Positions 1 to 64,000 of a DNA stretch of 64,000 nt are shown piece after piece. A program made the position numbers and the translations under genes. This DNA comes from Xaviernesmea oryzae (GTDB taxonomy: Bacteria; Pseudomonadota; Alphaproteobacteria; Rhizobiales; Rhizobiaceae), in contig NZ_FXAF01000008.1 of the NCBI RefSeq assembly GCF_900177415.1, forward strand, positions 124,001 through 188,000, given 5' to 3'. The stretch's first letter is position 1; each line of letters begins with the position of its first letter. The notes below the pieces were generated by a model, which did no database searches, was not told where the DNA came from, and saw only the letters and a list, made by a program, of their open reading frames with translations.

Positions 1-377
1 GCCTCCGCCGCGATCCTCTTCGAGGTGATCTTGTCGCCCATCGCTTCGATCGCTTTCACCGGCGGGCCGATGAAGGCGACGCCCGCCTTTTCCAGGGCGG
101 CGGCGAAGGCCGGATTTTCGGAGAGGAAGCCGTAGCCCGGATGCACCGCATCGGCGCCGGTCTTCCTGATCGCCTCAAGGATCTTGTCGATGACGATGTA
201 GGACTGGGACGAAGGCGCCGGGCCGATATGCACTGCTTCGTCGGCCATGCGGACATGCAGCGCATCCCGGTCGGCATCCGAATAGACGGCGACCGTCGCA
301 ATGCCCATTTTCTTCGCCGTCCTGATGACCCGGACTGCGATCTCGCCGCGGTTGGCGATCAGGATTTTGGAGATCAT
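1..377 (-). CDS. pccA: Propionyl/acetyl-CoA carboxylase biotin carboxylase subunit, N-terminal part
   Basis: This is the first ~125 residues of a biotin carboxylase; the rest lies beyond the left window edge. It would carboxylate biotin with ATP and bicarbonate as the alpha subunit of an acyl-CoA carboxylase. The start reads [19 protein letters not shown], the hallmark of the biotin carboxylase N-domain. The segments [13 protein letters not shown] and FIGPP follow, then [16 protein letters not shown]. From memory, that last stretch is typical of rhizobial propionyl-CoA carboxylase PccA, but other acyl-CoA carboxylases share most of it. The ATG at 377 is well placed because the protein begins directly with the conserved motif. 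The beta subunit and biotin carrier domain cannot be seen. Confidence 0.85.
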
Positions 378-641
378 GGACTAATTCCTCTACAGCAGGC
401 GAGATCAAAGCGCGATCGTATCGTGCTTTTTCCAATGGGTCGTCACCTGCTTTTTGTAGCGTTTCCAACGCGCTGCGAAAACCGTCGAGAATGCGCCTTT
501 GTGAAATTATGGAAATAGCGGATATGAAAAGGTGAATTCGTAAATGGCAGCGGGCAAGGCGACACAAAGCAACTGGCCGACATGCCCGACGGGGTCCGGT
601 ATCTGTCAGGTCAAGACCGAGATCGACGCCCCCTGAAGCAG

Positions 642-666
642 GACTGCCCGGGCTCTCCGGGCAGTC
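642..666 (-). terminator. Hairpin downstream of aztC
   Basis: A perfect 10-bp inverted repeat (arms 642-651 and 657-666, loop gctct) lies just past the aztC stop at 674. No clear T-run follows on the minus strand, so it may be an mRNA-stabilising or weak terminator hairpin. The remaining 378-641 stretch, between aztC and the divergent-facing end of the window, shows no gene that I recognise. Confidence 0.5.
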
Positions 667-673
667 GCCGCGA

Positions 674-1630
674 TCAACTGCCGAGAATGGCCGACCTGAT
701 CGTCTCCACATTGCTGCGGAACATGTCGATATACGTGGAAGCCGGACCGTCCGGGCCGGAGAGCGCGTCGGAATAGAGCGTGCCGCCGACCTTCAGGCCG
801 GTTTCGTTGGCAATCTGCTCGATCAAGCGCGGATTGCTGATGTTCTCGACGAAGATCGCCGACGCCTTGTCTTCCTTCACCTGGTCGACAAGCTTTGCGA
901 CGTCGGCCGCGGACGCCTCCGCTTCCGTGGAAATGCCTTCCGGAGCGATGAACTTCAGGCCGTAATCACGCTCGAAATATCCAAAGGCGTCATGCGAGGT
1001 GATGATCGTGCGCCTGTCTTCGGGGATGGAGGCGATCGCCGCCTTCACTTCGGTCTCCAGCTCGCCGAGCTTTGCGACATAGGCTTCGGAATTGGCCGTA
1101 TAGGTGGCGCAGCCGGCGCTGTCCGCCTCGCAGAAGGCGCCGGCGATGTTCTTCACATAGATTTCCGCGGCGTCGATCGACTGCCAGGCATGAGGATCGA
1201 ATTCGCCATGATGATGCCCTTCGTGATCGTGGCCGGCCGCGGCATGTTCCCCACCTTCGTTGTGATGATGCTCTTCTTCCGCCGACTTCAGCGGCTCGAC
1301 GCCCTTGCTCACCTCGACGACCGGGGCCTTGGCGCCGCTCGCCTCGATCAGACGCGACATGAAGCCTTCGAGTTGCAGTCCGTTGACGAGAATGACGTCG
1401 GCCTGCTCCAGGGTTGCGGCGTCGGCGGGGCGCGGTTCGTAGACATGCGCATCGCCATCGATCGGCACCAGCGTCGAGACCTCCACCCGATCGCCGCCGA
1501 CATTCTTCGCGAAGTCGGCGATGATGGAGAAACTGGCGACGACTTTGAGCTCGGCGGCCGAGGCCGTAGACGCGAGCCCGCCGAGCGTGACGAGGCTGGC
1601 ATAGGTTGCAAAACGCAAGGTCCTGAACAT
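674..1630 (-). CDS. aztC: Zinc ABC transporter periplasmic binding protein AztC
   Basis: 318 aa cluster A-I (ZnuA/AztC) metal-binding protein that delivers Zn to the AztB permease. A Sec signal peptide ends near STASAAE (residue ~27). The expected ligands are visible: His in DGDAHVYEP (~62), His in FDPHAWQSID after a long His/Glu/Asp-rich flexible loop, His in SHDAFGYF, and Asp in LYSDALSGP. The His-rich loop is the usual Zn-capture loop of the family. The ATG at 1630 was chosen because it has a GGAGA site and directly precedes the signal peptide. The gene is 19 nt behind aztB in the aztABC operon. Zn specificity is inferred from the operon and the linked aztD. Confidence 0.92.
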   Translation of the reverse strand: MFRTLRFATYASLVTLGGLASTASAAELKVVASFSIIADFAKNVGGDRVEVSTLVPIDGDAHVYEPRPADAATLEQADVILVNGLQLEGFMSRLIEASGAKAPVVEVSKGVEPLKSAEEEHHHNEGGEHAAAGHDHEGHHHGEFDPHAWQSIDAAEIYVKNIAGAFCEADSAGCATYTANSEAYVAKLGELETEVKAAIASIPEDRRTIITSHDAFGYFERDYGLKFIAPEGISTEAEASAADVAKLVDQVKEDKASAIFVENISNPRLIEQIANETGLKVGGTLYSDALSGPDGPASTYIDMFRSNVETIRSAILGS

Positions 1631-1649
1631 GGAAATCTCCTTCTGTTGA

Positions 1650-2516
1650 TCAGGCGGTCTTATGGCTGCGGGAGGGAACAGCGCTGGCGAGCATGCCTCT
1701 TCGGCCAAAAAGTGCGGAAAGGACGTAGGCGGCGCCGGCGACCATGATGATTGCCGGCCCCGACGGCATGGATGCGTGGTAGGACAGCAGGAGGCCGGTC
1801 ACCGACGAGATGACGGCGATGGCGACCGCGATCAGGCAGAGGGCGCGCACGTCGTTCGACCAGAACCGGGCCGCCACCGCGGGCAGCATCATCAGACCGA
1901 CCGAAAGCAGCGTGCCCAGCGCCTGGAAGCCGCCGACCAGATTGAGCACGACCAGCACGAGGAACAACAGGTGCACCGGGCCGCCGATGCGGCTGACCGA
2001 ACGCAGAAAGAGCGGATCCAGGCATTCTGCGACCAGCGCCCGCCAGAACAAGACGAGAGCGAGCCAGGTGGCTGCGGCGATGCCGACGATGAGACCGAGA
2101 GCCTCGTTGTTCAGGGCGAGCACGGAACCGAACAGCACGTGCATGAGGTCGACGCTGGAGCCGCGCCAGGACACGAGCAATACCCCGACCGCAAGCGAGA
2201 TCAGATAGAAGGCCGCCATCGAGGCGTCCTCCTTCTGCACCGTGAAGCGGGACACGACGCCGGAGCCGAGCGCGACCAGCAGGCCGACGAGAAGGCCGCC
2301 GACCGTCATCGGCAGGATGTCGAGGCCGAAAAGCAGAAAGCCGAGCGCCGCCCCCGGCAGGATGGCGTGAGACATCGCGTCGCCCGTAAGGCTCATGCGC
2401 CGCAGCATCAGGAACACGCCGACGGGGGCGCAACTGACCGACAGAACGATGGAGCCGAAAAGCGCCCGCTGCATGAAGCCGTATTGCAGGAAGGGGGAGA
2501 TCAGCCAGTCAAACAT
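1650..2516 (-). CDS. aztB: Zinc ABC transporter permease AztB
   Basis: 288 aa polytopic permease of the ABC-3 (ZnuB/MntB) family that forms the inner membrane channel for Zn. It shows MFDWLISPFLQYGFMQRAL, then the family signature LRRMSLTGDAMSHAILPG, and about eight hydrophobic segments. The start at 2516 overlaps the end of aztA by 8 nt, as expected for translational coupling. An in-frame extension upstream to 2648 has no permease-like character and lies inside aztA, so I rejected it. Confidence 0.92.
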   Translation of the reverse strand: MFDWLISPFLQYGFMQRALFGSIVLSVSCAPVGVFLMLRRMSLTGDAMSHAILPGAALGFLLFGLDILPMTVGGLLVGLLVALGSGVVSRFTVQKEDASMAAFYLISLAVGVLLVSWRGSSVDLMHVLFGSVLALNNEALGLIVGIAAATWLALVLFWRALVAECLDPLFLRSVSRIGGPVHLLFLVLVVLNLVGGFQALGTLLSVGLMMLPAVAARFWSNDVRALCLIAVAIAVISSVTGLLLSYHASMPSGPAIIMVAGAAYVLSALFGRRGMLASAVPSRSHKTA

Positions 2517-3315
2517 GCGCGGCGGTCCTTCTTGTCTCCCCGTCGCGACCGGCCTCTTCCCCATGGACGTGAGGCATTCCAGGCGGCAGCTCCACGCACC
2601 GGCCGGCGTTTTCGTCCCAGGCCTCCTGGAAATTTCCGGCGCGTGCAAGATTGTCCGGGGTCAGGACCTCCGGTGTCGGTCCCCATGCGACCGGCTTGCG
2701 GGCGATCAGCAGCGTTCGCGGGAAATGCGCGCGGACGAGCCCATGGTCATGAAGGACGCAAAGGATCGTCCGGCCCTCCGCAACCCATCGCTTCATCAAG
2801 CCCACGAGATCGCGGATCGTCCGCTCGTCCACCGCATTGAACGGCTCGTCCAGCAGGATCAGGTCCGCGTCCTGCAGCATGGTGCGCGCGAAGAGCGCCC
2901 GCTGCATCTGCCCCCCGGAAAGACTGTCGAGGGGGCGCTTCTCGAAACCCGACAGGCCCACGGCGTCAAGGCAATCCGACAGGTCTGCCCTGTCCTCCCG
3001 CGTCAGACGTCCGAGCAGGCCACGCCTCTGCCAGAAGCCCAGCGACACCAGGTCGATCACCCGCGCCGGGAAGGTGCGATCGAGTTCCGACTGCTGCGGA
3101 AGGTAAGCCAGCCGATCAAACTTCGAGACGCACCCGCCACCGAGCGGCTTCAGGATTCCTGCTATTCCCTTCATCAGCGTCGACTTGCCAGACCCGTTGG
3201 CGCCCACGACCGCCATCAGCGAACCGCGCTCGACGGTTCCGCTCAGGTGGTGGATGGCCGCATGGCCCCGGTAGCCGAGCGTGAGATTCTTGAATTCCAG
3301 GCAGATGTCGCTCAT
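2509..3315 (-). CDS. aztA: Zinc ABC transporter ATPase AztA
   Basis: 268 aa ATP-binding subunit that powers Zn import. Walker A is GANGSGKST (~residue 38), the signature is LSGGQMQRA, Walker B is LILLDEP, and the switch His is in VLHDHG. The C-terminus is His/Glu-rich (HVHGEEAGR) and could bind metal, though this is inference. The start at 3315 (MSDICLEFKN) has a GAGGA site. A longer in-frame start at 3369 would place the start codon inside the Zur-like box and is unlikely. The gene is first in aztABC, divergent from aztD. Confidence 0.92.
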   Translation of the reverse strand: MSDICLEFKNLTLGYRGHAAIHHLSGTVERGSLMAVVGANGSGKSTLMKGIAGILKPLGGGCVSKFDRLAYLPQQSELDRTFPARVIDLVSLGFWQRRGLLGRLTREDRADLSDCLDAVGLSGFEKRPLDSLSGGQMQRALFARTMLQDADLILLDEPFNAVDERTIRDLVGLMKRWVAEGRTILCVLHDHGLVRAHFPRTLLIARKPVAWGPTPEVLTPDNLARAGNFQEAWDENAGRCVELPPGMPHVHGEEAGRDGETRRTAAHV

Positions 3316-3345
3316 CGCATCCTCGGGTATTGACAGCAGTTGCAT

Positions 3346-3393
3346 ATGTAATGTTATTACGTTCGTCAAATGAAATGTAACGTAATAACATAA
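3346..3393. promoter_or_regulatory. Paired Zur-like boxes between aztA and aztD
   Basis: Two copies of the 13-bp element ATGTTATTACGTT lie in opposite orientation (3351-3363, and its reverse complement at 3379-3391), separated by 15 bp. The AT-rich ATGTTAT/ATAACAT core resembles Zur operators of alphaproteobacteria. The position between divergent zinc genes fits a shared control region with one box per direction. The assignment to Zur is inference. Confidence 0.7.
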
Positions 3394-3496
3394 TCCGAGA
3401 TACCCAGCGAACGTGCCGCGCAGTGCGGCAGGCGGCCGAACTCCCCCGTTCGCTCTCCCTGAACAAACACGATCCGCAACAGAAGGAAGGAACCCA

Positions 3497-4735
3497 ATGG
3501 GACTGTCTCTTACCCGAAACCGGCTGATGGCCGCCGTGGCGGCCGCAGTGCTGTTTGCCGCCCCCGGCGCGATGGCCGAGGAAGACCACGAGACGAAGGA
3601 GGCTTGGCGCCTCTTCGTCGCAGATCACACGGAGCCGGTTGTTCGCGCCATCGATTTCGAAAGCGGCAGGGAGCTCGGCCGCTACGACATCAAAGGCTAC
3701 GCCGCCCTGACGGCAAGCGCCTCGGGTCAAATAGTGTTTGCCGCCCAATCCGGAGCCGACGTCATTCACGCCATCAAGACCGGCATCGATTTTTCAGACC
3801 ACGGAGAACACCGCGACCTCGAAGTTTCCGATCCGGCGCTCTTGCCGGTGACGTTCGACGGCAAGCGCCCCGGACACGTCGTGCCGCACGACGATCACGT
3901 AATTCTGTTCTACGATCGCGGCGACAAGGCCGAAATCGTCGATGAAGCAGACATTCTTAAGGGTAGAGCGGAAAAGCGGACGGTCGACACGATCAAGCCC
4001 CATCACGGAGTGGCCGTCACGATGGGCCGGTACGTGCTCGTCTCCGTACCGAACACGGAGATCGAGACAAAGCCCGACGAGTTGCCGCCACGCATCGGCC
4101 TCCGGGTGATCGACGAAAAGGGCGAGCAGGTCGGCGATATTGCCAAATGCACGGACCTGCATGGCGAAGCAACATCGGCACGGCTGGTGGCGTTCGGCTG
4201 CAAGGAAGGCGTTCTGGTCGCTCGCCCCGGCGGCACCGAAGGACCGAAGCTGACGATGCTGGCCTATCCGGAGAGCTTGCCGAAGGGCTATACGGGCACC
4301 CTGCTCGGCGGCAAGGTGATGCAGTTCTTCCTCGGCAATTACGGCGAGGACAAGATCGTGCTGATCGATCCCGACAGCGAAGAGCCATATCGCCTCGTCG
4401 AACTGCCGACCCGGCGCGTCGACTTCATTCTTGATCCCGCCAATCCCCGTAACGCCTACATCCTCACCGAAGACGGCGAACTGCATGTCCTCGACGTCAT
4501 CAAGGGCGGGATCGTCCGCAAGATGACCGTCACCGAGCCCTACAGCAAGGACGGACACTGGCGCGACCCGCGTCCGCGCCTGGCGGTCGCCGACGGCCAG
4601 ATCGCCATCACCGATCCGCGGCACTCCATCGTCCGCGTCGTCGATGCCGAAACCTTGAAGGAGGCTCGCACGATCCCGGTCGAGGGCCAGCCGTTCACGA
4701 TCGTCGCCGTCGGCGGCTCCGGCGCCTCGCATTGA
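3497..4735 (+). CDS. aztD: Periplasmic zinc metallochaperone AztD
   Basis: 412 aa secreted protein. The Sec signal peptide ends near GAMAEEDHE (residue ~27), and the mature part has the repeated beta-strand character of a beta-propeller. In Paracoccus, AztD hands Zn to AztC. Its presence beside aztABC defines this as the Azt subtype rather than plain ZnuABC. Potential metal ligands include the N-terminal EEDHETKE, the DHGEHRD segment and the HDDHVI segment. The ATG at 3497 has an AGGAAGGA site. A start 28 codons upstream would add a non-signal-like extension. The name rests on sequence character plus context. Confidence 0.88.
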   Translation: MGLSLTRNRLMAAVAAAVLFAAPGAMAEEDHETKEAWRLFVADHTEPVVRAIDFESGRELGRYDIKGYAALTASASGQIVFAAQSGADVIHAIKTGIDFSDHGEHRDLEVSDPALLPVTFDGKRPGHVVPHDDHVILFYDRGDKAEIVDEADILKGRAEKRTVDTIKPHHGVAVTMGRYVLVSVPNTEIETKPDELPPRIGLRVIDEKGEQVGDIAKCTDLHGEATSARLVAFGCKEGVLVARPGGTEGPKLTMLAYPESLPKGYTGTLLGGKVMQFFLGNYGEDKIVLIDPDSEEPYRLVELPTRRVDFILDPANPRNAYILTEDGELHVLDVIKGGIVRKMTVTEPYSKDGHWRDPRPRLAVADGQIAITDPRHSIVRVVDAETLKEARTIPVEGQPFTIVAVGGSGASH

Positions 4736-4751
4736 TGTGACATGCGCCTTG

Positions 4752-4780
4752 ATACGGGGCCGAGGGCGACGGCCCCGTAT
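4752..4780 (+). terminator. Hairpin after aztD
   Basis: A perfect 10-bp inverted repeat (4752-4761 and 4771-4780, 9-nt loop) begins 16 nt after the aztD stop. It is GC-rich but is followed by ccctctg rather than a T-run. It is likely the end of the aztD transcript, possibly factor-assisted. Confidence 0.6.
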
Positions 4781-5066
4781 CCCTCTGCCTGACAGCCGGC
4801 AAGGGCCGCGCAGGTTCCCCGGCGTCATGGTTCTTCCGTCTTTGACTGCTGGATGAAGACGTCGGCAGCGTCACCATGCCCCTCGTGCTGCCGATGGCGC
4901 TCTTGCACTCGGGATCAGCTCCCCACAAGAACATCTTCTCTTACGCCCTCCGGATACTGCAGGCGGCGCGGCCTACCACCTTTTGCGTAGGCGGAGCCAC
5001 ATGGCGCGTCGCATTAGAACGTCCTAACATCTCGCCTTGGTGAAAGGGGTCATGAGGGGTTGAGCT
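4781..5066. other. Intergenic region, no recognised gene
   Basis: The stretch between the aztD hairpin and the DUF982 gene holds no protein that I recognise. A stop-free frame of about 64 codons ending near 5044 lacks a plausible start and Shine-Dalgarno site, and I do not call it. A promoter for the DUF982 gene should lie here, but I cannot pick it with confidence. Confidence 0.5.
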
Positions 5067-5336
5067 TTGAGTGAGATCATTCCGGTAGCCTTCTCGGCTC
5101 GCTGGCGCACGCCTGTCTGTTTCGTTCAGAAGCGGAAAGTCAAAAGGATATCCGGCCCGGCGGATGCCATCCGACACATGCGGGATTGCTTCATAGACAA
5201 ATCGGGGCCGGCATACTCGCGAGCGGTCGACATTTGCTTCGCGGCCCTGCGCTGCGAAACTGACCCTGATATCGCGAGGGTCTTTTTCCTGGCGGCCTTT
5301 GAGGATCAGCTGGCAAAGGCCCCCCGGCACCGCTAG
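5067..5336 (+). CDS. DUF982 domain-containing small protein
   Basis: 89 aa. The pattern W-x2-PV (~14-18), SGPADAIRHM (~29), GPAYSRAVDICFAAL (~47) and DIARVFFLAA (~67) matches the DUF982 family, which is abundant in Rhizobiales and has no known function. No signal peptide or membrane segment is visible. The start is a TTG at 5067 preceded by AGGGG; the upstream ATG at 5052 hits a stop after two codons. The gene ends 68 nt before the convergent end of the membrane hydrolase gene. Confidence 0.7.
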   Translation: MSEIIPVAFSARWRTPVCFVQKRKVKRISGPADAIRHMRDCFIDKSGPAYSRAVDICFAALRCETDPDIARVFFLAAFEDQLAKAPRHR

Positions 5337-5403
5337 CAGCGCCCTGCTCCCTTGCGGCAGACCGGGCAGCGGCTTGCTGCGAGATGCCCGGCCTTCATCC
5401 AAC

Positions 5404-7056
5404 TTAAAGGGGCATATCGAAGCGGGAAGCGAAGAGCACCTTCAGGCGGTTGGCGTCCTCTGCCCCGACCACGGGATCGGTCAGCGAGATCCAGCAATCG
5501 ATATAATGCTGCGGCGCGTAGATATGGCCGTAACCGACCGGCGACGTGGTGGCGATCATCATGTCGAACAGAAGCTGGAGCATGGTTACGACCGGTACCC
5601 AGACGAGTTCCGGCGAGACGTCGGGGCCGCGGGGCGGCTTCATCCACTGCGGCTCCCGGAATGCCGAGGAGGCGCTGAAGAACACGACCGGATCGCTCGC
5701 ATATTGCAGATAGACCAGTCTCAGCGGTCCCCAAGGGGCGGCGCTCCGGTCGGGTGCATGCTCCTGGTTGGCAAAGCGGATGACCGATCCGTCGCGGAAG
5801 GTTGGGAGCCATTCGGGCGTCTCGGGATTGCGCCCCGCGACGGCCGCCCTCCATTTGGCGCTGCGGAAGGGAGGGCCGCTCCATAACGCGCCGTTTATCG
5901 GGTCCCCGACGACATTGTAGATGTCGAGCGACTGCTGCGAGTTCAAGGCGCCGAGGCTTAGCCCATGCAGATAGAGTCTGGGGCGTCTGTCGCGCGGAAG
6001 ACGCGACCAGTAGCCATAGACCGCATCGAACAGGTCCCTCGCGGCCTCCTCGCCCTGTTCCGGTTCGAACAGAAGCGAAAGCCAGCTCGTGAGATAGGAA
6101 TATTGCACGGCCACGCTCGCAACATCACCCCGCTGAAGATATTCCAGCGTATCGATCGCGGCAGGATCTACCCATCCCGTGCCGGTGGGCACGATCACCA
6201 CCAGCAGAGATCGATCGAACCCACCCTGCCGCACCAGTTCCCGGAGCGCCAGCGCCGCACGCTCCTTGCTCGTCTCGGCATTGTTCAGCCCGGCATAGAC
6301 CCGGACCGGCTCTTGCGCCGCGCCGCCCCAGAAGGCTCCGATTTCCGCAGCCTGGGGTCCTGACGCAACGAAATGACGACCCTGCCGCCCCAGTCCCTGC
6401 CATGCGATGAGCGAGGAGGCGCTTCCCGTCTTCAGCGCGCTTTCCGGCCGTGGCTGGTCGTCCTCGATCAGCGCGTCCGCCTCGCGGAAGGAGGCGTCTG
6501 CCGCGTCCAATGCCAGGCGGAGCAATATGCCCTGGCCGATCGACCAGAACAAAGCGCCTGCAAGCAGGAGCCCTACGACATTGGAAAGCCGCCGCGGGAT
6601 CGCGCGTGAAAGCCATCCCGAGAACAGAAGGCAGGCATTGCGAAACGAGCGGCCGACAATGAGGGCGACCAGGAAGGTCGCCGCCGCCACGACCGCCAGC
6701 CACACGGGCTCGGCGCTTGCGATCGGCGGCATCTTCCAGAGAAGCCGGATGGAATTCTGCCAAAGCGCCGCATGCCAGAGCGCGAAAAGGCAGAGAAGCA
6801 GACCAGCAAGGCAGGCGCACCACCGCACCCACTTCGGCGGCTTGTTGGGCACGGGCAATTCGAGATGGCGCCAAAGCCATGTGAGACCGGCGCCGAACAT
6901 ATAGCCGACCCCGGCGCTCAGCCCGGAAAGCCCGCCCTGCACGAGATAGGACCGGGGCATGAGGCTGGGCGTCAGCGATGCGGCGAAGAAAGCGAGACCG
7001 ATAACAATGCCCGGAAGCGAGAGAGAGCGAAACATTCCGGTGAGCAGACGACGCAT
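5404..7056 (-). CDS. Membrane-anchored alpha/beta hydrolase (Abhydrolase_9 type)
   Basis: 550 aa. The N-terminal ~200 residues carry about five hydrophobic segments, starting with SLSLPGIVIGLAFFAASLTPSL shortened here to its first transmembrane stretch. The C-terminal half is a soluble hydrolase-like domain with the nucleophile elbow HGLSLG (G-x-S-x-G). Near the C-terminus is YGHIYAPQHYI, with candidate catalytic His residues. This arrangement matches the alpha/beta-hydrolase family 9 with its own N-terminal membrane domain. Substrates are unknown; a cell-envelope ester or lipid is a guess. The ATG at 7056 has a good AGGAG site. The longer in-frame start at 7122 lacks one. Confidence 0.78.
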   Translation of the reverse strand: MRRLLTGMFRSLSLPGIVIGLAFFAASLTPSLMPRSYLVQGGLSGLSAGVGYMFGAGLTWLWRHLELPVPNKPPKWVRWCACLAGLLLCLFALWHAALWQNSIRLLWKMPPIASAEPVWLAVVAAATFLVALIVGRSFRNACLLFSGWLSRAIPRRLSNVVGLLLAGALFWSIGQGILLRLALDAADASFREADALIEDDQPRPESALKTGSASSLIAWQGLGRQGRHFVASGPQAAEIGAFWGGAAQEPVRVYAGLNNAETSKERAALALRELVRQGGFDRSLLVVIVPTGTGWVDPAAIDTLEYLQRGDVASVAVQYSYLTSWLSLLFEPEQGEEAARDLFDAVYGYWSRLPRDRRPRLYLHGLSLGALNSQQSLDIYNVVGDPINGALWSGPPFRSAKWRAAVAGRNPETPEWLPTFRDGSVIRFANQEHAPDRSAAPWGPLRLVYLQYASDPVVFFSASSAFREPQWMKPPRGPDVSPELVWVPVVTMLQLLFDMMIATTSPVGYGHIYAPQHYIDCWISLTDPVVGAEDANRLKVLFASRFDMPL

Positions 7057-7384
7057 GTCACTCCTTCGCACGGTCGGCTTTCCAAGAGCCGGCTGGCAGC
7101 CGGTAAACCATCCGCGGAACAAGCCGCGGCCCGGAGGAGATGCTAAGGCAATGATGATCGAAATGCCATCAATGTATGAATGACGGAACGCGCCGCGCCG
7201 TTTGCAGCAAACGTGCGGTCTAAGGAGAGAAAATTCCCATCGGCGTCGGCAAAAAGCGGCGTGAACGTTTTATCGTTTAAGGTGATCCGATCCCCATCGT
7301 CTCGGTCGGATCAGCCATCGAGGTGGCCGCGAAGCACTTGAGCCGGAAGAGGCGGGTACAGGACGGCGAAAACCGCAAGGCGGC
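7057..7384. promoter_or_regulatory. Upstream leader/promoter region of metG
   Basis: This region between the divergent hydrolase and metG has no gene that I recognise. It contains an 8-bp inverted repeat TGATCCGA / TCGGATCA (7283-7290 and 7306-7313, 15-nt loop) and a short palindrome GTTTGC-A-GCAAAC at 7200-7212. Either could be an operator or part of the leader RNA. I cannot place the transcription start. Confidence 0.35.
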
Positions 7385-7474
7385 ATGCCTTGCCCGAAAC
7401 GGGCATGGATGATACGAAGAGGCATGGACAGAAACGTGATCAGCACCTTCGTGATGATGATGCCGCGCTCATAG
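7385..7474 (+). CDS. Met-rich leader peptide of the metG attenuator
   Basis: A short open frame of 29 codons ends in VMMMPRS-stop. It has three consecutive ATG codons at 7454-7462 and the stop at 7472-7474. Possible starts are ATG 7385 (AAGG four nt upstream), ATG 7409 and ATG 7424 (GAAGAGG immediately upstream); all share the Met triplet. It lies ~35 nt before a strong terminator and ~110 nt before a methionyl-tRNA synthetase gene. The natural reading is a leader peptide whose translation senses charged Met-tRNA. This is inferred from geometry; I know of no described example for this gene. Confidence 0.65.
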   Translation: MPCPKRAWMIRRGMDRNVISTFVMMMPRS

Positions 7475-7508
7475 CGTGGCGGGTTTCGTGCATCCATACT
7501 GCACCAGC

Positions 7509-7531
7509 GACCGCCCTCGAGGCGGTCTTTT
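7509..7531 (+). terminator. Rho-independent terminator (attenuator) upstream of metG
   Basis: The hairpin is GACCGCC-ctcga-GGCGGTC (7509-7515, 7521-7527) followed by TTTT. It lies between the Met-rich leader ORF and metG, 50 nt before the metG start. A GGCGG segment at 7478-7482, just past the leader stop codon, could pair with CCGCC of the 5' arm (7511-7515) and act as an antiterminator. Confidence 0.8.
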
Positions 7532-7581
7532 CATGGGTCGATCCGTCTCGCGGGCAATACCAGCCTTCGAAAGGATCCCCG

Positions 7582-9141
7582 ATGAACAAGACGGCCACTT
7601 ACATCACCACCTCGATACCATATGTGAATGCCGCGCCGCATGTCGGCTTTGCGCTCGAACTCGTCCAGGCCGACGCCTATGCACGTCATTACCGCCTTCT
7701 CGGCCGCGACGTCAGGTTCCAGTGCGGAACCGATGACAACAGTTTGAAGAACGTCAGGTCGGCGGAAGCTGCGGGCCTGTCCGTCGCGGATTTCGTCGGC
7801 GCCAATGCCGCCAGGTTCGAACGGCTCGGTGCGCGGCTCGATATTTCCAACGACGCATTCGTGCGTACGTCGGGCAATCCGAGGCATATCGACTGCGTCC
7901 ACGCCCTATGGAACGCCTGCGCGGAGAGCGGAGATCTCTACCGCAAGGCATATGAGGGCCTCTATTGCGTCGGTTGCGAACAGTTCTACGAGCCCTCGGA
8001 ACTCATAAACGGCCGCTGCCCGGAACACGGCATCCCCCTCGAAACCGTAAAGGAAGAGAACTGGTTCTTCCGCCTGTCCCGCTACGGCGACCAGATCCGC
8101 CGGCTAATCGAGCGCGGCGAGCTCGAGGTCGTCCCAACCCACCGGCGCAACGAGGTGCTCGCGCTGTTGCGGCGTGGCCTTGACGATATCAGCGTCTCGC
8201 GCAGCGCGGAGCGGGCCCGCGGCTGGGGCGTTCCCGTCCCCGGCGAAGATGAAGTGGTCTACGTCTGGTTCGATGCGCTGGCGAACTATCTGACGGGGCT
8301 TGGGCTTGGTTTCGGTTCCGATCCGCAACTCTTCCAGCGCTACTGGAATGGCGGGGGCGAACGCATCCATGTCGTGGGCAAGGGCATCTCCAAATTCCAT
8401 GCCATCTACTGGCCGGCCATTCTCCTCTCGGCCGGCCTGCCGCTGCCGTCCTCGATCCTCGTGCACGGCTACGTCACCGTTGACGGCAGGAAAATCGGCA
8501 AGTCGGCCGGCAACGGCATCGACCCCGACCGCCTTGTCGACGCCTACGATACGCCCGACGCGCTTCGATACTACCTGCTCAGGCACATACGTTCAGGAGA
8601 CGACGGTGATTTCTCACGCGAGCGTCTGGAAGCGGCATGGTCAGGGGAACTTGCGGGGCAGCTCGGAAATCTCGCCAACCGCGTCCTTGCCCTTCTATCC
8701 ACGTCCTTCGGCGGGATCGTCCCGCCGGTGCCTGACAATGCCTTCGTGCGCGAGGCGGCGCATCTTCCCGGGAAGGTCGCCGAAGCCTTCGACGATTACG
8801 AGCTCCATGTCGGTCTCGCCCGAATTTTCGAGTTTGTCGGCGAGGCCAACAGGCAGTTCGCGAAGCGGACGCCCTGGACGGATGCAAAAGCATTGTCCGG
8901 CGATCTTGATGCCGGAGAGCGGGAGGCTTTGTCCTCCCGTCTCGGCGGCTCCCTCTCCGAGCAGGTCTTCGGGCTCGCTGCCGTGGCTCGCTGCCTTCTC
9001 CCATTCCTGCCGAGATCGGCAGCCGACCTGCATGCCAAACTCGGGATTCCGCAGCCGGAGACTTATCGGGAACCGCTGATCGTGGATGGAGCCAGCACGG
9101 CGCCGGAAGCCGTCCTGTTCCCGCGGCGCGAGGCATCCTGA
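7582..9141 (+). CDS. metG: Methionyl-tRNA synthetase, probable second copy type
   Basis: 519 aa class Ia aminoacyl-tRNA synthetase that charges tRNA-Met. The HIGH motif appears as AAPHVGFAL (~22) and the KMSKS loop as GRKIGKSAG (~300). The knuckle CVGCEQF...CPEHG (~130-150) keeps three Cys and replaces one with His. The catalytic domain is followed by an anticodon-binding helical domain, with no C-terminal EMAP/dimerisation extension. The short length and divergent KIGKS motif suggest a secondary MetRS rather than the housekeeping enzyme, which I do not see here. The ATG at 7582 lies after an AAAGGATC segment. It follows the leader peptide and terminator, suggesting expression tied to Met-tRNA charging. 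Confidence 0.9.
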   Translation: MNKTATYITTSIPYVNAAPHVGFALELVQADAYARHYRLLGRDVRFQCGTDDNSLKNVRSAEAAGLSVADFVGANAARFERLGARLDISNDAFVRTSGNPRHIDCVHALWNACAESGDLYRKAYEGLYCVGCEQFYEPSELINGRCPEHGIPLETVKEENWFFRLSRYGDQIRRLIERGELEVVPTHRRNEVLALLRRGLDDISVSRSAERARGWGVPVPGEDEVVYVWFDALANYLTGLGLGFGSDPQLFQRYWNGGGERIHVVGKGISKFHAIYWPAILLSAGLPLPSSILVHGYVTVDGRKIGKSAGNGIDPDRLVDAYDTPDALRYYLLRHIRSGDDGDFSRERLEAAWSGELAGQLGNLANRVLALLSTSFGGIVPPVPDNAFVREAAHLPGKVAEAFDDYELHVGLARIFEFVGEANRQFAKRTPWTDAKALSGDLDAGEREALSSRLGGSLSEQVFGLAAVARCLLPFLPRSAADLHAKLGIPQPETYREPLIVDGASTAPEAVLFPRREAS

Positions 9142-9157
9142 TCACGATCGAAACGCG

Positions 9158-9496
9158 CTAGTCGCCCTCGGCGGCATCCTTGTCGGTCCAGTAGTGGTCG
9201 GATATGTTCTGCGCGTTCTGGATGATGCGGGCGGCAATGTCGGGATTCCCGCCCCTGAACGTTTCCGGATCGGCACCGCACAAGCGGACGAACAGCTTCT
9301 GGTGAGCGACGGCCGCGAAATACTCCTCTGCCGGCGGCCTTTCCTCGGACCCGAGTGACCGCAGCTCTTCGGCCGCCTGCCTGCCGGCATCCTCGATAGC
9401 CTGATAGATCGTGGCCAGCATCGTCTGTTCGGCTCGAGACAGTATGTCCAGGTATTGTCTCTCTGCGGGGGTGGGGACCGGACAGCTGTTGCTCAT
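9158..9496 (-). CDS. Hypothetical protein, 112 aa
   Basis: I do not recognise this family. The start at 9494-9496 has a strong AGGGAGG site. The protein is mostly helical and acidic, with no signal peptide or membrane segment. It has an RAEQTMLATIYQAIEDAG helix, a VRLCGADPETF segment and a C-terminus IIQNAQNISDHYW. It ends 16 nt from the convergent metG stop and starts 70 nt after the histidine kinase gene, in the same direction. It could be the last gene of the eptA-dgkA operon or an independent gene. Confidence 0.6.
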   Translation of the reverse strand: MSNSCPVPTPAERQYLDILSRAEQTMLATIYQAIEDAGRQAAEELRSLGSEERPPAEEYFAAVAHQKLFVRLCGADPETFRGGNPDIAARIIQNAQNISDHYWTDKDAAEGD

Positions 9497-9565
9497 GGGG
9501 TACCTCCCTGGTTAGGCGCCTCGACAGGATGGCCTGTGTCCCATTCATGGGATCAGCCGGGGTCA

Positions 9566-10927
9566 TCAGGCGCGATTCGGCAGCTCCAATCTAGCTTCAA
9601 AGCCATCCCGCCGCGAGGAAGCCGGCGACAGCAGGACAAGCCGGCCGTTCATCTGGCTAAGCAGGCGCTCGACGATCGACAGGCCGAGGCCCGAACCCGC
9701 AGCCGCGGTATTGCCGCGGCTGAAGCGCTTGCGGATCGAAGCAAGTTGCGCATCGCTCATCACGTCCGCGCCATTTACGATGCGCAGGCATCCGTCCTCT
9801 TCGAGAAAGATTTCGACGGGGGTGTTTCGAGTACCGTGGACGAGAGCGTTTTCGATCAGATTGCGCAGGACGATGGCGAAGGCGTCCTCGCTGAACGGCC
9901 CTGCCAGGCGGGCCCCCGGCGCCCGGTGCAGCACCAGCCGCTCCGGCTCGTCCATGCTTCGCCGAAAGTCGGTCACCACCATGTCCAGAACCCGGCCGAG
10001 ATCCACCTGCGTTCCGGCCATGCCGATGCCGGCCTCGGCACGCGACAATTGCAGCAACTTTTCAGCAAGATGGCCGAGCCGCACCAGCGAGGCCTCGATC
10101 TGCCGGGCGCGATGGCGGCTGGCGTCCGTTTTCAGCTCGGCGATCAGCATTTGCGTCTGCGCCAGCGCGCCGGCGATCGGCGTGCGCAGTTCATGGGCGC
10201 TATTGGAGGTAAACTCCCGCTCAGCCTCCAGCGCCGTGCGCAACCGCGCCATCAACCGGTTGACCGATATGGCGATCGGCCGCAGCTCACGCGGCAGCAT
10301 GGCGGAGTCGATCTGCTCCATGTTGCCGCCGTCCTTGGTCTCGATCTCCTGGCGCAACTCGCCGACCGGCCGCACCAGACGGCGCACCACCAGCCAGATC
10401 GCAGCGCCGCTGACCGGAATGAGCAAGACGAGCGGCAGGAACAGCGCCACGGCGCCTTCCCGAAGCGCTTCCTCGCGGTTCTCGAAAGCGTCGGCCACCT
10501 GGACGAAGATCGTGCGGTTGTCGTCGGTGGCCGTATAGAATTGATATTTCGCGGTTCTCGAAAACCCTGGTTTGAGCGGCGCGTCGAATGCCTGTTCCGG
10601 CGCATCGTGGGAACGGATCAGAACGCGGCCCGAAGGATCACGCACCTGATAGATCAGGTATTCGCGGTCGCCGCCGGAGCTGCCCGTTTGCAACTGCTGC
10701 GGCGAAGCGCCGGGCGGATCGCGGTGCTCGAGATCGTCGACAACCAGCGGCACCAGCCGTTCGGCCGTATCCTGCAGCGTGCCGTCGAAAATCTCCGCCA
10801 GCTCCTCCTCCATCACCACCAGCCCCAGTCCGACCGCCAACAGCCAGAGAAAGGCCATCACGATGGTCAGCGACAGGATCAGCCGCCGGGTCATCGACGG
10901 GCCTGACGTCTGGCGGAACACGCTCAC
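9566..10927 (-). CDS. Sensor histidine kinase (PmrB/QseC-like)
   Basis: 453 aa inner membrane sensor kinase. Transmembrane helices lie near residues 15-35 and 155-180 around a periplasmic domain, followed by HAMP. The phosphoacceptor box is FTSNSAHELRTPIAG, the N box RNLIENALVHG and the G2 box GSGLGLSIVERLL. The usual DxGxG (G1) motif is degenerate here (IVNGADVM), which is notable but seen in some kinases. The GTG start at 10927 overlaps the regulator stop as GTGA; ATG 10894 is an alternative start. It is paired with the regulator and downstream of eptA-dgkA, so it probably controls lipid A modification in response to an envelope signal. Confidence 0.88.
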   Translation of the reverse strand: MSVFRQTSGPSMTRRLILSLTIVMAFLWLLAVGLGLVVMEEELAEIFDGTLQDTAERLVPLVVDDLEHRDPPGASPQQLQTGSSGGDREYLIYQVRDPSGRVLIRSHDAPEQAFDAPLKPGFSRTAKYQFYTATDDNRTIFVQVADAFENREEALREGAVALFLPLVLLIPVSGAAIWLVVRRLVRPVGELRQEIETKDGGNMEQIDSAMLPRELRPIAISVNRLMARLRTALEAEREFTSNSAHELRTPIAGALAQTQMLIAELKTDASRHRARQIEASLVRLGHLAEKLLQLSRAEAGIGMAGTQVDLGRVLDMVVTDFRRSMDEPERLVLHRAPGARLAGPFSEDAFAIVLRNLIENALVHGTRNTPVEIFLEEDGCLRIVNGADVMSDAQLASIRKRFSRGNTAAAGSGLGLSIVERLLSQMNGRLVLLSPASSRRDGFEARLELPNRA

Positions 10928-11586
10928 CGCTCGCGCCCCAGCCGGTAGCCGACGCCGCGCAGCGTGGCGATCTGGTCGCGGCCGAGCTTTCTGCGCAGCC
11001 GGCTGACATAGACCTCGACGGTATTGCTCTCGATCTCGGAACCGAAAGCATAGAGCGCTTCCTCGATCTGCGCCTTCGAGACGACGGCGCCCGGCCGTGC
11101 CGACAGCGTGTCGAGCACCGCCCATTCGCGGCCGGAAAGAGCAATCGCCTCTCCCGCGGAACTGACCCGTCTCTCGGCCGCGTCGATCTCAAGATCGCCG
11201 ATGCGCACGAGCGAGACCGGGCGGCCCTCATAGCGGCGGCTCACCGCCAGCATGCGGGCCGTCAGCTCACCGAGGTTAAAGGGTTTGACCAGGTAGTCGT
11301 CGGCGCCGCTATTGAGACCTTCGATGCGGTCGGAGATCTGATCGTGCGCGGTCAGGATGATGACCGGCGTGGTGATGCCCCTGGCGCGGATATCCTTCAG
11401 AAGTGCGATGCCGCTGCCGTCCGGCAGGCGCAGATCGAGCAGAACGAGGCCGTAGCCGGTCGTCGAGAGCGCGCTTGCGGCGGTGTCTATCGTTTTCATC
11501 CAGTCGACCGCATGGGCGCCACCCGCCACGTGGTCTCGCACCGCTTCGCCCAGCGCCACGTCATCCTCGATCAGAAGAACCCTCAA
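10924..11586 (-). CDS. OmpR-family response regulator (PmrA/QseB-like)
   Basis: 220 aa. The receiver domain shows the acidic pocket IEDD, the phospho-Asp in LVLLDLRLPDGSG, the Thr in ILTAHD and the Lys in YLVKPF. A winged-helix DNA-binding domain follows, ending EVYVSRLRRKLG...LRGVGYRLG. The start is a TTG at 11586 (Leu of LRVLLIEDD) preceded by AGGCGG; no ATG or GTG in frame fits better. Its gene overlaps the kinase gene and follows dgkA after ~95 nt. It is the likely regulator of eptA. Confidence 0.9.
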   Translation of the reverse strand: MRVLLIEDDVALGEAVRDHVAGGAHAVDWMKTIDTAASALSTTGYGLVLLDLRLPDGSGIALLKDIRARGITTPVIILTAHDQISDRIEGLNSGADDYLVKPFNLGELTARMLAVSRRYEGRPVSLVRIGDLEIDAAERRVSSAGEAIALSGREWAVLDTLSARPGAVVSKAQIEEALYAFGSEIESNTVEVYVSRLRRKLGRDQIATLRGVGYRLGRER

Positions 11587-11681
11587 ACCGCCTGTCCCGT
11601 CCCAACATGATGTCACCTTATATCCAACCTCTGGCGGAGGATATTGGCAAAATTCGAAGGGAGGCGAGGCCGGGACCGGTC

Positions 11682-12137
11682 TCATGATGACAGCAATCGG
11701 GAGACGATGACGAAGGCAGCCAGCAATCCGTTCGCCGCCAGCAGGCAGAAGACGGCAAAGGAGCCGAGATTCTTGGCATGCATGCCGGTGCTGGACCATT
11801 CGGGCGAAATCCGGTCGATGATCTCCTCGATCGCGGTATTGAGCGCCTCGGCGGCGGCAAGCCCGAGGAGCAGGATCAACATCATCACATAGTCGCGGAG
11901 CCCGGCACCGACGGCGGAAAAAACGGAAAAGATCACCACGCCGGCGACGATTTCGTGGCGAAACGCCGTCTCGCGCAGCAATCTGCCGGCACCGCCGAGC
12001 GAGTAGCCGAAAGCGGCGAACAGGTGGCGGCCGCCCGTCACCCTTGCCACGGCACGTTTGCCGGCTGGTTCGGTTGCCTGTTCCTCGGTCGGCTGCCGAA
12101 CCTTGCCGGCTATCGGCATGCCGTCGGAAAGCGTCAT
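11682..12137 (-). CDS. dgkA: Diacylglycerol kinase
   Basis: 151 aa small membrane kinase that phosphorylates diacylglycerol to phosphatidic acid. The core AAEALNTAIEEIIDRIS with the catalytic Glu residues is clear, as are three transmembrane helices. The N-terminal ~35 residues form a cytosolic extension longer than in E. coli DgkA. The gene overlaps eptA by 4 nt (ATGA). EptA releases diacylglycerol when it moves phosphoethanolamine from phosphatidylethanolamine, so the coupled DgkA would recycle it. Confidence 0.93.
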   Translation of the reverse strand: MTLSDGMPIAGKVRQPTEEQATEPAGKRAVARVTGGRHLFAAFGYSLGGAGRLLRETAFRHEIVAGVVIFSVFSAVGAGLRDYVMMLILLLGLAAAEALNTAIEEIIDRISPEWSSTGMHAKNLGSFAVFCLLAANGLLAAFVIVSRLLSS

Positions 12138-13774
12138 GATGCCGCTCCCCTGCGGCAGCCGGCAAGCACATCGAGCTTCGGCTCGTAGACCGATGTCTGG
12201 ATCGCCATCAGTCCGAGCGCCGTATGGAAGAGGTCGTCATGCGAAGCCGGCTTGGAAGCCCGCAGCGAGAGGCAATCCTGGTCGGCAAGGGCTTTCATTT
12301 CCGATCCCTGCCACAGCACGAACGGCACGTGCGTCTGCTGCGACGGCGCGACGATATAGGGCGCGCCATGCAGATAGAGACCATGTTCGCCGAGCGATTC
12401 GCCATGGTCGGACATGTAGATCATCGCCGGGACGACGCGGTCCTGATGCGCCTTCAGCGCGTTAATGATCGAGGCGAGGATATGATCGGTATAAAAAAGG
12501 GTGTTGTCGTATGCGTTGACTATATCCTCCTGACTGCAGTTGCCGAGTTCCGCGGTGCGGCATTCCGGCGTGAAATGCGCAAATTCCGCGGGATAGCGCT
12601 GATAGTAGGCCGGGCCATGGCTTCCGAGCTGGTGCACGACCAGCACGCTGTCGCCCTTGACGCCCGCCAGCCAGTCATCGAGCTGCGCCACCATCCCCTC
12701 ATCGAGGCATTCGTGGTCCTTGCAATAGCGCGGGTCGTTCGCATCGGAGAACGACTTGTAGACGGTGCGATTCGCGACACCCTTGCTGCCGGTATTGTTG
12801 TCCCACCACTCGGTCCTGATCCCGGCATGGCCGAAGACATCGAGCAGGTTCTCGTTGGCAAGCCCCGCACGATGTGAATAGCCGCCGCGCGTCAGGTTGG
12901 AAAACATGCACGGCACGGACACCGCCGTCGCGGTGCCGCAGCTCGACGTGTCGGAAAAATAGGTGATGTCCAGCTGCGACAGTTCCGGATTGGTCTGGCG
13001 GCTGTAGCCGCCAAGCGAGAAATTCTCCGCACGCGCCGTCTCGCCGGTGACGATCACCAGCACGCGCGGCTTGCCCGACGGGGTGCGGGCGGCCACGTGA
13101 GCATCCGTACCGAGAGGCCGGGCGACGATGTTCTTGTCCGCCTCGCTGGCCAGCGCGAAGGCGACGGCGTTGCCGATCGGCAGGATCGGATTCAGGGTCA
13201 GCATCATATCCTTGTGCAGCCGCGTGACCGCCGCGACGCTGCGGGCGGCGCTGATGCCGCAGGCCAGCGCCACCAGCAGCAGGAGCGAAATTGCAAGCAG
13301 GTTCCAGCGCAGCTTGGAGTAGAACCTGCGGTGCTCGATCCGCACCCAGCAGACCAGAAGCGACGGCACAAGGCCAAAGATGGCCATATGCAGCAGAAAG
13401 GCCGGCGTGACCAGATGACCTGCTTCCGATGTTGTGGTCTGCGCCGCGTTGCGGATCATGTCGACGTCTATGATGGTGCCGAAACCGTCCATGAACCAGG
13501 ATCCGGCGGCGGCACTGAAGAACAGGAACACGAATAGCGGCTTCAGCACATATTTGACCGAAAGCGTGACTGTCAGGGCGCAGAACAGACACGTTAGCCC
13601 GAGGCCAAAGGCCGCCAGCGCCAGACGGCTGTCGAAATAGGCCAATCCCCGCGACCAGAAGGTGCGGTTGGTGAAGGCGATCAGGTAAAGTGCGCCAACG
13701 ATGGCAAGCGTAATGCTCCCGATCCGCGGCCGGGCGAGCGGGCGGGCGGTTTGTGGAAGGCTATCGGTGGACAA
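12134..13774 (-). CDS. eptA: Lipid A phosphoethanolamine transferase
   Basis: 546 aa inner membrane enzyme with a periplasmic catalytic domain that adds phosphoethanolamine to lipid A and can reduce polymyxin binding. Five transmembrane helices occupy ~20-190. The sulfatase-fold domain has the catalytic Thr in SSCGTATAVSVPC, the conserved RVLVIVTGETAR metal site (Glu) and YMSDHGESLGEHGLYLHG with Asp/His ligands. The start is a TTG at 13774 with GGAG upstream; no other start precedes the first helix. It is first in the operon eptA-dgkA-regulator-kinase. Confidence 0.92.
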   Translation of the reverse strand: MSTDSLPQTARPLARPRIGSITLAIVGALYLIAFTNRTFWSRGLAYFDSRLALAAFGLGLTCLFCALTVTLSVKYVLKPLFVFLFFSAAAGSWFMDGFGTIIDVDMIRNAAQTTTSEAGHLVTPAFLLHMAIFGLVPSLLVCWVRIEHRRFYSKLRWNLLAISLLLLVALACGISAARSVAAVTRLHKDMMLTLNPILPIGNAVAFALASEADKNIVARPLGTDAHVAARTPSGKPRVLVIVTGETARAENFSLGGYSRQTNPELSQLDITYFSDTSSCGTATAVSVPCMFSNLTRGGYSHRAGLANENLLDVFGHAGIRTEWWDNNTGSKGVANRTVYKSFSDANDPRYCKDHECLDEGMVAQLDDWLAGVKGDSVLVVHQLGSHGPAYYQRYPAEFAHFTPECRTAELGNCSQEDIVNAYDNTLFYTDHILASIINALKAHQDRVVPAMIYMSDHGESLGEHGLYLHGAPYIVAPSQQTHVPFVLWQGSEMKALADQDCLSLRASKPASHDDLFHTALGLMAIQTSVYEPKLDVLAGCRRGAAS

Positions 13775-13822
13775 GGAGGAGCTCCGCGGTGGTTTTCAAG
13801 TGATCGCGAGATCGCACCGCAT

Positions 13823-13838
13823 CCTGACAATCACCTGA
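13823..13838 (-). promoter_or_regulatory. Candidate response-regulator direct repeat upstream of eptA
   Basis: Two CCTGA copies (13823-13827 and 13834-13838) have an exact 11-bp period, about 50-65 bp upstream of the eptA start. OmpR-family regulators usually bind direct repeats with about this period. Binding by the operon's own regulator is inference. Confidence 0.35.
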
Positions 13839-13948
13839 ACACGCGCGCTTCCCTGTCCGAAACGGCGACAGGTTCTTTATCGGCCATGGCGACTTTCAGG
13901 CTGCTGTCAGGTTTCACCTGCAGTCTGCCCGCTCCGAAGCAGGAGCTG

Positions 13949-14110
13949 ATGTTATTGAATGGGTTGAGGTTCTATCCTGGTTTGGTCTTCGTGGCCGTTC
14001 TTGTTGCGCTCGTCTGCTCGATCCCGCTCCTATGCGGGGCGAAGCACATGCGTCAGGTCCAGCCGTGGCCGGCCGGTGCCGACCGGCGCCACAGCAGCCT
14101 GATCGGGTGA
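13949..14110 (+). CDS. Possible small single-pass membrane protein
   Basis: A 53-codon frame starts ATG 13949 with an AGGAG site four nt upstream. Residues ~9-30 form one hydrophobic helix (YPGLVFVAVLVALVCSIPLL), followed by a short basic tail. No family is recognised. It lies alone between eptA and the lipoprotein gene, and the remainder of 13775-14176 shows no other gene. It could be chance, though the Shine-Dalgarno site and helix argue for expression. Confidence 0.35.
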   Translation: MLLNGLRFYPGLVFVAVLVALVCSIPLLCGAKHMRQVQPWPAGADRRHSSLIG

Positions 14111-14176
14111 ACGATGCTCTGAAGCAGTATCCGCGATGCAGCTCGATGAGGTCGGGAATTGGGGGAGCAGACCGGT

Positions 14177-14461
14177 CTAGCGATTGCCCCTGTCGGGGAT
14201 CCAGATAGTTCCGTCTCTTTCGTCGCGGCCTCGAAGCACTATGCTTCGATCGCTGTCGCCCCCTCTCGAGCGGTAGCTCCGGCCACGCCAATCCCCATCC
14301 CGGTCGCGCCGATAATCGCGGCGATATCGCGGCCCGTCATATCGCGAGTCGTAAAAGGAGCCGCGGTCGTATCTATACGAACCGGTCTCGCTCACGCAGC
14401 CGGCGAGAGTGAAACAGCAGGCTACGACGAGTGCGGCGGTTCCGAGCGGTGATTTCTGCAT
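14177..14461 (-). CDS. Small lipoprotein with Arg/Tyr/Asp-rich tail
   Basis: 94 aa. The signal peptide ends in a lipobox LAGC (Cys ~21), so it is probably a membrane-anchored lipoprotein. The mature part is low complexity, rich in Arg, Tyr, Asp and Gly (YRRDYRRDRDGDWRG), and ends ERDGTIWIPDRGNR. The ATG at 14461 was chosen for its GGGAG site and the signal peptide. Function is unknown; short rhizobial lipoproteins of this kind are common. Confidence 0.7.
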   Translation of the reverse strand: MQKSPLGTAALVVACCFTLAGCVSETGSYRYDRGSFYDSRYDGPRYRRDYRRDRDGDWRGRSYRSRGGDSDRSIVLRGRDERDGTIWIPDRGNR

Positions 14462-14520
14462 AACGGGCTCCCTGTCAGACCAATCTTGCACAACAACGTA
14501 GCCCCGCGCCGAGTTCCCGT

Positions 14521-14649
14521 TCAACGGCTGGCCGGCAAGGTCGCCTGGATATCCCTGACAAGCGGTTCGTCATTGGCATCATCGTTCATGGCGGAAATGC
14601 TCAGCACGCATGCGACGAGCCCTGCGACAAGAAGCAACCCATAAGGCAT
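14521..14649 (-). CDS. Small membrane-anchored protein, 42 aa
   Basis: The start at 14649 has AGGAG eight nt upstream. Residues 3-20 are hydrophobic (YGLLLVAGLVACVLSISA), followed by an acidic stretch NDDANDEP and a short tail. The helix may be an uncleaved anchor or a signal peptide. No function is recognised. It lies upstream of the lipoprotein gene in the same direction, 59 nt apart. Confidence 0.5.
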   Translation of the reverse strand: MPYGLLLVAGLVACVLSISAMNDDANDEPLVRDIQATLPASR

Positions 14650-14857
14650 CGGTGTTTCTCCTGTGCCCCCGGGCCGAGTACACGCTCCAAAACTTAACCG
14701 CCTGATAATAAGGATGGTTAACGAGCCGGCGATGGAGCCATATCGGCACACAATCGGCTTGCCCTCTGGTCGTGGTGTTTCGTTCGGAGATGGAATACAT
14801 GGGCGACGCCCCCTGAAGCGAAGAGACCTCCAGGCTCTCGGAACCCCCTACTCGAAC

Positions 14858-15742
14858 TCACCCCATTCTTTCCGAAGCATAGCTTCCCGGACTGGCCGGA
14901 AAGACAATCGTCTTGTTCCCATTGAGGAACACGCGATGATGGATGTGCGCGTGAATGGCCTTGGCGAGCACCTGCGCTTCCACATCGCGGCCGAGCGAGA
15001 CGTAGTCCTCCGGCGATTGCGCGTGGGTGATGCGCACGATGTCCTGCTCGATGATCGGCCCTTCGTCGAGATCGGCCGTAACGTAATGCGCCGTGGCGCC
15101 GATCAGCTTCACCCCGCGCTCGAAGGCTTGCTTGTAGGGGTTTGCTCCCTTGAAAGACGGCAGGAAGGAGTGATGGATGTTGATGACGCGGCCCGACATC
15201 CGGCTGCAGACGGCATCGGAGAGGATCTGCATGTAGCGGGCGAGCACCACCAGTTCCGCACCGGTGTCCTCGACGATCGACATCAGCCTGGCCTCGGCCT
15301 CCGGCTTGTTTTCCTTCGTCACCTTGATGTGGTGGAAGGGGATGTCGTTGTTCACGATCAGCTTCTGGTAGGTGAGATGGTTCGACACGACGCCGACGAT
15401 ATCGATCGGCAGGGCGCCGATCTTCCAGCGGTACAGCAGGTCGTTCAGGCAATGGCCGAAATTGGAGACCATCAGCAGCACCCTGGTGCGGTGAGCCGCG
15501 TCATGGAACGCATGGTCCATGTCGAAGGGCCGCGACACCGGTTCGAACCCCCGGCGCAGACTTTCCAGATCCGTCCCCGTTTCCGAGCGGAAGGTGATGC
15601 GCATGAAGAAATTTTCGGTCTGAGGGTCGTCGAACTGCGCGGAGTCCGTGATGTTGCATCCCTGCTCGGCCAGGAAACCGGCGATCGCGGCGACGATGCC
15701 GCGGCGGGACGGGCATTGAACGGTGAGCACGAAATCTTTCAC
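14858..15742 (-). CDS. purU: Formyltetrahydrofolate deformylase
   Basis: 294 aa. The enzyme hydrolyses 10-formyl-THF to formate and THF. An N-terminal ACT domain (VLTVQCPSRRGIVAAIAGFL) is followed by a formyltransferase domain with the catalytic motif VINIHHSFLPSF and AHYVTADLDEGPIIEQD. The GTG start at 15742 overlaps the soxG stop by 4 nt. As the last gene of the sarcosine oxidase operon, it would balance one-carbon folates after sarcosine oxidase produces methylene-THF. Confidence 0.95.
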   Translation of the reverse strand: MKDFVLTVQCPSRRGIVAAIAGFLAEQGCNITDSAQFDDPQTENFFMRITFRSETGTDLESLRRGFEPVSRPFDMDHAFHDAAHRTRVLLMVSNFGHCLNDLLYRWKIGALPIDIVGVVSNHLTYQKLIVNNDIPFHHIKVTKENKPEAEARLMSIVEDTGAELVVLARYMQILSDAVCSRMSGRVINIHHSFLPSFKGANPYKQAFERGVKLIGATAHYVTADLDEGPIIEQDIVRITHAQSPEDYVSLGRDVEAQVLAKAIHAHIHHRVFLNGNKTIVFPASPGSYASERMG

Positions 15743-16314
15743 GGAGCACTCCGGGAATCTGTGACCGGTTCGGCCTGATGTCCGGCAGCGATCGAGAGAT
15801 GGGTGACGATCAAGTCCGTGAGGGACCGCGCCCAGGTGGTCGGCAGCAGGACGAGGAACCTATCCCGGTCCTGGCGCTCGATCAGCACGCCGACATGATG
15901 CAATGACGTCTGGACGAAGGTTCCGGCCGGAAAGGCCTTTTCGGAGAAGTCCAGCGCGATCACGCGGCTGAGCAGTCCCGCCGCGCCGTCTCCGGCGACA
16001 GTCATGCAGGTACGCGCATCGGAAAGATCGAGCGTGACAAGCTCATCCGTGCCCTGCACGCCGAGCGGCGTTGACGAACGGACCAGGACACGATCGGGCG
16101 CGATGCGCCATACCGTGGTCGCCCCGTTGCGAGCCGGCGTCCGATAATCCGAAGGCAGCGACAGCGAATGGGCCTGCAGTGCCTTGCCTGCCGCGTCGGT
16201 GAAGGTTCCCCAGCCCGCCAATTGAGTAAGATGACCGAGCCCGACCTCGCCCACGGTGACGGACGCGCCATCGCTGTTCACTCCGGTGATCGGAAGATTG
16301 TGTTTCCTAACCAT
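15739..16314 (-). CDS. soxG: Sarcosine oxidase gamma subunit
   Basis: 191 aa small subunit of heterotetrameric sarcosine oxidase. The subunit resembles the folate-binding GcvT fold, including QTSLHHVGVLI and a C-terminal FLVLLPTTWARSLTDLI. The start at 16314 overlaps soxA by 8 nt, typical of this operon; longer in-frame starts fall inside soxA. It binds at the methylene-THF site between the alpha and beta subunits by family knowledge. Confidence 0.9.
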   Translation of the reverse strand: MVRKHNLPITGVNSDGASVTVGEVGLGHLTQLAGWGTFTDAAGKALQAHSLSLPSDYRTPARNGATTVWRIAPDRVLVRSSTPLGVQGTDELVTLDLSDARTCMTVAGDGAAGLLSRVIALDFSEKAFPAGTFVQTSLHHVGVLIERQDRDRFLVLLPTTWARSLTDLIVTHLSIAAGHQAEPVTDSRSAP

Positions 16315-19270
16315 TCTGACGATGTCCTTCCGGATCGAAGAAATGATGCGAGACGACCTTCGCCTGCAGTGTCTGACCGCCGACGAAATCGACGACCTGG
16401 ATCGTTTCGCCGATCCTCTCGGGGCCACGCGACAGCAAGGCGAGAGCGATGTTCTTCTTCAATGCCGGGGAGTAGGTGGTAGAGGACACCCAACCCTCGC
16501 CATGGCCCTTGGCGGGAACATCGCGGGCGAACAGCAGCGAGCCCGCCCTGGCACCGGCATCACCGACGATTTCAAGACCGATCAGTGACGGACGCTTCGG
16601 GTCGTCCAGCAGCTCGCGCCGGCGCAGCACCGAGCCGATGAACGGCTTCTTGGCTGAAGCCAAGCCTTCAAGGCCGAGATCCTTCATCGTCGTGCGGCCT
16701 TCGATCTCCGCGCCGGCGACATGGCCCTTCTCGATGCGCAGCGTACCCATGGCCTCGGTGCCGTAGGGCTTGAGGTCATGAGACTTGCCCGCCTCCACAA
16801 GCGCCTCCCAGACCTTTCGCCCCGCCTTCGCCGGAATGTAGATCTCGTAGGCGAGTTCGCCCGAATAGCTCATCCGGTGCAGGCGGCAGGGAACGCCCGC
16901 TATCGCGACATACGTCAGGTGATTGTTGGGAAGCGCTTCCTTGCCCAGATCGGCCCCGGTAAGCTCGACAAGCACGGTGCGCGACTTCGGGCCGGCGATC
17001 GCGACCGCCGCCCACTGGTCGGTCACCGTCGTCACATGCACCTTGAGATCGCGCCAGGCGGTCTGCAGAAGGAATTCGGCCTGCGCCAGGACCTTCGCGG
17101 CGTTGGCCGTCGTGGTCGACATGAAGTAGTCGTTCTCGCCAAGGCGGGCCGTCGCGCCGTCGTCGAGGACGAAGCCGTCCTCGCGCAGCATGACGCCGTA
17201 GCGCAGGCGATCGACTGCCAGGGTCTTGAAACCGTTGGCATAGATGCGATTCAGGAACTCCGCCGCGTCAGGCCCCTGCACGGCGATCTTGCCGAGCGTC
17301 GATACGTCGACGATGCCCGCATGCTCGCGGACATGGGCCGCCTCGCGGATGTAGGCATCGCGCAGGCTCTCGCCCCGGCTCGGATAATACCAGGGACGCA
17401 GCCACGCACCCGCCTCGATCGTCTGCGCGCCGTTTTCCACATGCCAATCATGGATCGTCGACAGGCGTGTTGGACGGAAGTGAAGGCCGTGATCGTGAGC
17501 AACGATCGCGCCGATGGCGACAGGGGTGTATGGCGGCCGGAACGTGGTCGTACCGATCTGCGGGATCTCCATGCCCCGAAGGGCGGCCATCCGGGCAAGC
17601 GCATTGAGATTGGAGGTCTTGCCCTGATCGGCAGCCATGCCGGACGTGGTGTAGCGCTTGAGGTGTTCGACCGAGACGTAGCCTTCGAGATGGGCCTGAT
17701 CGATATCGGCGAGCTTCACGTCATGCTGGAAATCGACGAAGGCCTTGCCGGGGGTCGAGCCGTTCGCGTTCGTGATCACGGTCGCGGGCATGAGGCCGCG
17801 GCCCCAGAAGTCGCCGTGATCGCGCAGGTTGCCCCGTGTTCCCGCGCCTCCGCCGGCAGCATGCCCCTGGTCCAGCGCCTCGGTGGCGGACCTCGCGCCC
17901 ACAAGCGAACCGACGCAGGTGAAGGCGCCCTTCTCGACCGGAGGCAGGAACGCGTCCAGTTCGGCATCATATCGCGGCTTTCCGAAACGCTGGCTCCACA
18001 GGTGCAGCGCCGGCGCCCAACCGCCCGAGGTGACGATCAGGTCACAGGCGACAACGGACGCGGTACCGGACACCCTGCCGCTCGCATCCACCGCGGCGAC
18101 GCGGGCGCCACGGACCTGCTTGCCACCCTCGGCCTTGAGGACCGAATGGCCGAGACGCAGGTCGATCCCGGCACCCAGCGCGCGCAGCGAGAGATCGCCG
18201 GGAATATAGGGACGCAGATCGCAGAGCGTGACCTTGGCGCCAGCCTTGGCCAGATCGACGGCGGCGGTATAGGCGCTATCGTTGTTGGTCGCGACGACGA
18301 CCCTTTCGCCGGCCAGGACCGCATGACGATTGAGATACGTGCGCGCGGCGGATGCGAGCATGACGCCGGGCACGTCGTTGCCGGCGAAAACCAACGGCCG
18401 CTCGATCGCGCCGGTGGCCAGGATCGCCCTCCTGGTGCGGACCAGCCAGTAGCGCTGGCGCGGCTTGCCGGCTTCCGGGACAAGCAGGTGATCCTGGAAG
18501 CGTTCGACAAGACCGAAGACCTCGCTGTCATAGGCCCCGAAGGCGGTGGTGCGGCTGAGGACGCGGACGCTCGGCAGGTCCCTGAGCTCGGCCAGGGCTT
18601 GGCCGAGCCACGCATCCGATGCGCCGCCGGTGGCCTCGCCGAGAAGCGAGCCGCCGAGTTCATGGTCCTGCTCGACGAGAATGACGTTTTCGCCCTTCCG
18701 CCCGGCCGCCAGCGCCGCCGAGATACCGGCGGGACCGGCACCGACGATCAGCACGTCGCAGAAGGCGTTGATCTTCTCGTAGTGGTCGGGATCATCCAGC
18801 GTCGTCGCCCGGCCCATGCCGGCGGCGTTGCGGATGATCTTCTCGCATGCCATCCAGAAGCCTGTTCCCCGGAAGGGGCCGATGAAGGTCTTGTAGTAGA
18901 AGCCGGCGCCGAAGAAGCGCGACAGGGCGCCGTTGACGGAACCGATGTCGAACTGAAGGCTCGGCCACGCATTCTGCGATGTCGCGACGAGGCCGTCGAA
19001 CACTTCCACCATCGTCGCCTGGGCGTTCGGTTCATGGCGGGCGCCATCACGCAGATGCACCAGCGCGTTCGGCTCTTCCACGCCTGCCGCCATCAGGCCA
19101 CGCGGGCGATGATACTTGAAGCTGCGTGCGAAAATCTGCTGGCCGCCGGCCAGCAATGCCGATGCCAGCGTATCGCCGGGATGAGCCGGGAACGTGCGTC
19201 CGTCGAAGCTGACGGTCACGGTGCGACCGCGGTCGATACGGCCGCCGGAGGGAAGCCTTCGCGCCGTCAT
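16307..19270 (-). CDS. soxA: Sarcosine oxidase alpha subunit
   Basis: 987 aa. The N-terminal ~100 residues form a ferredoxin-like domain (VTVSFDGRTFPAHPGDTLAS). A NAD/FAD Rossmann domain follows (DVLIVGAGPAGISAALAAG, ~170), with a second dinucleotide region near ~330. The C-terminal ~400 residues form an aminomethyltransferase (GcvT) domain with GIVDVSTLGKIAVQGPDA and YSGELAYEIYIP. The complex oxidises sarcosine to glycine with formation of 5,10-methylene-THF and hydrogen peroxide. The start at 19270 overlaps soxD by 4 nt. Confidence 0.96.
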   Translation of the reverse strand: MTARRLPSGGRIDRGRTVTVSFDGRTFPAHPGDTLASALLAGGQQIFARSFKYHRPRGLMAAGVEEPNALVHLRDGARHEPNAQATMVEVFDGLVATSQNAWPSLQFDIGSVNGALSRFFGAGFYYKTFIGPFRGTGFWMACEKIIRNAAGMGRATTLDDPDHYEKINAFCDVLIVGAGPAGISAALAAGRKGENVILVEQDHELGGSLLGEATGGASDAWLGQALAELRDLPSVRVLSRTTAFGAYDSEVFGLVERFQDHLLVPEAGKPRQRYWLVRTRRAILATGAIERPLVFAGNDVPGVMLASAARTYLNRHAVLAGERVVVATNNDSAYTAAVDLAKAGAKVTLCDLRPYIPGDLSLRALGAGIDLRLGHSVLKAEGGKQVRGARVAAVDASGRVSGTASVVACDLIVTSGGWAPALHLWSQRFGKPRYDAELDAFLPPVEKGAFTCVGSLVGARSATEALDQGHAAGGGAGTRGNLRDHGDFWGRGLMPATVITNANGSTPGKAFVDFQHDVKLADIDQAHLEGYVSVEHLKRYTTSGMAADQGKTSNLNALARMAALRGMEIPQIGTTTFRPPYTPVAIGAIVAHDHGLHFRPTRLSTIHDWHVENGAQTIEAGAWLRPWYYPSRGESLRDAYIREAAHVREHAGIVDVSTLGKIAVQGPDAAEFLNRIYANGFKTLAVDRLRYGVMLREDGFVLDDGATARLGENDYFMSTTTANAAKVLAQAEFLLQTAWRDLKVHVTTVTDQWAAVAIAGPKSRTVLVELTGADLGKEALPNNHLTYVAIAGVPCRLHRMSYSGELAYEIYIPAKAGRKVWEALVEAGKSHDLKPYGTEAMGTLRIEKGHVAGAEIEGRTTMKDLGLEGLASAKKPFIGSVLRRRELLDDPKRPSLIGLEIVGDAGARAGSLLFARDVPAKGHGEGWVSSTTYSPALKKNIALALLSRGPERIGETIQVVDFVGGQTLQAKVVSHHFFDPEGHRQNG

Positions 19271-19533
19271 GCCACCACCTCGCGGGCGAGATACGCGCCC
19301 GAGATCTCGTGGGTCAGCGTATCGCGTTCCACGACCAGCCACTGGCGGCAACCGGTGACGTGATGCCAGTACTCCCTGTGCGGTCCACGTGGATTGTCAC
19401 GCATGAAGACGTAGTCGAGCCAGGCCTTCGGATCGTTCTCTGTCATCTCGGGCCGGCGGATCGTCGCGTCCGAACCGTAAGTGAACTCCGTCTCGTCCCG
19501 CGGTCCGCAGACCGGGCAATGAATTCTCAACAT
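19267..19533 (-). CDS. soxD: Sarcosine oxidase delta subunit
   Basis: 88 aa. It carries the delta-subunit pattern: MLRIHCPVCGPRDETEF with the first Cys pair, WLDYVFMRDNPRGPHREYW, and HVTGCRQW. The His and Cys residues hold a zinc ion in known structures. The start at 19533 lies 10 nt after the soxB stop. Confidence 0.93.
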   Translation of the reverse strand: MLRIHCPVCGPRDETEFTYGSDATIRRPEMTENDPKAWLDYVFMRDNPRGPHREYWHHVTGCRQWLVVERDTLTHEISGAYLAREVVA

Positions 19534-19543
19534 GATGGGGACC

Positions 19544-20800
19544 TCAGTGGGCGTTGGGTTGCGGGCCGGCGCCCTTCTCGTCGATCTGGTAGCCGCGCGC
19601 GAAGCGTTCCAGCGTGAATTCGGCGTTGTCGGGATGCGGCTCGCCCTTGGCGATGGTCCAGGCAAAGCAATAGCCGGAAGCCGGAGTGGCCTTGAAGCCG
19701 CCGTAACACCAGCCGCCGTTGAGCCAGAGCCCTTCGACCGGCATCTTGCCGATGATCGGCGATCCATCCATCGACATGTCCATGACACCGGCCCAGTGGC
19801 GAAGCAGGCGCAGGCGCGACAACGAGGGCATCAGTGCCTTGGCGCTGTGCAGCGTATGCTCGACGATCGGCAAGCCGCCACGCTGGGCGTAGGAATTGAA
19901 GCCATCAAGGTCCCCGCCCAGCACCAGGCCTCCCTTGTCCGACTGGCTGATGTAGAAATGCGCCGCACCGAAGGAGATGACGCTGTCGACCAGCGGCTTC
20001 AGCGGCTCGGTCACGAAGGCCTGCAGCACATGGGTCTCGATCGGCAGCCGAAGACCGGCCTTCTCGGCCAGGTGCCCGGTATGACCGGCAACCGCCAGGG
20101 CCACTTTCCTGGCCCGGATCGGGCCGCGCGTGGTCTCCACGCCGACGATCGCGCCCTTGTCCCAGATATAACCGGTGACCTCGCATTGCTGGATCAGGTC
20201 GACGCCATGCTTGTCGGCGCCGCGGGCATAGCCCCAGGCGACCGCGTCATGGCGCGCGGTGCCGGCGCGCGACTGGTAGATCGCCCCATGGATCGGGAAA
20301 CGCGCGTTCGGCGAGTAGTCGAGATAGGGAACGCGGCGCATCATCTCGGCACGATCCAACAACTCGGCATCGATGCCGTTGGCGCGCATGATGTTGCCGC
20401 GGCGGCGGGCGGCGTCCATCTGCGCCGGCGAGTGGCAGAGATTGTACTGGCCGCGCTGGGAGATCATCACATTGTAGTTCAGGTCCTGGCTCAGATTCTC
20501 CCAAAGCCGCATCGAGCGCTCGTAGAACAGCGTGTTGCCGGGCATCATATAGTTGGAGCGCACGATGGTGGTGTTGCGGCCCGTATTGCCGCCGCCGAGC
20601 CACCCCTTCTCAAGCACGGCGACATCGCGGATGCCATGTTCCTTGGCAAGGTAGTAAGCCGTCGCAAGCCCGTGGCCGCCACCTCCGACGATGATGACAT
20701 CGTAGCTCGGCTTAGGTGCGGGATCGCGCCATGCACGCGTCCAGTGCCTGTTGCCGCTGAGGCCGTGGCGCAAGATCGATAGGGCGGAATAATGGCTCAT
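19544..20800 (-). CDS. soxB: Sarcosine oxidase beta subunit
   Basis: 418 aa FAD-dependent oxidase (DadA-type fold) carrying the sarcosine-oxidising site. The dinucleotide fold YDVIIVGGGGHGLATAYYL lies near residue 35, then WLGGGNTGRNTTIVRSNY, and the C-terminal MDMSMDGSPIIGKMP and GGWCYGGFKATPASG are typical of the family. The start at 20800 (MSHYSALSIL) is the usual N-terminus. It heads the operon soxB-D-A-G-purU. No glyA or serine deaminase gene adjoins it. Confidence 0.95.
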   Translation of the reverse strand: MSHYSALSILRHGLSGNRHWTRAWRDPAPKPSYDVIIVGGGGHGLATAYYLAKEHGIRDVAVLEKGWLGGGNTGRNTTIVRSNYMMPGNTLFYERSMRLWENLSQDLNYNVMISQRGQYNLCHSPAQMDAARRRGNIMRANGIDAELLDRAEMMRRVPYLDYSPNARFPIHGAIYQSRAGTARHDAVAWGYARGADKHGVDLIQQCEVTGYIWDKGAIVGVETTRGPIRARKVALAVAGHTGHLAEKAGLRLPIETHVLQAFVTEPLKPLVDSVISFGAAHFYISQSDKGGLVLGGDLDGFNSYAQRGGLPIVEHTLHSAKALMPSLSRLRLLRHWAGVMDMSMDGSPIIGKMPVEGLWLNGGWCYGGFKATPASGYCFAWTIAKGEPHPDNAEFTLERFARGYQIDEKGAGPQPNAH

Positions 20801-20983
20801 GCGAGGCGTCCCCGAGTCCGTTCGAGTGTCGCGACGACCATGACAAACTCGACGAGGCATTTGAATCGAATAAGCAAGACTTAAAACAATTCACTAATTT
20901 CCATTATTTCAATTAATAGTGCGGACGGGCCTTGCCCGGCCGGCGCAAAAATCCTTTAAGCGCGGGGTAGTCCTCGCAACGAC

Positions 20984-21976
20984 ATGGAAGATCTGATGCT
21001 GCCCAAGATCGCCTTCATCGGCACCGGCGGAACCATTGCCTCCATAGGCAGCGACCAGTTCGATCTGCTCGATTACAATGCCGGCGAGAAGCGGCTCGAT
21101 GCGGCGTCGCTGATCGAGCGGGTCGGCCTTCAGGCGACGATCGCCGACATCGTGCCGGTCAATTTCCGGCGGATCGACAGCACCGCCATGACACCGGGCG
21201 ACTGGGCCGACCTCGCGGACACATGCTACGGGCTCGCGGAGGATCCCGAGCTAAAGGGCATCGTCATAGGTCACGGCACAGCCAGCCTCGAGGAGACCGC
21301 CTGGGCGCTGTCGCTGGTGCTGGATCTCGATATTCCGGTCACGCTGACGGGGTCGATGCGGCCGCTCACCGGCATTTCCACCGATGCCAACGCCAATCTC
21401 GCCGCGGCCATCCGCGTCGCGGCCGCACCCAACCTGCCGCCCGGCGTCTTCGTCGTCGTCAATGACGAGATCCATGCGCCGCGATCGGTCACCAAGACCC
21501 ATACCTTGCGGCTTGGCGCCTTCCAGTCACCGTGGACGGGGCCGCTTGGCGTCGTGGATGGCCCTCACGTGAGGCTGACAAGGGCGGAGCAAGGCCGGCC
21601 GCCGCTGTTCCCGCGGTCGCTTCTGCGCGACCTGCCGCGGGTCGACATCGCCTATAGCCATGTCGGGGCCGACGGCTGCGCCATCAACGCCTTCGTCGCC
21701 GCCGGAGCGCGAGGCATCGTGTCGGCCGGTTTCGGACCGGGGATGGCGACGCCGGCCGAGATCGCGGCGCTCGGAGCCGCGGTCGAAGCCGGCATAACCG
21801 TCGTCCAATCCGCGCGAACCGGTGCGGGATTGGTGGTCGACAGCGCCCGCCATCGAAGCCTTGGCATCATCGCCGGCGGCGACCTCAATCCGCAGAAGGC
21901 CAGGATCCTGCTGTCGCTCTGCCTCGCCAGAGGCGACAGCCGCGACGAGATCGAGCGGATCTTTCAGGCGCCCTGA
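20984..21976 (+). CDS. L-asparaginase-family amidohydrolase
   Basis: 330 aa. The family motifs are IGTGGTIAS (nucleophile Thr), GHGTASLEETAW, TGSMRPLTGISTDANAN, TKTHT (the catalytic Lys equivalent) and the C-terminal AGGDLNPQKARILL. The second catalytic loop of E. coli type II asparaginase is HGTDT; here the Asp is Ala, so substrate binding may differ. There is no signal peptide, so it is cytoplasmic. The ATG at 20984 is the first in frame; Met5 is an alternative. It lies divergent from soxB and convergent with a LysR gene, whose 3' end it overlaps by 13 nt. Confidence 0.85.
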   Translation: MEDLMLPKIAFIGTGGTIASIGSDQFDLLDYNAGEKRLDAASLIERVGLQATIADIVPVNFRRIDSTAMTPGDWADLADTCYGLAEDPELKGIVIGHGTASLEETAWALSLVLDLDIPVTLTGSMRPLTGISTDANANLAAAIRVAAAPNLPPGVFVVVNDEIHAPRSVTKTHTLRLGAFQSPWTGPLGVVDGPHVRLTRAEQGRPPLFPRSLLRDLPRVDIAYSHVGADGCAINAFVAAGARGIVSAGFGPGMATPAEIAALGAAVEAGITVVQSARTGAGLVVDSARHRSLGIIAGGDLNPQKARILLSLCLARGDSRDEIERIFQAP

Positions 21977-22965
21977 TCGGCGTCGGCAACGGAGGGCCGC
22001 CAGATCATCTCGTCCGCGGTCTCCCTCAACCAGGGGATATGCCCCACGATGAGCGGCAGGGTATGCTTGACAAGCATGTCGCGCGCCGCTTCCGCCACCC
22101 GCGGCCCCAGCGTATCAAATTCACCGCGGCGGGTGACCAGCGTCAGTTCGCGGGAGAAGCCGGGGCTGGGCAGAGGCAGTACCGACAGCGCCGGCATGTG
22201 GATGGCGCCCTGCACCAGGCAGAGCGGCGTGGTGATCGCCACGCCAACGCCGCCGGCAACCATCGCCAACAGGGAATCCGAGGTATCGAAGGACAGGATC
22301 TGAGGGTGCTCGATGCGCAGCCGCCGCAGGTGCCGCTCGACCTGCATGCCCATGTGCGAGCGGGCGCTGTAGCGGATCAGGCGATGCTCGAACAGGATGT
22401 CGCGCAAGGGTGTGTCGCGCAGCGTATCGCCCCAGGCGACCGGCGCCACGAGCACGAAGGGCTCCCGATACAGCGTGAAGCGCATCATCTCGTCCAGTTC
22501 ATCCATGGGATCGGAGGTGATCGCCGCGTCGATCTCATGGCGCATCAGTGCGTCCGTGTGGGAATGGGCCAGACCCGAGAACGCGGTGACCCTGAGCGCG
22601 ATGGATCCTTCCATCAGGTCGCGGATCAGCACCGGCCCCACCGAGGAAGCGAAGGTGTCGACCATGCCGAGGCGCAGATCCTGACGCGACGGCCGGCGCG
22701 CGGTCGCCCTGACCTCCTCGATGGCGCGCTCCGCCCGATTGGCGATCTCCCGGATATGGGCGACCAGGACGCGGCCGGCCTCGGTGGCGACCAGTGGTCG
22801 CCGGTCGCGGTGAACCAGTGTCACGTCGACCTGGGCCTCGGCCCGCTTCATCGCCTGGGACACGGCGGATTGCGTCATGCCGAGTTGCGCGGCGGCCGCG
22901 CTCATGCTGCCCTGCTCGATGACTGTCGCGGCGATTTCAAGGGCGTGGAGATCCGGTAGCGGCAT
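21964..22965 (-). CDS. LysR-family transcriptional regulator
   Basis: 333 aa. The N-terminal winged helix-turn-helix reads GSMSAAAAQLGMTQSAVSQAMKRAE, and the C-terminal part is a periplasmic-binding-like effector domain. It is divergent from the polar amino acid ABC operon and convergent with the asparaginase gene, so it probably regulates one or both. A perfect palindrome at 22996-23010 upstream of its start could be its binding site. Confidence 0.9.
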   Translation of the reverse strand: MPLPDLHALEIAATVIEQGSMSAAAAQLGMTQSAVSQAMKRAEAQVDVTLVHRDRRPLVATEAGRVLVAHIREIANRAERAIEEVRATARRPSRQDLRLGMVDTFASSVGPVLIRDLMEGSIALRVTAFSGLAHSHTDALMRHEIDAAITSDPMDELDEMMRFTLYREPFVLVAPVAWGDTLRDTPLRDILFEHRLIRYSARSHMGMQVERHLRRLRIEHPQILSFDTSDSLLAMVAGGVGVAITTPLCLVQGAIHMPALSVLPLPSPGFSRELTLVTRRGEFDTLGPRVAEAARDMLVKHTLPLIVGHIPWLRETADEMIWRPSVADADQGA

Positions 22966-22995
22966 CGATTGAATTCAGCTGGATTAATCTTTTTC

Positions 22996-23010
22996 AGTAA
23001 TTTGATTACT
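22996..23010. promoter_or_regulatory. Palindrome, candidate LysR operator
   Basis: The site is AGTAAT-TTG-ATTACT, perfectly symmetric and AT-rich. It is 31 bp upstream of the LysR start, in the divergent space before the ABC operon. It fits the T-N11-A type LysR box by size. Confidence 0.45.
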
Positions 23011-23152
23011 ATTGACAAATCCTCATTGAAGCAATCGCCGCAATTGGTGACATTCCATTCTCATCGACTTTCCGCACCGCAACAAGAAGAATTGCCAAGC
23101 AGCTCACGGCGGTTGATGACGATGCCACCCACAAACTAAAAAGGGGAACGGA

Positions 23153-23989
23153 ATGATGAGTTTGAAAGCACTGGTACTGACCGCTGCGCTCGCGGCGATC
23201 GGCTTCTCGGCCTCGGCCCAGGCGCAGTCCTGCGGCGACGACACGCTGTGCAAGGTCAAGGCGGCGGGCGTCCTGAAGATCGGCACCAAGGACGACTATG
23301 TCCCTTGGTCCTACCGCGCGCCGGACGGCGGCTTCAAGGGCATGGAAGTCGACATCGGCACCAAGATCGCCGAAACGCTGGGCGTGAAGGCGGAGTTCGT
23401 CAAGGTGACCTCGGCCAACCGCTTCGAATTTCTCGCCCAGGGCCAGATCGATCTGATGATCGCCTCGGCGTCCGACACCGCCGAGCGCCGCAAGGTCGTG
23501 TCCTTCGTTCACCCGAATTACTACTCCTCGGGCTACACCCTGCTCCTGCCCAAGGCCGTCACCGCGACCGAGTGGTCGCAGCTTTCCGGCCAGACCGTCT
23601 GCGCGGTACAGGGTGCCTGGTACAACAAGCCTGCCCAGGAAGAGCTCGGCCTCAAGGTCCAGGCCTTTGCCGGTACCGCCGAGACCGAGGCGGCCATGAC
23701 CCAGGGCCGCTGCATCGCCCTGCTCGAGGACGACAACCAGATCAACGTCCGCCTCTCCAATCCCAAGTGGGCGGATTATCACAAGCCGCTGCCAAGCCAG
23801 GCCGACACACCCTGGGGCATGGCCGTGCGCCAGAGCGACCACACCGCGCCCTTCGGCCTCGCGATCGCCGGCATGATCGCCGAGATGCATCGCGACGGCT
23901 CGCTGCTCGAAATGGAAAAGGCCCACGGCATCGCCAACTCGGCCTTCCTCATCAAGATGCATGATGCCCTGAAAGATCACATCAACTGA
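23153..23989 (+). CDS. Polar amino acid ABC transporter substrate-binding protein
   Basis: 278 aa periplasmic binding protein of family 3. The signal peptide ends near ASAQAQS (~24). The mature part has GVLKIGTKDDYVPWSYRAPDG, GMEVDIGTKIAE, the FLAQGQIDLMIAS loop and AVRQSD near the C-terminus, all typical. The Cys pair CGDDTLC near the N-terminus may form a disulfide. The ligand is unknown; proximity to an asparaginase-like gene suggests an amide or acidic amino acid. First gene of the operon. Confidence 0.9.
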   Translation: MMSLKALVLTAALAAIGFSASAQAQSCGDDTLCKVKAAGVLKIGTKDDYVPWSYRAPDGGFKGMEVDIGTKIAETLGVKAEFVKVTSANRFEFLAQGQIDLMIASASDTAERRKVVSFVHPNYYSSGYTLLLPKAVTATEWSQLSGQTVCAVQGAWYNKPAQEELGLKVQAFAGTAETEAAMTQGRCIALLEDDNQINVRLSNPKWADYHKPLPSQADTPWGMAVRQSDHTAPFGLAIAGMIAEMHRDGSLLEMEKAHGIANSAFLIKMHDALKDHIN

Positions 23990-24007
23990 TTCCTGCGATC
24001 CAGGCAG

Positions 24008-24029
24008 TCCGGAGCGCCAATGCTCCGGA
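24008..24029 (+). repeat. Intercistronic hairpin after the binding-protein gene
   Basis: TCCGGAGC-gccaat-GCTCCGGA is a perfect 8-bp stem 18 nt after the binding-protein stop and 19 nt before the permease start. Such hairpins often protect the upstream mRNA so that binding protein is made in excess over permease. That role here is inference. Confidence 0.6.
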
Positions 24030-24048
24030 CCGAACGAGGGATTGGGCT

Positions 24049-24807
24049 GTGATCACCAATATCCAAACATTCTTCCAGGACCTGGCGTCGTCCGGCATCA
24101 ACCTGACGATCTTCTACGATGCCTTCGATTTCGACCGGTTCGTCACCGGCCTGGGCAATACGCTGCTTCTCATCCTGATCAGCGCATTGCTTTCCATCGT
24201 CATCGGCGCAGGCTGCGCGGCGATCCTCACGCTGTCGAACGGTTTCGCCGCCGCCATCGTGCGCGGCTACATCGCACTGTTTCGCAACACGCCGCTGATC
24301 GTGCAGATGTATTTCTTCTATTTCGCGATCGGCAGCATCATGCCGGTCGGACGCAACGAGCTGGGCCTGCCCCAGCCGCTGATCAGCAGCTTCAGCTGGG
24401 CGGTGCTGTCCCTGTCGCTCTATTCCGGCGCGTTCAATACCGAAACATTTCGAGCGGGCATCGGCGCGGTCCACAATTCCTACGAGGAAGCCGCGCTCGC
24501 GCTGGGTTACGGCAAGCGGCAGGCCTTCTTCTCGGTTACCGCCCCGCTGGCGCTGCGCTTCTCCTTCGCCTCCCTCGCCAACAATCTCGTGGACCTCACC
24601 AAGGCGACGACGGTCGCCTATGCCGTGGGGGTCGCCGAGCTTCTCTACGTCTCCAACCAGATCTGGTCGGACTCGCTCAACACGATCGAGATGATGAACG
24701 TGATGCTGGTGATCTATCTGGTCCTGACAGGAGCCGTCGTCTTTATCATCAACAGGGTCGAGGCGGCCATGCGCCTGCCGGGCTTCGGTCTGGGAGACGG
24801 ACAATGA
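24049..24807 (+). CDS. Polar amino acid ABC permease 1
   Basis: 252 aa HisM/GlnP-type permease with about five transmembrane helices. The coupling EAA loop reads NSYEEAALALGYGKRQAFFSVTAP in part, and YIALFRNTPLIVQMYFFYF is the family N-terminal signature. The start is a GTG at 24049. It ends with an ATGA overlap onto permease 2. Confidence 0.88.
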   Translation: MITNIQTFFQDLASSGINLTIFYDAFDFDRFVTGLGNTLLLILISALLSIVIGAGCAAILTLSNGFAAAIVRGYIALFRNTPLIVQMYFFYFAIGSIMPVGRNELGLPQPLISSFSWAVLSLSLYSGAFNTETFRAGIGAVHNSYEEAALALGYGKRQAFFSVTAPLALRFSFASLANNLVDLTKATTVAYAVGVAELLYVSNQIWSDSLNTIEMMNVMLVIYLVLTGAVVFIINRVEAAMRLPGFGLGDGQ

Positions 24808-25490
24808 ACCAGGCCAATCTTCTCGCGCAGATCCTCGAGTGGATGCCATTCGTGCTCCAGGGTTTCGTCCTGAACATCCTGATGAGCGTCCTGGCGATCG
24901 CCATCGGCACGACGGTCGGCACCTTTCTTGGTTTCGGGCAGATCTCGCCCAACATCCTGATCGGCGCGCCGGCGAAGCTGGCGACCCAACTATTCCGCAA
25001 CGCGCCCTGGCTGGTGCTGCTGTTCTACTGCATCTTCCTGATGCCATACCAGGTGAATATCGGCGGCGTCATGATCCAGTTGCCGAGTTGGCTGCGGGCG
25101 ACGATCGGCTTTTCGTTCCCCGTCGCGGCCAACTTTTCCGAGATCGTTCGCGGTTCCGTCAATTCGGTCCCCAGAGGCCAGTGGGAAGCGGCCGAGGCGC
25201 TGGGCTATAGCCGACGCGCGACGCTGTTCCGTATCATCCTGCCGCAATGCGTCACCCGGATGGTGCCGCCCTGGATGAACCTATATGCCCTGCTGCTCAC
25301 CGCTACGCCGCTCTCGATGATCGTGGGCGTGGAGGAAGCGCTCGGCAGGACCCAAGCCGCCGTTCAGGCGCAGAGCGACAGCCGCGTGCTCATCCCGATG
25401 TATCTGGCCCTTCTCGCGATGTTCTTCCTCTACACCTGGCCGATCAACCGGCTGTCGCTGATGCTTGAACGCCGATTTCGCACGAAATGA
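24804..25490 (+). CDS. Polar amino acid ABC permease 2
   Basis: 228 aa permease partner in the heterodimeric channel. TQLFRNAPWLVLLFY and WEAAEALGYSRRATLFRIILP (EAA loop) are recognisable. The start at 24804 overlaps the previous stop. A much longer frame upstream of this start runs through permease 1 in another frame and is not real. Confidence 0.9.
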   Translation: MNQANLLAQILEWMPFVLQGFVLNILMSVLAIAIGTTVGTFLGFGQISPNILIGAPAKLATQLFRNAPWLVLLFYCIFLMPYQVNIGGVMIQLPSWLRATIGFSFPVAANFSEIVRGSVNSVPRGQWEAAEALGYSRRATLFRIILPQCVTRMVPPWMNLYALLLTATPLSMIVGVEEALGRTQAAVQAQSDSRVLIPMYLALLAMFFLYTWPINRLSLMLERRFRTK

Positions 25491-25499
25491 GGTGCTGAC

Positions 25500-26249
25500 A
25501 TGACCATCACTCCAAACGCGGCGCCGCTGATCTGCCTGCGCGGCGTTCGCAAGTCCTTCGGCACCTTCGAAGTTCTTCGCGGTATCGACATGGATATCCG
25601 CAAGGGCGAGGTCGTTGCGATCATCGGCCCCTCGGGCTCGGGAAAATCGACGATCCTCAGGACCATCAACGGCCTGACGCCGATCAACGAGGGCACGATC
25701 CAGGTCGGCGATATCGAGGTCAGCGATCCGAAGCTGGACCAGGTCAAGCTGCGTCACCGCGTCGGCATGGTGTTCCAGCAATACAATCTCTTCCCGCACA
25801 AGACCGTGCTGGAAAACGTCGCCATGGCGCCCATCCAGGTGCTGAGGCAGCCGCGCAGGCTGGTGGAGGAGCGTGCCCGCAAGCTGCTCGCCGACATGCG
25901 CCTTCCCGACAAGGCCTCCTCCTATCCGGGCGAGCTCTCCGGCGGCCAGCAGCAGCGCGTCGCCATCGCCCGGGCGCTGTGCATGGAGCCGGAGGTGATC
26001 CTATTCGACGAGGTGACGGCCGCGCTGGATCCGGAAATGGTCAAGGAGGTGCTGTCGGCCGTGCGCAAGGTCGCCGAGGACGGCATGACCTGCATCCTCG
26101 TCACGCACGAGATGGGCTTCGCCCGCGAGGCCGCCGACCACGTCTACTTCACCGACAAGGGCGTCATCGTCGAACACGCACCGCCCGCCGATTTCTTCAC
26201 CAAGGCCAGCGATCCCCGCACCAAGGAATTCCTGTCCAAGGTACTCTGA
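25500..26249 (+). CDS. Polar amino acid ABC ATPase
   Basis: 249 aa. Walker A is GPSGSGKST, the Q-loop is VFQQYNLFPHKTV, the signature LSGGQQQRVA, Walker B VILFDEV and the switch His VTHEMGFA. These match the GlnQ/HisP class. The Walker B Glu sits in DEVTAALDPEM. It starts 9 nt after permease 2 and completes the importer. Confidence 0.93.
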   Translation: MTITPNAAPLICLRGVRKSFGTFEVLRGIDMDIRKGEVVAIIGPSGSGKSTILRTINGLTPINEGTIQVGDIEVSDPKLDQVKLRHRVGMVFQQYNLFPHKTVLENVAMAPIQVLRQPRRLVEERARKLLADMRLPDKASSYPGELSGGQQQRVAIARALCMEPEVILFDEVTAALDPEMVKEVLSAVRKVAEDGMTCILVTHEMGFAREAADHVYFTDKGVIVEHAPPADFFTKASDPRTKEFLSKVL

Positions 26250-26430
26250 CGGCCGATAGCATCGAGATCCGTGATGACCTTTTGCGGACGACCAAGCGGC
26301 TTCGACCCTCTAGGCTCTGTTGCGAGGCGGCGAAGCTGTTGTGTCGCAAACGCTGAACGGCGCTCGATGCCAATGGCGAGCCTGCGCACAAGTCGCGCCG
26401 CTCAGAGCATCTGCTCTTTGAATCTCAAGC

Positions 26431-27525
26431 TCATTGGCCCGTACGAGCACGCGCTCTTGCTTGTCCCGCCCGGATCAGCCCTTGATACTGGGCATCCTTG
26501 TCGGGATACCAGGGCATCCGTGCTATATCGGCGAAGCCCGGGATCGTCTCCATATGCTGTACCATGCGCCGACGCATCGCCTCGTCCGGCAAGGGACCGT
26601 ACATCGCCTGGACATTGTCCTCGGCATGCTCCGGGTTTGACGTGCCACACAGAACCGTCGTGACCGCCGGATGCGCCATGACCCACTTGAGGAAGAACTG
26701 GGCCCAGGTCGCCGCTTCGAATTCCCGAGCGAAGTCCGGCAGCGGGCGATCTTCCACTACCTTCATAAGGCGCGCCTTCTCGAGCGGAAGATTGACGAGG
26801 ACGCCGACCCCGCGGTCGGCGGCGGCCGGCAGCAGGCGCCGCTCGGCGCTGCGGTCGAAGATCGAGTAGTTCGTCTGAATGAAATCGACACCGCCACGCT
26901 CGACGAATTCGGCGAGCTGATCCTGCGCTCCGGCTTCATGATGGGTCACGCCGACATAGCGAATGCGTCCTTCCTTCTTCCAGGCCTGCATCAACGGAAT
27001 AACGACCGGTGCGTTGACGATGCTGTGGCACTGCATGAGGTCGATCGTGTCGCGCCAGATGCGCAGCCTCGACTGCTCGAAACTTGCCACGGCATGGCTT
27101 TCGTCGCCGAGATATTCCCCGGTCGACCAGATCTTGTTGGCGACGAAAATCTCGGACGCTTCCGGCGTGCCCGCAAGGAACGCACCGACAGAGACTTCCG
27201 CCGATCCGTAGAGGGGCGACGTGTCGACGACCCGGCCGCCGCCCGCGACGTAGCGCCGAAAGACCTCGCCGAGATGCCCGCGGTCGTCGCCTGGGCGGGC
27301 GTCGAAAGTCAGGAAGGTGCCGAGACCGAGTGTGGTGAGGGTCTGCTCCGTTCTCGGAATCGTTCGCGTTCGCGCGGATGTCGTGGGAGCCGCCGCTACG
27401 CCCGGTTGGCCTTGGGCGTGGGCGTTACCTGGAAGGAAAGGTGTTGCCGCCAGCATGGTGGCTCCCGTGCCCAGAGCACCGATGAAGCCGCGCCGGCTGA
27501 CACCGGAATCCTGCTGTTCGTTCAT
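26431..27525 (-). CDS. Tat-exported aldo/keto reductase
   Basis: 364 aa. A twin-arginine signal (SRRGFIGALG) precedes a hydrophobic stretch and a GNAHAQG cleavage region (~38). The AKR barrel follows with the tetrad visible: Asp and Tyr in VVDTSPLYGSAE, Lys in VANKIW and His in LMQCHS. Export through Tat implies folding with NAD(P)H in the cytoplasm or use of another donor, which is unusual. The start at 27525 has a GGAGA site. It is the third gene of a leftward run after the MBL hydrolase and dioxygenase genes. Substrate unknown. Confidence 0.87.
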   Translation of the reverse strand: MNEQQDSGVSRRGFIGALGTGATMLAATPFLPGNAHAQGQPGVAAAPTTSARTRTIPRTEQTLTTLGLGTFLTFDARPGDDRGHLGEVFRRYVAGGGRVVDTSPLYGSAEVSVGAFLAGTPEASEIFVANKIWSTGEYLGDESHAVASFEQSRLRIWRDTIDLMQCHSIVNAPVVIPLMQAWKKEGRIRYVGVTHHEAGAQDQLAEFVERGGVDFIQTNYSIFDRSAERRLLPAAADRGVGVLVNLPLEKARLMKVVEDRPLPDFAREFEAATWAQFFLKWVMAHPAVTTVLCGTSNPEHAEDNVQAMYGPLPDEAMRRRMVQHMETIPGFADIARMPWYPDKDAQYQGLIRAGQARARARTGQ

Positions 27526-27631
27526 GCAGTAATCTCCTCTTTTGCAAACTTGCCTTATGCACAGACCTCGGTACGCCACCGGCGGGCGAGCCGGTGACGA
27601 GCAAGACCTGGCTGGCTGAAATACCCGTGGC

Positions 27632-28216
27632 TTAGACCACGAAGTCGAAGCGCCCGAACCGACCGTCGCCCGCCGGGCTGATCGTCATGAGCAGCGTTTC
27701 ATCGAAAATCCGATCGCGCGCATTGCCCGGCTCGCCCGGAAAGAAAAGCTGCGTCGTCAGGACATCTCCGCCCGGCCGTTGAACCCTGAAATGGAAGTGT
27801 CGCGTGCGTCCCGGATACAGCGCCGGCACGATGGTGTTGAACCACCAGCGTCCCTGCTCGTCGGCGAACTGATGCCCCCGCAAGCGGAAGCCCTGACGAT
27901 CGTACTCGCCGTTTTCGTCGGCTTGCCAAATTTCAACGAGGCTCCGCGGCGTCGGGCGACAGCGATCATCGAGGACATAGCCGGCAATGGTGATGCGCTC
28001 GCCGCGCGGCGCATCCAGATAGAGATCCTGCTTCAACGGCGAGTTCGGCTTGAAGAACGGACCGGCCTCGCGGGCGGGAGTGGGTTCATCTCCGTCGGCG
28101 CAGTCGCGCGTCAGCGGCAGCAATGGCGCGTCCTGTCCGACAGCGACCGCCGCGGACAGCGGCACGAGCGGCATTGCGAGGAAACCCGAAAGAAGTGCGC
28201 GCCTCGATGTCGTCAT
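27632..28216 (-). CDS. Tat-exported intradiol ring-cleavage dioxygenase-like protein
   Basis: 194 aa. The N-terminus TTSRRALLSGFLAM is a Tat signal ending near AVGQDA. The dioxygenase core shows SLVEIWQADENGEYD and the Fe-binding end YPGRTRHFHFRVQ with Tyr and the HxH pair, as in the catechol/protocatechuate dioxygenases. The protein is shorter than cytoplasmic catechol dioxygenases because it lacks their N-terminal helical dimer domain. The gene lies between the MBL and AKR genes in the same direction. It could cleave a catechol or related diol in the periplasm; the substrate is unknown. Confidence 0.85.
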   Translation of the reverse strand: MTTSRRALLSGFLAMPLVPLSAAVAVGQDAPLLPLTRDCADGDEPTPAREAGPFFKPNSPLKQDLYLDAPRGERITIAGYVLDDRCRPTPRSLVEIWQADENGEYDRQGFRLRGHQFADEQGRWWFNTIVPALYPGRTRHFHFRVQRPGGDVLTTQLFFPGEPGNARDRIFDETLLMTISPAGDGRFGRFDFVV

Positions 28217-28242
28217 TTGCGGGGCCTCCGTTACTCGCCGGA

Positions 28243-29247
28243 TCAGAACTGCCAATTGACCGGGACCCAGGCATAGCCGGCGTCCGTCTTGAGCATTCGG
28301 CCAAGGCCCGGGAACGGATAGTGAAAGCCGAGAACGAGGAGCCGGTCTGCCGCCGCCATGTCGAAGATGCGGCAGCGGGATGCAAGCGCGGTGTCCTTGT
28401 CGCGATCCGGCCCGGGCAACCAGGGCCGGTCGACATTGACGATCGGGTGGTAGGCGAGATCGGCCGTCAGCAGGAGCTGATCGTTCCCGGATTGAACGAG
28501 GAAGTTCGCCATGCCGGGGGTATGGCCGATTGCCGGAAGCGTGGTCAGCCCGGGGACAATCTCCGCGCCGGCTTCGTACAATTCGATGCCAGTCGTGACG
28601 GGCTCGACGCTCCGCTTGATGGCGGCTGCGAAATTGCGGCGGAATTCCTCGGGCACCGGCATGTAGGAAAGGTCCGGATCGTTGCGGACGAAGAAGTCCC
28701 AATCGGCGCGGGGCGCAAAGACGGTCGCCCGCGGAAATGCCTTGCCGCCGTCTGCGGTTCGAAGGTTGCCGACATGGTCCGGGTGCGTGTGCGAGACAAC
28801 CACGACGTCGATGTCCTCGGGCGACAGGCCGATGGCGGCCAGGTTCTCGAAGATGCGGCCGCCTTGCGGTCCCATGGTCTGCCCGGCTCCGGCTTCGAGG
28901 AGGATCCGCCTGCCATTCGTCTCGACAAGCAACGTGTTGAGGTTCAGCGTCAGGCGATCTGCCGGCAGGAAGGCGCGCCTCAGAACCTCCTGCAGTTCTG
29001 CCTCCGGCGCATCGCTGGCATAGACCCGCGGAGGGCCGCCGATCAACCCGTCGCTCAGCACGGTCGCCGAGATGTCGCCGACGCGAAAGCGGTAATGGCC
29101 GGCATTTCCAGCCTGGGCTGGGGACGACGCGGCGGGAGCAGTCTGCGCAAGGGCCATGCCGGTCGGCAAGATCAGTCCCGTGACGGCCGACGCGGCTGTC
29201 AGCATGATCTTCCTGCGATTCAATGTGATTTCACCCATGTTTTTCAT
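28243..29247 (-). CDS. Exported metallo-beta-lactamase-fold hydrolase
   Basis: 334 aa. A signal with a twin Arg (NRRKIMLTAASAV) ends near MALAQTA. The zinc-binding motif VSHTHPDHVGNL is followed by His in IGHTPGMANF, Asp in LLLTADLAYHP and His in LGFHYPFPG, so both metal sites look complete. The fold covers lactonases, esterases and other hydrolases, so the reaction is undetermined. ATG 29247 is used; ATG 29238 is an alternative. It is divergent from the LysR gene at 29360 and heads the leftward unit. Confidence 0.85.
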   Translation of the reverse strand: MKNMGEITLNRRKIMLTAASAVTGLILPTGMALAQTAPAASSPAQAGNAGHYRFRVGDISATVLSDGLIGGPPRVYASDAPEAELQEVLRRAFLPADRLTLNLNTLLVETNGRRILLEAGAGQTMGPQGGRIFENLAAIGLSPEDIDVVVVSHTHPDHVGNLRTADGGKAFPRATVFAPRADWDFFVRNDPDLSYMPVPEEFRRNFAAAIKRSVEPVTTGIELYEAGAEIVPGLTTLPAIGHTPGMANFLVQSGNDQLLLTADLAYHPIVNVDRPWLPGPDRDKDTALASRCRIFDMAAADRLLVLGFHYPFPGLGRMLKTDAGYAWVPVNWQF

Positions 29248-29318
29248 CCGTTCAAATACCTGATCGCAAGTGCCGCGTTTGATTTCTCCAGGGATGACAC
29301 AGATCGAGCGCGCGGATA

Positions 29319-29340
29319 AGCTAATCAAAACGGATCAGCT
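29319..29340. promoter_or_regulatory. Imperfect inverted repeat in divergent promoter
   Basis: AGCTAATC-aaaacg-GATCAGCT (7 of 8 positions symmetric) lies between the divergent MBL and LysR genes, 20 bp before the LysR start. It fits a LysR autoregulatory site; binding is inference. Confidence 0.4.
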
Positions 29341-29359
29341 CATTAAGCAGGACTTTGCA

Positions 29360-30250
29360 ATGCGGCCACTACGCCTTGACAGCCTGGAAATCTTCGAAGA
29401 CGTCGTGCGCCGCGGCGGCTTCAGAGCCGCCGCGCTTGGCAGGGGCGTTTCGTCCTCCGCCATCAGTCAATCGATCAGCGTGCTCGAGGAAGCGCTCGGC
29501 ATCCGGCTCTTGAACCGAACGACACGCAGCGTCGCGCCGACCGAAGCAGGCGAGCAGCTTCTCGAGCGGCTAAGGCCCGCTCTTCACGACATCAGAACGG
29601 CGATCGACGATCTCAACCAGCTTCGCGAGCGGCCATCCGGCACCGTGCGGATCAATGCGCCGGGCCCGGCCGCCGACCACGTTCTGTGCCCCCTGGCCTT
29701 TGAGTTCATGAAAATTTATCCCGACGTCAACGTGGAGATCGTCAGCGATGCGGCGATCATCGACATCGTGGAGCAGGGTTTCGACGCCGGCGTTCGCTTC
29801 GGGAACCAACTCGCCCAAGACATGATCGCCATGCCGCTTGGCCCCCCTTTGCGATATGCGATCGTGGCCTCACCTGAGTATCTTCGCAAGCGCGGTCGGC
29901 CGGATTCACCGCGCGATCTCCTGCAGCACGACTGTATTCGTCGCCGCTTCCCCGGCGGTACCATGGTGACGTGGAAATTTGAGAGGGACGGCGACGAAGT
30001 GGAAATCACCCCGAAAGGCCGGCTAACACTGAGTTCGGCGCACCAGGAGCTCCAGGCCGCGCTTGCGGGATCGGGAGTAGCCCACCTGTTCGAGGATTAT
30101 GTCCGTGATGATGTCGAACAAGGCAGAGTCATCGAATTGCTCAGCGACTGGAAAAAGAAGCTGCCGAGCTGGTATCTCTATTATCCGAGCCGGCGGCATA
30201 CCAGCGCGGCCATGCGGGTCTTCCTCGAGTACATCCGCAATCAGAGATGA
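29360..30250 (+). CDS. LysR-family transcriptional regulator
   Basis: 296 aa. The helix-turn-helix is GGFRAAALGRGVSSSAISQSISVLEE shortened to its core SSSAISQSISVLEE, followed by RLLNRTTRSVAPTEAGE. The effector domain resembles the CrgA-type group (SGTVRINAPGPAADHVL). It is likely the regulator of the divergent MBL-dioxygenase-AKR genes. ATG 29360 was chosen because conserved sequence begins at MRPLRLDSLEIF; upstream in-frame starts add a non-family extension. Confidence 0.88.
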   Translation: MRPLRLDSLEIFEDVVRRGGFRAAALGRGVSSSAISQSISVLEEALGIRLLNRTTRSVAPTEAGEQLLERLRPALHDIRTAIDDLNQLRERPSGTVRINAPGPAADHVLCPLAFEFMKIYPDVNVEIVSDAAIIDIVEQGFDAGVRFGNQLAQDMIAMPLGPPLRYAIVASPEYLRKRGRPDSPRDLLQHDCIRRRFPGGTMVTWKFERDGDEVEITPKGRLTLSSAHQELQAALAGSGVAHLFEDYVRDDVEQGRVIELLSDWKKKLPSWYLYYPSRRHTSAAMRVFLEYIRNQR

Positions 30251-30297
30251 TGCCCGATCGATCGCCGCGCCGGACACGCAATATCCCCTCTCCCCGC

Positions 30298-30366
30298 CTA
30301 GCGGAAGCTTCTGTGGTTGGCCACCGCGGTGAAGGCCGCGAGATCATCCAGGCTGGGGCGGATCAT
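30298..30366 (-). pseudogene. Truncated LysR N-terminus (gene remnant)
   Basis: On the minus strand, ATG 30366 begins MIRPSLDDLAAFTAVANHRS, the start of a LysR regulator up to helix 2, then FR and a stop at 30298. No continuation of the LysR domain is visible beyond it. It is likely the remnant of a second LysR gene that faced the lipocalin-like gene. The rest of 30251-30646 shows no further gene. Confidence 0.6.
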
Positions 30367-30646
30367 TCGTGAATCCTCTGCACCAGCTCATGCGACGCTG
30401 GCGATCTTAATGCACTAATCCGAGTTCCCACATTGATTTCGAGACTGGGAAAGGAGCTCCGGATGGAAAGCGCCTTTTACCGCAGCGATCGCCACTGACG
30501 GGTCCCAACTCGACCGTCATGGGGAGGAAATTTGCCGCTGACCGGCCAAGCGAAAGGCCGTCAGCATGCCGTTTCCGCAGATCGCCGGTGCCAGATCTCA
30601 CACGGGCTACGCACCCACACTCACCGAAAGACGAAAAGGACATCCA

Positions 30647-31144
30647 ATGCATATTCACTCAGCGCTTCTTGGTCTTCTGATTGCTTTCTCGCCAGTCGCA
30701 GTCTCGGCTCAAACGGCATCAGCCAACAAGGTTGCCGGCACCTGGCGCATGATCTCCGCGCAGATCGATCCCGAAGGAAGAAACCTGCCGGCCTACGGAC
30801 AAAGACCGAATGGCTTACTCGTGTTCACTCCGGACATGCATTTCGTCGAGGTCCTCACCGATGCCGACACTCCACGTTTCGCGTCCAGCGTCCGAGGTGA
30901 AGGCACCGACGCCGAGAATCGCCAGGCGATGGCGCGCAGCATCGGATTCTTCGGGACCTACACCGTCGACGAGAATGGCGAGTTCAGCGGCAACCGCGTC
31001 GAGGGGGCTACTTTTCCAAACTGGATCGGAGGCACCCGCACACGCGATGAGCTGACACTCACCGTCGTCGGCGACCGTATGACCGAGCATTTTCAGCGTC
31101 CGGAAGGGACGAGGATCATGATCGAGTGGGAACGTGTGAAGTAA
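30647..31144 (+). CDS. Secreted lipocalin-like domain protein
   Basis: 165 aa. A Sec signal ends near AVSAQTAS (~24). The mature part starts NKVAGTWRMISAQ and includes YGQRPNGLLVFTPDMHF and GTYTVDENGEF, matching the lipocalin-like (Lipocalin_5) family of small-molecule-binding or hypothetical proteins. The start at 30647 has AAGGA upstream. It sits between the LysR remnant and the cytochrome gene; its ligand is unknown. Confidence 0.75.
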   Translation: MHIHSALLGLLIAFSPVAVSAQTASANKVAGTWRMISAQIDPEGRNLPAYGQRPNGLLVFTPDMHFVEVLTDADTPRFASSVRGEGTDAENRQAMARSIGFFGTYTVDENGEFSGNRVEGATFPNWIGGTRTRDELTLTVVGDRMTEHFQRPEGTRIMIEWERVK

Positions 31145-31481
31145 GCCGCTTGGGGGCGCTCCACCCGTCCCCTTTTTGAACGCAATACCGGATGCGGCAT
31201 CGGCTCGTAATCCAGAAGCGGCCGGAGACATCTTTCAGGGACGGCCGGGATCCGACGGTGGTTCGGACAGCATCTGTTCGGGCGTTCCGGTCCCCGAACA
31301 ACATCGACGAGTCGCCGCCGAAGCAAAGCTTAAGGAGCCATCGCTGCCCGGTTCATGAGCGGAGCATCAGCGGACGAACCCGCGCGGCGATTCCGGACGA
31401 TCGCGAGGATATTCGAGACGCAGCCGAATAGATCGTACCTGGACGGTTGTCTATCGTGCATCCAGCCATGGAGGCGATGCG
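31145..31481. other. Intergenic region, nothing recognised
   Basis: Between the lipocalin-like gene and the cytochrome gene I see only short frames without family likeness or good ribosome sites. A promoter for the cytochrome c-molybdenum hydroxylase operon is expected in the right half. Confidence 0.5.
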
Positions 31482-31913
31482 ATGATTTCTATCTCGATCT
31501 GTAAAATATTCGGTCTGTCGCACAACCAGGACAAAGGACAAGGACGGGCGCTGCTGGCCAGCCTTCTGCCATTATCGGGCTTGCTCTGTCCTTTTCCGGC
31601 CGCCGCCCAGGAGATCGACGGAGCGCGTCTGTTCCAGCAACGCTGTGCGAGCTGCCACAGCATCGAAGCTGGTCAGAACAAGGCGGGTCCGCACCTGTCG
31701 GGCGTCATCGGCCGGCCCGCCGGCAGCGTCGAAGGCGCGACCTATTCGGAGGCGATGCGGTCTTCCGGCCTCACCTGGGACAGCCAGTCCCTCGACACCT
31801 TTCTCACGGCGCCGGGTCGTATGGTCCGCGGCACACGGATGACTGTGGCCCTCCCTAATGCAACCCAGCGAGCGGCGATCATCCAGTACCTCGAAGGCCA
31901 ATCGGCTGATTGA
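31482..31913 (+). CDS. Exported c-type cytochrome (class I)
   Basis: 143 aa. An unusually long n-region precedes the hydrophobic core, with cleavage near PAAAQE (~43). The heme site is CASCH (55-59) and the axial Met is likely in [29 protein letters not shown] resembles the cytochrome c2/c550 loop. It starts the unit with the 2Fe-2S and molybdopterin subunits 20 nt downstream, and so is probably their electron acceptor. Confidence 0.88.
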
Positions 31914-31932
31914 AGATCAAGGAGCAGCAATC

Positions 31933-32385
31933 ATGACAGCCTTCACCATCAACGGGCGCGCGGTCGACGTCGCCGCCGAACCCGATACACCGCTTCTCTG
32001 GGTGATCCGGGAACACCTAAAGCTCACCGGCACCAAATTCGGCTGCGGGATCGCGCAATGCGGGGCCTGTACCGTCCATGTCGACGGTGAGCCGACGCGC
32101 TCCTGCCAGACTTTCCTGGAAGACGTTGCAGGCAGAGACGTGACGACCATTGAAGGTCTGTCATCGGATGCCAGCCATCCCTTGCAGAGGGCCTGGATCG
32201 CCGAGCAGGTGCCGCAATGCGGTTACTGCCAATCCGGGCAGATCATGCAGGCGGCGGCTCTTCTTGAACACACCCCCTCCCCCACCCGTGACGAGATCGT
32301 CGCGCATATGGACGGCAATATTTGCCGCTGCGGAACCTATGTCCGCATCATCAGCGCCATTCAGCGCGCCGCGCGGGAGGGCTGA
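31933..32385 (+). CDS. 2Fe-2S subunit of a molybdenum hydroxylase (IorA-like)
   Basis: 150 aa. It carries two [2Fe-2S] clusters: the plant-type [15 protein letters not shown] (~36-50) with a later Cys in RSCQTF, and the C-terminal CGYCQSGQ and CRCGTY. This is the small subunit of xanthine oxidase-family enzymes, passing electrons from the Mo centre. There is no signal peptide, so export would be with the partner through Tat. AGGAG precedes ATG 31933. It is 3 nt from the large subunit gene. Confidence 0.92.
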
Positions 32386-32388
32386 GCC

Positions 32389-34608
32389 ATGTTCCGGACC
32401 TTGCAGCTGCAAAGCCGCGCGCTGTCGCGGCGCAGTTTCCTCGTCACGGCCGGCGGCCTCGGCGTCGCCGTCGCGTTCGGGGGCCTGCCCGACCTTGCCT
32501 ACGGCGCGGCCATCGCCCCCGCCGCCGAGGGCGACTTCCGTCCCAATGCCTGGGTCACGATCGCGGCGGACGGTTCTGTCAGCATCATCGCGCCGGCCGT
32601 CGAGATGGGCCAGGGCATCACGACGACCCTGCCGCTGCTCGTCGCCGAGGAATTGGATGCCGATTGGAACCGTGTGCGCGTGGTTCAGGCGCCCTCCGAC
32701 GCGGAAACCTACGGCAATCCCGGCTTCTACGGGATTCAACTCACCGGCGGCAGCGAGTCGACGCGCGGCTATAATGCGCTGCTTCGCCTGACCGGCGCCC
32801 AGACCCGCCTGATCCTCATGGCGGCCGCCGCCGGCATGCTGAACGTGCCTGTGAGGGAGCTTACGACCGAGCCGAACAGGGTCTTGCACTCATCCTCGGG
32901 CCGGACACTGGATTACGGCGAGATCGCCGCCAGCGCCGTGCTTCCGGATCCGCTGCCGCAGGCAACGGAGGCTGATCTAAAGCCAAGCGACAGGTGGCGC
33001 TATATCGGAAGCCGGACAATCCCGCGGATCGACGTACCCTCGAAGATCAATGGAACCGCGGTCTTCGGGATCGATGTCCAGCTTCCGGACATGCTCTACG
33101 GGGCGGTTCTGCGGGCGCCGGTCCAGGACGAGCGGCCGGAAGCCATCGACGATGCCGACGCGCGGAGCGTGCCGGGCGTCACCCATATCGTCCCACTGCC
33201 CTATGGCGTCGGCATCATCGGCGAGACGGTCGAAGCGACCAGGCGTGCGAAAGACCTGCTCAACGTGACCTGGAGCACGACCTCACGGGTTCGCAACTAC
33301 ACGAGCCAGCGGCTGCTCGACGAGTATCGCGCCGTCGGTCGAGATCTCGGACAGCAAGGCGTTAGCGCGCATACCAATGGTGACGCCGAGGCCGCGATCG
33401 CCGGCGCCGCGACGGTGATAGAAGTCGACTATATGAGCGACCACGTCGCCCATGCGACCATGGAGCCGATGAACGCCACCGCGCTGGTAACCGGCGACAG
33501 CGTCGAGATCTGGGCGCCGACCCAGGGCCCGACGGGCACGCAGGGCTTCGCGGCAGGCGTCGTCGGCACGACGCCGGACAAGGTGAAGGTCAACACGACC
33601 CTGCTTGGCGGCGGCTTCGGACGCAAGGCCGAGGCAGACTTCATCGTCGATGCGGTATCGCTGGCCAAGGCGGTGGAGGGTCGGCCGGTCAAGGTCATCT
33701 GGAGCCGTGAGGACGACGTCCGGCACGACAAGTTCCGGCCGCTTGAGGCACAGCACGTCAAGGTCGGGCTCGATGCCGAGGGGAACATCGTCGGCTGGCG
33801 TCACCGCATCGTGGCGGATTCGATCTTTGCACGAACCTTGCCGCCGGTGTTCGAGGAAGCGGGCGGCCACGACGACGTCGTGACCGACGGTGCGAAGTTC
33901 AATTATACGGTGCCCGCCCATCAGATAGAATATCTGCGTCAGGACAACGGTCTCGCCATCGGATTCTGGTTCGCGGTCGGGGTCGGCTATACGCGGTTCG
34001 CGATCGAATGCGTTGTCGACGAGATTGCCGCCGTCAGAGGCGTCGATCCCGTCGCGCTGCGGCTGGAGCTTCTGAAGGACCAGCCCCGCGCCCGAAATGT
34101 GATCGAGACGGTCGCCCGCATGGCGCAATGGGATCGGGCGCGAGACGGCCGGGGGCTCGGCGTCGCCTACTCCGATGCCTTCGGCTCGCATTGTGCCCAG
34201 GTCGCCGAGGTCTCGCTCAACCGGGATACCGGCGCCATCCGGGTGCATAAGGTCTGGTGCGCGATCGATCCCGGCGTGGCGATCCAGCCGCGCCATATCG
34301 AGGCCATGATGATCGCCGGCATCACCGGCGGTACCGGCCATGCGCTGTTCGAGCAGATCAACGTCGTCGATGGCGAGGTGCAGGAGTCGAATTTCGATAC
34401 TTATCGGGTGATCCGCATGTCCGAGGCGCCCGACATCGAGGTCGCGGTGGTCCCGACACCCGGGAGCCCGTTCGGCGGCATCGGGCAGGCGGGTCTGCCG
34501 CCCACCGGCCCGGCGATCGCCAATGCCGTCGCGCGGCTCACCGGCGGCGTGCGGCTCCGGCACTATCCGTTCACGCCGGAACGAGTAAAAGCCGCGCTGG
34601 ATGCCTAG
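32389..34608 (+). CDS. Molybdopterin-binding subunit of a periplasmic aldehyde/N-heterocycle oxidoreductase (IorB-like)
   Basis: 739 aa. A Tat signal (LSRRSFLVTAGGLGVAVA) leads, then an N-terminal molybdopterin domain with PAVEMGQGITTTLPLL and the Mo-pocket segment GGGFGRKAEADF (~405). The C-terminal PFGGIGQAGLPPTGPAIANA is typical of the IorB/AdhB group. These enzymes hydroxylate aldehydes or N-heterocycles with cytochrome c or the respiratory chain as acceptor and have no FAD subunit, which fits the cytochrome gene upstream. Substrate is undetermined. Confidence 0.9.
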   Translation: MFRTLQLQSRALSRRSFLVTAGGLGVAVAFGGLPDLAYGAAIAPAAEGDFRPNAWVTIAADGSVSIIAPAVEMGQGITTTLPLLVAEELDADWNRVRVVQAPSDAETYGNPGFYGIQLTGGSESTRGYNALLRLTGAQTRLILMAAAAGMLNVPVRELTTEPNRVLHSSSGRTLDYGEIAASAVLPDPLPQATEADLKPSDRWRYIGSRTIPRIDVPSKINGTAVFGIDVQLPDMLYGAVLRAPVQDERPEAIDDADARSVPGVTHIVPLPYGVGIIGETVEATRRAKDLLNVTWSTTSRVRNYTSQRLLDEYRAVGRDLGQQGVSAHTNGDAEAAIAGAATVIEVDYMSDHVAHATMEPMNATALVTGDSVEIWAPTQGPTGTQGFAAGVVGTTPDKVKVNTTLLGGGFGRKAEADFIVDAVSLAKAVEGRPVKVIWSREDDVRHDKFRPLEAQHVKVGLDAEGNIVGWRHRIVADSIFARTLPPVFEEAGGHDDVVTDGAKFNYTVPAHQIEYLRQDNGLAIGFWFAVGVGYTRFAIECVVDEIAAVRGVDPVALRLELLKDQPRARNVIETVARMAQWDRARDGRGLGVAYSDAFGSHCAQVAEVSLNRDTGAIRVHKVWCAIDPGVAIQPRHIEAMMIAGITGGTGHALFEQINVVDGEVQESNFDTYRVIRMSEAPDIEVAVVPTPGSPFGGIGQAGLPPTGPAIANAVARLTGGVRLRHYPFTPERVKAALDA

Positions 34609-34763
34609 ACTTCCTTCCGGCCATGAAGTCCGCAAGACTCGAACGTCCCGGACTTATCGAGATTGAAATAGAGAGCTGCCCGTCTCACCGGCGCGCCAAA
34701 AGCATAGCTTGGCCCAACAGGGCTATCTCGTCATCCCGGAAAACCGGCCAGGAAGGATGCCGC

Positions 34764-35144
34764 ATGCTCAAGATGATCGGCCGCGTCTGCGGTTTCGCCT
34801 TCACGACGTTCTGCCTCGCCGGCACCGTCACGGCCCATCACGGCATGACGGGGCGCTATGATGCCGCCATCCCGATCGTTCTTTCGGGTACGATCACCGC
34901 GACCACATTCGCCCCGCCTCATCCGGTGCTGTCGGTTCGGGTGGACACCGCCGAGCTTCCGGCTTTCGAGGTCGGCCGGCCAGCGGAGTATTTCGGGCCC
35001 GCCGTCGCGCGGGCCGAGGATGTGGGCGAGGTGCGCGAGATCGAGCTTTCGCCGGTCGGCATGTTCTACGATCTCGCCGAGCGGGTGCGTGTCGGCGATC
35101 GGATCGTGATCGTCGCGCTGCGCAATTGCTTCCCGCCGCACTAG
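34764..35144 (+). CDS. Small secreted protein, DUF6152-like
   Basis: 126 aa. The Sec signal ends near GTVTAHHG; a mature N-terminus starting HHGM is the hallmark of a small exported family often called DUF6152. The rest is short beta-strand-like sequence (LSGTITATTFAPPHPVLSVRVD). HH at the N-terminus could bind metal; that is inference. AAGGA precedes ATG 34764. It follows the IorB gene by 155 nt and may belong to the same unit. Confidence 0.65.
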   Translation: MLKMIGRVCGFAFTTFCLAGTVTAHHGMTGRYDAAIPIVLSGTITATTFAPPHPVLSVRVDTAELPAFEVGRPAEYFGPAVARAEDVGEVREIELSPVGMFYDLAERVRVGDRIVIVALRNCFPPH

Positions 35145-35402
35145 TTCCGCAGCACCTGGCTCCGCCTCTTTGACGGCACTGTCGTCTCCTACACGGGAGA
35201 CTGGGCGCCGGGTGTCGACGGGTGCAGTTGATATCGCTGAGCGATCGCCCCTACCGGACAAAATCATCGCGTCATTCTTCGAGTGTTCACAACATGGTCA
35301 CGTCGTGTTGTCCGTTCGTCGCAGGCGCCAGGCTATGGGAATCGGGAGAATGCGGCCTATATCCAAGCGTCCGCTTCAACGTCGCGATCGCCCGGGAAAC
35401 TC

Positions 35403-36395
35403 ATGGATCCACTGTCGGAAGTGCTCTCACTGCTGAAGCCACGCAGCTATCTCTCCGCCGGGTTCGATGCGGGCGGCGAATGGGCGATCGAGTTTTCCAA
35501 TCAGCATGACACGATCAAATGCTATGCCGTCCTCTCCGGAGGATGTTGGCTCGCGGTGGAGGGCGTCGCCGATCCGGTGCAGCTTGCCGAGGGTGACTGT
35601 TTCGTGCTGCCGAGTGGACGCCCGTTCCGATTGGCAAGCGACATGGCGATCCAGCCCGTCGACGCCAAGACGATCTTTCCGCCTGCCCGCCCCGGCGGCG
35701 TCGTGCGTGTGAACGACGGCGGCGGGCTATTCCTGGCAGGCAGCCGCTTCGCCGTCGCTGGAAGCCATGCCGGGTTGCTGCTGGGCATGCTTCCGCCGAT
35801 CGTGCATATCCGCAAGGAATCCGAACAGGCTGCCCTTCGCTGGTCCGTGGAGCGCATGATGGAGGAAATGCGCGAAAGCGAGCCGGGTGGTTTTCTCATC
35901 GCACAGCATCTCGCCCACATGATGCTCGTGCAGGCCTTGCGCATGCACTTAAGCGATGGCGTGAATGGCAGTTCCCGCTGGTTCGCCGCCCTGGCGGACA
36001 AGCAGATCGGCGCCGCGATCAGGGCCATGCACGCCGATCCGGCCTTTCGCTGGACGCTGCAGGAACTCGCCGAGCGCGCCGGCATGTCACGATCGACCTT
36101 CGCACTCCGATTCAAGGAGACGACCGGCGACACGCCGATGGAGTACCTCTCGCGCTGGCGCATGCTTCTCGCCGCCGACAAGCTCGAAAATTCGGGGGAA
36201 TCGATCGCAAGGATCGCGATCACGCTCGGCTATGAATCGGAGAGCGCGTTCAGCACCGCCTTCAAGCGGGTCATGGGCTCCTCACCGCGCCAGTTCGGCA
36301 ACGGCCAACCAGTTCCATCTTCGCGTCGTGCTGCAAGTCACGTTGCGCAAGCCGTCGAGCGGCACCAACCGGACGGCCGCCCAGCCGCGGAATAG
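35403..36395 (+). CDS. AraC-family regulator with cupin sensor domain
   Basis: 330 aa. The N-terminal half is a cupin-type (AraC_6-like) sensor (CYAVLSGGCWLAVEG). The C-terminal 100 residues carry two helix-turn-helix motifs: LQELAERAGMSRSTFALRFKE and SIARIAITLGYESESAFSTAF. It closes the exported oxidoreductase region and is the likely local regulator. ATG 35403 (MDPLSEVL) has GGGAA upstream. The longer frame upstream has no family likeness. Confidence 0.87.
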   Translation: MDPLSEVLSLLKPRSYLSAGFDAGGEWAIEFSNQHDTIKCYAVLSGGCWLAVEGVADPVQLAEGDCFVLPSGRPFRLASDMAIQPVDAKTIFPPARPGGVVRVNDGGGLFLAGSRFAVAGSHAGLLLGMLPPIVHIRKESEQAALRWSVERMMEEMRESEPGGFLIAQHLAHMMLVQALRMHLSDGVNGSSRWFAALADKQIGAAIRAMHADPAFRWTLQELAERAGMSRSTFALRFKETTGDTPMEYLSRWRMLLAADKLENSGESIARIAITLGYESESAFSTAFKRVMGSSPRQFGNGQPVPSSRRAASHVAQAVERHQPDGRPAAE

Positions 36396-36598
36396 CACGA
36401 GGGCGATGCCGCGGGTCAGGACGAACAGCGGCACACTTTGATACAAATTTCACAAGCTGTGGCGAATGCCTGCTACAACTAACGGCTATCCTTCCCTCCA
36501 ATCGATACCAGGCCGACGGCCTCGTCATCGGCATGAGTTCGAACCTGACTGACAGCAGGACGCGTAAAATCTCAGCGCCGGAAGGAAAGCATCTCGCG

Positions 36599-37249
36599 AT
36601 GACCAACAATATAAGCTCCCTGAACCCGAAATTGTCGCAGGCTCCGCATTATGTTCGAACAGAATTGCTCGACCATGCGCTTGAGCTGGTTTTGAACACG
36701 CGCTTGAACCAGGACATAGTCGAAAGGCTGGCGAGTGCCGTGCAGGTGAAGCCGGCGTTCATATTCCGCCATTTCAGGACGAGCATCGATCTGGCCGATG
36801 CATTGGGTCAGCGCTATCTGGGCCAATTGAAACTCGAGCTCCAGGCCTTGCCTTCCACGGGGTCGGCTATCGGCGACCTGCGAATTCTCTTTCTGGAGAT
36901 CTGCGACCGCTATTGGCAGAGCCGGCGCCAGGCGTCGGGTATCCTGGATGTGGTCATCATCGCGATCGAGCGGGATGGACTGGCGGTGCGGAGTTATCAT
37001 CATTTCCTTGAAAATACAGTGGATCGCATCATCAAGCAGGGGCAGAAGACGGGTGAAATCCGCATAAATCTTTCGGGCCGCGACACATTGGTGACGTTCA
37101 ACAGTCTCATGGCCGTAGCCGACCCGTACTCGTTCTGGCGCTACGGCCATGCCATGCAACGCGAAATGATCAGACAGCAGATCGATGTCGTCTTGAGGCC
37201 GTTGACGAAGGAGCCGGAAACGGCAAACTCTCACAGGCTTGCATCCTGA
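36599..37249 (+). CDS. TetR-like transcriptional regulator
   Basis: 216 aa. The N-terminal helix-turn-helix is weak but visible: IVERLASAVQVKPAFIFRHFRT, then a helical C-terminal domain. It resembles TetR regulators with a diverged DNA-binding domain. ATG 36599 is preceded by GGAAAG; ATG 36533 is a possible alternative. It lies in front of the two-component system and RND genes, so it may control efflux. Confidence 0.6.
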   Translation: MTNNISSLNPKLSQAPHYVRTELLDHALELVLNTRLNQDIVERLASAVQVKPAFIFRHFRTSIDLADALGQRYLGQLKLELQALPSTGSAIGDLRILFLEICDRYWQSRRQASGILDVVIIAIERDGLAVRSYHHFLENTVDRIIKQGQKTGEIRINLSGRDTLVTFNSLMAVADPYSFWRYGHAMQREMIRQQIDVVLRPLTKEPETANSHRLAS

Positions 37250-37344
37250 CGGTCATCGGCGGGGAGCAAGCCAGTGAACGTTGACACAGTGGGCCGATGC
37301 GAACGCGGAGGTTTTCAGCAGACGATCTCATGAGGGAAAGTTCG

Positions 37345-38064
37345 ATGCACAGCGCTGCGCATGTGGTTGTCGTGGATGATCACGGCGACATCCGGGATCT
37401 TGTAAAGCAATATCTCGAGCAGCAAGGCTACAGGGTCAGCGCGGCAGACAGCGGTTTGTCCTTGCGCCGGATCATGGAGCGTCAGACCGTGGATCTCGTT
37501 GTCCTTGACGTCATGATGCCCGGCGAGGACGGCCTGTCGGTTTGTCGTCAGCTCAGGACGACGACCAACATCCCGATCATCTTTCTCACGGCGATGGTCG
37601 AGGATACCGACCGCATCATCGGCCTTGAAATCGGCGCCGACGACTACCTGGTTAAACCCTTCAATCCGCGGGAACTTCTTGCCCGCATAAGGGCCGTGTT
37701 GCGCCGGGCCGCGACACCCGTCAATGAAACCGCCTTTCAGCACTCCAAGGTCGCCCGCCTCGGGCCCTGGCGGATCAATATGGGACGGCAGGAGATTTAT
37801 GGCGATGACGGCGTCGGCATCCCCCTCAGCACGGCAGAGTTCAGATTGCTCAAGGTCTTCATTGAACGGCCCGGGCTCATCCTGAGCCGGGAGCAGTTGC
37901 TGGACCTGACGGTCGGCCGGACGGCTGACATCTTCGATCGAAGCATCGATAATCAGGTCAGTCGTCTCAGAAAGAAGATCGAACCCAATCCCAAACAGCC
38001 GTCGATCATCAAAACGCATTGGGGCGGTGGCTATAGTCTGTCGGTCGAGGTGGGTTACGAATGA
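37345..38064 (+). CDS. OmpR-family response regulator
   Basis: 239 aa. The receiver shows VVVVDDHGDIRDLV, the phospho-Asp in LVVLDVMMPGEDG, Thr in IIFLTAM and Lys in DYLVKPFNPREL. The winged helix ends DNQVSRLRKKIE...THWGGGYSLSVEV. ATG 37345 has GAGGG upstream; ATG 37330 is an alternative. It overlaps the kinase gene by 4 nt. Confidence 0.92.
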   Translation: MHSAAHVVVVDDHGDIRDLVKQYLEQQGYRVSAADSGLSLRRIMERQTVDLVVLDVMMPGEDGLSVCRQLRTTTNIPIIFLTAMVEDTDRIIGLEIGADDYLVKPFNPRELLARIRAVLRRAATPVNETAFQHSKVARLGPWRINMGRQEIYGDDGVGIPLSTAEFRLLKVFIERPGLILSREQLLDLTVGRTADIFDRSIDNQVSRLRKKIEPNPKQPSIIKTHWGGGYSLSVEVGYE

Positions 38065-39599
38065 GGCATTGGTGGAAAAGAAGCCTCGCGGCACAATTCA
38101 TCGGCTTCACGCTGATGGCGCTCATCATTTCGCAAGGTCTGACGTTCCTCATCTCATGGGACGAGCATGCCAAGGCTCTGTACGCCGCGGCCAAAAGCGA
38201 ATTCCTCAGCAGAACCGCCTCGGTCACCCGGCTGATGGAATCGGTCCCCCCGGAGTTGAGGGAACAGGCTTTGCTGGCCAGCGAAACCAGCTATTCGCGG
38301 TTCTGGCTCACGGATGAGGAACCGCAGACAGCAGCCGACTGGCGCAACCGCGCAGCCGCGGAACGCTCTCGACCGCTCGACAATTTCGTCGATCTGACAT
38401 ACAAGCTCGGCTTGAACGCCACCTCGAAGCCCGATGTGCCGGTCTCGGAAAAGGTCGCCGCGGCAAAAGGCGATGAAGAGTGGGCGCGCCCCTCGCCGCT
38501 GCTATGGCACCTGCCTCATCCCGCGAAATACCTCACCTTCAGCGATAACGCAGGATATGGCCTGGCGGTGAGGCTGAACGACGGGAGATGGCTCAACAGC
38601 GCATACTACAAGGTGGATGGGGGCGGATGGTGGACGTCAAAGTCGTTGCTGTCCCTTGGATTCACGGCGCTTATCCTGGCGCTGATCGGCGTCTTGATCG
38701 CAAGCCGCATCGCTCGGCCATTGCGGAAACTTGCCACATCCGCTGAAGCTCTGGGACGCGGCGAGAACCTTCCTCCGCTGGCGGAAGACGGACCGGACGA
38801 GATCCGCCGGACCGCCGAAGCGTTCAACAAGATGCAGAGCCGCCTTCACCGGTTTGTGGAAGACAGAACAAGAATGCTGGCGGCCATCGGCCACGATTTG
38901 CGCACGCCATTGACATCCTTGCGGTTGAGAGCGGAGTTCGTCAAAGACCCCGATATTCAGCAGAAAATGCTGTCCACGATCGACGAACTCCAGAACATGA
39001 CGGAGGCCGCCATCTCGTTTGCGCGAGGAGAGGCATCGGCAGAAGAAACGCGCGCCATTGAACTCGAGGCGCTGGTGGGCAGTATCTGTGATGATCATGC
39101 CGATCTCGGACATCCCGTGCGGTATATAGAAGGACCCAGGACCACCTATCGGTGCCGCCCCGCCAGCCTCAGACGCGCGATCCGAAATCTCGTCGAAAAC
39201 GCGGTGCGCTACGGCGGCGGCGCGAAGGTATTCATACGGCGCACCGCCCTTACGGTGGAGATCGTCGTTGAAGACACAGGCCCGGGCATTCCCGAAGCGA
39301 TGAAGGAAAAGGTATTCGCTCCCTTCTTCCGGCTGGAGACATCCCGAAACCGGGATACCGGCGGGATCGGACTTGGTCTTTCCATCGCCCGAGCGGCGGT
39401 GCGCCAGCATGGAGGAGATATATCCTTCCTCCGCACGCCGACGGGGATGCAGACAATCATCTCCCTTCCACAAGAAGGCTGCGCGGATGCGGTGCCGGCC
39501 AAAAAGGCAAGGCTCTGGAATCTCAAACGCTCCCTCGACGACAGTCGGTCAAAGAATCCCGCCGAGGGGATCGTCCGGCCATCAGCGGAAGCGAAATAG
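38061..39599 (+). CDS. Sensor histidine kinase (EnvZ-like)
   Basis: 512 aa. Two transmembrane helices (~10-31 and ~195-215) enclose a periplasmic domain of ~160 residues. HAMP (SRIARPLRKLATSAEALGRG) is followed by the H box AIGHDLRTPLTSLRLR, the N box RNLVENAVRYGGG, G1 VEDTGPGIP and G2 GGIGLGLSIARAAV. The C-terminal ~40 residues are an uncharacterised basic extension. The signal is unknown; targets may be the downstream transporter genes. Confidence 0.9.
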   Translation: MRHWWKRSLAAQFIGFTLMALIISQGLTFLISWDEHAKALYAAAKSEFLSRTASVTRLMESVPPELREQALLASETSYSRFWLTDEEPQTAADWRNRAAAERSRPLDNFVDLTYKLGLNATSKPDVPVSEKVAAAKGDEEWARPSPLLWHLPHPAKYLTFSDNAGYGLAVRLNDGRWLNSAYYKVDGGGWWTSKSLLSLGFTALILALIGVLIASRIARPLRKLATSAEALGRGENLPPLAEDGPDEIRRTAEAFNKMQSRLHRFVEDRTRMLAAIGHDLRTPLTSLRLRAEFVKDPDIQQKMLSTIDELQNMTEAAISFARGEASAEETRAIELEALVGSICDDHADLGHPVRYIEGPRTTYRCRPASLRRAIRNLVENAVRYGGGAKVFIRRTALTVEIVVEDTGPGIPEAMKEKVFAPFFRLETSRNRDTGGIGLGLSIARAAVRQHGGDISFLRTPTGMQTIISLPQEGCADAVPAKKARLWNLKRSLDDSRSKNPAEGIVRPSAEAK

Positions 39600-40003
39600 C
39601 TTCTCGCCGAGGCGTCGTGGCCACTGGCCCGAGCGCTTCCGACTTCCCCTATATCGGATCTTCGACAACCGGTAAGAACGTCCCCGAAAAGCCGTGACGT
39701 TGCATGCCCGTCATCGTGAACTCAACCCGCGCTCGGAGCTGACCGCTACCGGGAATGCAGCTCTTCGACCTTTCGCGTCCGAAATCCCAGCAGCAAGGGA
39801 AGTCTTCGGTCGGTCGGAGACGATTTGATACAATTTGCCCACCCCTCGGCAAAGCCCAGCGACAAACGATTGTTACCGATTGGCTCCGGTTGTTTCGGCC
39901 GCCACTGCGCTCGGCCTCTCCAACCGCACGCATTAGCTTTTTTGACCGTCCCGTCGCGTTCGCTTTTCTGATCGGAGCGACTGAGCATTCGGAGGAAATC
40001 ACG
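39600..40003. promoter_or_regulatory. Intergenic region upstream of the APC permease gene
   Basis: About 400 nt without a gene that I recognise. An in-frame extension of the permease from 39755 has no transporter character, so the region is probably promoter and leader. No clear terminator for the kinase gene or unambiguous promoter hexamers are visible. Confidence 0.4.
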
Positions 40004-41425
40004 GTGCCGAACTCACCTCCGGTCCAGCGGACCGAACCGCATGCCTCCCTTTCTGTATTCGATGCCGTGATGATCATGGTCGGACTGGTGGTCGGGATCG
40101 GGATATTCCGCACGCCGTCCATCGTCGCCGCCAACGTGGATACGGAACTCGAATTCATTCTCGTTTGGATTGCCGGCGGTCTTGCCACGCTCATCGGCGC
40201 ATTATGTTATGCCGAGCTCGCGGCGGCCCATCCCCATGCGGGGGGTGAGTATCATTTCCTGTCGAGAGCCTATGGAAGGCCGGTCGCGGTCTTGTTCGGG
40301 TGGGCGCGCGGCTCCGTCATGCAAACCGGCGCGATCGCCGGCGTCGCATTCGTACTCGGCGACTATCTTGCCCAGCTGTTTCCTTTCGGTCCCCATGGCC
40401 CGGCGATTTTCGCCGCCCTCTCGATCATCGTCTTCACGGCGATCAACGTCGCAGGCACGGGCCACGGCAAGAGACTGCAGGTCGCGATAACATTCGTCGA
40501 ACTGGGGGCTGTCGCGGCGATCATCCTGATAGGCTTTTCCTTCTCGGGCAGTAACGAGCCCGCGGCGCTCAGCGATCCCTCGACGAATGCCGCGCTCGGA
40601 ATGGCGATGATCTTCGTGCTCCTGACCTACGGGGGATGGACCGAGGTGGCCTATCTAACCGGCGAGATCAAGGACGCTCCCCGCAAGATCGCACGGGTTC
40701 TCGTCCTGGGCACGGGGGTGATTGCCGGCCTCTACGTCGCCGCCAACATCGCGATGCTGGCAGTGCTGGGTCTCGACGGCTTGCGTGCCTCGGATGCCGT
40801 CGCGACCGACATGATGCGCATCGCGATCGGCCCGTCCGGGGCGGTCATTGTCACTCTTGCCGTGATCCTGGCGGCGATATCGACGCTAAACGCCACCATC
40901 TTCACAGGTGCGCGCGTCTACTACGCGATGGCCCGCGATCTCACGCTCCTGCCGCGCGTCGGTGAGTGGAGCAAGCGGGGAGAAACTCCCGCCAACGGCC
41001 TTATCATGCAGGCCGGCGTGGCGCTCGCACTGGTCGGAATCGGAGCCGGCACGCGGGACGGCTTTCAGGCCATGGTCGACTATACAGCTCCGGTCTTCTG
41101 GGGTTTCCTCCTCCTGATGGGGGGCGCGGTCTTCGTGCTTCGCTGGAAGCAGCCCGCTTCTTCGCGTCCGTTTTCGGTACCGTTCTATCCACTCACTCCC
41201 GTTCTGTTCTGCCTGACCTGCGCATACATGCTGCATGGCAGCCTGGCCTATACCGGGTTTGCGGCTCTCCTCGGGATCGCCATGCTGGCATTAGGCGCGC
41301 CCCTTTTGAAATTCCAGCGGCAGGATAGCGCAACGGCACTTTCCGTGCCGCCCAGGCCACAGCCGGCCTTATCTCCGACCCACCAAGCAACACAGAAGGA
41401 TGTTCATCATGTCGACGCTTCGTAA
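40004..41425 (+). CDS. APC-family permease
   Basis: 473 aa with ~12 transmembrane helices. The APC signature VGLVVGIGIFRTPSIVA is near helix 1, LCYAELAAAHPHAGGEYHFL is in helix 2 to loop, and GARVYYAMARDLTLLP is typical of amino acid-polyamine-organocation antiporters. The GTG start at 40004 has GGAGG eight nt upstream. It overlaps the exported methyltransferase gene by 17 nt, suggesting co-expression. Substrate unknown. Confidence 0.87.
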   Translation: MPNSPPVQRTEPHASLSVFDAVMIMVGLVVGIGIFRTPSIVAANVDTELEFILVWIAGGLATLIGALCYAELAAAHPHAGGEYHFLSRAYGRPVAVLFGWARGSVMQTGAIAGVAFVLGDYLAQLFPFGPHGPAIFAALSIIVFTAINVAGTGHGKRLQVAITFVELGAVAAIILIGFSFSGSNEPAALSDPSTNAALGMAMIFVLLTYGGWTEVAYLTGEIKDAPRKIARVLVLGTGVIAGLYVAANIAMLAVLGLDGLRASDAVATDMMRIAIGPSGAVIVTLAVILAAISTLNATIFTGARVYYAMARDLTLLPRVGEWSKRGETPANGLIMQAGVALALVGIGAGTRDGFQAMVDYTAPVFWGFLLLMGGAVFVLRWKQPASSRPFSVPFYPLTPVLFCLTCAYMLHGSLAYTGFAALLGIAMLALGAPLLKFQRQDSATALSVPPRPQPALSPTHQATQKDVHHVDAS

Positions 41426-42242
41426 CCTCACCATGGCATGTGCCCTGATGGCCATTTCCCTTGATCCGGCGATCGCACAGACAGCCCCTTCCCAACCCAC
41501 CGCCGGCACTTACGAGCCCAAGGTGGGTCAGGAGGGAAAGGACGTCGTCTGGGTCCCGACGCCCCAGGCGCTGGTCGACCGGATGCTTGCAATGGCCGAG
41601 GTCTCGAAAGAGGATTACCTTATCGATCTTGGTTCGGGAGACGGCCGCACGGTCATCACAGCCGCCACGCTGGGCGTGAGAGCCCACGGCATCGAATACA
41701 ATCCCGACATGGTCGCGCTTTCCAAACGCAACGCGCAAGCGGCCGGCGTGGAAGATCGCGCGACATTCATTCAGGCGGACATTTTCGAGTCGGATTTCTC
41801 CGAGGCTTCAGTGATCACGCTTTTCCTCCTGCCGGACCTCAACCTTCGGCTCCGTCCGACACTGCTCGATATGAAACCCGGCACCCGGGTAGTCTCCAAC
41901 AGCTTCCACATGGGCGACTGGCGGCCTGACGACCAGATCGATGCCGGAAGCGAATGCGAGAACTATTGCCGTGCCTACAAATGGGTTGTTCCCGCCAAGG
42001 TCGCCGGCGAATGGCGTCTTGGAGACGACCAGCTGACCTTGACCCAGACCTACCAGATGCTGTCGGGAACATTGGTGCGGAACGGCACGGCCCATGAGAT
42101 CAGCGAGGCCAGGATGGATGGCACCAACATCACCTTCACCGCGGCGGGCATGCGCTACAGGGGCTCCGTCGATGGAAATACGATGACCGGCGCGGCGGAA
42201 AATGGTGACGCCCGCTGGACCGCGGAGCGGCAGGCGGACTGA
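41409..42242 (+). CDS. Exported SAM-dependent methyltransferase-like protein
   Basis: 277 aa. A Sec signal (LTMACALMAISLDPAIAQ) precedes a class I methyltransferase domain with motif I LIDLGSGDGRTVITAA, the acidic IEYNPDMVALS and IFESDFSEASVITLFLLPDL. The last ~90 residues form a beta-rich extension (TFTAAGMRYRGSV) of unknown role. SAM is not known to be plentiful in the periplasm, so its activity there is open. ATG 41409 has AAGGA upstream. It is coupled to the APC permease gene. Confidence 0.82.
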   Translation: MSTLRNLTMACALMAISLDPAIAQTAPSQPTAGTYEPKVGQEGKDVVWVPTPQALVDRMLAMAEVSKEDYLIDLGSGDGRTVITAATLGVRAHGIEYNPDMVALSKRNAQAAGVEDRATFIQADIFESDFSEASVITLFLLPDLNLRLRPTLLDMKPGTRVVSNSFHMGDWRPDDQIDAGSECENYCRAYKWVVPAKVAGEWRLGDDQLTLTQTYQMLSGTLVRNGTAHEISEARMDGTNITFTAAGMRYRGSVDGNTMTGAAENGDARWTAERQAD

Positions 42243-42245
42243 TCC

Positions 42246-42263
42246 GGCCGGGGTGTGCCGGCC
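42246..42263 (+). terminator. Hairpin after the methyltransferase gene
   Basis: GGCCGG-ggtgtg-CCGGCC, a perfect 6-bp stem, starts 4 nt after the stop codon. No T-run follows; likely a transcript 3' end structure. Confidence 0.4.
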
Positions 42264-42645
42264 TCGGGCTGAAACACCCGCCGGCTCGCCTTCACGAACA
42301 ATGGCGGACGATCGCGATGGGATCGCGGACGTCTCCGCATAGACCTCTCCGTGATGCCTGTCATAGCGTCACGGCGCAGGAATGGCGCCTGCGGAATTGT
42401 CACATCGACTGTGAATACTTGATGGGCCCGGTTCGTCGAGTGTTCGGTTGAACTTGCCCTCTTGTCCCTGACAGACCGGAATGAACTGATCTCCCCGTTC
42501 CCGACGTGTGACGGTCGCAGCGGACGAGGCGGAGCCGTGACGGCGACCTCGATACGGGAAATGCATCTGGCCGGTTCATCCCGGACGCCGACCTTCGACC
42601 CATCACGGGAAGAAGCGCGGCCTAACAACAACCATGGAGAAACGG
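42264..42645. promoter_or_regulatory. Intergenic region upstream of RND operon
   Basis: About 380 nt without a supported gene. A GC-rich symmetrical patch (GCAGG-aatggcg-CCTGC) near 42375-42395 could be an operator. Promoter for the efflux operon is expected here. Confidence 0.4.
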
Positions 42646-43836
42646 ATGACTCGTCGATCGAGGTTCATCATCAGCGCTGCGCTATCAACAGCATTCCTCG
42701 TCGGGCTTGGCGCTCTGTGGCACGGATTCGAAATACCGGCCTCCCAGGCGCAGAGCCCGGCTCCGCCGCCGGCCGCGCCCACGGTCGTCGTGGCGAACCC
42801 GATCATGCGGGAAATCACCGAACACCGTGAGTTCGCCGGTCGCTTCGAACCGAGCGCCGCCGTCGAGATCCGCGCCCGCGTGACCGGCCACATCGAGTCC
42901 ATCGGATTCGCCGACGGCGATCTCGTGCAAGCCGGGCAGCTTCTGTTCGCCATCGACCCGCGCCCCTATCGGGCCAGACTTGACGAGGCGCGCGCATCGC
43001 TGGCGAGTGCGGCCGCGCAGCTCGAACTCGCTGACCGGGAGCTGCGGCGCGCGGAGCAACTCGCCGGCAACGCCGTCTCCCGGGCGACGCTGGAGCAGCA
43101 CCAACAGCAAAAGAAGATGGCTGACGCCGCGCGAGAGCTCGCCGAGGCCACCTTGAACCGTGCCGAGATCGAACTCGGGTTCACCGAGGTCCGTGCTCCG
43201 TTCACCGGACGGATCTCAAACCGCCGCCTCGATATCGGAGCGCTCGTCACCGACGGGACGATGCTCACGACAGTGGTGGCGCTCGATCCCATCTATTTCG
43301 TATTCGACATGAGCGAGCATGATCTGCTCACCTACGAGGAAGCCGTACGGCGCGGCGGGCTTCCAACCATGTACGGCCGACAGATTCCGGTAGAGGCCAA
43401 GGCGCAAAGGGATAACGACTGGCCCTACCAGGGCATTATCGACTTTGTCGACAACCGGCTGGAGGCAGGCGCCGGCACCATTCGTACTCGCGCCAGAATT
43501 TCGAACACGAACCAGCTCCTCACCCCAGGGCAGTTCGGCCGCGTGCGGCTGCCCTTTACCGGAAGCTACACGGCAATGCTGGTCCCAGAGACGGCTCTTC
43601 TGACCGATCAGAACCGCCGCGTGCTGCTCGTCGCCTCGGCGGACGACACGATCCGCTCCGTACCGGTCGAACTCGGCCCGCACCAGCCCGGGGGGCTGCG
43701 CATCGTGCGCGGCGGTATCAGTCCAGACGACCGCGTGGTGATTAGCGGTCTCCTGCGCGCCCGTCCGGGCCAGAAGGTGACCCCGCAACGGGGGGATGCC
43801 GTACCGGGCGCCTCCGACACCTTGGCCACGAACTGA
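42646..43836 (+). CDS. RND efflux periplasmic adaptor subunit
   Basis: 396 aa membrane fusion protein (AcrA/MexA type). A signal or anchor helix lies at ~8-30. The lipoyl halves GHIESIGFADGDLVQAGQLLF and TEVRAPFTGRISNRRLDIG flank a coiled-coil hairpin with ASAAAQLELADRELRRAEQL, followed by beta-barrel domains. There is no lipobox, so it is a transmembrane- or signal-processed adaptor. It starts the two-gene operon and ends 10 nt before the pump gene. Confidence 0.92.
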   Translation: MTRRSRFIISAALSTAFLVGLGALWHGFEIPASQAQSPAPPPAAPTVVVANPIMREITEHREFAGRFEPSAAVEIRARVTGHIESIGFADGDLVQAGQLLFAIDPRPYRARLDEARASLASAAAQLELADRELRRAEQLAGNAVSRATLEQHQQQKKMADAARELAEATLNRAEIELGFTEVRAPFTGRISNRRLDIGALVTDGTMLTTVVALDPIYFVFDMSEHDLLTYEEAVRRGGLPTMYGRQIPVEAKAQRDNDWPYQGIIDFVDNRLEAGAGTIRTRARISNTNQLLTPGQFGRVRLPFTGSYTAMLVPETALLTDQNRRVLLVASADDTIRSVPVELGPHQPGGLRIVRGGISPDDRVVISGLLRARPGQKVTPQRGDAVPGASDTLATN

Positions 43837-43846
43837 AGAGGCGGCA

Positions 43847-46800
43847 ATGCGTCTTGCACATTTTTGCGTCGACCGGCCGATCTTTGCCTCGGTGCTGTCG
43901 ATCCTGATCGTTCTCATCGGCATCGCCGGCTACGCGATCCTTCCCGTCGCACAATATCCTGAAATCGCGCCGCCCACCGTTGTGGTGAACGCGCAATATC
44001 CAGGCGCTTCGGCGCAGGTCATCAGCAACACGGTCGCGACGCCTCTGGAACAGGAAATCAATGGCGTCGAGAACATGCTCTACATGTCCTCGCAAGCGAC
44101 CGGCGACGGTCAGCTCACCATCACCGTCACCTTCGAGCTCGGCACCAATATCGATGCCGCCCAGGTGCTCGTCCAGAACCGCGTCGCGGTCGCCGAACCG
44201 CGCCTGCCGGAGGAGGTTCGCCGCCTGGGCGTCACCGTGCGGAAGACGTCGCCGGACATCATGATGATCATCCAGCTGTTCTCGCCGGACGACTCGCGCG
44301 ACCAGCTCTATCTCTCCAACTACGGAACCCTGCGCATCCGCGACGCGCTGCTGCGGGTGCGGGGCGTCGGCGACGTGCGCATGCCGACCGCGCGTGACTA
44401 TTCGATGGTCGTCTGGCTGGATCCAGACCACGTCGCGGCGCGCAATCTCACGGCCGGGGAAGTCGTGGCCGCGCTGCGCGCCCAGAATGTGCAGGTCGCC
44501 GCCGGCGTCGTGAATCAGCCGCCCGTCCCGACCACAGGCGCTTTCCAGCTCAACGTCGAGACGCTCGGTCGCCTATCCGATCCGGCGCAGTTCGAAGACA
44601 TCATCGTGCGAACCGATCCTGCCGGACGCGTCACCCGCGTCCGCGACATTGCCCGGGTCGAGGTCACCGCGCAAACCTATCGTGCCGACGCCAGTTTCAA
44701 TGGCCGCCCGTCGCTGCCGATCCAGGTGCTGCAACAGCCGGGCTCCAACGCGCTGGACACCGCAGAGCGCGTCGCAGAAGAAATGCGCCGCCTCGGCGAG
44801 CAAATGCCGAGTGGCGTGGGCTATGAGATCGCCTTCAACCCGACGCAATTCATCGCGCAATCCGTCGCCGAGGTTTACCGGACGCTTGGTGAGGCCGTGA
44901 TCCTCGTCGTGGTGGTGGTGGTGCTCTTCCTTCAAAGTTGGCGTGCGGCCATCATCCCGATCGCAGCCATTCCGATCTCCCTGATCGGCACCTTCGCGGT
45001 GATGGCGGCGCTTGGCTATTCGCTGAATACCCTTTCGCTGCTCGCAATGGTGCTCGCCATCGGCATCGTGGTGGACGATGCAATCGTCGTCGTCGAAAAC
45101 ATCGAGCGACACCTGCGCCGGGGTCTTTCGCCTCGCGAAGCCGCCCATCGCTCGATGGACGAAATATCGGGCGCCTTGATCGCAATCGCGCTCGTCCTTT
45201 CCGCCGTCTTCGTCCCGGCAGCCTTCGTATCGGGTATCTCGGGACAGTTCTTTCGACAGTTCGCCGTGACAATCGCGAGCGCAACCATCATTTCCGCGTT
45301 CGTCTCGCTGACGCTCAGTCCCGCTCTCGGCGCGCTCCTGCTGAAGCCGCACGAACACCATGCCCAGGGCGCCGGTGGCCGCTTGCGCTGGGTGAGGCGC
45401 GGGATTTCCGCGTTCAACACCGGTTTCGACCGCCTTTCGCTCGGCTACGGCGCCATGACGCGACGGCTGCTCCGGCTCGGTTCCCTGACGCTCATACCCT
45501 ATGCGGGCCTGCTGGCTCTTACCGCGTATCAGTTCGAGCGCGCGCCGCGAGGCTTCATACCCGAACTGGACCAGGGCTATTTCATCGTGGCTGTCCAGCT
45601 TCCGCCGGGCTCCGCCTTGTCCCGCACTCAAGACGTCATGACCGACCTGTCCAACCGCATCATGGGCATGGACGGCGTCGCGCATGTCATCGCCGTCGCC
45701 GGCCTGGACGGCGCCACCTTCACCAATGCCTCCAATACCGGCGTCGCCTTCGTTCCGCTCCAGCCCTTCGCCGATCGCGCATCGCGCAACCTCAGTGTCG
45801 ATGCCATCATGGCGGCAGTGCCCCGCCAGGCCGCCGGATTGACGGAGGCTGTCATCATCCCGATCAAGCCGCCAGCCGTCCGGGGCATGGGAAATGCCGG
45901 CGGCTTCCGGATGATGGTGCAGGACCGGATCGGCTCCACTCCAGCCGAACTCGAATCGGTCATCCGCGCCATAACCGCGGAGGCGGCGCGCCACCGCGAG
46001 GTCGCGCGAGTCTTCTCCCCCTTCAACACCGCCACTCCGACGCTCTACGCAGACATCGACCGCGTGAAATCGGAAATGCTCGGTGTACCGGCGAGCCGGG
46101 TATTCGAAACCTTGGAAATATATCTCGGGTCGTCCTACGTGAACGATTTCAACTTTCTTGGCCGAACCTTCCAGGTCCGGGCGCAGGCCGACGGCGCGTT
46201 CCGTCAGGACCCGGCAGTCATCGCCGATTTCAAGACGCGCAGCGACAGCGGCTCCATGGTTCCGCTAAGCTCGGTCGCGACATTCGAGGAACGCACCGGC
46301 CCCTATCGCATGCCGCGCTACAACCTTGCCTCGGCCGGGGAGGTGCAAGGGGCTGCCGCACCCGGCGTCTCCACCGGCGCAGCACTCGACCGCATGGAGC
46401 AGATTGCCGCCCAGGTCCTGCCGGACGGCTACGGCTTCGAATGGACGGAGCTCGCCTTCCAGGAACGCCGTGCAAACGGTTCGGGACTGATCGTTTTTGC
46501 CGCCTCCATCCTGTTCGTCTTCCTCTTGCTGGCCGCACAGTACGAGAGTTGGATGCTACCGCTTTCCGTCATGCTCATCGTGCCGATGTGTCTTCTGTCC
46601 GCCGTGACCGGCATTCTCATCGCCTCGATGGACGTAAACATCCTGGCACAGATCGGGTTCATCGTCCTGATCGGACTGGCGGCGAAGAACGCCATTCTGA
46701 TCATCGAATTCGCTCGACAGCGCGAGGAAGAGGGCGCCGATCCTGTCGAGGCGGCCGCCGAGGGCGCACGTGTCAGGCTGCGGCCGATCATCATGACCTC

Positions 46801-47038
46801 GCTCGCCTTCATCCTTGGCGTAATGCCGCTCGTCTTCGCAGTTGGAGCCGGAGCGGAGTTGCGCCAGGTTCTTGGCGTCGCGGTCTTCGCCGGCATGATC
46901 GGCGTGACCCTGTTCGGCCTGATCTTTACGCCTGCCTTTTACGTGATCTGCCGCAAATTGGCGGCCCGCTTCGGCACGCGCCAAGTGGCTGTCCAGCACG
47001 CAGCACCCGCAACACTACCCGGACAACACGACAGATGA
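43847..47038 (+). CDS. RND multidrug efflux pump (HAE1 family)
   Basis: 1063 aa inner membrane proton-driven pump, near the usual HAE1 length. The N-terminus MRLAHFCVDRPIFASVLSIL, 12 transmembrane helices, two large periplasmic loops, and the helix 4 motif GIVVDDAIVVVENIER with the proton-relay Asp pair are clear. GLAAKNAILIIEFARQ lies in helix 10 to 11. No outer membrane factor gene follows, so it must use a TolC-like partner from elsewhere. Substrates unknown. Confidence 0.95.
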   Translation: MRLAHFCVDRPIFASVLSILIVLIGIAGYAILPVAQYPEIAPPTVVVNAQYPGASAQVISNTVATPLEQEINGVENMLYMSSQATGDGQLTITVTFELGTNIDAAQVLVQNRVAVAEPRLPEEVRRLGVTVRKTSPDIMMIIQLFSPDDSRDQLYLSNYGTLRIRDALLRVRGVGDVRMPTARDYSMVVWLDPDHVAARNLTAGEVVAALRAQNVQVAAGVVNQPPVPTTGAFQLNVETLGRLSDPAQFEDIIVRTDPAGRVTRVRDIARVEVTAQTYRADASFNGRPSLPIQVLQQPGSNALDTAERVAEEMRRLGEQMPSGVGYEIAFNPTQFIAQSVAEVYRTLGEAVILVVVVVVLFLQSWRAAIIPIAAIPISLIGTFAVMAALGYSLNTLSLLAMVLAIGIVVDDAIVVVENIERHLRRGLSPREAAHRSMDEISGALIAIALVLSAVFVPAAFVSGISGQFFRQFAVTIASATIISAFVSLTLSPALGALLLKPHEHHAQGAGGRLRWVRRGISAFNTGFDRLSLGYGAMTRRLLRLGSLTLIPYAGLLALTAYQFERAPRGFIPELDQGYFIVAVQLPPGSALSRTQDVMTDLSNRIMGMDGVAHVIAVAGLDGATFTNASNTGVAFVPLQPFADRASRNLSVDAIMAAVPRQAAGLTEAVIIPIKPPAVRGMGNAGGFRMMVQDRIGSTPAELESVIRAITAEAARHREVARVFSPFNTATPTLYADIDRVKSEMLGVPASRVFETLEIYLGSSYVNDFNFLGRTFQVRAQADGAFRQDPAVIADFKTRSDSGSMVPLSSVATFEERTGPYRMPRYNLASAGEVQGAAAPGVSTGAALDRMEQIAAQVLPDGYGFEWTELAFQERRANGSGLIVFAASILFVFLLLAAQYESWMLPLSVMLIVPMCLLSAVTGILIASMDVNILAQIGFIVLIGLAAKNAILIIEFARQREEEGADPVEAAAEGARVRLRPIIMTSLAFILGVMPLVFAVGAGAELRQVLGVAVFAGMIGVTLFGLIFTPAFYVICRKLAARFGTRQVAVQHAAPATLPGQHDR

Positions 47039-47189
47039 CCAGACCGGTTAGCCCTGCGCCTGCCCGAACGGCATCTGTCGCGGCCGCCGTCCCGTCAGGG
47101 CAAGGATCGCATTCCCCGATCAGGCTCGCCGATCGCCACGTCGACGATCGGATCGGGAAGAAGGAGTGTGCGCCGCGCCGCGTCGAGAA

Positions 47190-47270
47190 ATGGAAACGGA
47201 GCGGCATATCTCCTTCTCCCCGTGAAAACGGGGAGAAGGTGCCGGCAGGCGGACGAGGGGCAAGCCCCCA
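47190..47270. repeat. RIME-like palindromic intergenic repeat, partial
   Basis: CCTTCTCCCCG (47212-47222) pairs perfectly with CGGGGAGAAGG (47229-47239). Flanks gcggcatatc and gaggggcaagccccc resemble the element at 52321-52482. These are the marks of the Rhizobium-specific intergenic mosaic element. It lies between the convergent pump and amidohydrolase genes. Confidence 0.75.
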
Positions 47271-47289
47271 GATGACAAATCCTTTGCAA

Positions 47290-48519
47290 TCACAAACTCT
47301 TACGTGGGGTCGGGTCGAGATTGAACAGCTTGGCCGCATTCAGGCCCAGAATATTCCTCTTCGCCTGTTCGGAGAGGAAAGGCAGGTCGTAGATTTCCTG
47401 CGGCAGGTCGAAGTCGAAATGCGGCCAGTCGGAGGCGAAGAGAAGCTGTGACTCGGCGTTGATCATCTCCAGCGTCAGTTCCAGCGCCTTCATGTTGACC
47501 GTTTCCATCGGCTGGGTCGTGTACCAGCAGCTCTCGCGCATGTATTCGCTCGGAAGCTTCTTCAGCTGCGGCGCTTCGGAGGGCCGCATCAGATACTGGT
47601 CGTCCAACCGCTGCATGAGGAAGGGCACCCAGGCGAGCCCGCTTTCCACCCAGATGCTTTTCAGCTTCGGAAAGCGTTCCGGAATGCCGTTGAGGATCCA
47701 GTTTGTCAGATGCACCATGTTGCACCAGACGAAGCCGAGCGCATGCATGCCGAGGAAACGGTTGATGGTGGAAAGCGACTGGTCCTGCCAGTGATAGGCG
47801 GCATGGAAGGCGATCGGCAGATCGCGCTCCTCGAGCATCGAATAGACGCGCATATAGTCGTTGTGATGGATCGGCTTATGGCGCGTCGACGGCACGCAGA
47901 AACCGATGACGCCCGGCTGTCCGGCAAATTCCTCGATGGTCCGCTCCGCTTCCTTGGGCACGTTGAACGGCAGATAGGCGAGCGTCTTTATGCGGTCGTC
48001 CTTGGTCAGCACCTTGTCGATCAGCCAGCGGTTATAGGCCCGGCCGAGATAGACCTCCATTTCCGGCTGCGGATGGAGACCGAGGGTCAGCATCGGCGTC
48101 GGGAAGAGCACCATGTAATCGACGCCGAGCGCGCTCATCGCACGCCGCGTCAGCGTCACGTCCCGATGTATGCCATCATCCACCTTTTCGCGGATGCCCG
48201 CCTGGTGCGGGATGCGGCCTCCGACATCCTGGTATTTCAGGCCCATGTCGCCGTTGAGGCCGTAGGACGCGGTGCCCATCTTCTCGTCGTGGAAAAGCAT
48301 CGCCTGATGGCGGATGACCGGGTCCTCGATATATTCGACCAGTTCATGCCAGGAGATGGTCTCGGTATGGTGGGCATCGACGTCGCAGATCAGCCAGTCC
48401 TGGAAACCGCGCCGTTTTGCAGCCTTTTCGGCATGCGCAAGGATGTCGCGCGTATCGGTGAAGACGTCGATCTCCTGCACCGGCAGTTCGCGAGCTCTGT
48501 CCTTGTTCGAAATATCCAT
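47290..48519 (-). CDS. Amidohydrolase-family metal-dependent hydrolase/decarboxylase
   Basis: 409 aa amidohydrolase 2 (ACMSD-like) family member. The N-terminal metal motif is CDVDAHHTE. The His sites IAFHAAYHW, FVWCNMVH and the C-terminal Asp in FASDWPHFDFDLP follow, and then the usual NILGLNAAKLFNL end. In aromatic pathways such proteins are hydrolases or decarboxylases of ring-cleavage products. It is the last gene of Rieske-hypothetical-amidohydrolase, so a catabolic role is likely; the substrate is unknown. Confidence 0.85.
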   Translation of the reverse strand: MDISNKDRARELPVQEIDVFTDTRDILAHAEKAAKRRGFQDWLICDVDAHHTETISWHELVEYIEDPVIRHQAMLFHDEKMGTASYGLNGDMGLKYQDVGGRIPHQAGIREKVDDGIHRDVTLTRRAMSALGVDYMVLFPTPMLTLGLHPQPEMEVYLGRAYNRWLIDKVLTKDDRIKTLAYLPFNVPKEAERTIEEFAGQPGVIGFCVPSTRHKPIHHNDYMRVYSMLEERDLPIAFHAAYHWQDQSLSTINRFLGMHALGFVWCNMVHLTNWILNGIPERFPKLKSIWVESGLAWVPFLMQRLDDQYLMRPSEAPQLKKLPSEYMRESCWYTTQPMETVNMKALELTLEMINAESQLLFASDWPHFDFDLPQEIYDLPFLSEQAKRNILGLNAAKLFNLDPTPRKSL

Positions 48520-48555
48520 GTTCGCTCTCCTCCAGCGACAGGTTGATTTTAGGGC

Positions 48556-48906
48556 TCAGTCCTCGTCGGGCCGGCGCCGGTACCAGAGCGCCAGTTCCAT
48601 AGGGCCGAGATGCAGCGCACGCAGGATTTCCGAGACGGCGGAAAGCGCTTCGGTCGCGGTCACCGTCTCGTCGCGTTCACCTGTGAGCGGACGGAAGGTA
48701 CGTTCTTCACCGTCGCTCTTGGCGACATAGAGCCGGATCGCCGCAGTCATCATCCGGGCGACCGCCTCGTCGGATACGCGCGCGGCCTCACCGGTTTCCA
48801 GGAGCTTATCGGCGGCTTTCTCGATCTCCGCGGTCGTATCCTCGATCCAGCCATAAGGGTCGTTACGCAGTGTGTCCTGACGGACATCCGGATCAGAGGA
48901 CGACAT
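48556..48906 (-). CDS. Hypothetical protein between Rieske and amidohydrolase genes
   Basis: 116 aa, no family recognised. It is helical and acidic, with a middle helix TTAEIEKAADKLLETGEAA and the C-terminal LHLGPMELALWYRRRPDED. ATG 48906 overlaps the Rieske gene by 14 nt and it ends 36 nt from the amidohydrolase start, so it is clearly in that operon. Confidence 0.7.
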   Translation of the reverse strand: MSSSDPDVRQDTLRNDPYGWIEDTTAEIEKAADKLLETGEAARVSDEAVARMMTAAIRLYVAKSDGEERTFRPLTGERDETVTATEALSAVSEILRALHLGPMELALWYRRRPDED

Positions 48907-49255
48907 AAATCTGCCCTTCCCTGACTGCGAGTTCGGCGCGGTGCAGGCGGTAGCGGCCGGCGGCATTCCTGCCGGTTTCGATATTGAACTCCCAGCCATG
49001 CCAAGGGCAGGCGACGTGCATATTCTCCTCGTTGTATTGCAACGTACGCACTTCGCAATTGTCGTCGAGGGGCTCGATCACTTCCGGATAGATGCGGCCC
49101 TGACAGATCGGCCCCTGCCGATGCGGACAGAGATTGTGCCAGGCGTGCAGCACGCCCTTCACCCGGAAGATGCCGATCTCCTTGTCGCCGCAGGCCACAA
49201 CCTTGCGGCCGCCATCGGCGATCTCCTCCTCCGAACAGACCAGATATTCCGCCAA
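48893..49255 (-). CDS. Rieske [2Fe-2S] ferredoxin-like protein
   Basis: 120 aa single Rieske domain. The ligands are in NLCPHRQGPICQG (Cys, His) and ACPWHGWEF (Cys, His), the non-heme oxygenase ferredoxin type. It lacks any catalytic mononuclear iron domain, so it needs a partner oxygenase not found in this window. It is first in a leftward operon with the hypothetical and amidohydrolase genes, facing an IclR gene. The start at 49255 is the first in-frame ATG. Confidence 0.9.
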   Translation of the reverse strand: MAEYLVCSEEEIADGGRKVVACGDKEIGIFRVKGVLHAWHNLCPHRQGPICQGRIYPEVIEPLDDNCEVRTLQYNEENMHVACPWHGWEFNIETGRNAAGRYRLHRAELAVREGQIYVVL

Positions 49256-49278
49256 GGTTCTCCTCCCTTCCTTCGCGT

Positions 49279-49297
49279 TAATTTCAATATTATTGAA
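49279..49297. promoter_or_regulatory. Perfect palindrome between Rieske and IclR genes
   Basis: ATTTCAAT-ATT-ATTGAAAT, 19 bp with perfect symmetry, sits 24 bp upstream of the Rieske start and 53 bp upstream of the IclR start. The length and AT-rich symmetry fit an IclR operator that would control both genes. Confidence 0.6.
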
Positions 49298-49349
49298 ATC
49301 ATTCAGTTATATTGTATAGTCGTGATCGACCACGTCAAGCGGAGAGGTC

Positions 49350-50141
49350 ATGGACGCGTCGGCGAGAAGAGATACAGAGAGCAGGGGGGCGGGAATCCAG
49401 TCCCTCGAGAAGGGCCTGCGGGTGCTGACGACGATCCAGCATGCAGGCCGGCCGATGCGGCTGAACGATATCGCCGCCGCGGCCGGCATGACGCCCAGCA
49501 TGGCGCATGGCTACCTCGTCAGCCTCGTGCGTACGGGCTTCGTGGTTCAGGACCGGCTCTCCGGCCTCTACGATCTTGGCGATGCGGCGCTGCAGCTCGG
49601 GCTTGCCTCGCTTTCGCGCACGGATTTCCTTGGTCTCGCCCGAACGGCGATCTCAGAGCTCGCCGCGGTGCTCCACGAGACGGTGACGCTTGCCGTGTGG
49701 AACGGCGATGCCCCGGTCGTCGTCGACAAGATCGAGGGCCGCTCGGACAGCGTCTACGAGATCAAGGTCGGCTCGCTGGTACGTCTATGGCCCACGGCAA
49801 CCGGCCGCGTGTTCATGGCCAACCTGCCGCAAAGCGAATGGGAACACCATCTGCGCACCATGATGCGGCAGGGCGGCGAGCACGAAGCCTCGATCGAACG
49901 CTTTGTCGCCGACCTCACGGACGTGCGCGAAAAAGGATATGCCGCGACATTGCCGGCGACAGTTCCGGATTTTTCCGCCATAGCGGTTCCCGTCTTTGAC
50001 CATCGCACGCACCTGAAGGCGGTTATTACCGTGCTCGGCCGTCAGGACGGCTTCGATATCGCTCCCTCCGCTCTGCCGCTCACCGCCGCGCTGCGCGCGG
50101 CAAAGGCGCTGTCGCTGCGGCTTGGTGCTTCAGTAAGTTGA
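49350..50141 (+). CDS. IclR-family transcriptional regulator
   Basis: 263 aa. The N-terminal wHTH reads IQSLEKGLRVLTTIQ...RLNDIAAAAGMTPSMAHGYLVSL (kept short here), followed by the IclR effector domain with ETVTLAVWNGDAPVVVDKIEG and a C-terminal PDFSAIAVPVFDH. It is divergent from the Rieske-amidohydrolase operon and is its likely regulator through the palindrome at 49279. Confidence 0.9.
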   Translation: MDASARRDTESRGAGIQSLEKGLRVLTTIQHAGRPMRLNDIAAAAGMTPSMAHGYLVSLVRTGFVVQDRLSGLYDLGDAALQLGLASLSRTDFLGLARTAISELAAVLHETVTLAVWNGDAPVVVDKIEGRSDSVYEIKVGSLVRLWPTATGRVFMANLPQSEWEHHLRTMMRQGGEHEASIERFVADLTDVREKGYAATLPATVPDFSAIAVPVFDHRTHLKAVITVLGRQDGFDIAPSALPLTAALRAAKALSLRLGASVS

Positions 50142-50230
50142 GGGTTTCAGGCAAGGCGGCTTGTGCGGCCGCATTTTCTCGGCTACCCCGCTCATATAAC
50201 CATTTTAGAATTAAGGATCACCGCATCGTG

Positions 50231-50722
50231 ATGGCTGAAGACGTGACGTCCGAAGACGCAGGCACAGGCGAGTGGGTCATGCAGCATCCCCGCGCCATCT
50301 ATTTCCTGAACCAGGCAAACCATGCGGTGCGCACCCGGCTGGAAGCAGCACTTGCCCCCATGCAGATGACCGGTATCCAGTACACGGTGCTCAGCGTGAT
50401 CGGCAGCCGCGACGGGCTCTCGTCGGCCGAGCTCTCCCGCCGCTTCTTCGTCACGCCCCAGACGATGAACGAGCTGATCGGCGGTCTGCAGCGCCGCAAT
50501 CTGATCACCCGCAAAGAAGATCCGGCCAACCGCCGCATCCTGCGCATGAGCCTGACGAACGAAGGCAAGCGGATGATCAAGGCCTGCGACGCGGCTGCGG
50601 ACATCATCGAACGAGACGTATTCTCGTTCCTGCCGCAGGAAAGCTACGAGCAGTTCCGTGATCTCTGCCGGCAGATTGCCCGCAATCTGCGAGAGCGTGA
50701 CGAGGCCGCAAAGGCGGAATAG
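50231..50722 (+). CDS. MarR-family transcriptional regulator
   Basis: 163 aa. The wHTH LSSAELSRRFFVTPQTMNELI and RNLITRKEDPANRRILRMSLT (wing) are typical. AAGGA lies upstream of GTG 50228 and ATG 50231; either may start. It lies between the two aromatic units and could regulate the cupin-SDR unit or the liv operon. Confidence 0.87.
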   Translation: MAEDVTSEDAGTGEWVMQHPRAIYFLNQANHAVRTRLEAALAPMQMTGIQYTVLSVIGSRDGLSSAELSRRFFVTPQTMNELIGGLQRRNLITRKEDPANRRILRMSLTNEGKRMIKACDAAADIIERDVFSFLPQESYEQFRDLCRQIARNLRERDEAAKAE

Positions 50723-50935
50723 CCGGAAGCAAGACCGAAGCTTATCGTCGCTGCGCCCGCGACAAGCGGGATTACGGTCTAAACTTTGAGCTGAATGCCG
50801 CCGCAAACGCACAAGCTTTCGGCGGCAATATCTTACGGAACGTTAATTTGACGGCGGGGGACAACCCGCCGTTAGCTTCCTGCAGCCGCCATGATGGCGG
50901 TCAGAGGCTCGCATCCGTGCCTGGCACGGCAACGC

Positions 50936-50960
50936 GAGCCTCGTTCAAGAGACGAGGCTC
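50936..50960. terminator. Bidirectional-type hairpin between convergent genes
   Basis: GAGCCTCGT-tcaagag-ACGAGGCTC, a perfect 9-bp stem, lies between the ends of the MarR gene and the leftward cupin gene (stop at 50964). No T-run follows. It may serve either transcript. Confidence 0.55.
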
Positions 50961-50963
50961 CAC

Positions 50964-51497
50964 TTATCGGAACAGCCTGTCCACATAGTCGCGGCCGAGG
51001 CCCACTTTCTCGTAATGATCGCGACAGAGCGCGATGTAGTTGTGGACATCGAAGAAGCCGTCGGGTTCACCCTTGTCGTCGAGCCAGATCAGCGGCCCCT
51101 TCACCTGGAAGAAGACCTTCATCGGCTGATCGCTTTCATAAGCCACCAGCGTGTGCCCTTCGCCGGGCGTCTCGTAGACGAAGTCGCCGGCCGTCGCCGT
51201 CCAGTCATGTTCCAGATAGCCCCATTTGCCCGAGATCGTGTAGGCGAAGACCTCATGCGGGTGATAATGGCGGTTCACCAGTCCGGCCTTCTTCGCCATC
51301 AGGATGTCGCACCATTTGTTCTGGGTTGGCGAGATCCACAAGGGCCGCGAGGAGACCGTCTCGGTGAAGGGCACGTAATAACGCTCGTCCTCGGTCGGCG
51401 CATCGTTGATATAGACCTCCGGCAGCGCATCCGGCTGAAAGACCTTGTCGATGGGCGCCAGGTCCTTCCAGAATTCCGACGTTGCGAGTTCAGGCAT
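50964..51497 (-). CDS. Cupin dioxygenase, 2,4'-dihydroxyacetophenone dioxygenase-like
   Basis: 177 aa cupin with metal ligands HYHPHEVFAY (His, His, Glu) and PGEGHTLVAY (His). The overall pattern, including KWGYLEHDWTATAGDFVYETP, matches the 2,4'-dihydroxyacetophenone dioxygenase family, whose characterised member cleaves that aryl ketone to 4-hydroxybenzoate and formate. Substrate here is inferred, not shown. Last gene of the leftward liv-ALDH-SDR unit. Confidence 0.75.
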   Translation of the reverse strand: MPELATSEFWKDLAPIDKVFQPDALPEVYINDAPTEDERYYVPFTETVSSRPLWISPTQNKWCDILMAKKAGLVNRHYHPHEVFAYTISGKWGYLEHDWTATAGDFVYETPGEGHTLVAYESDQPMKVFFQVKGPLIWLDDKGEPDGFFDVHNYIALCRDHYEKVGLGRDYVDRLFR

Positions 51498-51525
51498 GGG
51501 TTTCCTCCTTTTTTGAAGCAGAGTT

Positions 51526-52284
51526 TCAGACGCTCATTCCGCCATCGACCATCAGCGTCGTGCCGGTCACGAAACTCGACTGGTCCGAGGCGAGATAGAG
51601 CACCGAACGGGCGATCTCCTCCGGCGTGCCGTGGCGGCCGAGCGGGATCCTGGCGTTGAAGAATTCCGTGCCGTCACCGCCGATCGCCTCACCCAGGCCT
51701 TTTTCCACATGGAGCTGGAAAGCGTTGTCGATCGGCCCCGGATGGATCGTATTGACCCGGATTCTTCTGGACGCCAGTTCCTTGGCAAGGCAGCGCATCA
51801 GGCCGACCTGCGCATGCTTTGCGGTGATATAGGCATAGACGCCGGCGTCGCCCCGCATGCCGGCGACCGACGAGGTGATGATGATCGACCCGCCGTCGTT
51901 CATCTGCGGCACGGCATGCTTGGCGGCGAGAAACGCGCCCTTCACATGCACTTCGAGGACGCGGTCGAAAACATCCTCTGGATAATCATGGATCGGCGCG
52001 ACCCTGCCGAAATTGCCGGCATTGGAGAAGAGCACGTCGAGCGGGCCGAAGCGCCCCACGGTTCGTCCGACATAGAGCGCGGCATCCGTCGCCCGCGAGA
52101 CATCGGCGGCGATCAGCTCGACGCGATCCTTCGGCAAGTCTTTCGCCGCCTGCTCCAGCGCTTGCATGGAAAGGTCGATGAGCGCGACATTGGCGCCCTC
52201 ATCCAGAAACAGTTTCGCGGCGGCGAGGCCGAGGCTCCCCGCGCCGCCGGTAATGATGCAGGTCTTGTTGTCGAGAAGCGGCAT
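51526..52284 (-). CDS. Short-chain dehydrogenase/reductase
   Basis: 252 aa classical SDR. The cofactor motif is ITGGAGSLGLAAAK with LIDLS next to it, suggesting NAD preference. The catalytic Ser is in IITSSVAGMRGDAG and the YITAK motif follows (Tyr-Lys). The end TGTTLMVDGGMSV is usual. It would interconvert an alcohol and ketone, fitting an aryl alcohol step beside the cupin. Confidence 0.9.
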   Translation of the reverse strand: MPLLDNKTCIITGGAGSLGLAAAKLFLDEGANVALIDLSMQALEQAAKDLPKDRVELIAADVSRATDAALYVGRTVGRFGPLDVLFSNAGNFGRVAPIHDYPEDVFDRVLEVHVKGAFLAAKHAVPQMNDGGSIIITSSVAGMRGDAGVYAYITAKHAQVGLMRCLAKELASRRIRVNTIHPGPIDNAFQLHVEKGLGEAIGGDGTEFFNARIPLGRHGTPEEIARSVLYLASDQSSFVTGTTLMVDGGMSV

Positions 52285-52320
52285 TTTTTCTCCTGATGCC
52301 GTTATGTCGGAAGCCGGCTT

Positions 52321-52482
52321 TGCCCCTCATCCGCCCTGCCGGGCACCTTCTCCCTGTTCTGACGGGGAGAAGACACTTGCGGCATGCCTAACCTTCCAAC
52401 AACCTTCGAAGGAGGAAACCGGTGCGGCATATCCCTTCTCCCCGCTCGCGGGGAGAAGGTGGCGGCAGCCGGATGAGGGGCA
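52321..52482. repeat. RIME-like palindromic repeat, full-length type
   Basis: Outer arms TGCCCCTCATCCG (52321-52333) and CGGATGAGGGGCA (52470-52482) are perfect inverted copies. Two inner hairpins sit near 52346-52371 and at 52434-52459 (CCTTCTCCCCG-ctcg-CGGGGAGAAGG). This matches the two-palindrome layout of RIME elements in Rhizobiaceae. It lies inside the leftward unit, between the aldehyde dehydrogenase and SDR genes. Confidence 0.85.
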
Positions 52483-52487
52483 ATTGG

Positions 52488-53939
52488 TTAAATCGGATAG
52501 TGGATGTGCCCGTCCTGGATGGTGATCCAACGCAGTTCGGTGAACTCGGCGATGCCCGCCTTGCCGCCGAAGCGGCCATAGCCGGATTCCTTGACGCCGC
52601 CGAATGGCATCTGCGCCTCGTCATGCACGGTCGGGCCGTTGATATGGCAAATGCCGGATTCGATGCGGCGCGCGACGCCCATGGCGCGGTTGACATCCTT
52701 GCCGAAGACGGCGGCGGAAAGCCCGTACTCCGTGTCGTTCGCCACGCGCACCGCCTCGTCCAGCGAGCCGACGCGGATGATCGACGCGACCGGGCCGAAA
52801 CTCTCCTCGCCATAGATACGCATCGCAGGCGTCACGCGGTCGAGCAGCGTGGCTTCGACAATCGTGCCCTCCACGCCACCGCCGGCGGCGAGCACGGCGC
52901 CCTTGGAGACGGCGTCGCGCACCAACGCGTCGATCCTCTGGGCCGCGCGGGCATCGACGACGGAGCCGAGCGGAGTGTTGCCCTTGCGCGGATCGCCGGC
53001 TTTCAGCGTCTTCACCTTTTCGGTCATGGCCTGGACGAACCGGTCTGCGATCTTCTCGTCGACGATCAGCCGCTCGGTGGACATGCAGATCTGGCCCTGG
53101 TTCATGTAGGCACCAAAGGCGGCGGCCGCGACGGCCTCGTCGATATCCGCATCGTCGAGCACGATCAGCGGCGCCTTGCCGCCGAGTTCCAGCAGTACCG
53201 GCTTCAAGTGCCGGCCGGCTGTTTCGGCGATGATGCGACCGACGCGGGTCGAGCCGGTGAAGTTGACCCGGCGCACCGCGGGATGGGCGATCAGCGCCTC
53301 GACGATCTCGCTCGCATCCTCGGGAGCGTTGGAAATGGCGTTCAGCACGCCTTCCGGAAGGCCGGCCTCATGCAGGGAATCGACGATCAAGCGATGGGTA
53401 CGCGGGCAGATTTCCGAGGTTTTCATGACCACCGTATTGCCGCAGGCAAGCGGCATCGCAACGGACCGCACGCCAAGAATGACCGGCGCATTCCAGGGCG
53501 CCATGGAGAGGATGACGCCGACCGGCTGGCGAACGGCCATGGCGAGGCTCCCGGGCCGGTTTGAGGGAATGACCTCGCCCGAAATCTGCGTCGTCATGGA
53601 GGCCGCCTCACGCAGCATGTCGGCGGCAAGCATGACGTTGAACATCGCCCAGCCGGCCGTGGCACCGGTCTCGGACGCCATGGCGTCGACGAAATCGGGA
53701 GCTTTTTCCTGCAGTTTGTCGGCCGCCGCCATCAGTATCTTGCGGCGCTCGCTGGGGCCTATCGCCGACCAGGCGGGGAAAGCCTTGGCGGCGGCATTGG
53801 CGGCCTGGCGGGCATCCTCGACAGACGCAGCGGCGACGGTCGAGGCCACTTCCCCCGAAATCGGGTTCAGCCGCTCGAAACGACGCCCGTCGGCAGCTTC
53901 CACTTCGGCATTGTTGATCTTCAGGCCCAGCATGTTCAT
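52488..53939 (-). CDS. Aldehyde dehydrogenase, vanillin/salicylaldehyde dehydrogenase-like
   Basis: 483 aa NAD(P)-dependent ALDH. The Rossmann Glu region LELGGKAPLIVLDDAD and the catalytic Cys in NQGQICMSTERLIV are present. The stretch ADMLREAASMTTQISGEVIP followed by RPGSLAMAVRQPVGVIL is typical of aromatic aldehyde dehydrogenases (vanillin, salicylaldehyde). It would oxidise an aryl aldehyde to the acid. It starts 21 nt after the livF gene. Confidence 0.87.
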   Translation of the reverse strand: MNMLGLKINNAEVEAADGRRFERLNPISGEVASTVAAASVEDARQAANAAAKAFPAWSAIGPSERRKILMAAADKLQEKAPDFVDAMASETGATAGWAMFNVMLAADMLREAASMTTQISGEVIPSNRPGSLAMAVRQPVGVILSMAPWNAPVILGVRSVAMPLACGNTVVMKTSEICPRTHRLIVDSLHEAGLPEGVLNAISNAPEDASEIVEALIAHPAVRRVNFTGSTRVGRIIAETAGRHLKPVLLELGGKAPLIVLDDADIDEAVAAAAFGAYMNQGQICMSTERLIVDEKIADRFVQAMTEKVKTLKAGDPRKGNTPLGSVVDARAAQRIDALVRDAVSKGAVLAAGGGVEGTIVEATLLDRVTPAMRIYGEESFGPVASIIRVGSLDEAVRVANDTEYGLSAAVFGKDVNRAMGVARRIESGICHINGPTVHDEAQMPFGGVKESGYGRFGGKAGIAEFTELRWITIQDGHIHYPI

Positions 53940-53960
53940 GGGGTTCTCCTTCAGTTTAAA

Positions 53961-54674
53961 TCAGTGCGCAGCGCCCAGAAAGGCGCGCTGCACGGCAGCG
54001 TCGCCCATCAGGGCCTGTGCGGTGTTCTCTCCACTGATGCGGCCCGCCTCGGCGAGATAACCGCGGTCGGCGATCGACAGGCTCATCTTGACGTTCTGCT
54101 CGACGATCAGGAGCGCCAGCCCGCGCTCGCGGATGCGGCCGAGGCTCCTGAACAGTTCCGTGACCACCACCGGCGCCAAGCCCAGGCTCGGCTCGTCGAG
54201 CATCAGGAGGTCCGGCTTCGACATCAGCGCACGACCGATCGCCACCATCTGCTGCTCGCCGCCGGACATGGTGTTGACATATTGCGCCCGGCGTTCCTTC
54301 AGCTTCGGAAAGAGGTCGTAGACGAATTCCCGGTTCTCACCGGCATATGCCCGCGCTCGCTTCGCATAGGCGCCGAGCGCCAGGTTCTCCTCGACGGTCA
54401 GCTCGCCGAAGACGCCTCTCCCCTCCGGCACCAGGGCAATGCCCGCCTCCAGCACCTCGTGCGCCGGCATGCCGGTGATCACATGGGTGCCGAACGAGAC
54501 GATCGCGCCGCTGTCCGGCTTCGTCATGCCGGCGATGGATTTCAAGAGCGAGGATTTGCCGGCCCCATTGGCCCCGAGGATAACGACGGTCTCGCCCTTT
54601 CCGACCCGGATCGAAACACGGTTCAGCGCTACATGGCGGCCGTAATGCAGCGAAAGATCGGCCACTTCAAGCAT
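53961..54674 (-). CDS. livF: Branched-chain/aromatic-type ABC transporter ATPase LivF
   Basis: 237 aa. Walker A is GANGAGKSS, the signature MSGGEQQMVAIGRAL, Walker B LLMLDEPSLGLAP. This is the LivF subgroup of HAAT importers. The start at 54674 overlaps livG by 8 nt. Confidence 0.9.
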   Translation of the reverse strand: MLEVADLSLHYGRHVALNRVSIRVGKGETVVILGANGAGKSSLLKSIAGMTKPDSGAIVSFGTHVITGMPAHEVLEAGIALVPEGRGVFGELTVEENLALGAYAKRARAYAGENREFVYDLFPKLKERRAQYVNTMSGGEQQMVAIGRALMSKPDLLMLDEPSLGLAPVVVTELFRSLGRIRERGLALLIVEQNVKMSLSIADRGYLAEAGRISGENTAQALMGDAAVQRAFLGAAH

Positions 54675-55395
54675 GGGCGTCTCCGAGATAGGCGTTGATG
54701 ACCTCGCGGTCCGCAAGCGCTTCGGCTGTCGGACCGTCGGCGATCTTGCGTCCGGCATTCATGACGACGCAGCGGCCGCACAGCGCCCGGATCGCGTCCA
54801 TCACATGCTCGACGAGCAGGATCGTCACGCCGCGCTTCTGGATGGAACGGATGAGCTCTATGCCTGTCTTCAACTCGGTCGGATTGAGGCCGGCAAGCCA
54901 TTCGTCGAGCAAGAGCAGTTCCGGCTGGGCGGCAAGTGCGCGGGCGAGCTCCATGCGTTTCTGGTCGATATAGGTAAGGTCCTGCGCGCTCTGATCCGCC
55001 CTGTGGGCAAGGCCAACCTCGTCGAGCCGCGACAGGGCCTCCGTTCTCGCCGCCTGGCCCCAGAGCTTTTGCCTTCCGAAGGCAAGCGCGGCGATGACGT
55101 TTTCCGCAACCGTCAGCGACGGCAACCCGCGCACCAGCTGGAACGTGCGCGCCACCCCCTTGAGGGCGATGCGGTTCGCCGCCAGCCCCGAGATCGTCTC
55201 CTTGCCCAATGCGATCGTGCCGCCCGTCGGTGCAAGATGCCCCGAGATCATGTTCATGACCGTCGTCTTGCCCGATCCGTTCGGCCCGAGCAGGCCGACC
55301 ACCTCGCCGCGATGGATGGAGAAGGAAACCGCGTTGACGGCCGTCAACCCGCCGAAGCGCTTGGTGAGACCGTTGATCGTCAGAAGTTCGCTCAT
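54667..55395 (-). CDS. livG: Branched-chain/aromatic-type ABC transporter ATPase LivG
   Basis: 242 aa. Walker A GPNGSGKTT, Q-loop region ARTFQLVRGLPSLTVAEN and Walker B LLLLDEWLAGLNPTE. The signature loop is unusual: LTYIDQKRMELARAL in place of the canonical LSYGQQR, so the LSGGQ motif is poorly conserved. The start at 55395 overlaps livM by 4 nt. Confidence 0.9.
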   Translation of the reverse strand: MSELLTINGLTKRFGGLTAVNAVSFSIHRGEVVGLLGPNGSGKTTVMNMISGHLAPTGGTIALGKETISGLAANRIALKGVARTFQLVRGLPSLTVAENVIAALAFGRQKLWGQAARTEALSRLDEVGLAHRADQSAQDLTYIDQKRMELARALAAQPELLLLDEWLAGLNPTELKTGIELIRSIQKRGVTILLVEHVMDAIRALCGRCVVMNAGRKIADGPTAEALADREVINAYLGDAHA

Positions 55396-56339
55396 TCGGC
55401 CACCGCCGGCAGGTTCTTGATTTCGGTCTTGCGCCACCGCCTCCAGTTCTCTTCCGCGAAGGCGAGCACGCCGCGCGGCAGGATGAACACGATGGCGATG
55501 AAGATGAGGCCGAGAATGATGGAATAGTGGTTCGGGAAATTGGCCGAAAGCCATTCGAACAGCAGGAAGAGCGGCACCGCGCCGAGCAGCGGGCCGGTGA
55601 GCCGGTGCGCGCCGCCGAGCAGCGCCATGATCAGCGTCAGGAAGGAAATCGTCGGGTTGAAGGCGATCGTGGGCTCAACATAGGTCCAGCGCGGCGCCTG
55701 GATCGCGCCGACCAGCGTGATGATGACGGAGGAGATCGCGAAGAGCGCCAGTTTCACCCTTGCGATGTCGATGCCGCAATGGGCGGCCACGATCTCGTCG
55801 TCGCCGATCACCTTCAGCGCCAGCCCGATGCGGCTGCGGCCGATCCACCACGAAATCAGGAAGGTGATCGCCGCAAGCCCGAGAAGCTGCCAGTAGATGC
55901 CCTCCGGCGTCACGGGCAGGAAGATGTAGCGGCCGAGCGTGCCCGTCACATTGACCTCGTACCACGTGACGAGCTGGCGCACGAGCTCTGCCAGACCGAA
56001 GGTGAAGATGACGAAATAGACGCCGGCGAGGCGCAGCGTCGAAAGCCCGACGACCAGTGCCACGGCAAGCCCGATCGCGCCGGCCGTCACGAGCAGCAGC
56101 GGATAGGGGATCGTTTCGCTGAAGACAGCGACCGTGTAGGCGCCGATGCCGAAGAAGGCGACGGTGGCAAGCGACACATAGCGCGTCGGGCCGGAAAACA
56201 GCGCCCAGGCTGTGGCGAGCGTCACGTAGCCGAGCATGCCGATGCCGAGAGTAACCCCGTAGGAGTCCGCGACGAACGGCACGCAGGCGAGTGCGGCGAC
56301 GATGACGATAAAGAGTGCAGAGGAGAGAATTCGGCTCAT
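55392..56339 (-). CDS. livM: Branched-chain/aromatic-type ABC permease LivM
   Basis: 315 aa LivM-type permease with about eight or nine helices. GPTRYVSLATVAFFGIGAYT and the LGLALKVIGDDEIVAAHCGID loop (part) are typical. The gene overlaps livH by 4 nt. Confidence 0.9.
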   Translation of the reverse strand: MSRILSSALFIVIVAALACVPFVADSYGVTLGIGMLGYVTLATAWALFSGPTRYVSLATVAFFGIGAYTVAVFSETIPYPLLLVTAGAIGLAVALVVGLSTLRLAGVYFVIFTFGLAELVRQLVTWYEVNVTGTLGRYIFLPVTPEGIYWQLLGLAAITFLISWWIGRSRIGLALKVIGDDEIVAAHCGIDIARVKLALFAISSVIITLVGAIQAPRWTYVEPTIAFNPTISFLTLIMALLGGAHRLTGPLLGAVPLFLLFEWLSANFPNHYSIILGLIFIAIVFILPRGVLAFAEENWRRWRKTEIKNLPAVAE

Positions 56340-57208
56340 CGCGCCACTCTCCCGAACAGGCCGGCCGGACGCCAGAGAAGCACGGCAAGGAAGATCATAT
56401 AAGTCGCGGCAAGCGTCAGGCCCGGATCGACATAGGTTGCCACGAAGGTTTCCACGAGACCGAGGATGAGGCCGGCCGACAGCGCGCCGATGAGATTGCC
56501 GACCCCGCCCATGATCACCACGATCAGCGCCTTCATCGTGAAGACGACGCCCGACGTGGCGGTAACGGTCTGATACATCGAGATGACCACGCCGCCGGCC
56601 GCTGCAAGCCCGCCGCCGAGCGCGAAAGCCAGCCGTGCGGCGCGATCGACATCGATGCCGACCAGCGGTGCGGCAGCCGGATTGACCGCGACGGCGCGCA
56701 GCGCCGTGCCCCAGAGGGTACGGGTGAGAAGCAGATAGAGCCCACCGCCGAAGACGACGGCGAGCACCAGCGCCAGCACGCGGTTGGCGGCCAGCACCGT
56801 GCCGAAGATCGTAACGGGATCGTTCAGATAACTGTAGCTGGTGAAATTGGCGCCAAAGGTGACCAGCATGATGCCCTGAATGACGAAGAGCAGGCCGAAA
56901 GTCGCGAGAATCGAGTCGATCTCCAGGCTCGCCTTGTCGCGGGCGCGCCGAACCAGGGGGCTCATCATCACGCCATAGACGATGTAGCCGAGCGCAAAGC
57001 CGGCCGGAACGGCAATCAGCAGGCCGGCGATCGGGTTCAGGCCCAGCGTCGAGAACATCACATAGGCTAGAAAGGCGGCTGCGATGATCATCTCGCCATA
57101 GGCAAGATTCATGATGCGCGAAATACCATACTGGAGCGTAAGCCCCATCGCCACCAGCGCATAGGTTCCGCCGAGCACCAGCCCGGACAACAGGGCCGCG
57201 ACAAGCAT
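56336..57208 (-). CDS. livH: Branched-chain/aromatic-type ABC permease LivH
   Basis: 290 aa LivH-type permease. It starts MLVAALLSGLVLGGTYALVA, followed by GLTLQYGISRIMNLAYGEM and the loop AVAVNPAAAPLVGIDVDRA, with VVIMGGVGNLIGAL near the end. The start at 57208 has GGAGGAGG upstream; an in-frame extension upstream is rejected. Confidence 0.92.
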   Translation of the reverse strand: MLVAALLSGLVLGGTYALVAMGLTLQYGISRIMNLAYGEMIIAAAFLAYVMFSTLGLNPIAGLLIAVPAGFALGYIVYGVMMSPLVRRARDKASLEIDSILATFGLLFVIQGIMLVTFGANFTSYSYLNDPVTIFGTVLAANRVLALVLAVVFGGGLYLLLTRTLWGTALRAVAVNPAAAPLVGIDVDRAARLAFALGGGLAAAGGVVISMYQTVTATSGVVFTMKALIVVIMGGVGNLIGALSAGLILGLVETFVATYVDPGLTLAATYMIFLAVLLWRPAGLFGRVAR

Positions 57209-57290
57209 CGGGCCTCCTCCTTCACAATTCATGGAATGGACAAAGCCGCGACCGATGGTCCGCCCGCGGCTTCTGAGGGTCAACCCAGAC

Positions 57291-58532
57291 CTACTTCTTC
57301 TTCCATTCCCCTCTCGGCAGCACGACCTTGCTGGCACCTGGGCGGTCGGCCGGCATGACGCCGACGAACTGACCGTTCTGCCACTGGCCAGTCCACCAGA
57401 GCTGACGCAGCTGGTTGTCCTCGAACTTCGTCTCGCCGAGCACCGTCTGGAAGGTGCCGGAGGCGAGTTCGGCCGAGACGGCCGCTTTGTCCAGACCCTT
57501 GCGCTTGATCGCCTCCTGCAGCATCTGCAGGCTCGCATAGGTGATGACGCTGCCCCAATAATCCGGAGCGACCCCCGTCACCGCCTCGTGGCGCTTGCGG
57601 TAATCGGCGTTCATCTTGTTGTTCGGGTCGATGCCGCCGAGACTCATGATGCCGGTGGCGTTCTCGCCATTGTTCTTGCCGTAGACGGGAAAGCCGGTGC
57701 CGACGCCGAGATAGAGAACCTTCGGGCTGAAGCTGGCGACCTGCGCCTGCTGGGTAAGCGCAAAGGTTTCCGGCGGATAGGAGAAGGCGACGAAAGCATC
57801 CGCGCCGCTCGCCTTGGCCTCGTTGATCATCGGCGAGAAGTCGGAGGTGCCGCCCGGATAGGTCTTGTCATAGATCACCTCGATGCCGGCCTCCTTGAAG
57901 GCAGGACGCGCGGCCGTGACAAGGTCGATCCCAAAGCCGTCGGCGATCGAAATCATCGCCACCTTGCCATTGACCATGCCGGCCTTCTTGGCGTCGGCAA
58001 GGATCGCGGCGAGCGCCCTGGCATAGTCATGACCGCCGCCGAGCATCCAGAAACTCTTCTTCCAGCGCTTGACGAAATCCGGCGCCTTGTCGGTGACGGC
58101 GGAAACCGCAAGCTGCGGATAGCCGTAGCGGTCGAAGAGCGGTGCGACGGCCAGGTTGAAGCCCGTGCCCCAGGGCACGAGGATGAAATCGGCCTTGTCC
58201 TGCGTGGCAAGCCGCTCCACGGCGCGCACCACCTCTTCCGCCGACGAGCGGTCGTCATATTCGATCACTTCGATCGGCAATTTCTTGCCGTCCGGCAGTT
58301 CCAGGCCCCCGGCATCGTTTACGTCCTTCACCCAGAGCTGGTAGTTCGGCAGCGTGGTGATGCCTGCGCCGCCCGCATTGCCGCCGGTCTTGGAGATGGC
58401 ATAACCGATCTTGACGGATTTGCGCTCCTGGGCAGCCGCCGTACCGGCGAAACCGGTCATCAGGCCGGTTGCGAGCACCGTTGTGGCAAGCGCCATCGTT
58501 CGCAGGACGCGCCTGCGCTGAAAGCTTTTCAT
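57291..58532 (-). CDS. Branched-chain/aromatic-type ABC substrate-binding protein
   Basis: 413 aa periplasmic binding protein of the LivJ/Peripla_BP_6 class. The signal peptide ends near AGTAAAQERK (~36). The mature part has KIGYAISKTGGNAGGAG, a RAVERLATQDKADFILVPWG pocket segment and TYPGGTSDFSPMINEAKA. Given the aromatic aldehyde dehydrogenase and cupin genes behind it, an aromatic ligand is likely. First gene of the long leftward operon, facing an AraC gene. Confidence 0.9.
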   Translation of the reverse strand: MKSFQRRRVLRTMALATTVLATGLMTGFAGTAAAQERKSVKIGYAISKTGGNAGGAGITTLPNYQLWVKDVNDAGGLELPDGKKLPIEVIEYDDRSSAEEVVRAVERLATQDKADFILVPWGTGFNLAVAPLFDRYGYPQLAVSAVTDKAPDFVKRWKKSFWMLGGGHDYARALAAILADAKKAGMVNGKVAMISIADGFGIDLVTAARPAFKEAGIEVIYDKTYPGGTSDFSPMINEAKASGADAFVAFSYPPETFALTQQAQVASFSPKVLYLGVGTGFPVYGKNNGENATGIMSLGGIDPNNKMNADYRKRHEAVTGVAPDYWGSVITYASLQMLQEAIKRKGLDKAAVSAELASGTFQTVLGETKFEDNQLRQLWWTGQWQNGQFVGVMPADRPGASKVVLPRGEWKKK

Positions 58533-58630
58533 GATTGTCCTCCCGACAGGGTCTGCTCCCACAGACCGTTTCAGCCGGCTCTCTTGCCGCGACGTGTTTA
58601 CTTTCCTCCACCGCGTGCAATTGCCGGCCA

Positions 58631-58697
58631 TTACAGGATAGGCCCACAACCATTCCGTTGAAATAGACTTTTACAGGAGATACTTGTACTTTTCAGG
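58631..58697. promoter_or_regulatory. Phased TTACAGG/TTTCAGG repeats, candidate AraC sites
   Basis: TTACAGG occurs at 58631 and 58671, and TTTCAGG at 58691. The spacings of 40 and 20 bp are close to whole helical turns. A longer match, ACTTTTACAGG (58667) and ACTTTTCAGG (58688), sits 21 bp apart. They lie between the divergent binding-protein and AraC genes, as expected for AraC half-sites on one DNA face. Confidence 0.45.
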
Positions 58698-58698
58698 C

Positions 58699-59616
58699 AT
58701 GAAGCAAATGCAGGAGATATCCAATTCCGCGCCGGCGCAGAATGCTGCGCCGCACTTGTTGTCGCGACCGCCGGCTCAAATCGAAGCCCGGCTTTTCCGC
58801 GGCGCGCTTTCCCATTCCGAATGGACATTTCGCGGAAAGCGCAACCGCATCTTCCTGGTCGCCTCGGGTGCCGGCCATATACGGATCGGCAAACTGGAAG
58901 TGCCGCTTTCCGGCCCCGCCCTTGTCTGGGCGCCGGCCGGCGAAACCGGTTCGATCCTCCTCGAAGCGGGATCGGAAGGTGCTTCGCTTGCTGTTCCCGA
59001 CGTGGCGCTCGGCTCTGCCATGCCGACCGGCGCCGTCTTCGCGCAGGTACGCGAAGCGATCGCAAGGCCGATCCTCGGCAGCCGCCTGCCTTCCGTCGAT
59101 GCGCGACGGATGCTGGGCACGATCGCGACGATCGAGCAGGAGTCGAAGGCCGACCAGCCGGGCGCTCAGGAGGTGATCCGCCACCACCTTGCCCTGCTTT
59201 TGCTCGCGATCTGGCGGCTCGCCGATCCTGTCAACGAACAGCCGCAGCCCTCCCCGCGCGCCATCGTGCGCGGTTTCGTCCATCTCGTCGAACTTCATAT
59301 CCGCGACCACTGGACGATTCCCGATTATGCCGCTGCGCTGGGCGTTACGGCCGACCGGCTGAACACCGCGGTCCGCCGCGCCACCGGCCGCACGCCGATG
59401 GAACTGATCCACACGCGGCTGATGACGGAAGCCGCCATGCTGCTCGATGGCTCGGCGCTGCAGGTCGCCGAGATCGCCGAGGCGCTCGGCTTCAAGGACG
59501 CCGCCTATTTCAGCCGCTTCTTCAAGCGCATCGCCGGCGTCTCTCCCCGTGCCCATCGCGAGGGCGTGGCACTCAAGAAGATCCGCCCGGAGACGAGCTA
59601 TGCGGCCTGGCCGTGA
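58699..59616 (+). CDS. AraC-family regulator
   Basis: 305 aa. An N-terminal cupin-like sensor is followed by a C-terminal AraC DNA-binding domain with IPDYAAALGVTADRLNTAVRR and ALGFKDAAYFSRFFKRIAGVSP. ATG 58699 is used; TTG 58684 or ATG 58708 are alternatives. It probably senses the aromatic substrate and controls the divergent livKHMGF-ALDH-SDR-cupin unit. Confidence 0.87.
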   Translation: MKQMQEISNSAPAQNAAPHLLSRPPAQIEARLFRGALSHSEWTFRGKRNRIFLVASGAGHIRIGKLEVPLSGPALVWAPAGETGSILLEAGSEGASLAVPDVALGSAMPTGAVFAQVREAIARPILGSRLPSVDARRMLGTIATIEQESKADQPGAQEVIRHHLALLLLAIWRLADPVNEQPQPSPRAIVRGFVHLVELHIRDHWTIPDYAAALGVTADRLNTAVRRATGRTPMELIHTRLMTEAAMLLDGSALQVAEIAEALGFKDAAYFSRFFKRIAGVSPRAHREGVALKKIRPETSYAAWP

Positions 59617-59644
59617 GGCGGCATAGCTCGCGATTTCGGCCGCT

Positions 59645-60037
59645 TCAGGCAAGATCGGTGCGCGCGAAATCCTCTCCCTTGTAGAGCAAGGGCATGCCGC
59701 GATTCTTGGCGCAGGCGTAGGAAAGGCAGTCGGCGAAGTTGAGCTGCGCCGGATGGCCTCTACCCTTGCCGTACTCGCGGAAGGCCTGTACCGCGAGCCT
59801 GCCGTCAGCTTCTTCGATAGGGACGATATCGATAGCGGCGCGCTCAAGGAAACCCTCCACTGCCGCCTCTGCCTCGATCGGATCGACACGCATCTTGCTG
59901 GTCAGGCGCATTGTCGCTTCCAGGACAACCAGCGGGCTCGTACAACGCCCAACGGCCCCATAGAGCTGCTCCAGAAAATGCTCCGCATCATCTTCTTTCG
60001 ATAAAATCGCTATGACGACCGAACTATCGACGAACAC
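59645..60037 (-). CDS. vapC: VapC-type PIN-domain toxin
   Basis: 130 aa PIN-domain ribonuclease. The acidic site is visible in MFVDSSVVIAIL (Asp4), VVLEATMRL (Glu), LNFADCLSYACA (Asp) and KGEDFARTDLA near the end. VapC toxins usually cut tRNA or rRNA. The GTG start at 60037 overlaps vapB by 14 nt. Confidence 0.9.
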   Translation of the reverse strand: MFVDSSVVIAILSKEDDAEHFLEQLYGAVGRCTSPLVVLEATMRLTSKMRVDPIEAEAAVEGFLERAAIDIVPIEEADGRLAVQAFREYGKGRGHPAQLNFADCLSYACAKNRGMPLLYKGEDFARTDLA

Positions 60038-60272
60038 TAGTGGCCCACATCTCGTCGATCTCTTCCTTGGTCATATCCCGGCCGCCGGGCTTGCCTTTGG
60101 CAGCCAGTTCATCCGCCAGAGCCTTAATTCGCGCAAAATAGGCCTCTTTCTCCTCCTCGCGCAGCTGCGCTTCGAGAGCTTCGATCACCGCCTCGGTCAT
60201 GGTGATCTTGCGTTTTTCCGCCAACCGGCGGGCGAGTTCGTGAGCGCGGGGATCGCGTATCTGCAGGTTCAT
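60024..60272 (-). CDS. vapB: VapB-type antitoxin
   Basis: 82 aa. The N-terminal MNLQIRDPRAHELARRLAE and KITMTEAVIEAL form a ribbon-helix-helix (RHH) DNA-binding part of the PSK/VapB type; the C-terminal GKPGGRDMTKEEIDEMW is the toxin-binding tail. It would bind VapC and autoregulate. An inverted ATGACGGATATCACATCCGTCAT-like symmetry near 60294-60317 (arms ATGACGGAT / ATCCGTCAT) lies just upstream and could be its operator. Confidence 0.9.
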   Translation of the reverse strand: MNLQIRDPRAHELARRLAEKRKITMTEAVIEALEAQLREEEKEAYFARIKALADELAAKGKPGGRDMTKEEIDEMWATSVRR

Positions 60273-60333
60273 GGCCGTTTCTCCACTCTGTCATGACGGA
60301 TATCACATCCGTCATGACGATGCGAGCGGCGGC

Positions 60334-60837
60334 TCAGTTGCAGCGGTCGGCCTGGTTCAGCGCGGCAGAGACGCCGGACAGCGAGAAGACATAACTCGTC
60401 TGCGTGCCGCGCCTGGATGTCGCCTCGAGCGTCATCTGGCTCCCCGCCTTCATCGCAGCGATCAGCGCCGCATCGTTGCTTTCCTGTTGCGTCCAGCCGG
60501 AATTGCCCTGCGGCACGAGGACGAAGTTCTGGTCGCCGATCGTCACCGTCATCTGCGATCCGTTCCTGAGTTCGTAACCCATGATCGCCTGCGGATAATA
60601 GCCGGAACCGGACGGCTTCGGCGCGACAAGGAAATAGTTGTCGCCATGATCGACAGTCGCCGGGCGCATCTGCTTGGGTGCAGTCAGTACATAGCAGGTG
60701 GTGCTTCCGTTCGCCTGATAGGAATAAAGGCCCCAGTCGTTGAACGTCTGCACCATGCGCGGGCTCGGCTGTGCGAGAGCCGGCACGGAAAGGGCGGAAA
60801 GGGCAAGCGTGGCGAGAGCGAAAAGCTTGATGGACAT
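60334..60837 (-). CDS. IalB-family secreted protein
   Basis: 167 aa invasion-associated locus B family protein. The signal peptide ends near VPALAQPS (~22). The mature part starts MVQTFNDWGLYSYQANGSTTCY and includes PKQMRPATVDHGDNYFLVAP and SGVSAALNQADRCN. Two Cys may form a disulfide. Its function in non-pathogens is unknown, possibly envelope-related. Confidence 0.83.
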   Translation of the reverse strand: MSIKLFALATLALSALSVPALAQPSPRMVQTFNDWGLYSYQANGSTTCYVLTAPKQMRPATVDHGDNYFLVAPKPSGSGYYPQAIMGYELRNGSQMTVTIGDQNFVLVPQGNSGWTQQESNDAALIAAMKAGSQMTLEATSRRGTQTSYVFSLSGVSAALNQADRCN

Positions 60838-61134
60838 CTTATCTCCATGATCGGAACTGGCGAGGGAGTCGCGGCGGCGAAGCGCGCCGCGGAAGATAGC
60901 CTATTGGAAAATCCATCGGTTATCAGAATGTTAATCGCGCGTTTTTGATGTCCGGAAACGGGGCGCCCGCACCGCCTAAACCCGGCCGGATCGTGATCCG
61001 CGTCATCGGCTTTGACACTGGGATTCAAGGGAAACCGCCGGTTCCACGGGACCGAGGTCACAGACCGGTCACAATCATGTCAGGAGGCCGTAGTTTACCC
61101 CTTCCGCCATGAGATGCGGGCCTGATCCGGCGGT
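60838..61134. other. Intergenic region
   Basis: Nearly 300 nt between the IalB gene start and the end of the leftward molybdoenzyme gene. It holds the IalB promoter region (AT-rich near 60905-60950) and no gene that I recognise. Confidence 0.4.
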
Positions 61135-63441
61135 CTATTCCGCCGCGCGAAGCTGCAGGCCGCCGCCTTCGGCGACCAGCCGCACGGGCACGGATTTCGC
61201 CGCCGGCACTTTGCTCCGCTCCGCATGCTGAGAGAGCGGGATCAGGACGTTGCATTCCGGGTAATAGGCCCCGCAGCAACCTTCCGGAATGTCGTAGGAT
61301 ACCGCCCGCAAGCCGGAAACGGACCGGGTGACATTGTCGGCCGCCACGGTTTCGAGCCTTACGTTCCCGCCTTCCGCGACACCCAACCGAGCCATGTCGG
61401 CCGGGTTCAGGAAGATCACCATGCGCGTGCCCTCGACGCCTCTGAAGCGATCGCGATAGCCGTAGACAGTCGTGTTGAACTGGTCGTTGCTCCTCAGCGT
61501 GATGAGCCGCAATACGTCGTCGTGCATGCCGCTGTCGAAACTGGCGGACAGCGCCTCGGGCACCTTGAAGTTCGCCTTGCCGGTTTTCGTCTCCCACTCG
61601 CGCCTGTTGGCCGACAGCGGCTTTTCGAATCCGCCCGGCGTCCACATCCGCGTGTTGAAATCCTTGAAGATGTCCGGCCAAGTCGCCTCGATCGCGTCGC
61701 GCACCATGGAATAGTCCGCCACCCATTCCTCCCAGGGCACGCGCGGGTTTTCCGGCAGCGCCATCCTGGCGATCCCGGCGATGATCGCAGGTTCCGAAAG
61801 CAGGTGCTCGCTGATCGGCCGGGCGCGGCCCTTCGAGGCATGGAAACAGGCGGTCGAATCCTCGATCGTCACGGTTTGCGGGCCGGTCGCCTGCATGTCC
61901 ACCTCCAGCCGTCCGAGACAGGGCAGAAGATAGGCGACATCGCCGTTGAAGAGATGGCCGCGGTTGAGCTTGGTCGCCACCTGCACGGTCAGCCGCATCT
62001 TCGGCCAGGCGTCCTCCATCGGCCCCGTTTCCGGCACAGCACGCAGGAAATTGCCCCCGAGCCCGATGAAGGCGCGCACCTCGCCGTTGAGGATGCCGCG
62101 GCAGGCGTCGACGGTCGACAGGCCTTCCTCGCGCGGGGGCTCGAAACCGTAGAGCTCGGCCAGTCTGTCGAGCGGCACCAGATCCGGCTTTTCCGAGATG
62201 CCGACGGTGCGCTGGCCCTGTACGTTGGAATGGCCGCGCACCGGGCAGATGCCGGCGCCGGGCCTGCCGATATTGCCGCGCAGCAGCAGCAGATTGACGA
62301 GCGATTGCACCGTCGTCACCCCGAGCTTGTGCTGGGTGAGCCCCATGCCGTAGACGCCCATGACCGCATTGGCTCGCCCATAGATTTCGGCCGCCTCTTC
62401 CATCTCGGTCCGCTTCAGGCCGGATTCCTTTTCAAGGACACCCCAGGACTGCTCCTCGCAGAAGACCCGGAAATCCTCGAAGCCATGGCAATGTTCCGCG
62501 ATGAACCCATGATCGAGAATGCCGCCCGAAGCCCGCTCGCGTTCGAAGAGCGCTTTGCACATGCCGGTGAGCGCTGCGATGTCCCCGCCCGCCTTCACCT
62601 GATAGTAGCGATGGCTGATCTTCGTCTCGCCGCCTGTCAGCATCTCGACCGGGTTCTGCGGGTTGGTGAAGCGCTCGAGCCCCCTTTCCTTCAGCGGATT
62701 GAAAGTGACGATCACGCAACCGCGTTTGGCCGCCTCCTGGAGTTGGTGCAGCATGCGCGGGCTGTTCGAACCGGTGTTCTGCCCGAAGAAGAAGATCGCA
62801 TCCGCATGCGCGAAATCGTCCAGCCGAACCGAACCCACCGGCTGGCCGATGACCTCGGGAAGCGCCACCGAGGTCGTCTCGTGACACATGTTGGAACTGT
62901 CCGGCAGGTTGTTGTTGCCATAAAGGCGGGCAAGCAGCTGGTACATGTAGGACGCTTCAAGCGAGGCGCGGCCCGAGGCGTAGAAGACCACCTTCTTCGG
63001 ATCCTCGGCGCGGATCGCCCTCAACTCCCGGCCGATCTCCTCGAAGGCGAGATCCCAGGAAACCGGTTCGTAGATGTCGAGCAGATGATCGTAACGCATC
63101 GGATGCGTCAGTCGTCCGACGGCCTCGAGACTGTAGTCGTCCCAGGTCCGCAGCTCGGTGACCGTATGGGTGGCGAAAAACTCAGGCAGGGCCTGTTTTC
63201 CGGTGAGTTCCCAGAAGGTCGCCTTGGCGCCGTTTTCGCAGAATTCCGCCACATGCGGACGCGCCGGCTTCGCCCAGGCGCAGCTCACGCAGGCAAAGCC
63301 CTCCGGCTTGTTCTGATGGGCCAGCGCATCGATCGTCGCAAGCCGTACGCGGCTGCGCAGCGCGTTGCGGAACAGCGATTGCACCGAGCCCCAGCCGCCC
63401 GCCGGGCCTTCGTAATGTCTGATGCGGATATGGGAGTCCAT
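61135..63441 (-). CDS. Molybdopterin oxidoreductase, YdeP/FdhF-type
   Basis: 768 aa. The N-terminal CVSCAW and a later Cys in EFCENGAK mark the 4Fe-4S-like region of the YdeP/FdhF branch. The Mo ligand region is SNMCHETTSVALPEV. The molybdopterin-binding C-terminal domain has LRSNDQFNTTVYGYRDR. The family is related to formate dehydrogenase H, but its substrate is unsettled; in E. coli YdeP is linked to acid resistance. ATG 63441 was chosen over an earlier in-frame start. It is divergent from a TetR gene. Confidence 0.88.
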   Translation of the reverse strand: MDSHIRIRHYEGPAGGWGSVQSLFRNALRSRVRLATIDALAHQNKPEGFACVSCAWAKPARPHVAEFCENGAKATFWELTGKQALPEFFATHTVTELRTWDDYSLEAVGRLTHPMRYDHLLDIYEPVSWDLAFEEIGRELRAIRAEDPKKVVFYASGRASLEASYMYQLLARLYGNNNLPDSSNMCHETTSVALPEVIGQPVGSVRLDDFAHADAIFFFGQNTGSNSPRMLHQLQEAAKRGCVIVTFNPLKERGLERFTNPQNPVEMLTGGETKISHRYYQVKAGGDIAALTGMCKALFERERASGGILDHGFIAEHCHGFEDFRVFCEEQSWGVLEKESGLKRTEMEEAAEIYGRANAVMGVYGMGLTQHKLGVTTVQSLVNLLLLRGNIGRPGAGICPVRGHSNVQGQRTVGISEKPDLVPLDRLAELYGFEPPREEGLSTVDACRGILNGEVRAFIGLGGNFLRAVPETGPMEDAWPKMRLTVQVATKLNRGHLFNGDVAYLLPCLGRLEVDMQATGPQTVTIEDSTACFHASKGRARPISEHLLSEPAIIAGIARMALPENPRVPWEEWVADYSMVRDAIEATWPDIFKDFNTRMWTPGGFEKPLSANRREWETKTGKANFKVPEALSASFDSGMHDDVLRLITLRSNDQFNTTVYGYRDRFRGVEGTRMVIFLNPADMARLGVAEGGNVRLETVAADNVTRSVSGLRAVSYDIPEGCCGAYYPECNVLIPLSQHAERSKVPAAKSVPVRLVAEGGGLQLRAAE

Positions 63442-63571
63442 TTCCAGGTTTCCCTCTTGAGACCAGCCGGACGGATTTCCGGCACTCAAGATGCATAATC
63501 ACCGTTCTGCCCGATGGTTCCCGGCGGCCGTTGCGACCTTTTTTCTTCGCGCCCAGTTGACTCCGGACTTC

Positions 63572-63593
63572 AATTTGTACACTTGTCCAAATT
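63572..63593. promoter_or_regulatory. TetR-type operator palindrome
   Basis: The 22-bp near-perfect palindrome AATTTG-t-ACA-ct-TGT-c-CAAATT lies 20 bp upstream of the TetR start and in the promoter of the divergent molybdoenzyme. Mismatches occur only at one symmetric pair and the centre. This is a strong TetR-family operator candidate. Confidence 0.65.
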
Positions 63594-63612
63594 ATAAGGA
63601 CGATCGAACGAT

Positions 63613-64000
63613 ATGCGCCCAAGCCTACGGGAAACCCTTCTCAGAAACGCCGTGTCGCTGTTTTCCCGCAGCGGCTACAACGCCGTGTCGCTTCGCGACA
63701 TCGCCAAGGCGTCGGGCGCCAATGTCGGCAGCCTTACCTATCATTTCGGCTCCAAGGCCAATCTGCTCAGGGAAATCTACGAGCGCCACACGAAGCCGAT
63801 GAATGCGCGCCGCCTCGAACTGCTCGGCGAGGCGCGCCGGATCAGCAACCCGGACGAACGGCTGATGGCGGTCCTCAGAGCCTATGTCGTCCCCGCCTTC
63901 ACCTCCTCCACAGAGGGCGACGGCGGGGGCGCCGAATTCACCCGGATGCGCGCCGTGCTGTCGGCCGAGGGGAACGCGGATGCGCGGGAAATCATCGCCG
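63613..64000 (+). CDS. TetR/AcrR-family regulator, N-terminal part
   Basis: First ~129 residues; the gene runs past the window end. The HTH reads FSRSGYNAVSLRDIAKASGA followed by VGSLTYHFGSKANLL, a textbook TetR DNA-binding domain. ATG 63613 has AAGGA ~16 nt upstream and no closer site. It is divergent from the molybdoenzyme gene with the palindrome at 63572 between them. Confidence 0.88.
   Translation, partial: MRPSLRETLLRNAVSLFSRSGYNAVSLRDIAKASGANVGSLTYHFGSKANLLREIYERHTKPMNARRLELLGEARRISNPDERLMAVLRAYVVPAFTSSTEGDGGGAEFTRMRAVLSAEGNADAREIIA

Follow-up and report, generated by a model that had tools for sequence, protein, structure and literature searches.

A candidate methionine-specific leader-peptide attenuator associated with one clade of auxiliary methionyl-tRNA synthetases

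Leader-peptide attenuation is a textbook mode of control for several amino acids. It reportedly also governs trpRS1 of Streptomyces coelicolor, an antibiotic-resistant auxiliary tryptophanyl-tRNA synthetase gene under ribosome-mediated transcription attenuation according to the title of the 2010 work by Vecchione and Sello, and the leader codons of that system are said to match the amino acid of the enzyme. The available excerpts of PMC1262725 describe attenuators for the Streptomyces genes trpS and leuS and for gammaproteobacterial pheST; for the methionine operons of Actinobacteria they report that no RNA structure is conserved. In rhizobia, the 5' end of the rnTrpL RNA of Sinorhizobium meliloti coincides with the ATG of its leader ORF (excerpts of PMC7298713). 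The retrieved portion of the main text of PMC2965389 contains neither 'methionyl' nor 'metG', and that of a review of duplicated synthetases covering the indolmycin-resistant TrpRS1 contains neither 'methionyl' nor 'MetRS' (PMC9437257). Among the matches listed in a literature search, judged by titles and the beginnings of abstracts, no Met-codon attenuator of a methionyl-tRNA synthetase (MetRS) gene was found, in agreement with the remark in a preliminary description of this DNA that no such case was known to its author in alphaproteobacteria; the priority of a methionine attenuator is not certain. Here we analyze a window of 64,000 nucleotides from Xaviernesmea oryzae, the whole stretch of DNA under study, and its comparison with related sequences points to a real, conserved, Met-specific leader-peptide attenuator bound to a single, patchily spread clade of spare MetRS enzymes.

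Leader ORF and alternative hairpins upstream of metG

Direct reading of the forward strand identifies a leader ORF at 7424-7474, encoding MDRNVISTFVMMMPRS in 16 codons plus stop (ATG GAC AGA AAC GTG ATC AGC ACC TTC GTG ATG ATG ATG CCG CGC TCA TAG). The Met-Met-Met leader of the preliminary description is exactly where it had been placed, with the regulatory codons ATG ATG ATG at 7454-7462 and the TAG stop codon at 7472-7474, and GGCGG at 7478-7482, a terminator at 7509-7531 and the metG start at 7582 likewise occupy their claimed places. On the same strand, hairpin 1:2 pairs 7462-7469 with 7473-7480 and so takes in the leader stop codon together with the codons that separate it from the Met run; 99.5% of its cells are paired in 24 distinct sequences. 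Arm 2, GGCGG (7478-7482), forms the 5' side of the antiterminator by pairing with CCGCC at 7511-7515; this pairing, which had been proposed, is present and kept in the 24 distinct sequences, with one broken pair in the 2:3 helix in 1 of the 24. The antiterminator is longer than had been proposed, including also a conserved apical stem, GUGC:GCAC, between 7488-7491 and 7501-7504. The intrinsic terminator, also on the forward strand, comprises arm 3 (7509-7515), arm 4 (7521-7527) and a U run (7528-7531), reading GACCGCC-CTCGA-GGCGGTC (7509-7527) and then TTTT, with 100% of cells paired in the 24 distinct sequences. Pairings 1:2, 2:3 and 3:4 are mutually exclusive, as an attenuator requires. Terminator and antiterminator thus bear out the classical layout first suggested, to which the conserved hairpin 1:2, absent from that suggestion, must be added.

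Taken singly, the window sequence is not beyond chance, since a terminator scan returned 1 site against 1.3 expected in shuffles and the fold of 7424-7540 alone (z = -1.72) was equaled by 11/200 shuffles. A chance coincidence of ORF and terminator, conceivable on one sequence, is ruled out by comparison with relatives. A contig scan kept 79 distinct loci, 31 of which (L003-L033) encode a MetRS 71-82% identical to the window enzyme, and all 31 carry the leader ORF at a similar distance from the MetRS gene. One of them, L031, belongs to the laboratory strain Rhizobium johnstonii 3841. Counting the window, 2-4 Met codons precede the stop in 32/32 loci, with exactly three consecutive ATG codons in 28, four in L008 and two in L013 (MVM), L024 (MMV) and L029 (MM). 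The 26 distinct leaders have 15, 16 or 17 codons and no internal stops, and the first half of the peptide drifts, second codon positions differing about as often as third. It is thus the codons, rather than the peptide, that are kept. The variable half shows no sign of selection, and a trans-acting functional peptide was rejected on this basis. The preliminary description had held that loss of the ATG triplet in related genomes, combined with free variation of the hairpin, would refute attenuation; the opposite was found, the Met run being kept in 31/31 close relatives.

Across the 24 distinct sequences, 99.6% of cells are paired for helices 1:2, apical and 3:4 together and 99.1% for 2:3 plus apical, compared with 22-67% in a control with partners slid. 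Within the Rhizobiaceae the arms are nearly invariant, with two-sided change at 1 pair, and covariation is not above chance, letter shuffles reaching the observed score in 59/500 cases for 1:2, apical and 3:4, and in 500/500 for 2:3 plus apical. Covariation in this family is uninformative because there is too little sequence change. In divergent homologs, with enzymes 44-56% identical to that of the window, the gene is likewise preceded by a hairpin and by a leader in which Met codons directly follow one another. They include L085, L086 and L087 (54%) from one genus of the same family, L186 (56%) from genome G1165, L131 (52%) from another family of the order, L133 (51%) from a plasmid of Streptomyces sp. 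NBC_01558, L134 (49%) from Embleya sp. NBC_00896, L035 (48%) from a Gemmatimonadota metagenome-assembled genome (MAG) and L038 (44%) from an Armatimonadetes MAG.

The arm layout was tested in 12 sequences (WIN, L028, L024, L017, L135, L141, L086, L186, L131, L133, L134 and L035, without L038, L085 and L087). In the divergent families tested the arm letters differ and the four-arm pairing scheme is the same. In all 12 sequences arm 2 is located 9-32 nt past the Met run and pairs not only with arm 3 but also with arm 1, the first bases beyond that run. The arm 2:arm 3 letters are GGCGG:CCGCC in the window, GAAGCGG:CCGCUUC in L086, GGAAGCGGC:GUCGCUUCC in L186, GAGGUGG:CCGCCUC in L131 and of the GGGGC:GCCCC type in L133. 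Covariation of the pairing, a check proposed in the preliminary description, is almost lacking within the Rhizobiaceae; the changed letters come from the divergent families. A joint shuffle control was matched by 0-34 of 500 shuffles in 11/12 sequences (WIN, L028 and L017, 6 each; L135, 2; L141, 10; L086, 1; L186, 0; L131, 5; L133, 20; L134, 34; L035, 9), L024 being the exception at 75/500. Taken by itself, the 2:3 pairing stands out less, being equaled by 1-168 of 500 shuffles. Two covariance models were used, R1, with brackets one column off, and its corrected version R2, trained on Rhizobiaceae-type leaders only. Searched against 44 sources, R2 located, with E values of 0.003-0.034, the leaders of L085, L086, L087, L131, L134 and L186, missed L133, L035 and L038, and gave no match in 26 other-MetRS loci (25 from L034-L061, plus L002) or in the broken-gene locus L138. 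A further weak R2 match (E 0.57) falls on the other strand of the L135 terminator. In L135 (Agrobacterium pusense plasmid pr1, upstream of 3001; enzyme 72% identical), MMM is kept, the stop codon is displaced by 24 nt in the 3' direction and the terminator has a poor U run; this leader is possibly decaying or rewired.

Alignment with relatives by eye places a putative promoter on the forward strand at 7390-7418 (-35 TTGCCC at 7390-7395, 17 nt, -10 TACGAA at 7413-7418), giving the spacing TTGCCC-17-TACGAA-5 nt-ATG; a sigma-70 scan returned no site. Of 45 distinct upstreams, 35 have a best -10 box that ends 5-7 nt 5' of the leader ATG. The other 10 have distances of 2-4, 10, 11, 20 and 21, and the window counts among these (distance 10) because the scan picked another register. 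Conserved DNA starts at 7388-7389, adjoining the -35 box, in 7/31 relatives. The position of the -10 box in most upstreams suggests that the leader mRNA is leaderless, with its 5' end at about the leader AUG; by eye, L035 and L038 seem to carry ordinary 5' leaders.

Folding energies bear on how the alternative structures would compete. For a transcript ending at 7535, the 2:3 state (-16.3 kcal/mol) trails the 3:4 state (-19.5 kcal/mol), the terminator being ahead by 3.2 kcal/mol; the 3:4 state leads by 1.4 kcal/mol at transcript end 7552, and the 2:3 state by 1.2 kcal/mol at 7600. Since the terminator wins at equilibrium when just made, antitermination must be kinetic; in classical attenuators, antitermination is won by timing. 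A calculation in which the antiterminator was the more stable in 32/32 cases was discarded, its energies deriving from unlike stretches and a like-for-like comparison reversing the result by 3.2 kcal/mol. An intrinsic terminator with a U run, of four residues in the window, is found there and in most Rhizobiaceae; the run is poor in L135 and L141, and L133 has none.

Two further elements lie between the terminator and metG on the forward strand. A possible arm 5, GAUCCGUCUC (7540-7549), can pair with arm 4 when arm 2 occupies arm 3, with all 7 pairs standard in 32/32 alignment rows save one A-C cell. This pairing reaches -12.5 to -23.1 kcal/mol in all 9 alphaproteobacterial variants tested, with 0-65/1000 shuffles as good; the corresponding figures are 88/1000 in L133 and 239/1000 in L134, and no arm 5 was found in L035 (887/1000) or L038 (550/1000). 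Our guess is that arm 5 serves as a trap for arm 4 after read-through. A small hairpin, CCUUCGAAAGG (7564-7575), located by eye around the Shine-Dalgarno sequence of metG and similar in many aligned relatives, might add translational control.

The auxiliary synthetase clade and its leaders

The gene that follows (7582-9141, forward strand) encodes a 519-aa protein, P0001, that scores above cut-off for NCBIfam TIGR00398 (metG) and has MetRS relatives in the PDB, so that the regulated gene fits the sensed amino acid. The metG named in the preliminary description is therefore a MetRS gene, and not the housekeeping one: it is a second, patchily spread copy, 40% identical at the protein level to the other MetRS of the same 6.07-Mb genome (2 copies), which is encoded on another contig. 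Both auxiliary and housekeeping enzymes were found in 6/6 further genomes tested. P0001 has a single CxxC...CxxH knuckle (CVGC...CPEH) and, in a column matched by eye, the Leu of VWFDAL, features that fit type 1 MetRS as set out in the available text of PMC8165550; the 'MetRS2' of that literature denotes something else, and we use the name auxiliary MetRS.

We inferred a tree of 70 rows, comprising 23 auxiliary enzymes, L038, the housekeeping enzyme of the same genome and 45 others randomly drawn, with L045, L138, L143, L077 and L079 left out. The auxiliary rows and L038, 24 in all, group in one clade with support 100/98. Its members come from Alphaproteobacteria and Streptomycetaceae and from a single MAG each of Gemmatimonadota and Armatimonadetes, so that one MAG contig apiece represents two of its four phyla. 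All 24 rows have a Met-run leader with 2-4 Met codons (23 by an automatic test, L141 by eye). The switch is not confined to Rhizobiales, the order in which the preliminary description proposed to compare orthologs, and occurs also in Streptomyces, Embleya and the two MAG phyla. The neighbors of the clade in the tree are MAG enzymes (L034, L037 and L041) whose upstreams failed the leader test. Of five MetRS on viral contigs (29-36% identity), the two included in the tree (L176 and L178) fall far outside the clade.

The auxiliary clade has GxD[DE]N[SA] at the active site in place of GTDEHG. The letters DEN[SA] and GKG (usually DEHG and GKD) are common to the clade and the MAG enzymes L034, L037, L039 and L041, two titled Patescibacteria or Levybacteria and two 'bacterium'. 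As a mark of resistance these letters were rejected, because they also occur in relatives whose upstreams failed the leader test (L034, L037 and L041). In L023 (Pararhizobium polonicum) the auxiliary metG translation ends after 160 residues; the gene may be frameshifted or its start mispicked.

The automatic test, which scores an MM leader plus hairpin, was applied to 165 loci, 13 of 178 having been left out as second copies of counted places; 29 class-sample loci were entered. With enzymes classed as auxiliary when their best tblastn piece was 47% or more identical, the test was positive in 53/59 auxiliary and 1/106 other MetRS upstreams, or, since 12 pairs among the 59 share an upstream, in 42/47 and 1/105 distinct ones. 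The lone positive among the others, L038, falls inside the auxiliary clade in the tree. Six auxiliary upstreams were missed. L013 has MVM, L141 and L181 share one upstream with a short stem, and in L138 and L143 the gene is broken; the sixth, L045, is a partial gene that carries the housekeeping motif and was sorted as auxiliary by the identity cut.

In the genus, the auxiliary MetRS and a strong attenuator match each occur in 9/57 genomes, R2 scoring the same 9 strong places as R1 at 74-106 bits and the next at 32. Eight genomes have the attenuator before an intact auxiliary gene. The ninth attenuator (G1166) precedes a truncated one: in this locus, L190, the attenuator is intact and metG stops short after some 45 codons. 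The one remaining enzyme, that of G1165 (56% identical), has the divergent leader L186, missed by both whole-genome searches. In the family sample, searched with R1, a strong match was obtained in 4/394 genomes, the same 4 that encode a MetRS more than 70% identical, and 3 genomes with a 54% enzyme were missed. Weak R1 matches outside MetRS were set aside; the highest-scoring one in the family sample, L115 with 33 bits, is by eye a terminator-rich intergenic stretch. In the class sample (385 genomes) the genome itself scored 917 bits and the next 496, and in the phylum sample (249) the values were 855 and 512; we take the 496- and 512-bit matches as housekeeping background.

Attenuator DNA is present in 8 plasmid records, directly before the auxiliary metG in 6. 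In the other two, Rhizobium sp. T1473 (plasmid locus L143) and T1470, some 2.8 kb separate it from the remainder of metG, as would be seen had an insertion split the gene. Two further records have the auxiliary metG without an attenuator match at cut-off: in A. pusense (L135) the leader is deviant, and in A. vaccinii (L138) the gene is broken. At the DNA level, 31/31 blastn comparisons align, within about 5 kb, only the cassette, flanking DNA being unshared, with aligned starts at 7388-7454 and ends at 8701-9139 (9336 for L024). Switch and enzyme appear to have traveled together among distantly related bacteria.

Proposed mechanism and alternative explanations

We consider it very probable that the element controls the auxiliary MetRS by ribosome-mediated transcription attenuation, with charged elongator Met-tRNA as the signal that is sensed. 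The initial proposal of a Met-leader attenuator before a MetRS gene is supported by the Met run, the exclusive pairings and the layout in relatives, comparison being decisive where the single sequence was not. RNA polymerase would start at about the leader AUG, on which a ribosome would load directly. Under ample Met-tRNA, the ribosome would reach the UAG at 7472 and cover arm 2, so that 3:4 forms and transcription stops at 7528-7531. Under scarce Met-tRNA, it would presumably wait at 7454-7462, its footprint extending, on the size we assume, to about 7468-7475; with arm 1 covered and arm 2 free, arm 2 would pair with arm 3, together with the GUGC:GCAC stem, before arm 4 is made, and the spare MetRS would be transcribed in the absence of a terminator. 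If no ribosome loads, 1:2 would form and the terminator would follow, and after antitermination the freed arm 4 may be captured by arm 5, locking read-through. Folds masked for the ribosome footprint still form the terminator, which counts against this model, as do the equilibrium lead of the terminator until arm 5 is made, the short, poor or missing U runs, the deviant leader of L135, the near lack of covariation within the Rhizobiaceae, the modest shuffle result for 2:3 taken singly, the leaders missed by R2 and the single MAG contigs behind two of the phyla. Because Met is also needed for initiation, strong loss of Met-tRNA would stop leader translation and lead to termination, so that the switch would answer only partial loss.

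Arrest-peptide stalling is known from erm-type leaders, and a nascent chain ending in Met-Met-Met-Pro-Arg-Ser could likewise stall the ribosome on a drug or metabolite rather than on low Met-tRNA. The strong conservation of MMMP(R/L)S in the Rhizobiaceae and the recurrence of MMPR in Streptomyces and Embleya would suit such a switch, but the remaining leader peptide is unconserved, Pro is replaced in L005, L020, L021, L024, L025, L027, L035, L038 and others, one Met is changed to Val in L013 and L024, and L029 has two Met. The CCG/CGC letters are moreover required for hairpin 1:2, and the controlled gene encodes MetRS; we regard arrest as improbable. Somewhat less probable still is a constitutive terminator that yields a small RNA and fixes a low synthetase level with no sensing. 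Every molecule has all the arms without any signal, and P9, the Rfam family that comes closest, is classed as an sRNA; this explanation nevertheless leaves unaccounted for the conserved Met codons, the stop codon inside hairpin 1:2 and the double pairing of arm 2, with arm 1 as well as arm 3, across families whose letters differ. A known Met-related regulator (SAM riboswitch or T-box) or a protein regulator is most improbable of all: SAM-II riboswitches do precede metA and metZ in Sinorhizobium (excerpts of PMC9373788), but the ORF and four arms account for the element, and an Rfam search of the whole 64-kb window, riboswitch and T-box models included, gave 0 matches at gathering score. Below that score, the hits (P9, isrD and two snoRNA models) were all weak and were rejected.

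If the element is a Met-tRNA attenuator, it has a built-in conflict, in that Met-tRNA also starts translation of the leader, and a natural system of this kind would allow the split of Met-tRNA between initiation and elongation under shortage to be tested. Its tie to a second MetRS of patchy distribution may be a sign that some hitherto unrecognized MetRS inhibitor occurs in the environment. We put forward as a weak hypothesis that the natural trigger is a compound that inhibits the housekeeping MetRS and to which the spare enzyme is resistant. A more far-reaching version, which we hold tentatively and think rather unlikely as a whole, is a mobile, self-regulating cassette of promoter, Met-sensing leader and spare MetRS, spread across several phyla as protection from natural inhibitors of housekeeping MetRS, that senses elongator Met-tRNA at an AUG run on a leaderless message and whose fifth arm locks read-through; if true, it would evade the paradox of sensing the initiation amino acid. 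The leader also serves as a sequence marker for such enzymes, having singled out the gene of the Armatimonadetes MAG before the tree assigned it to the clade.

Comparison with described systems

In an alignment to 7454-7530, the Pseudomonas sRNA P9 (RF00624) resembles the window element in the order of its parts, codon run, hairpin, linker and terminator. The match, at 24.8 bits, lies below the gathering score of 43, and the consensus codons of P9 are Ile-Ile-Ile; the window element is not a member. The aligned RF00624 consensus reads AUU AUU AUU ACC GCC AUU CCU GUU AUG GCG GGU UAG and continues into a terminator; P9, on this reading of its consensus, appears to be an attenuator of the same design for isoleucine. 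A search for P9 in control genomes gave no match.

The rnTrpL/peTrpL system, in the available text, is like the present one a rhizobial leader-peptide attenuator with consecutive regulatory codons, the leaderless start being our inference here, but it belongs to a Trp biosynthesis gene and acts in trans as sRNA and peptide, whereas here the gene encodes a synthetase and no evidence of action in trans was found. With one search pattern, a trp leader was not found in the genome of the window. The trpS, leuS and pheST attenuators, as excerpted, share with the present locus a classical attenuator before a synthetase gene, and in contrast to the survey in PMC1262725, within its available text, Met leaders are seen here also in Streptomyces and Embleya.

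The trpRS1 gene of S. coelicolor, by the title of its description, is like the present gene a second, non-housekeeping synthetase gene under attenuation. Its enzyme is antibiotic-resistant by that title, whereas resistance of the auxiliary MetRS is a hypothesis only. The present system further differs from trpRS1 in that the sensed residue is Met rather than Trp, and hence also the initiation residue, and in that it occurs in four phyla, of which two are each represented by a single MAG.
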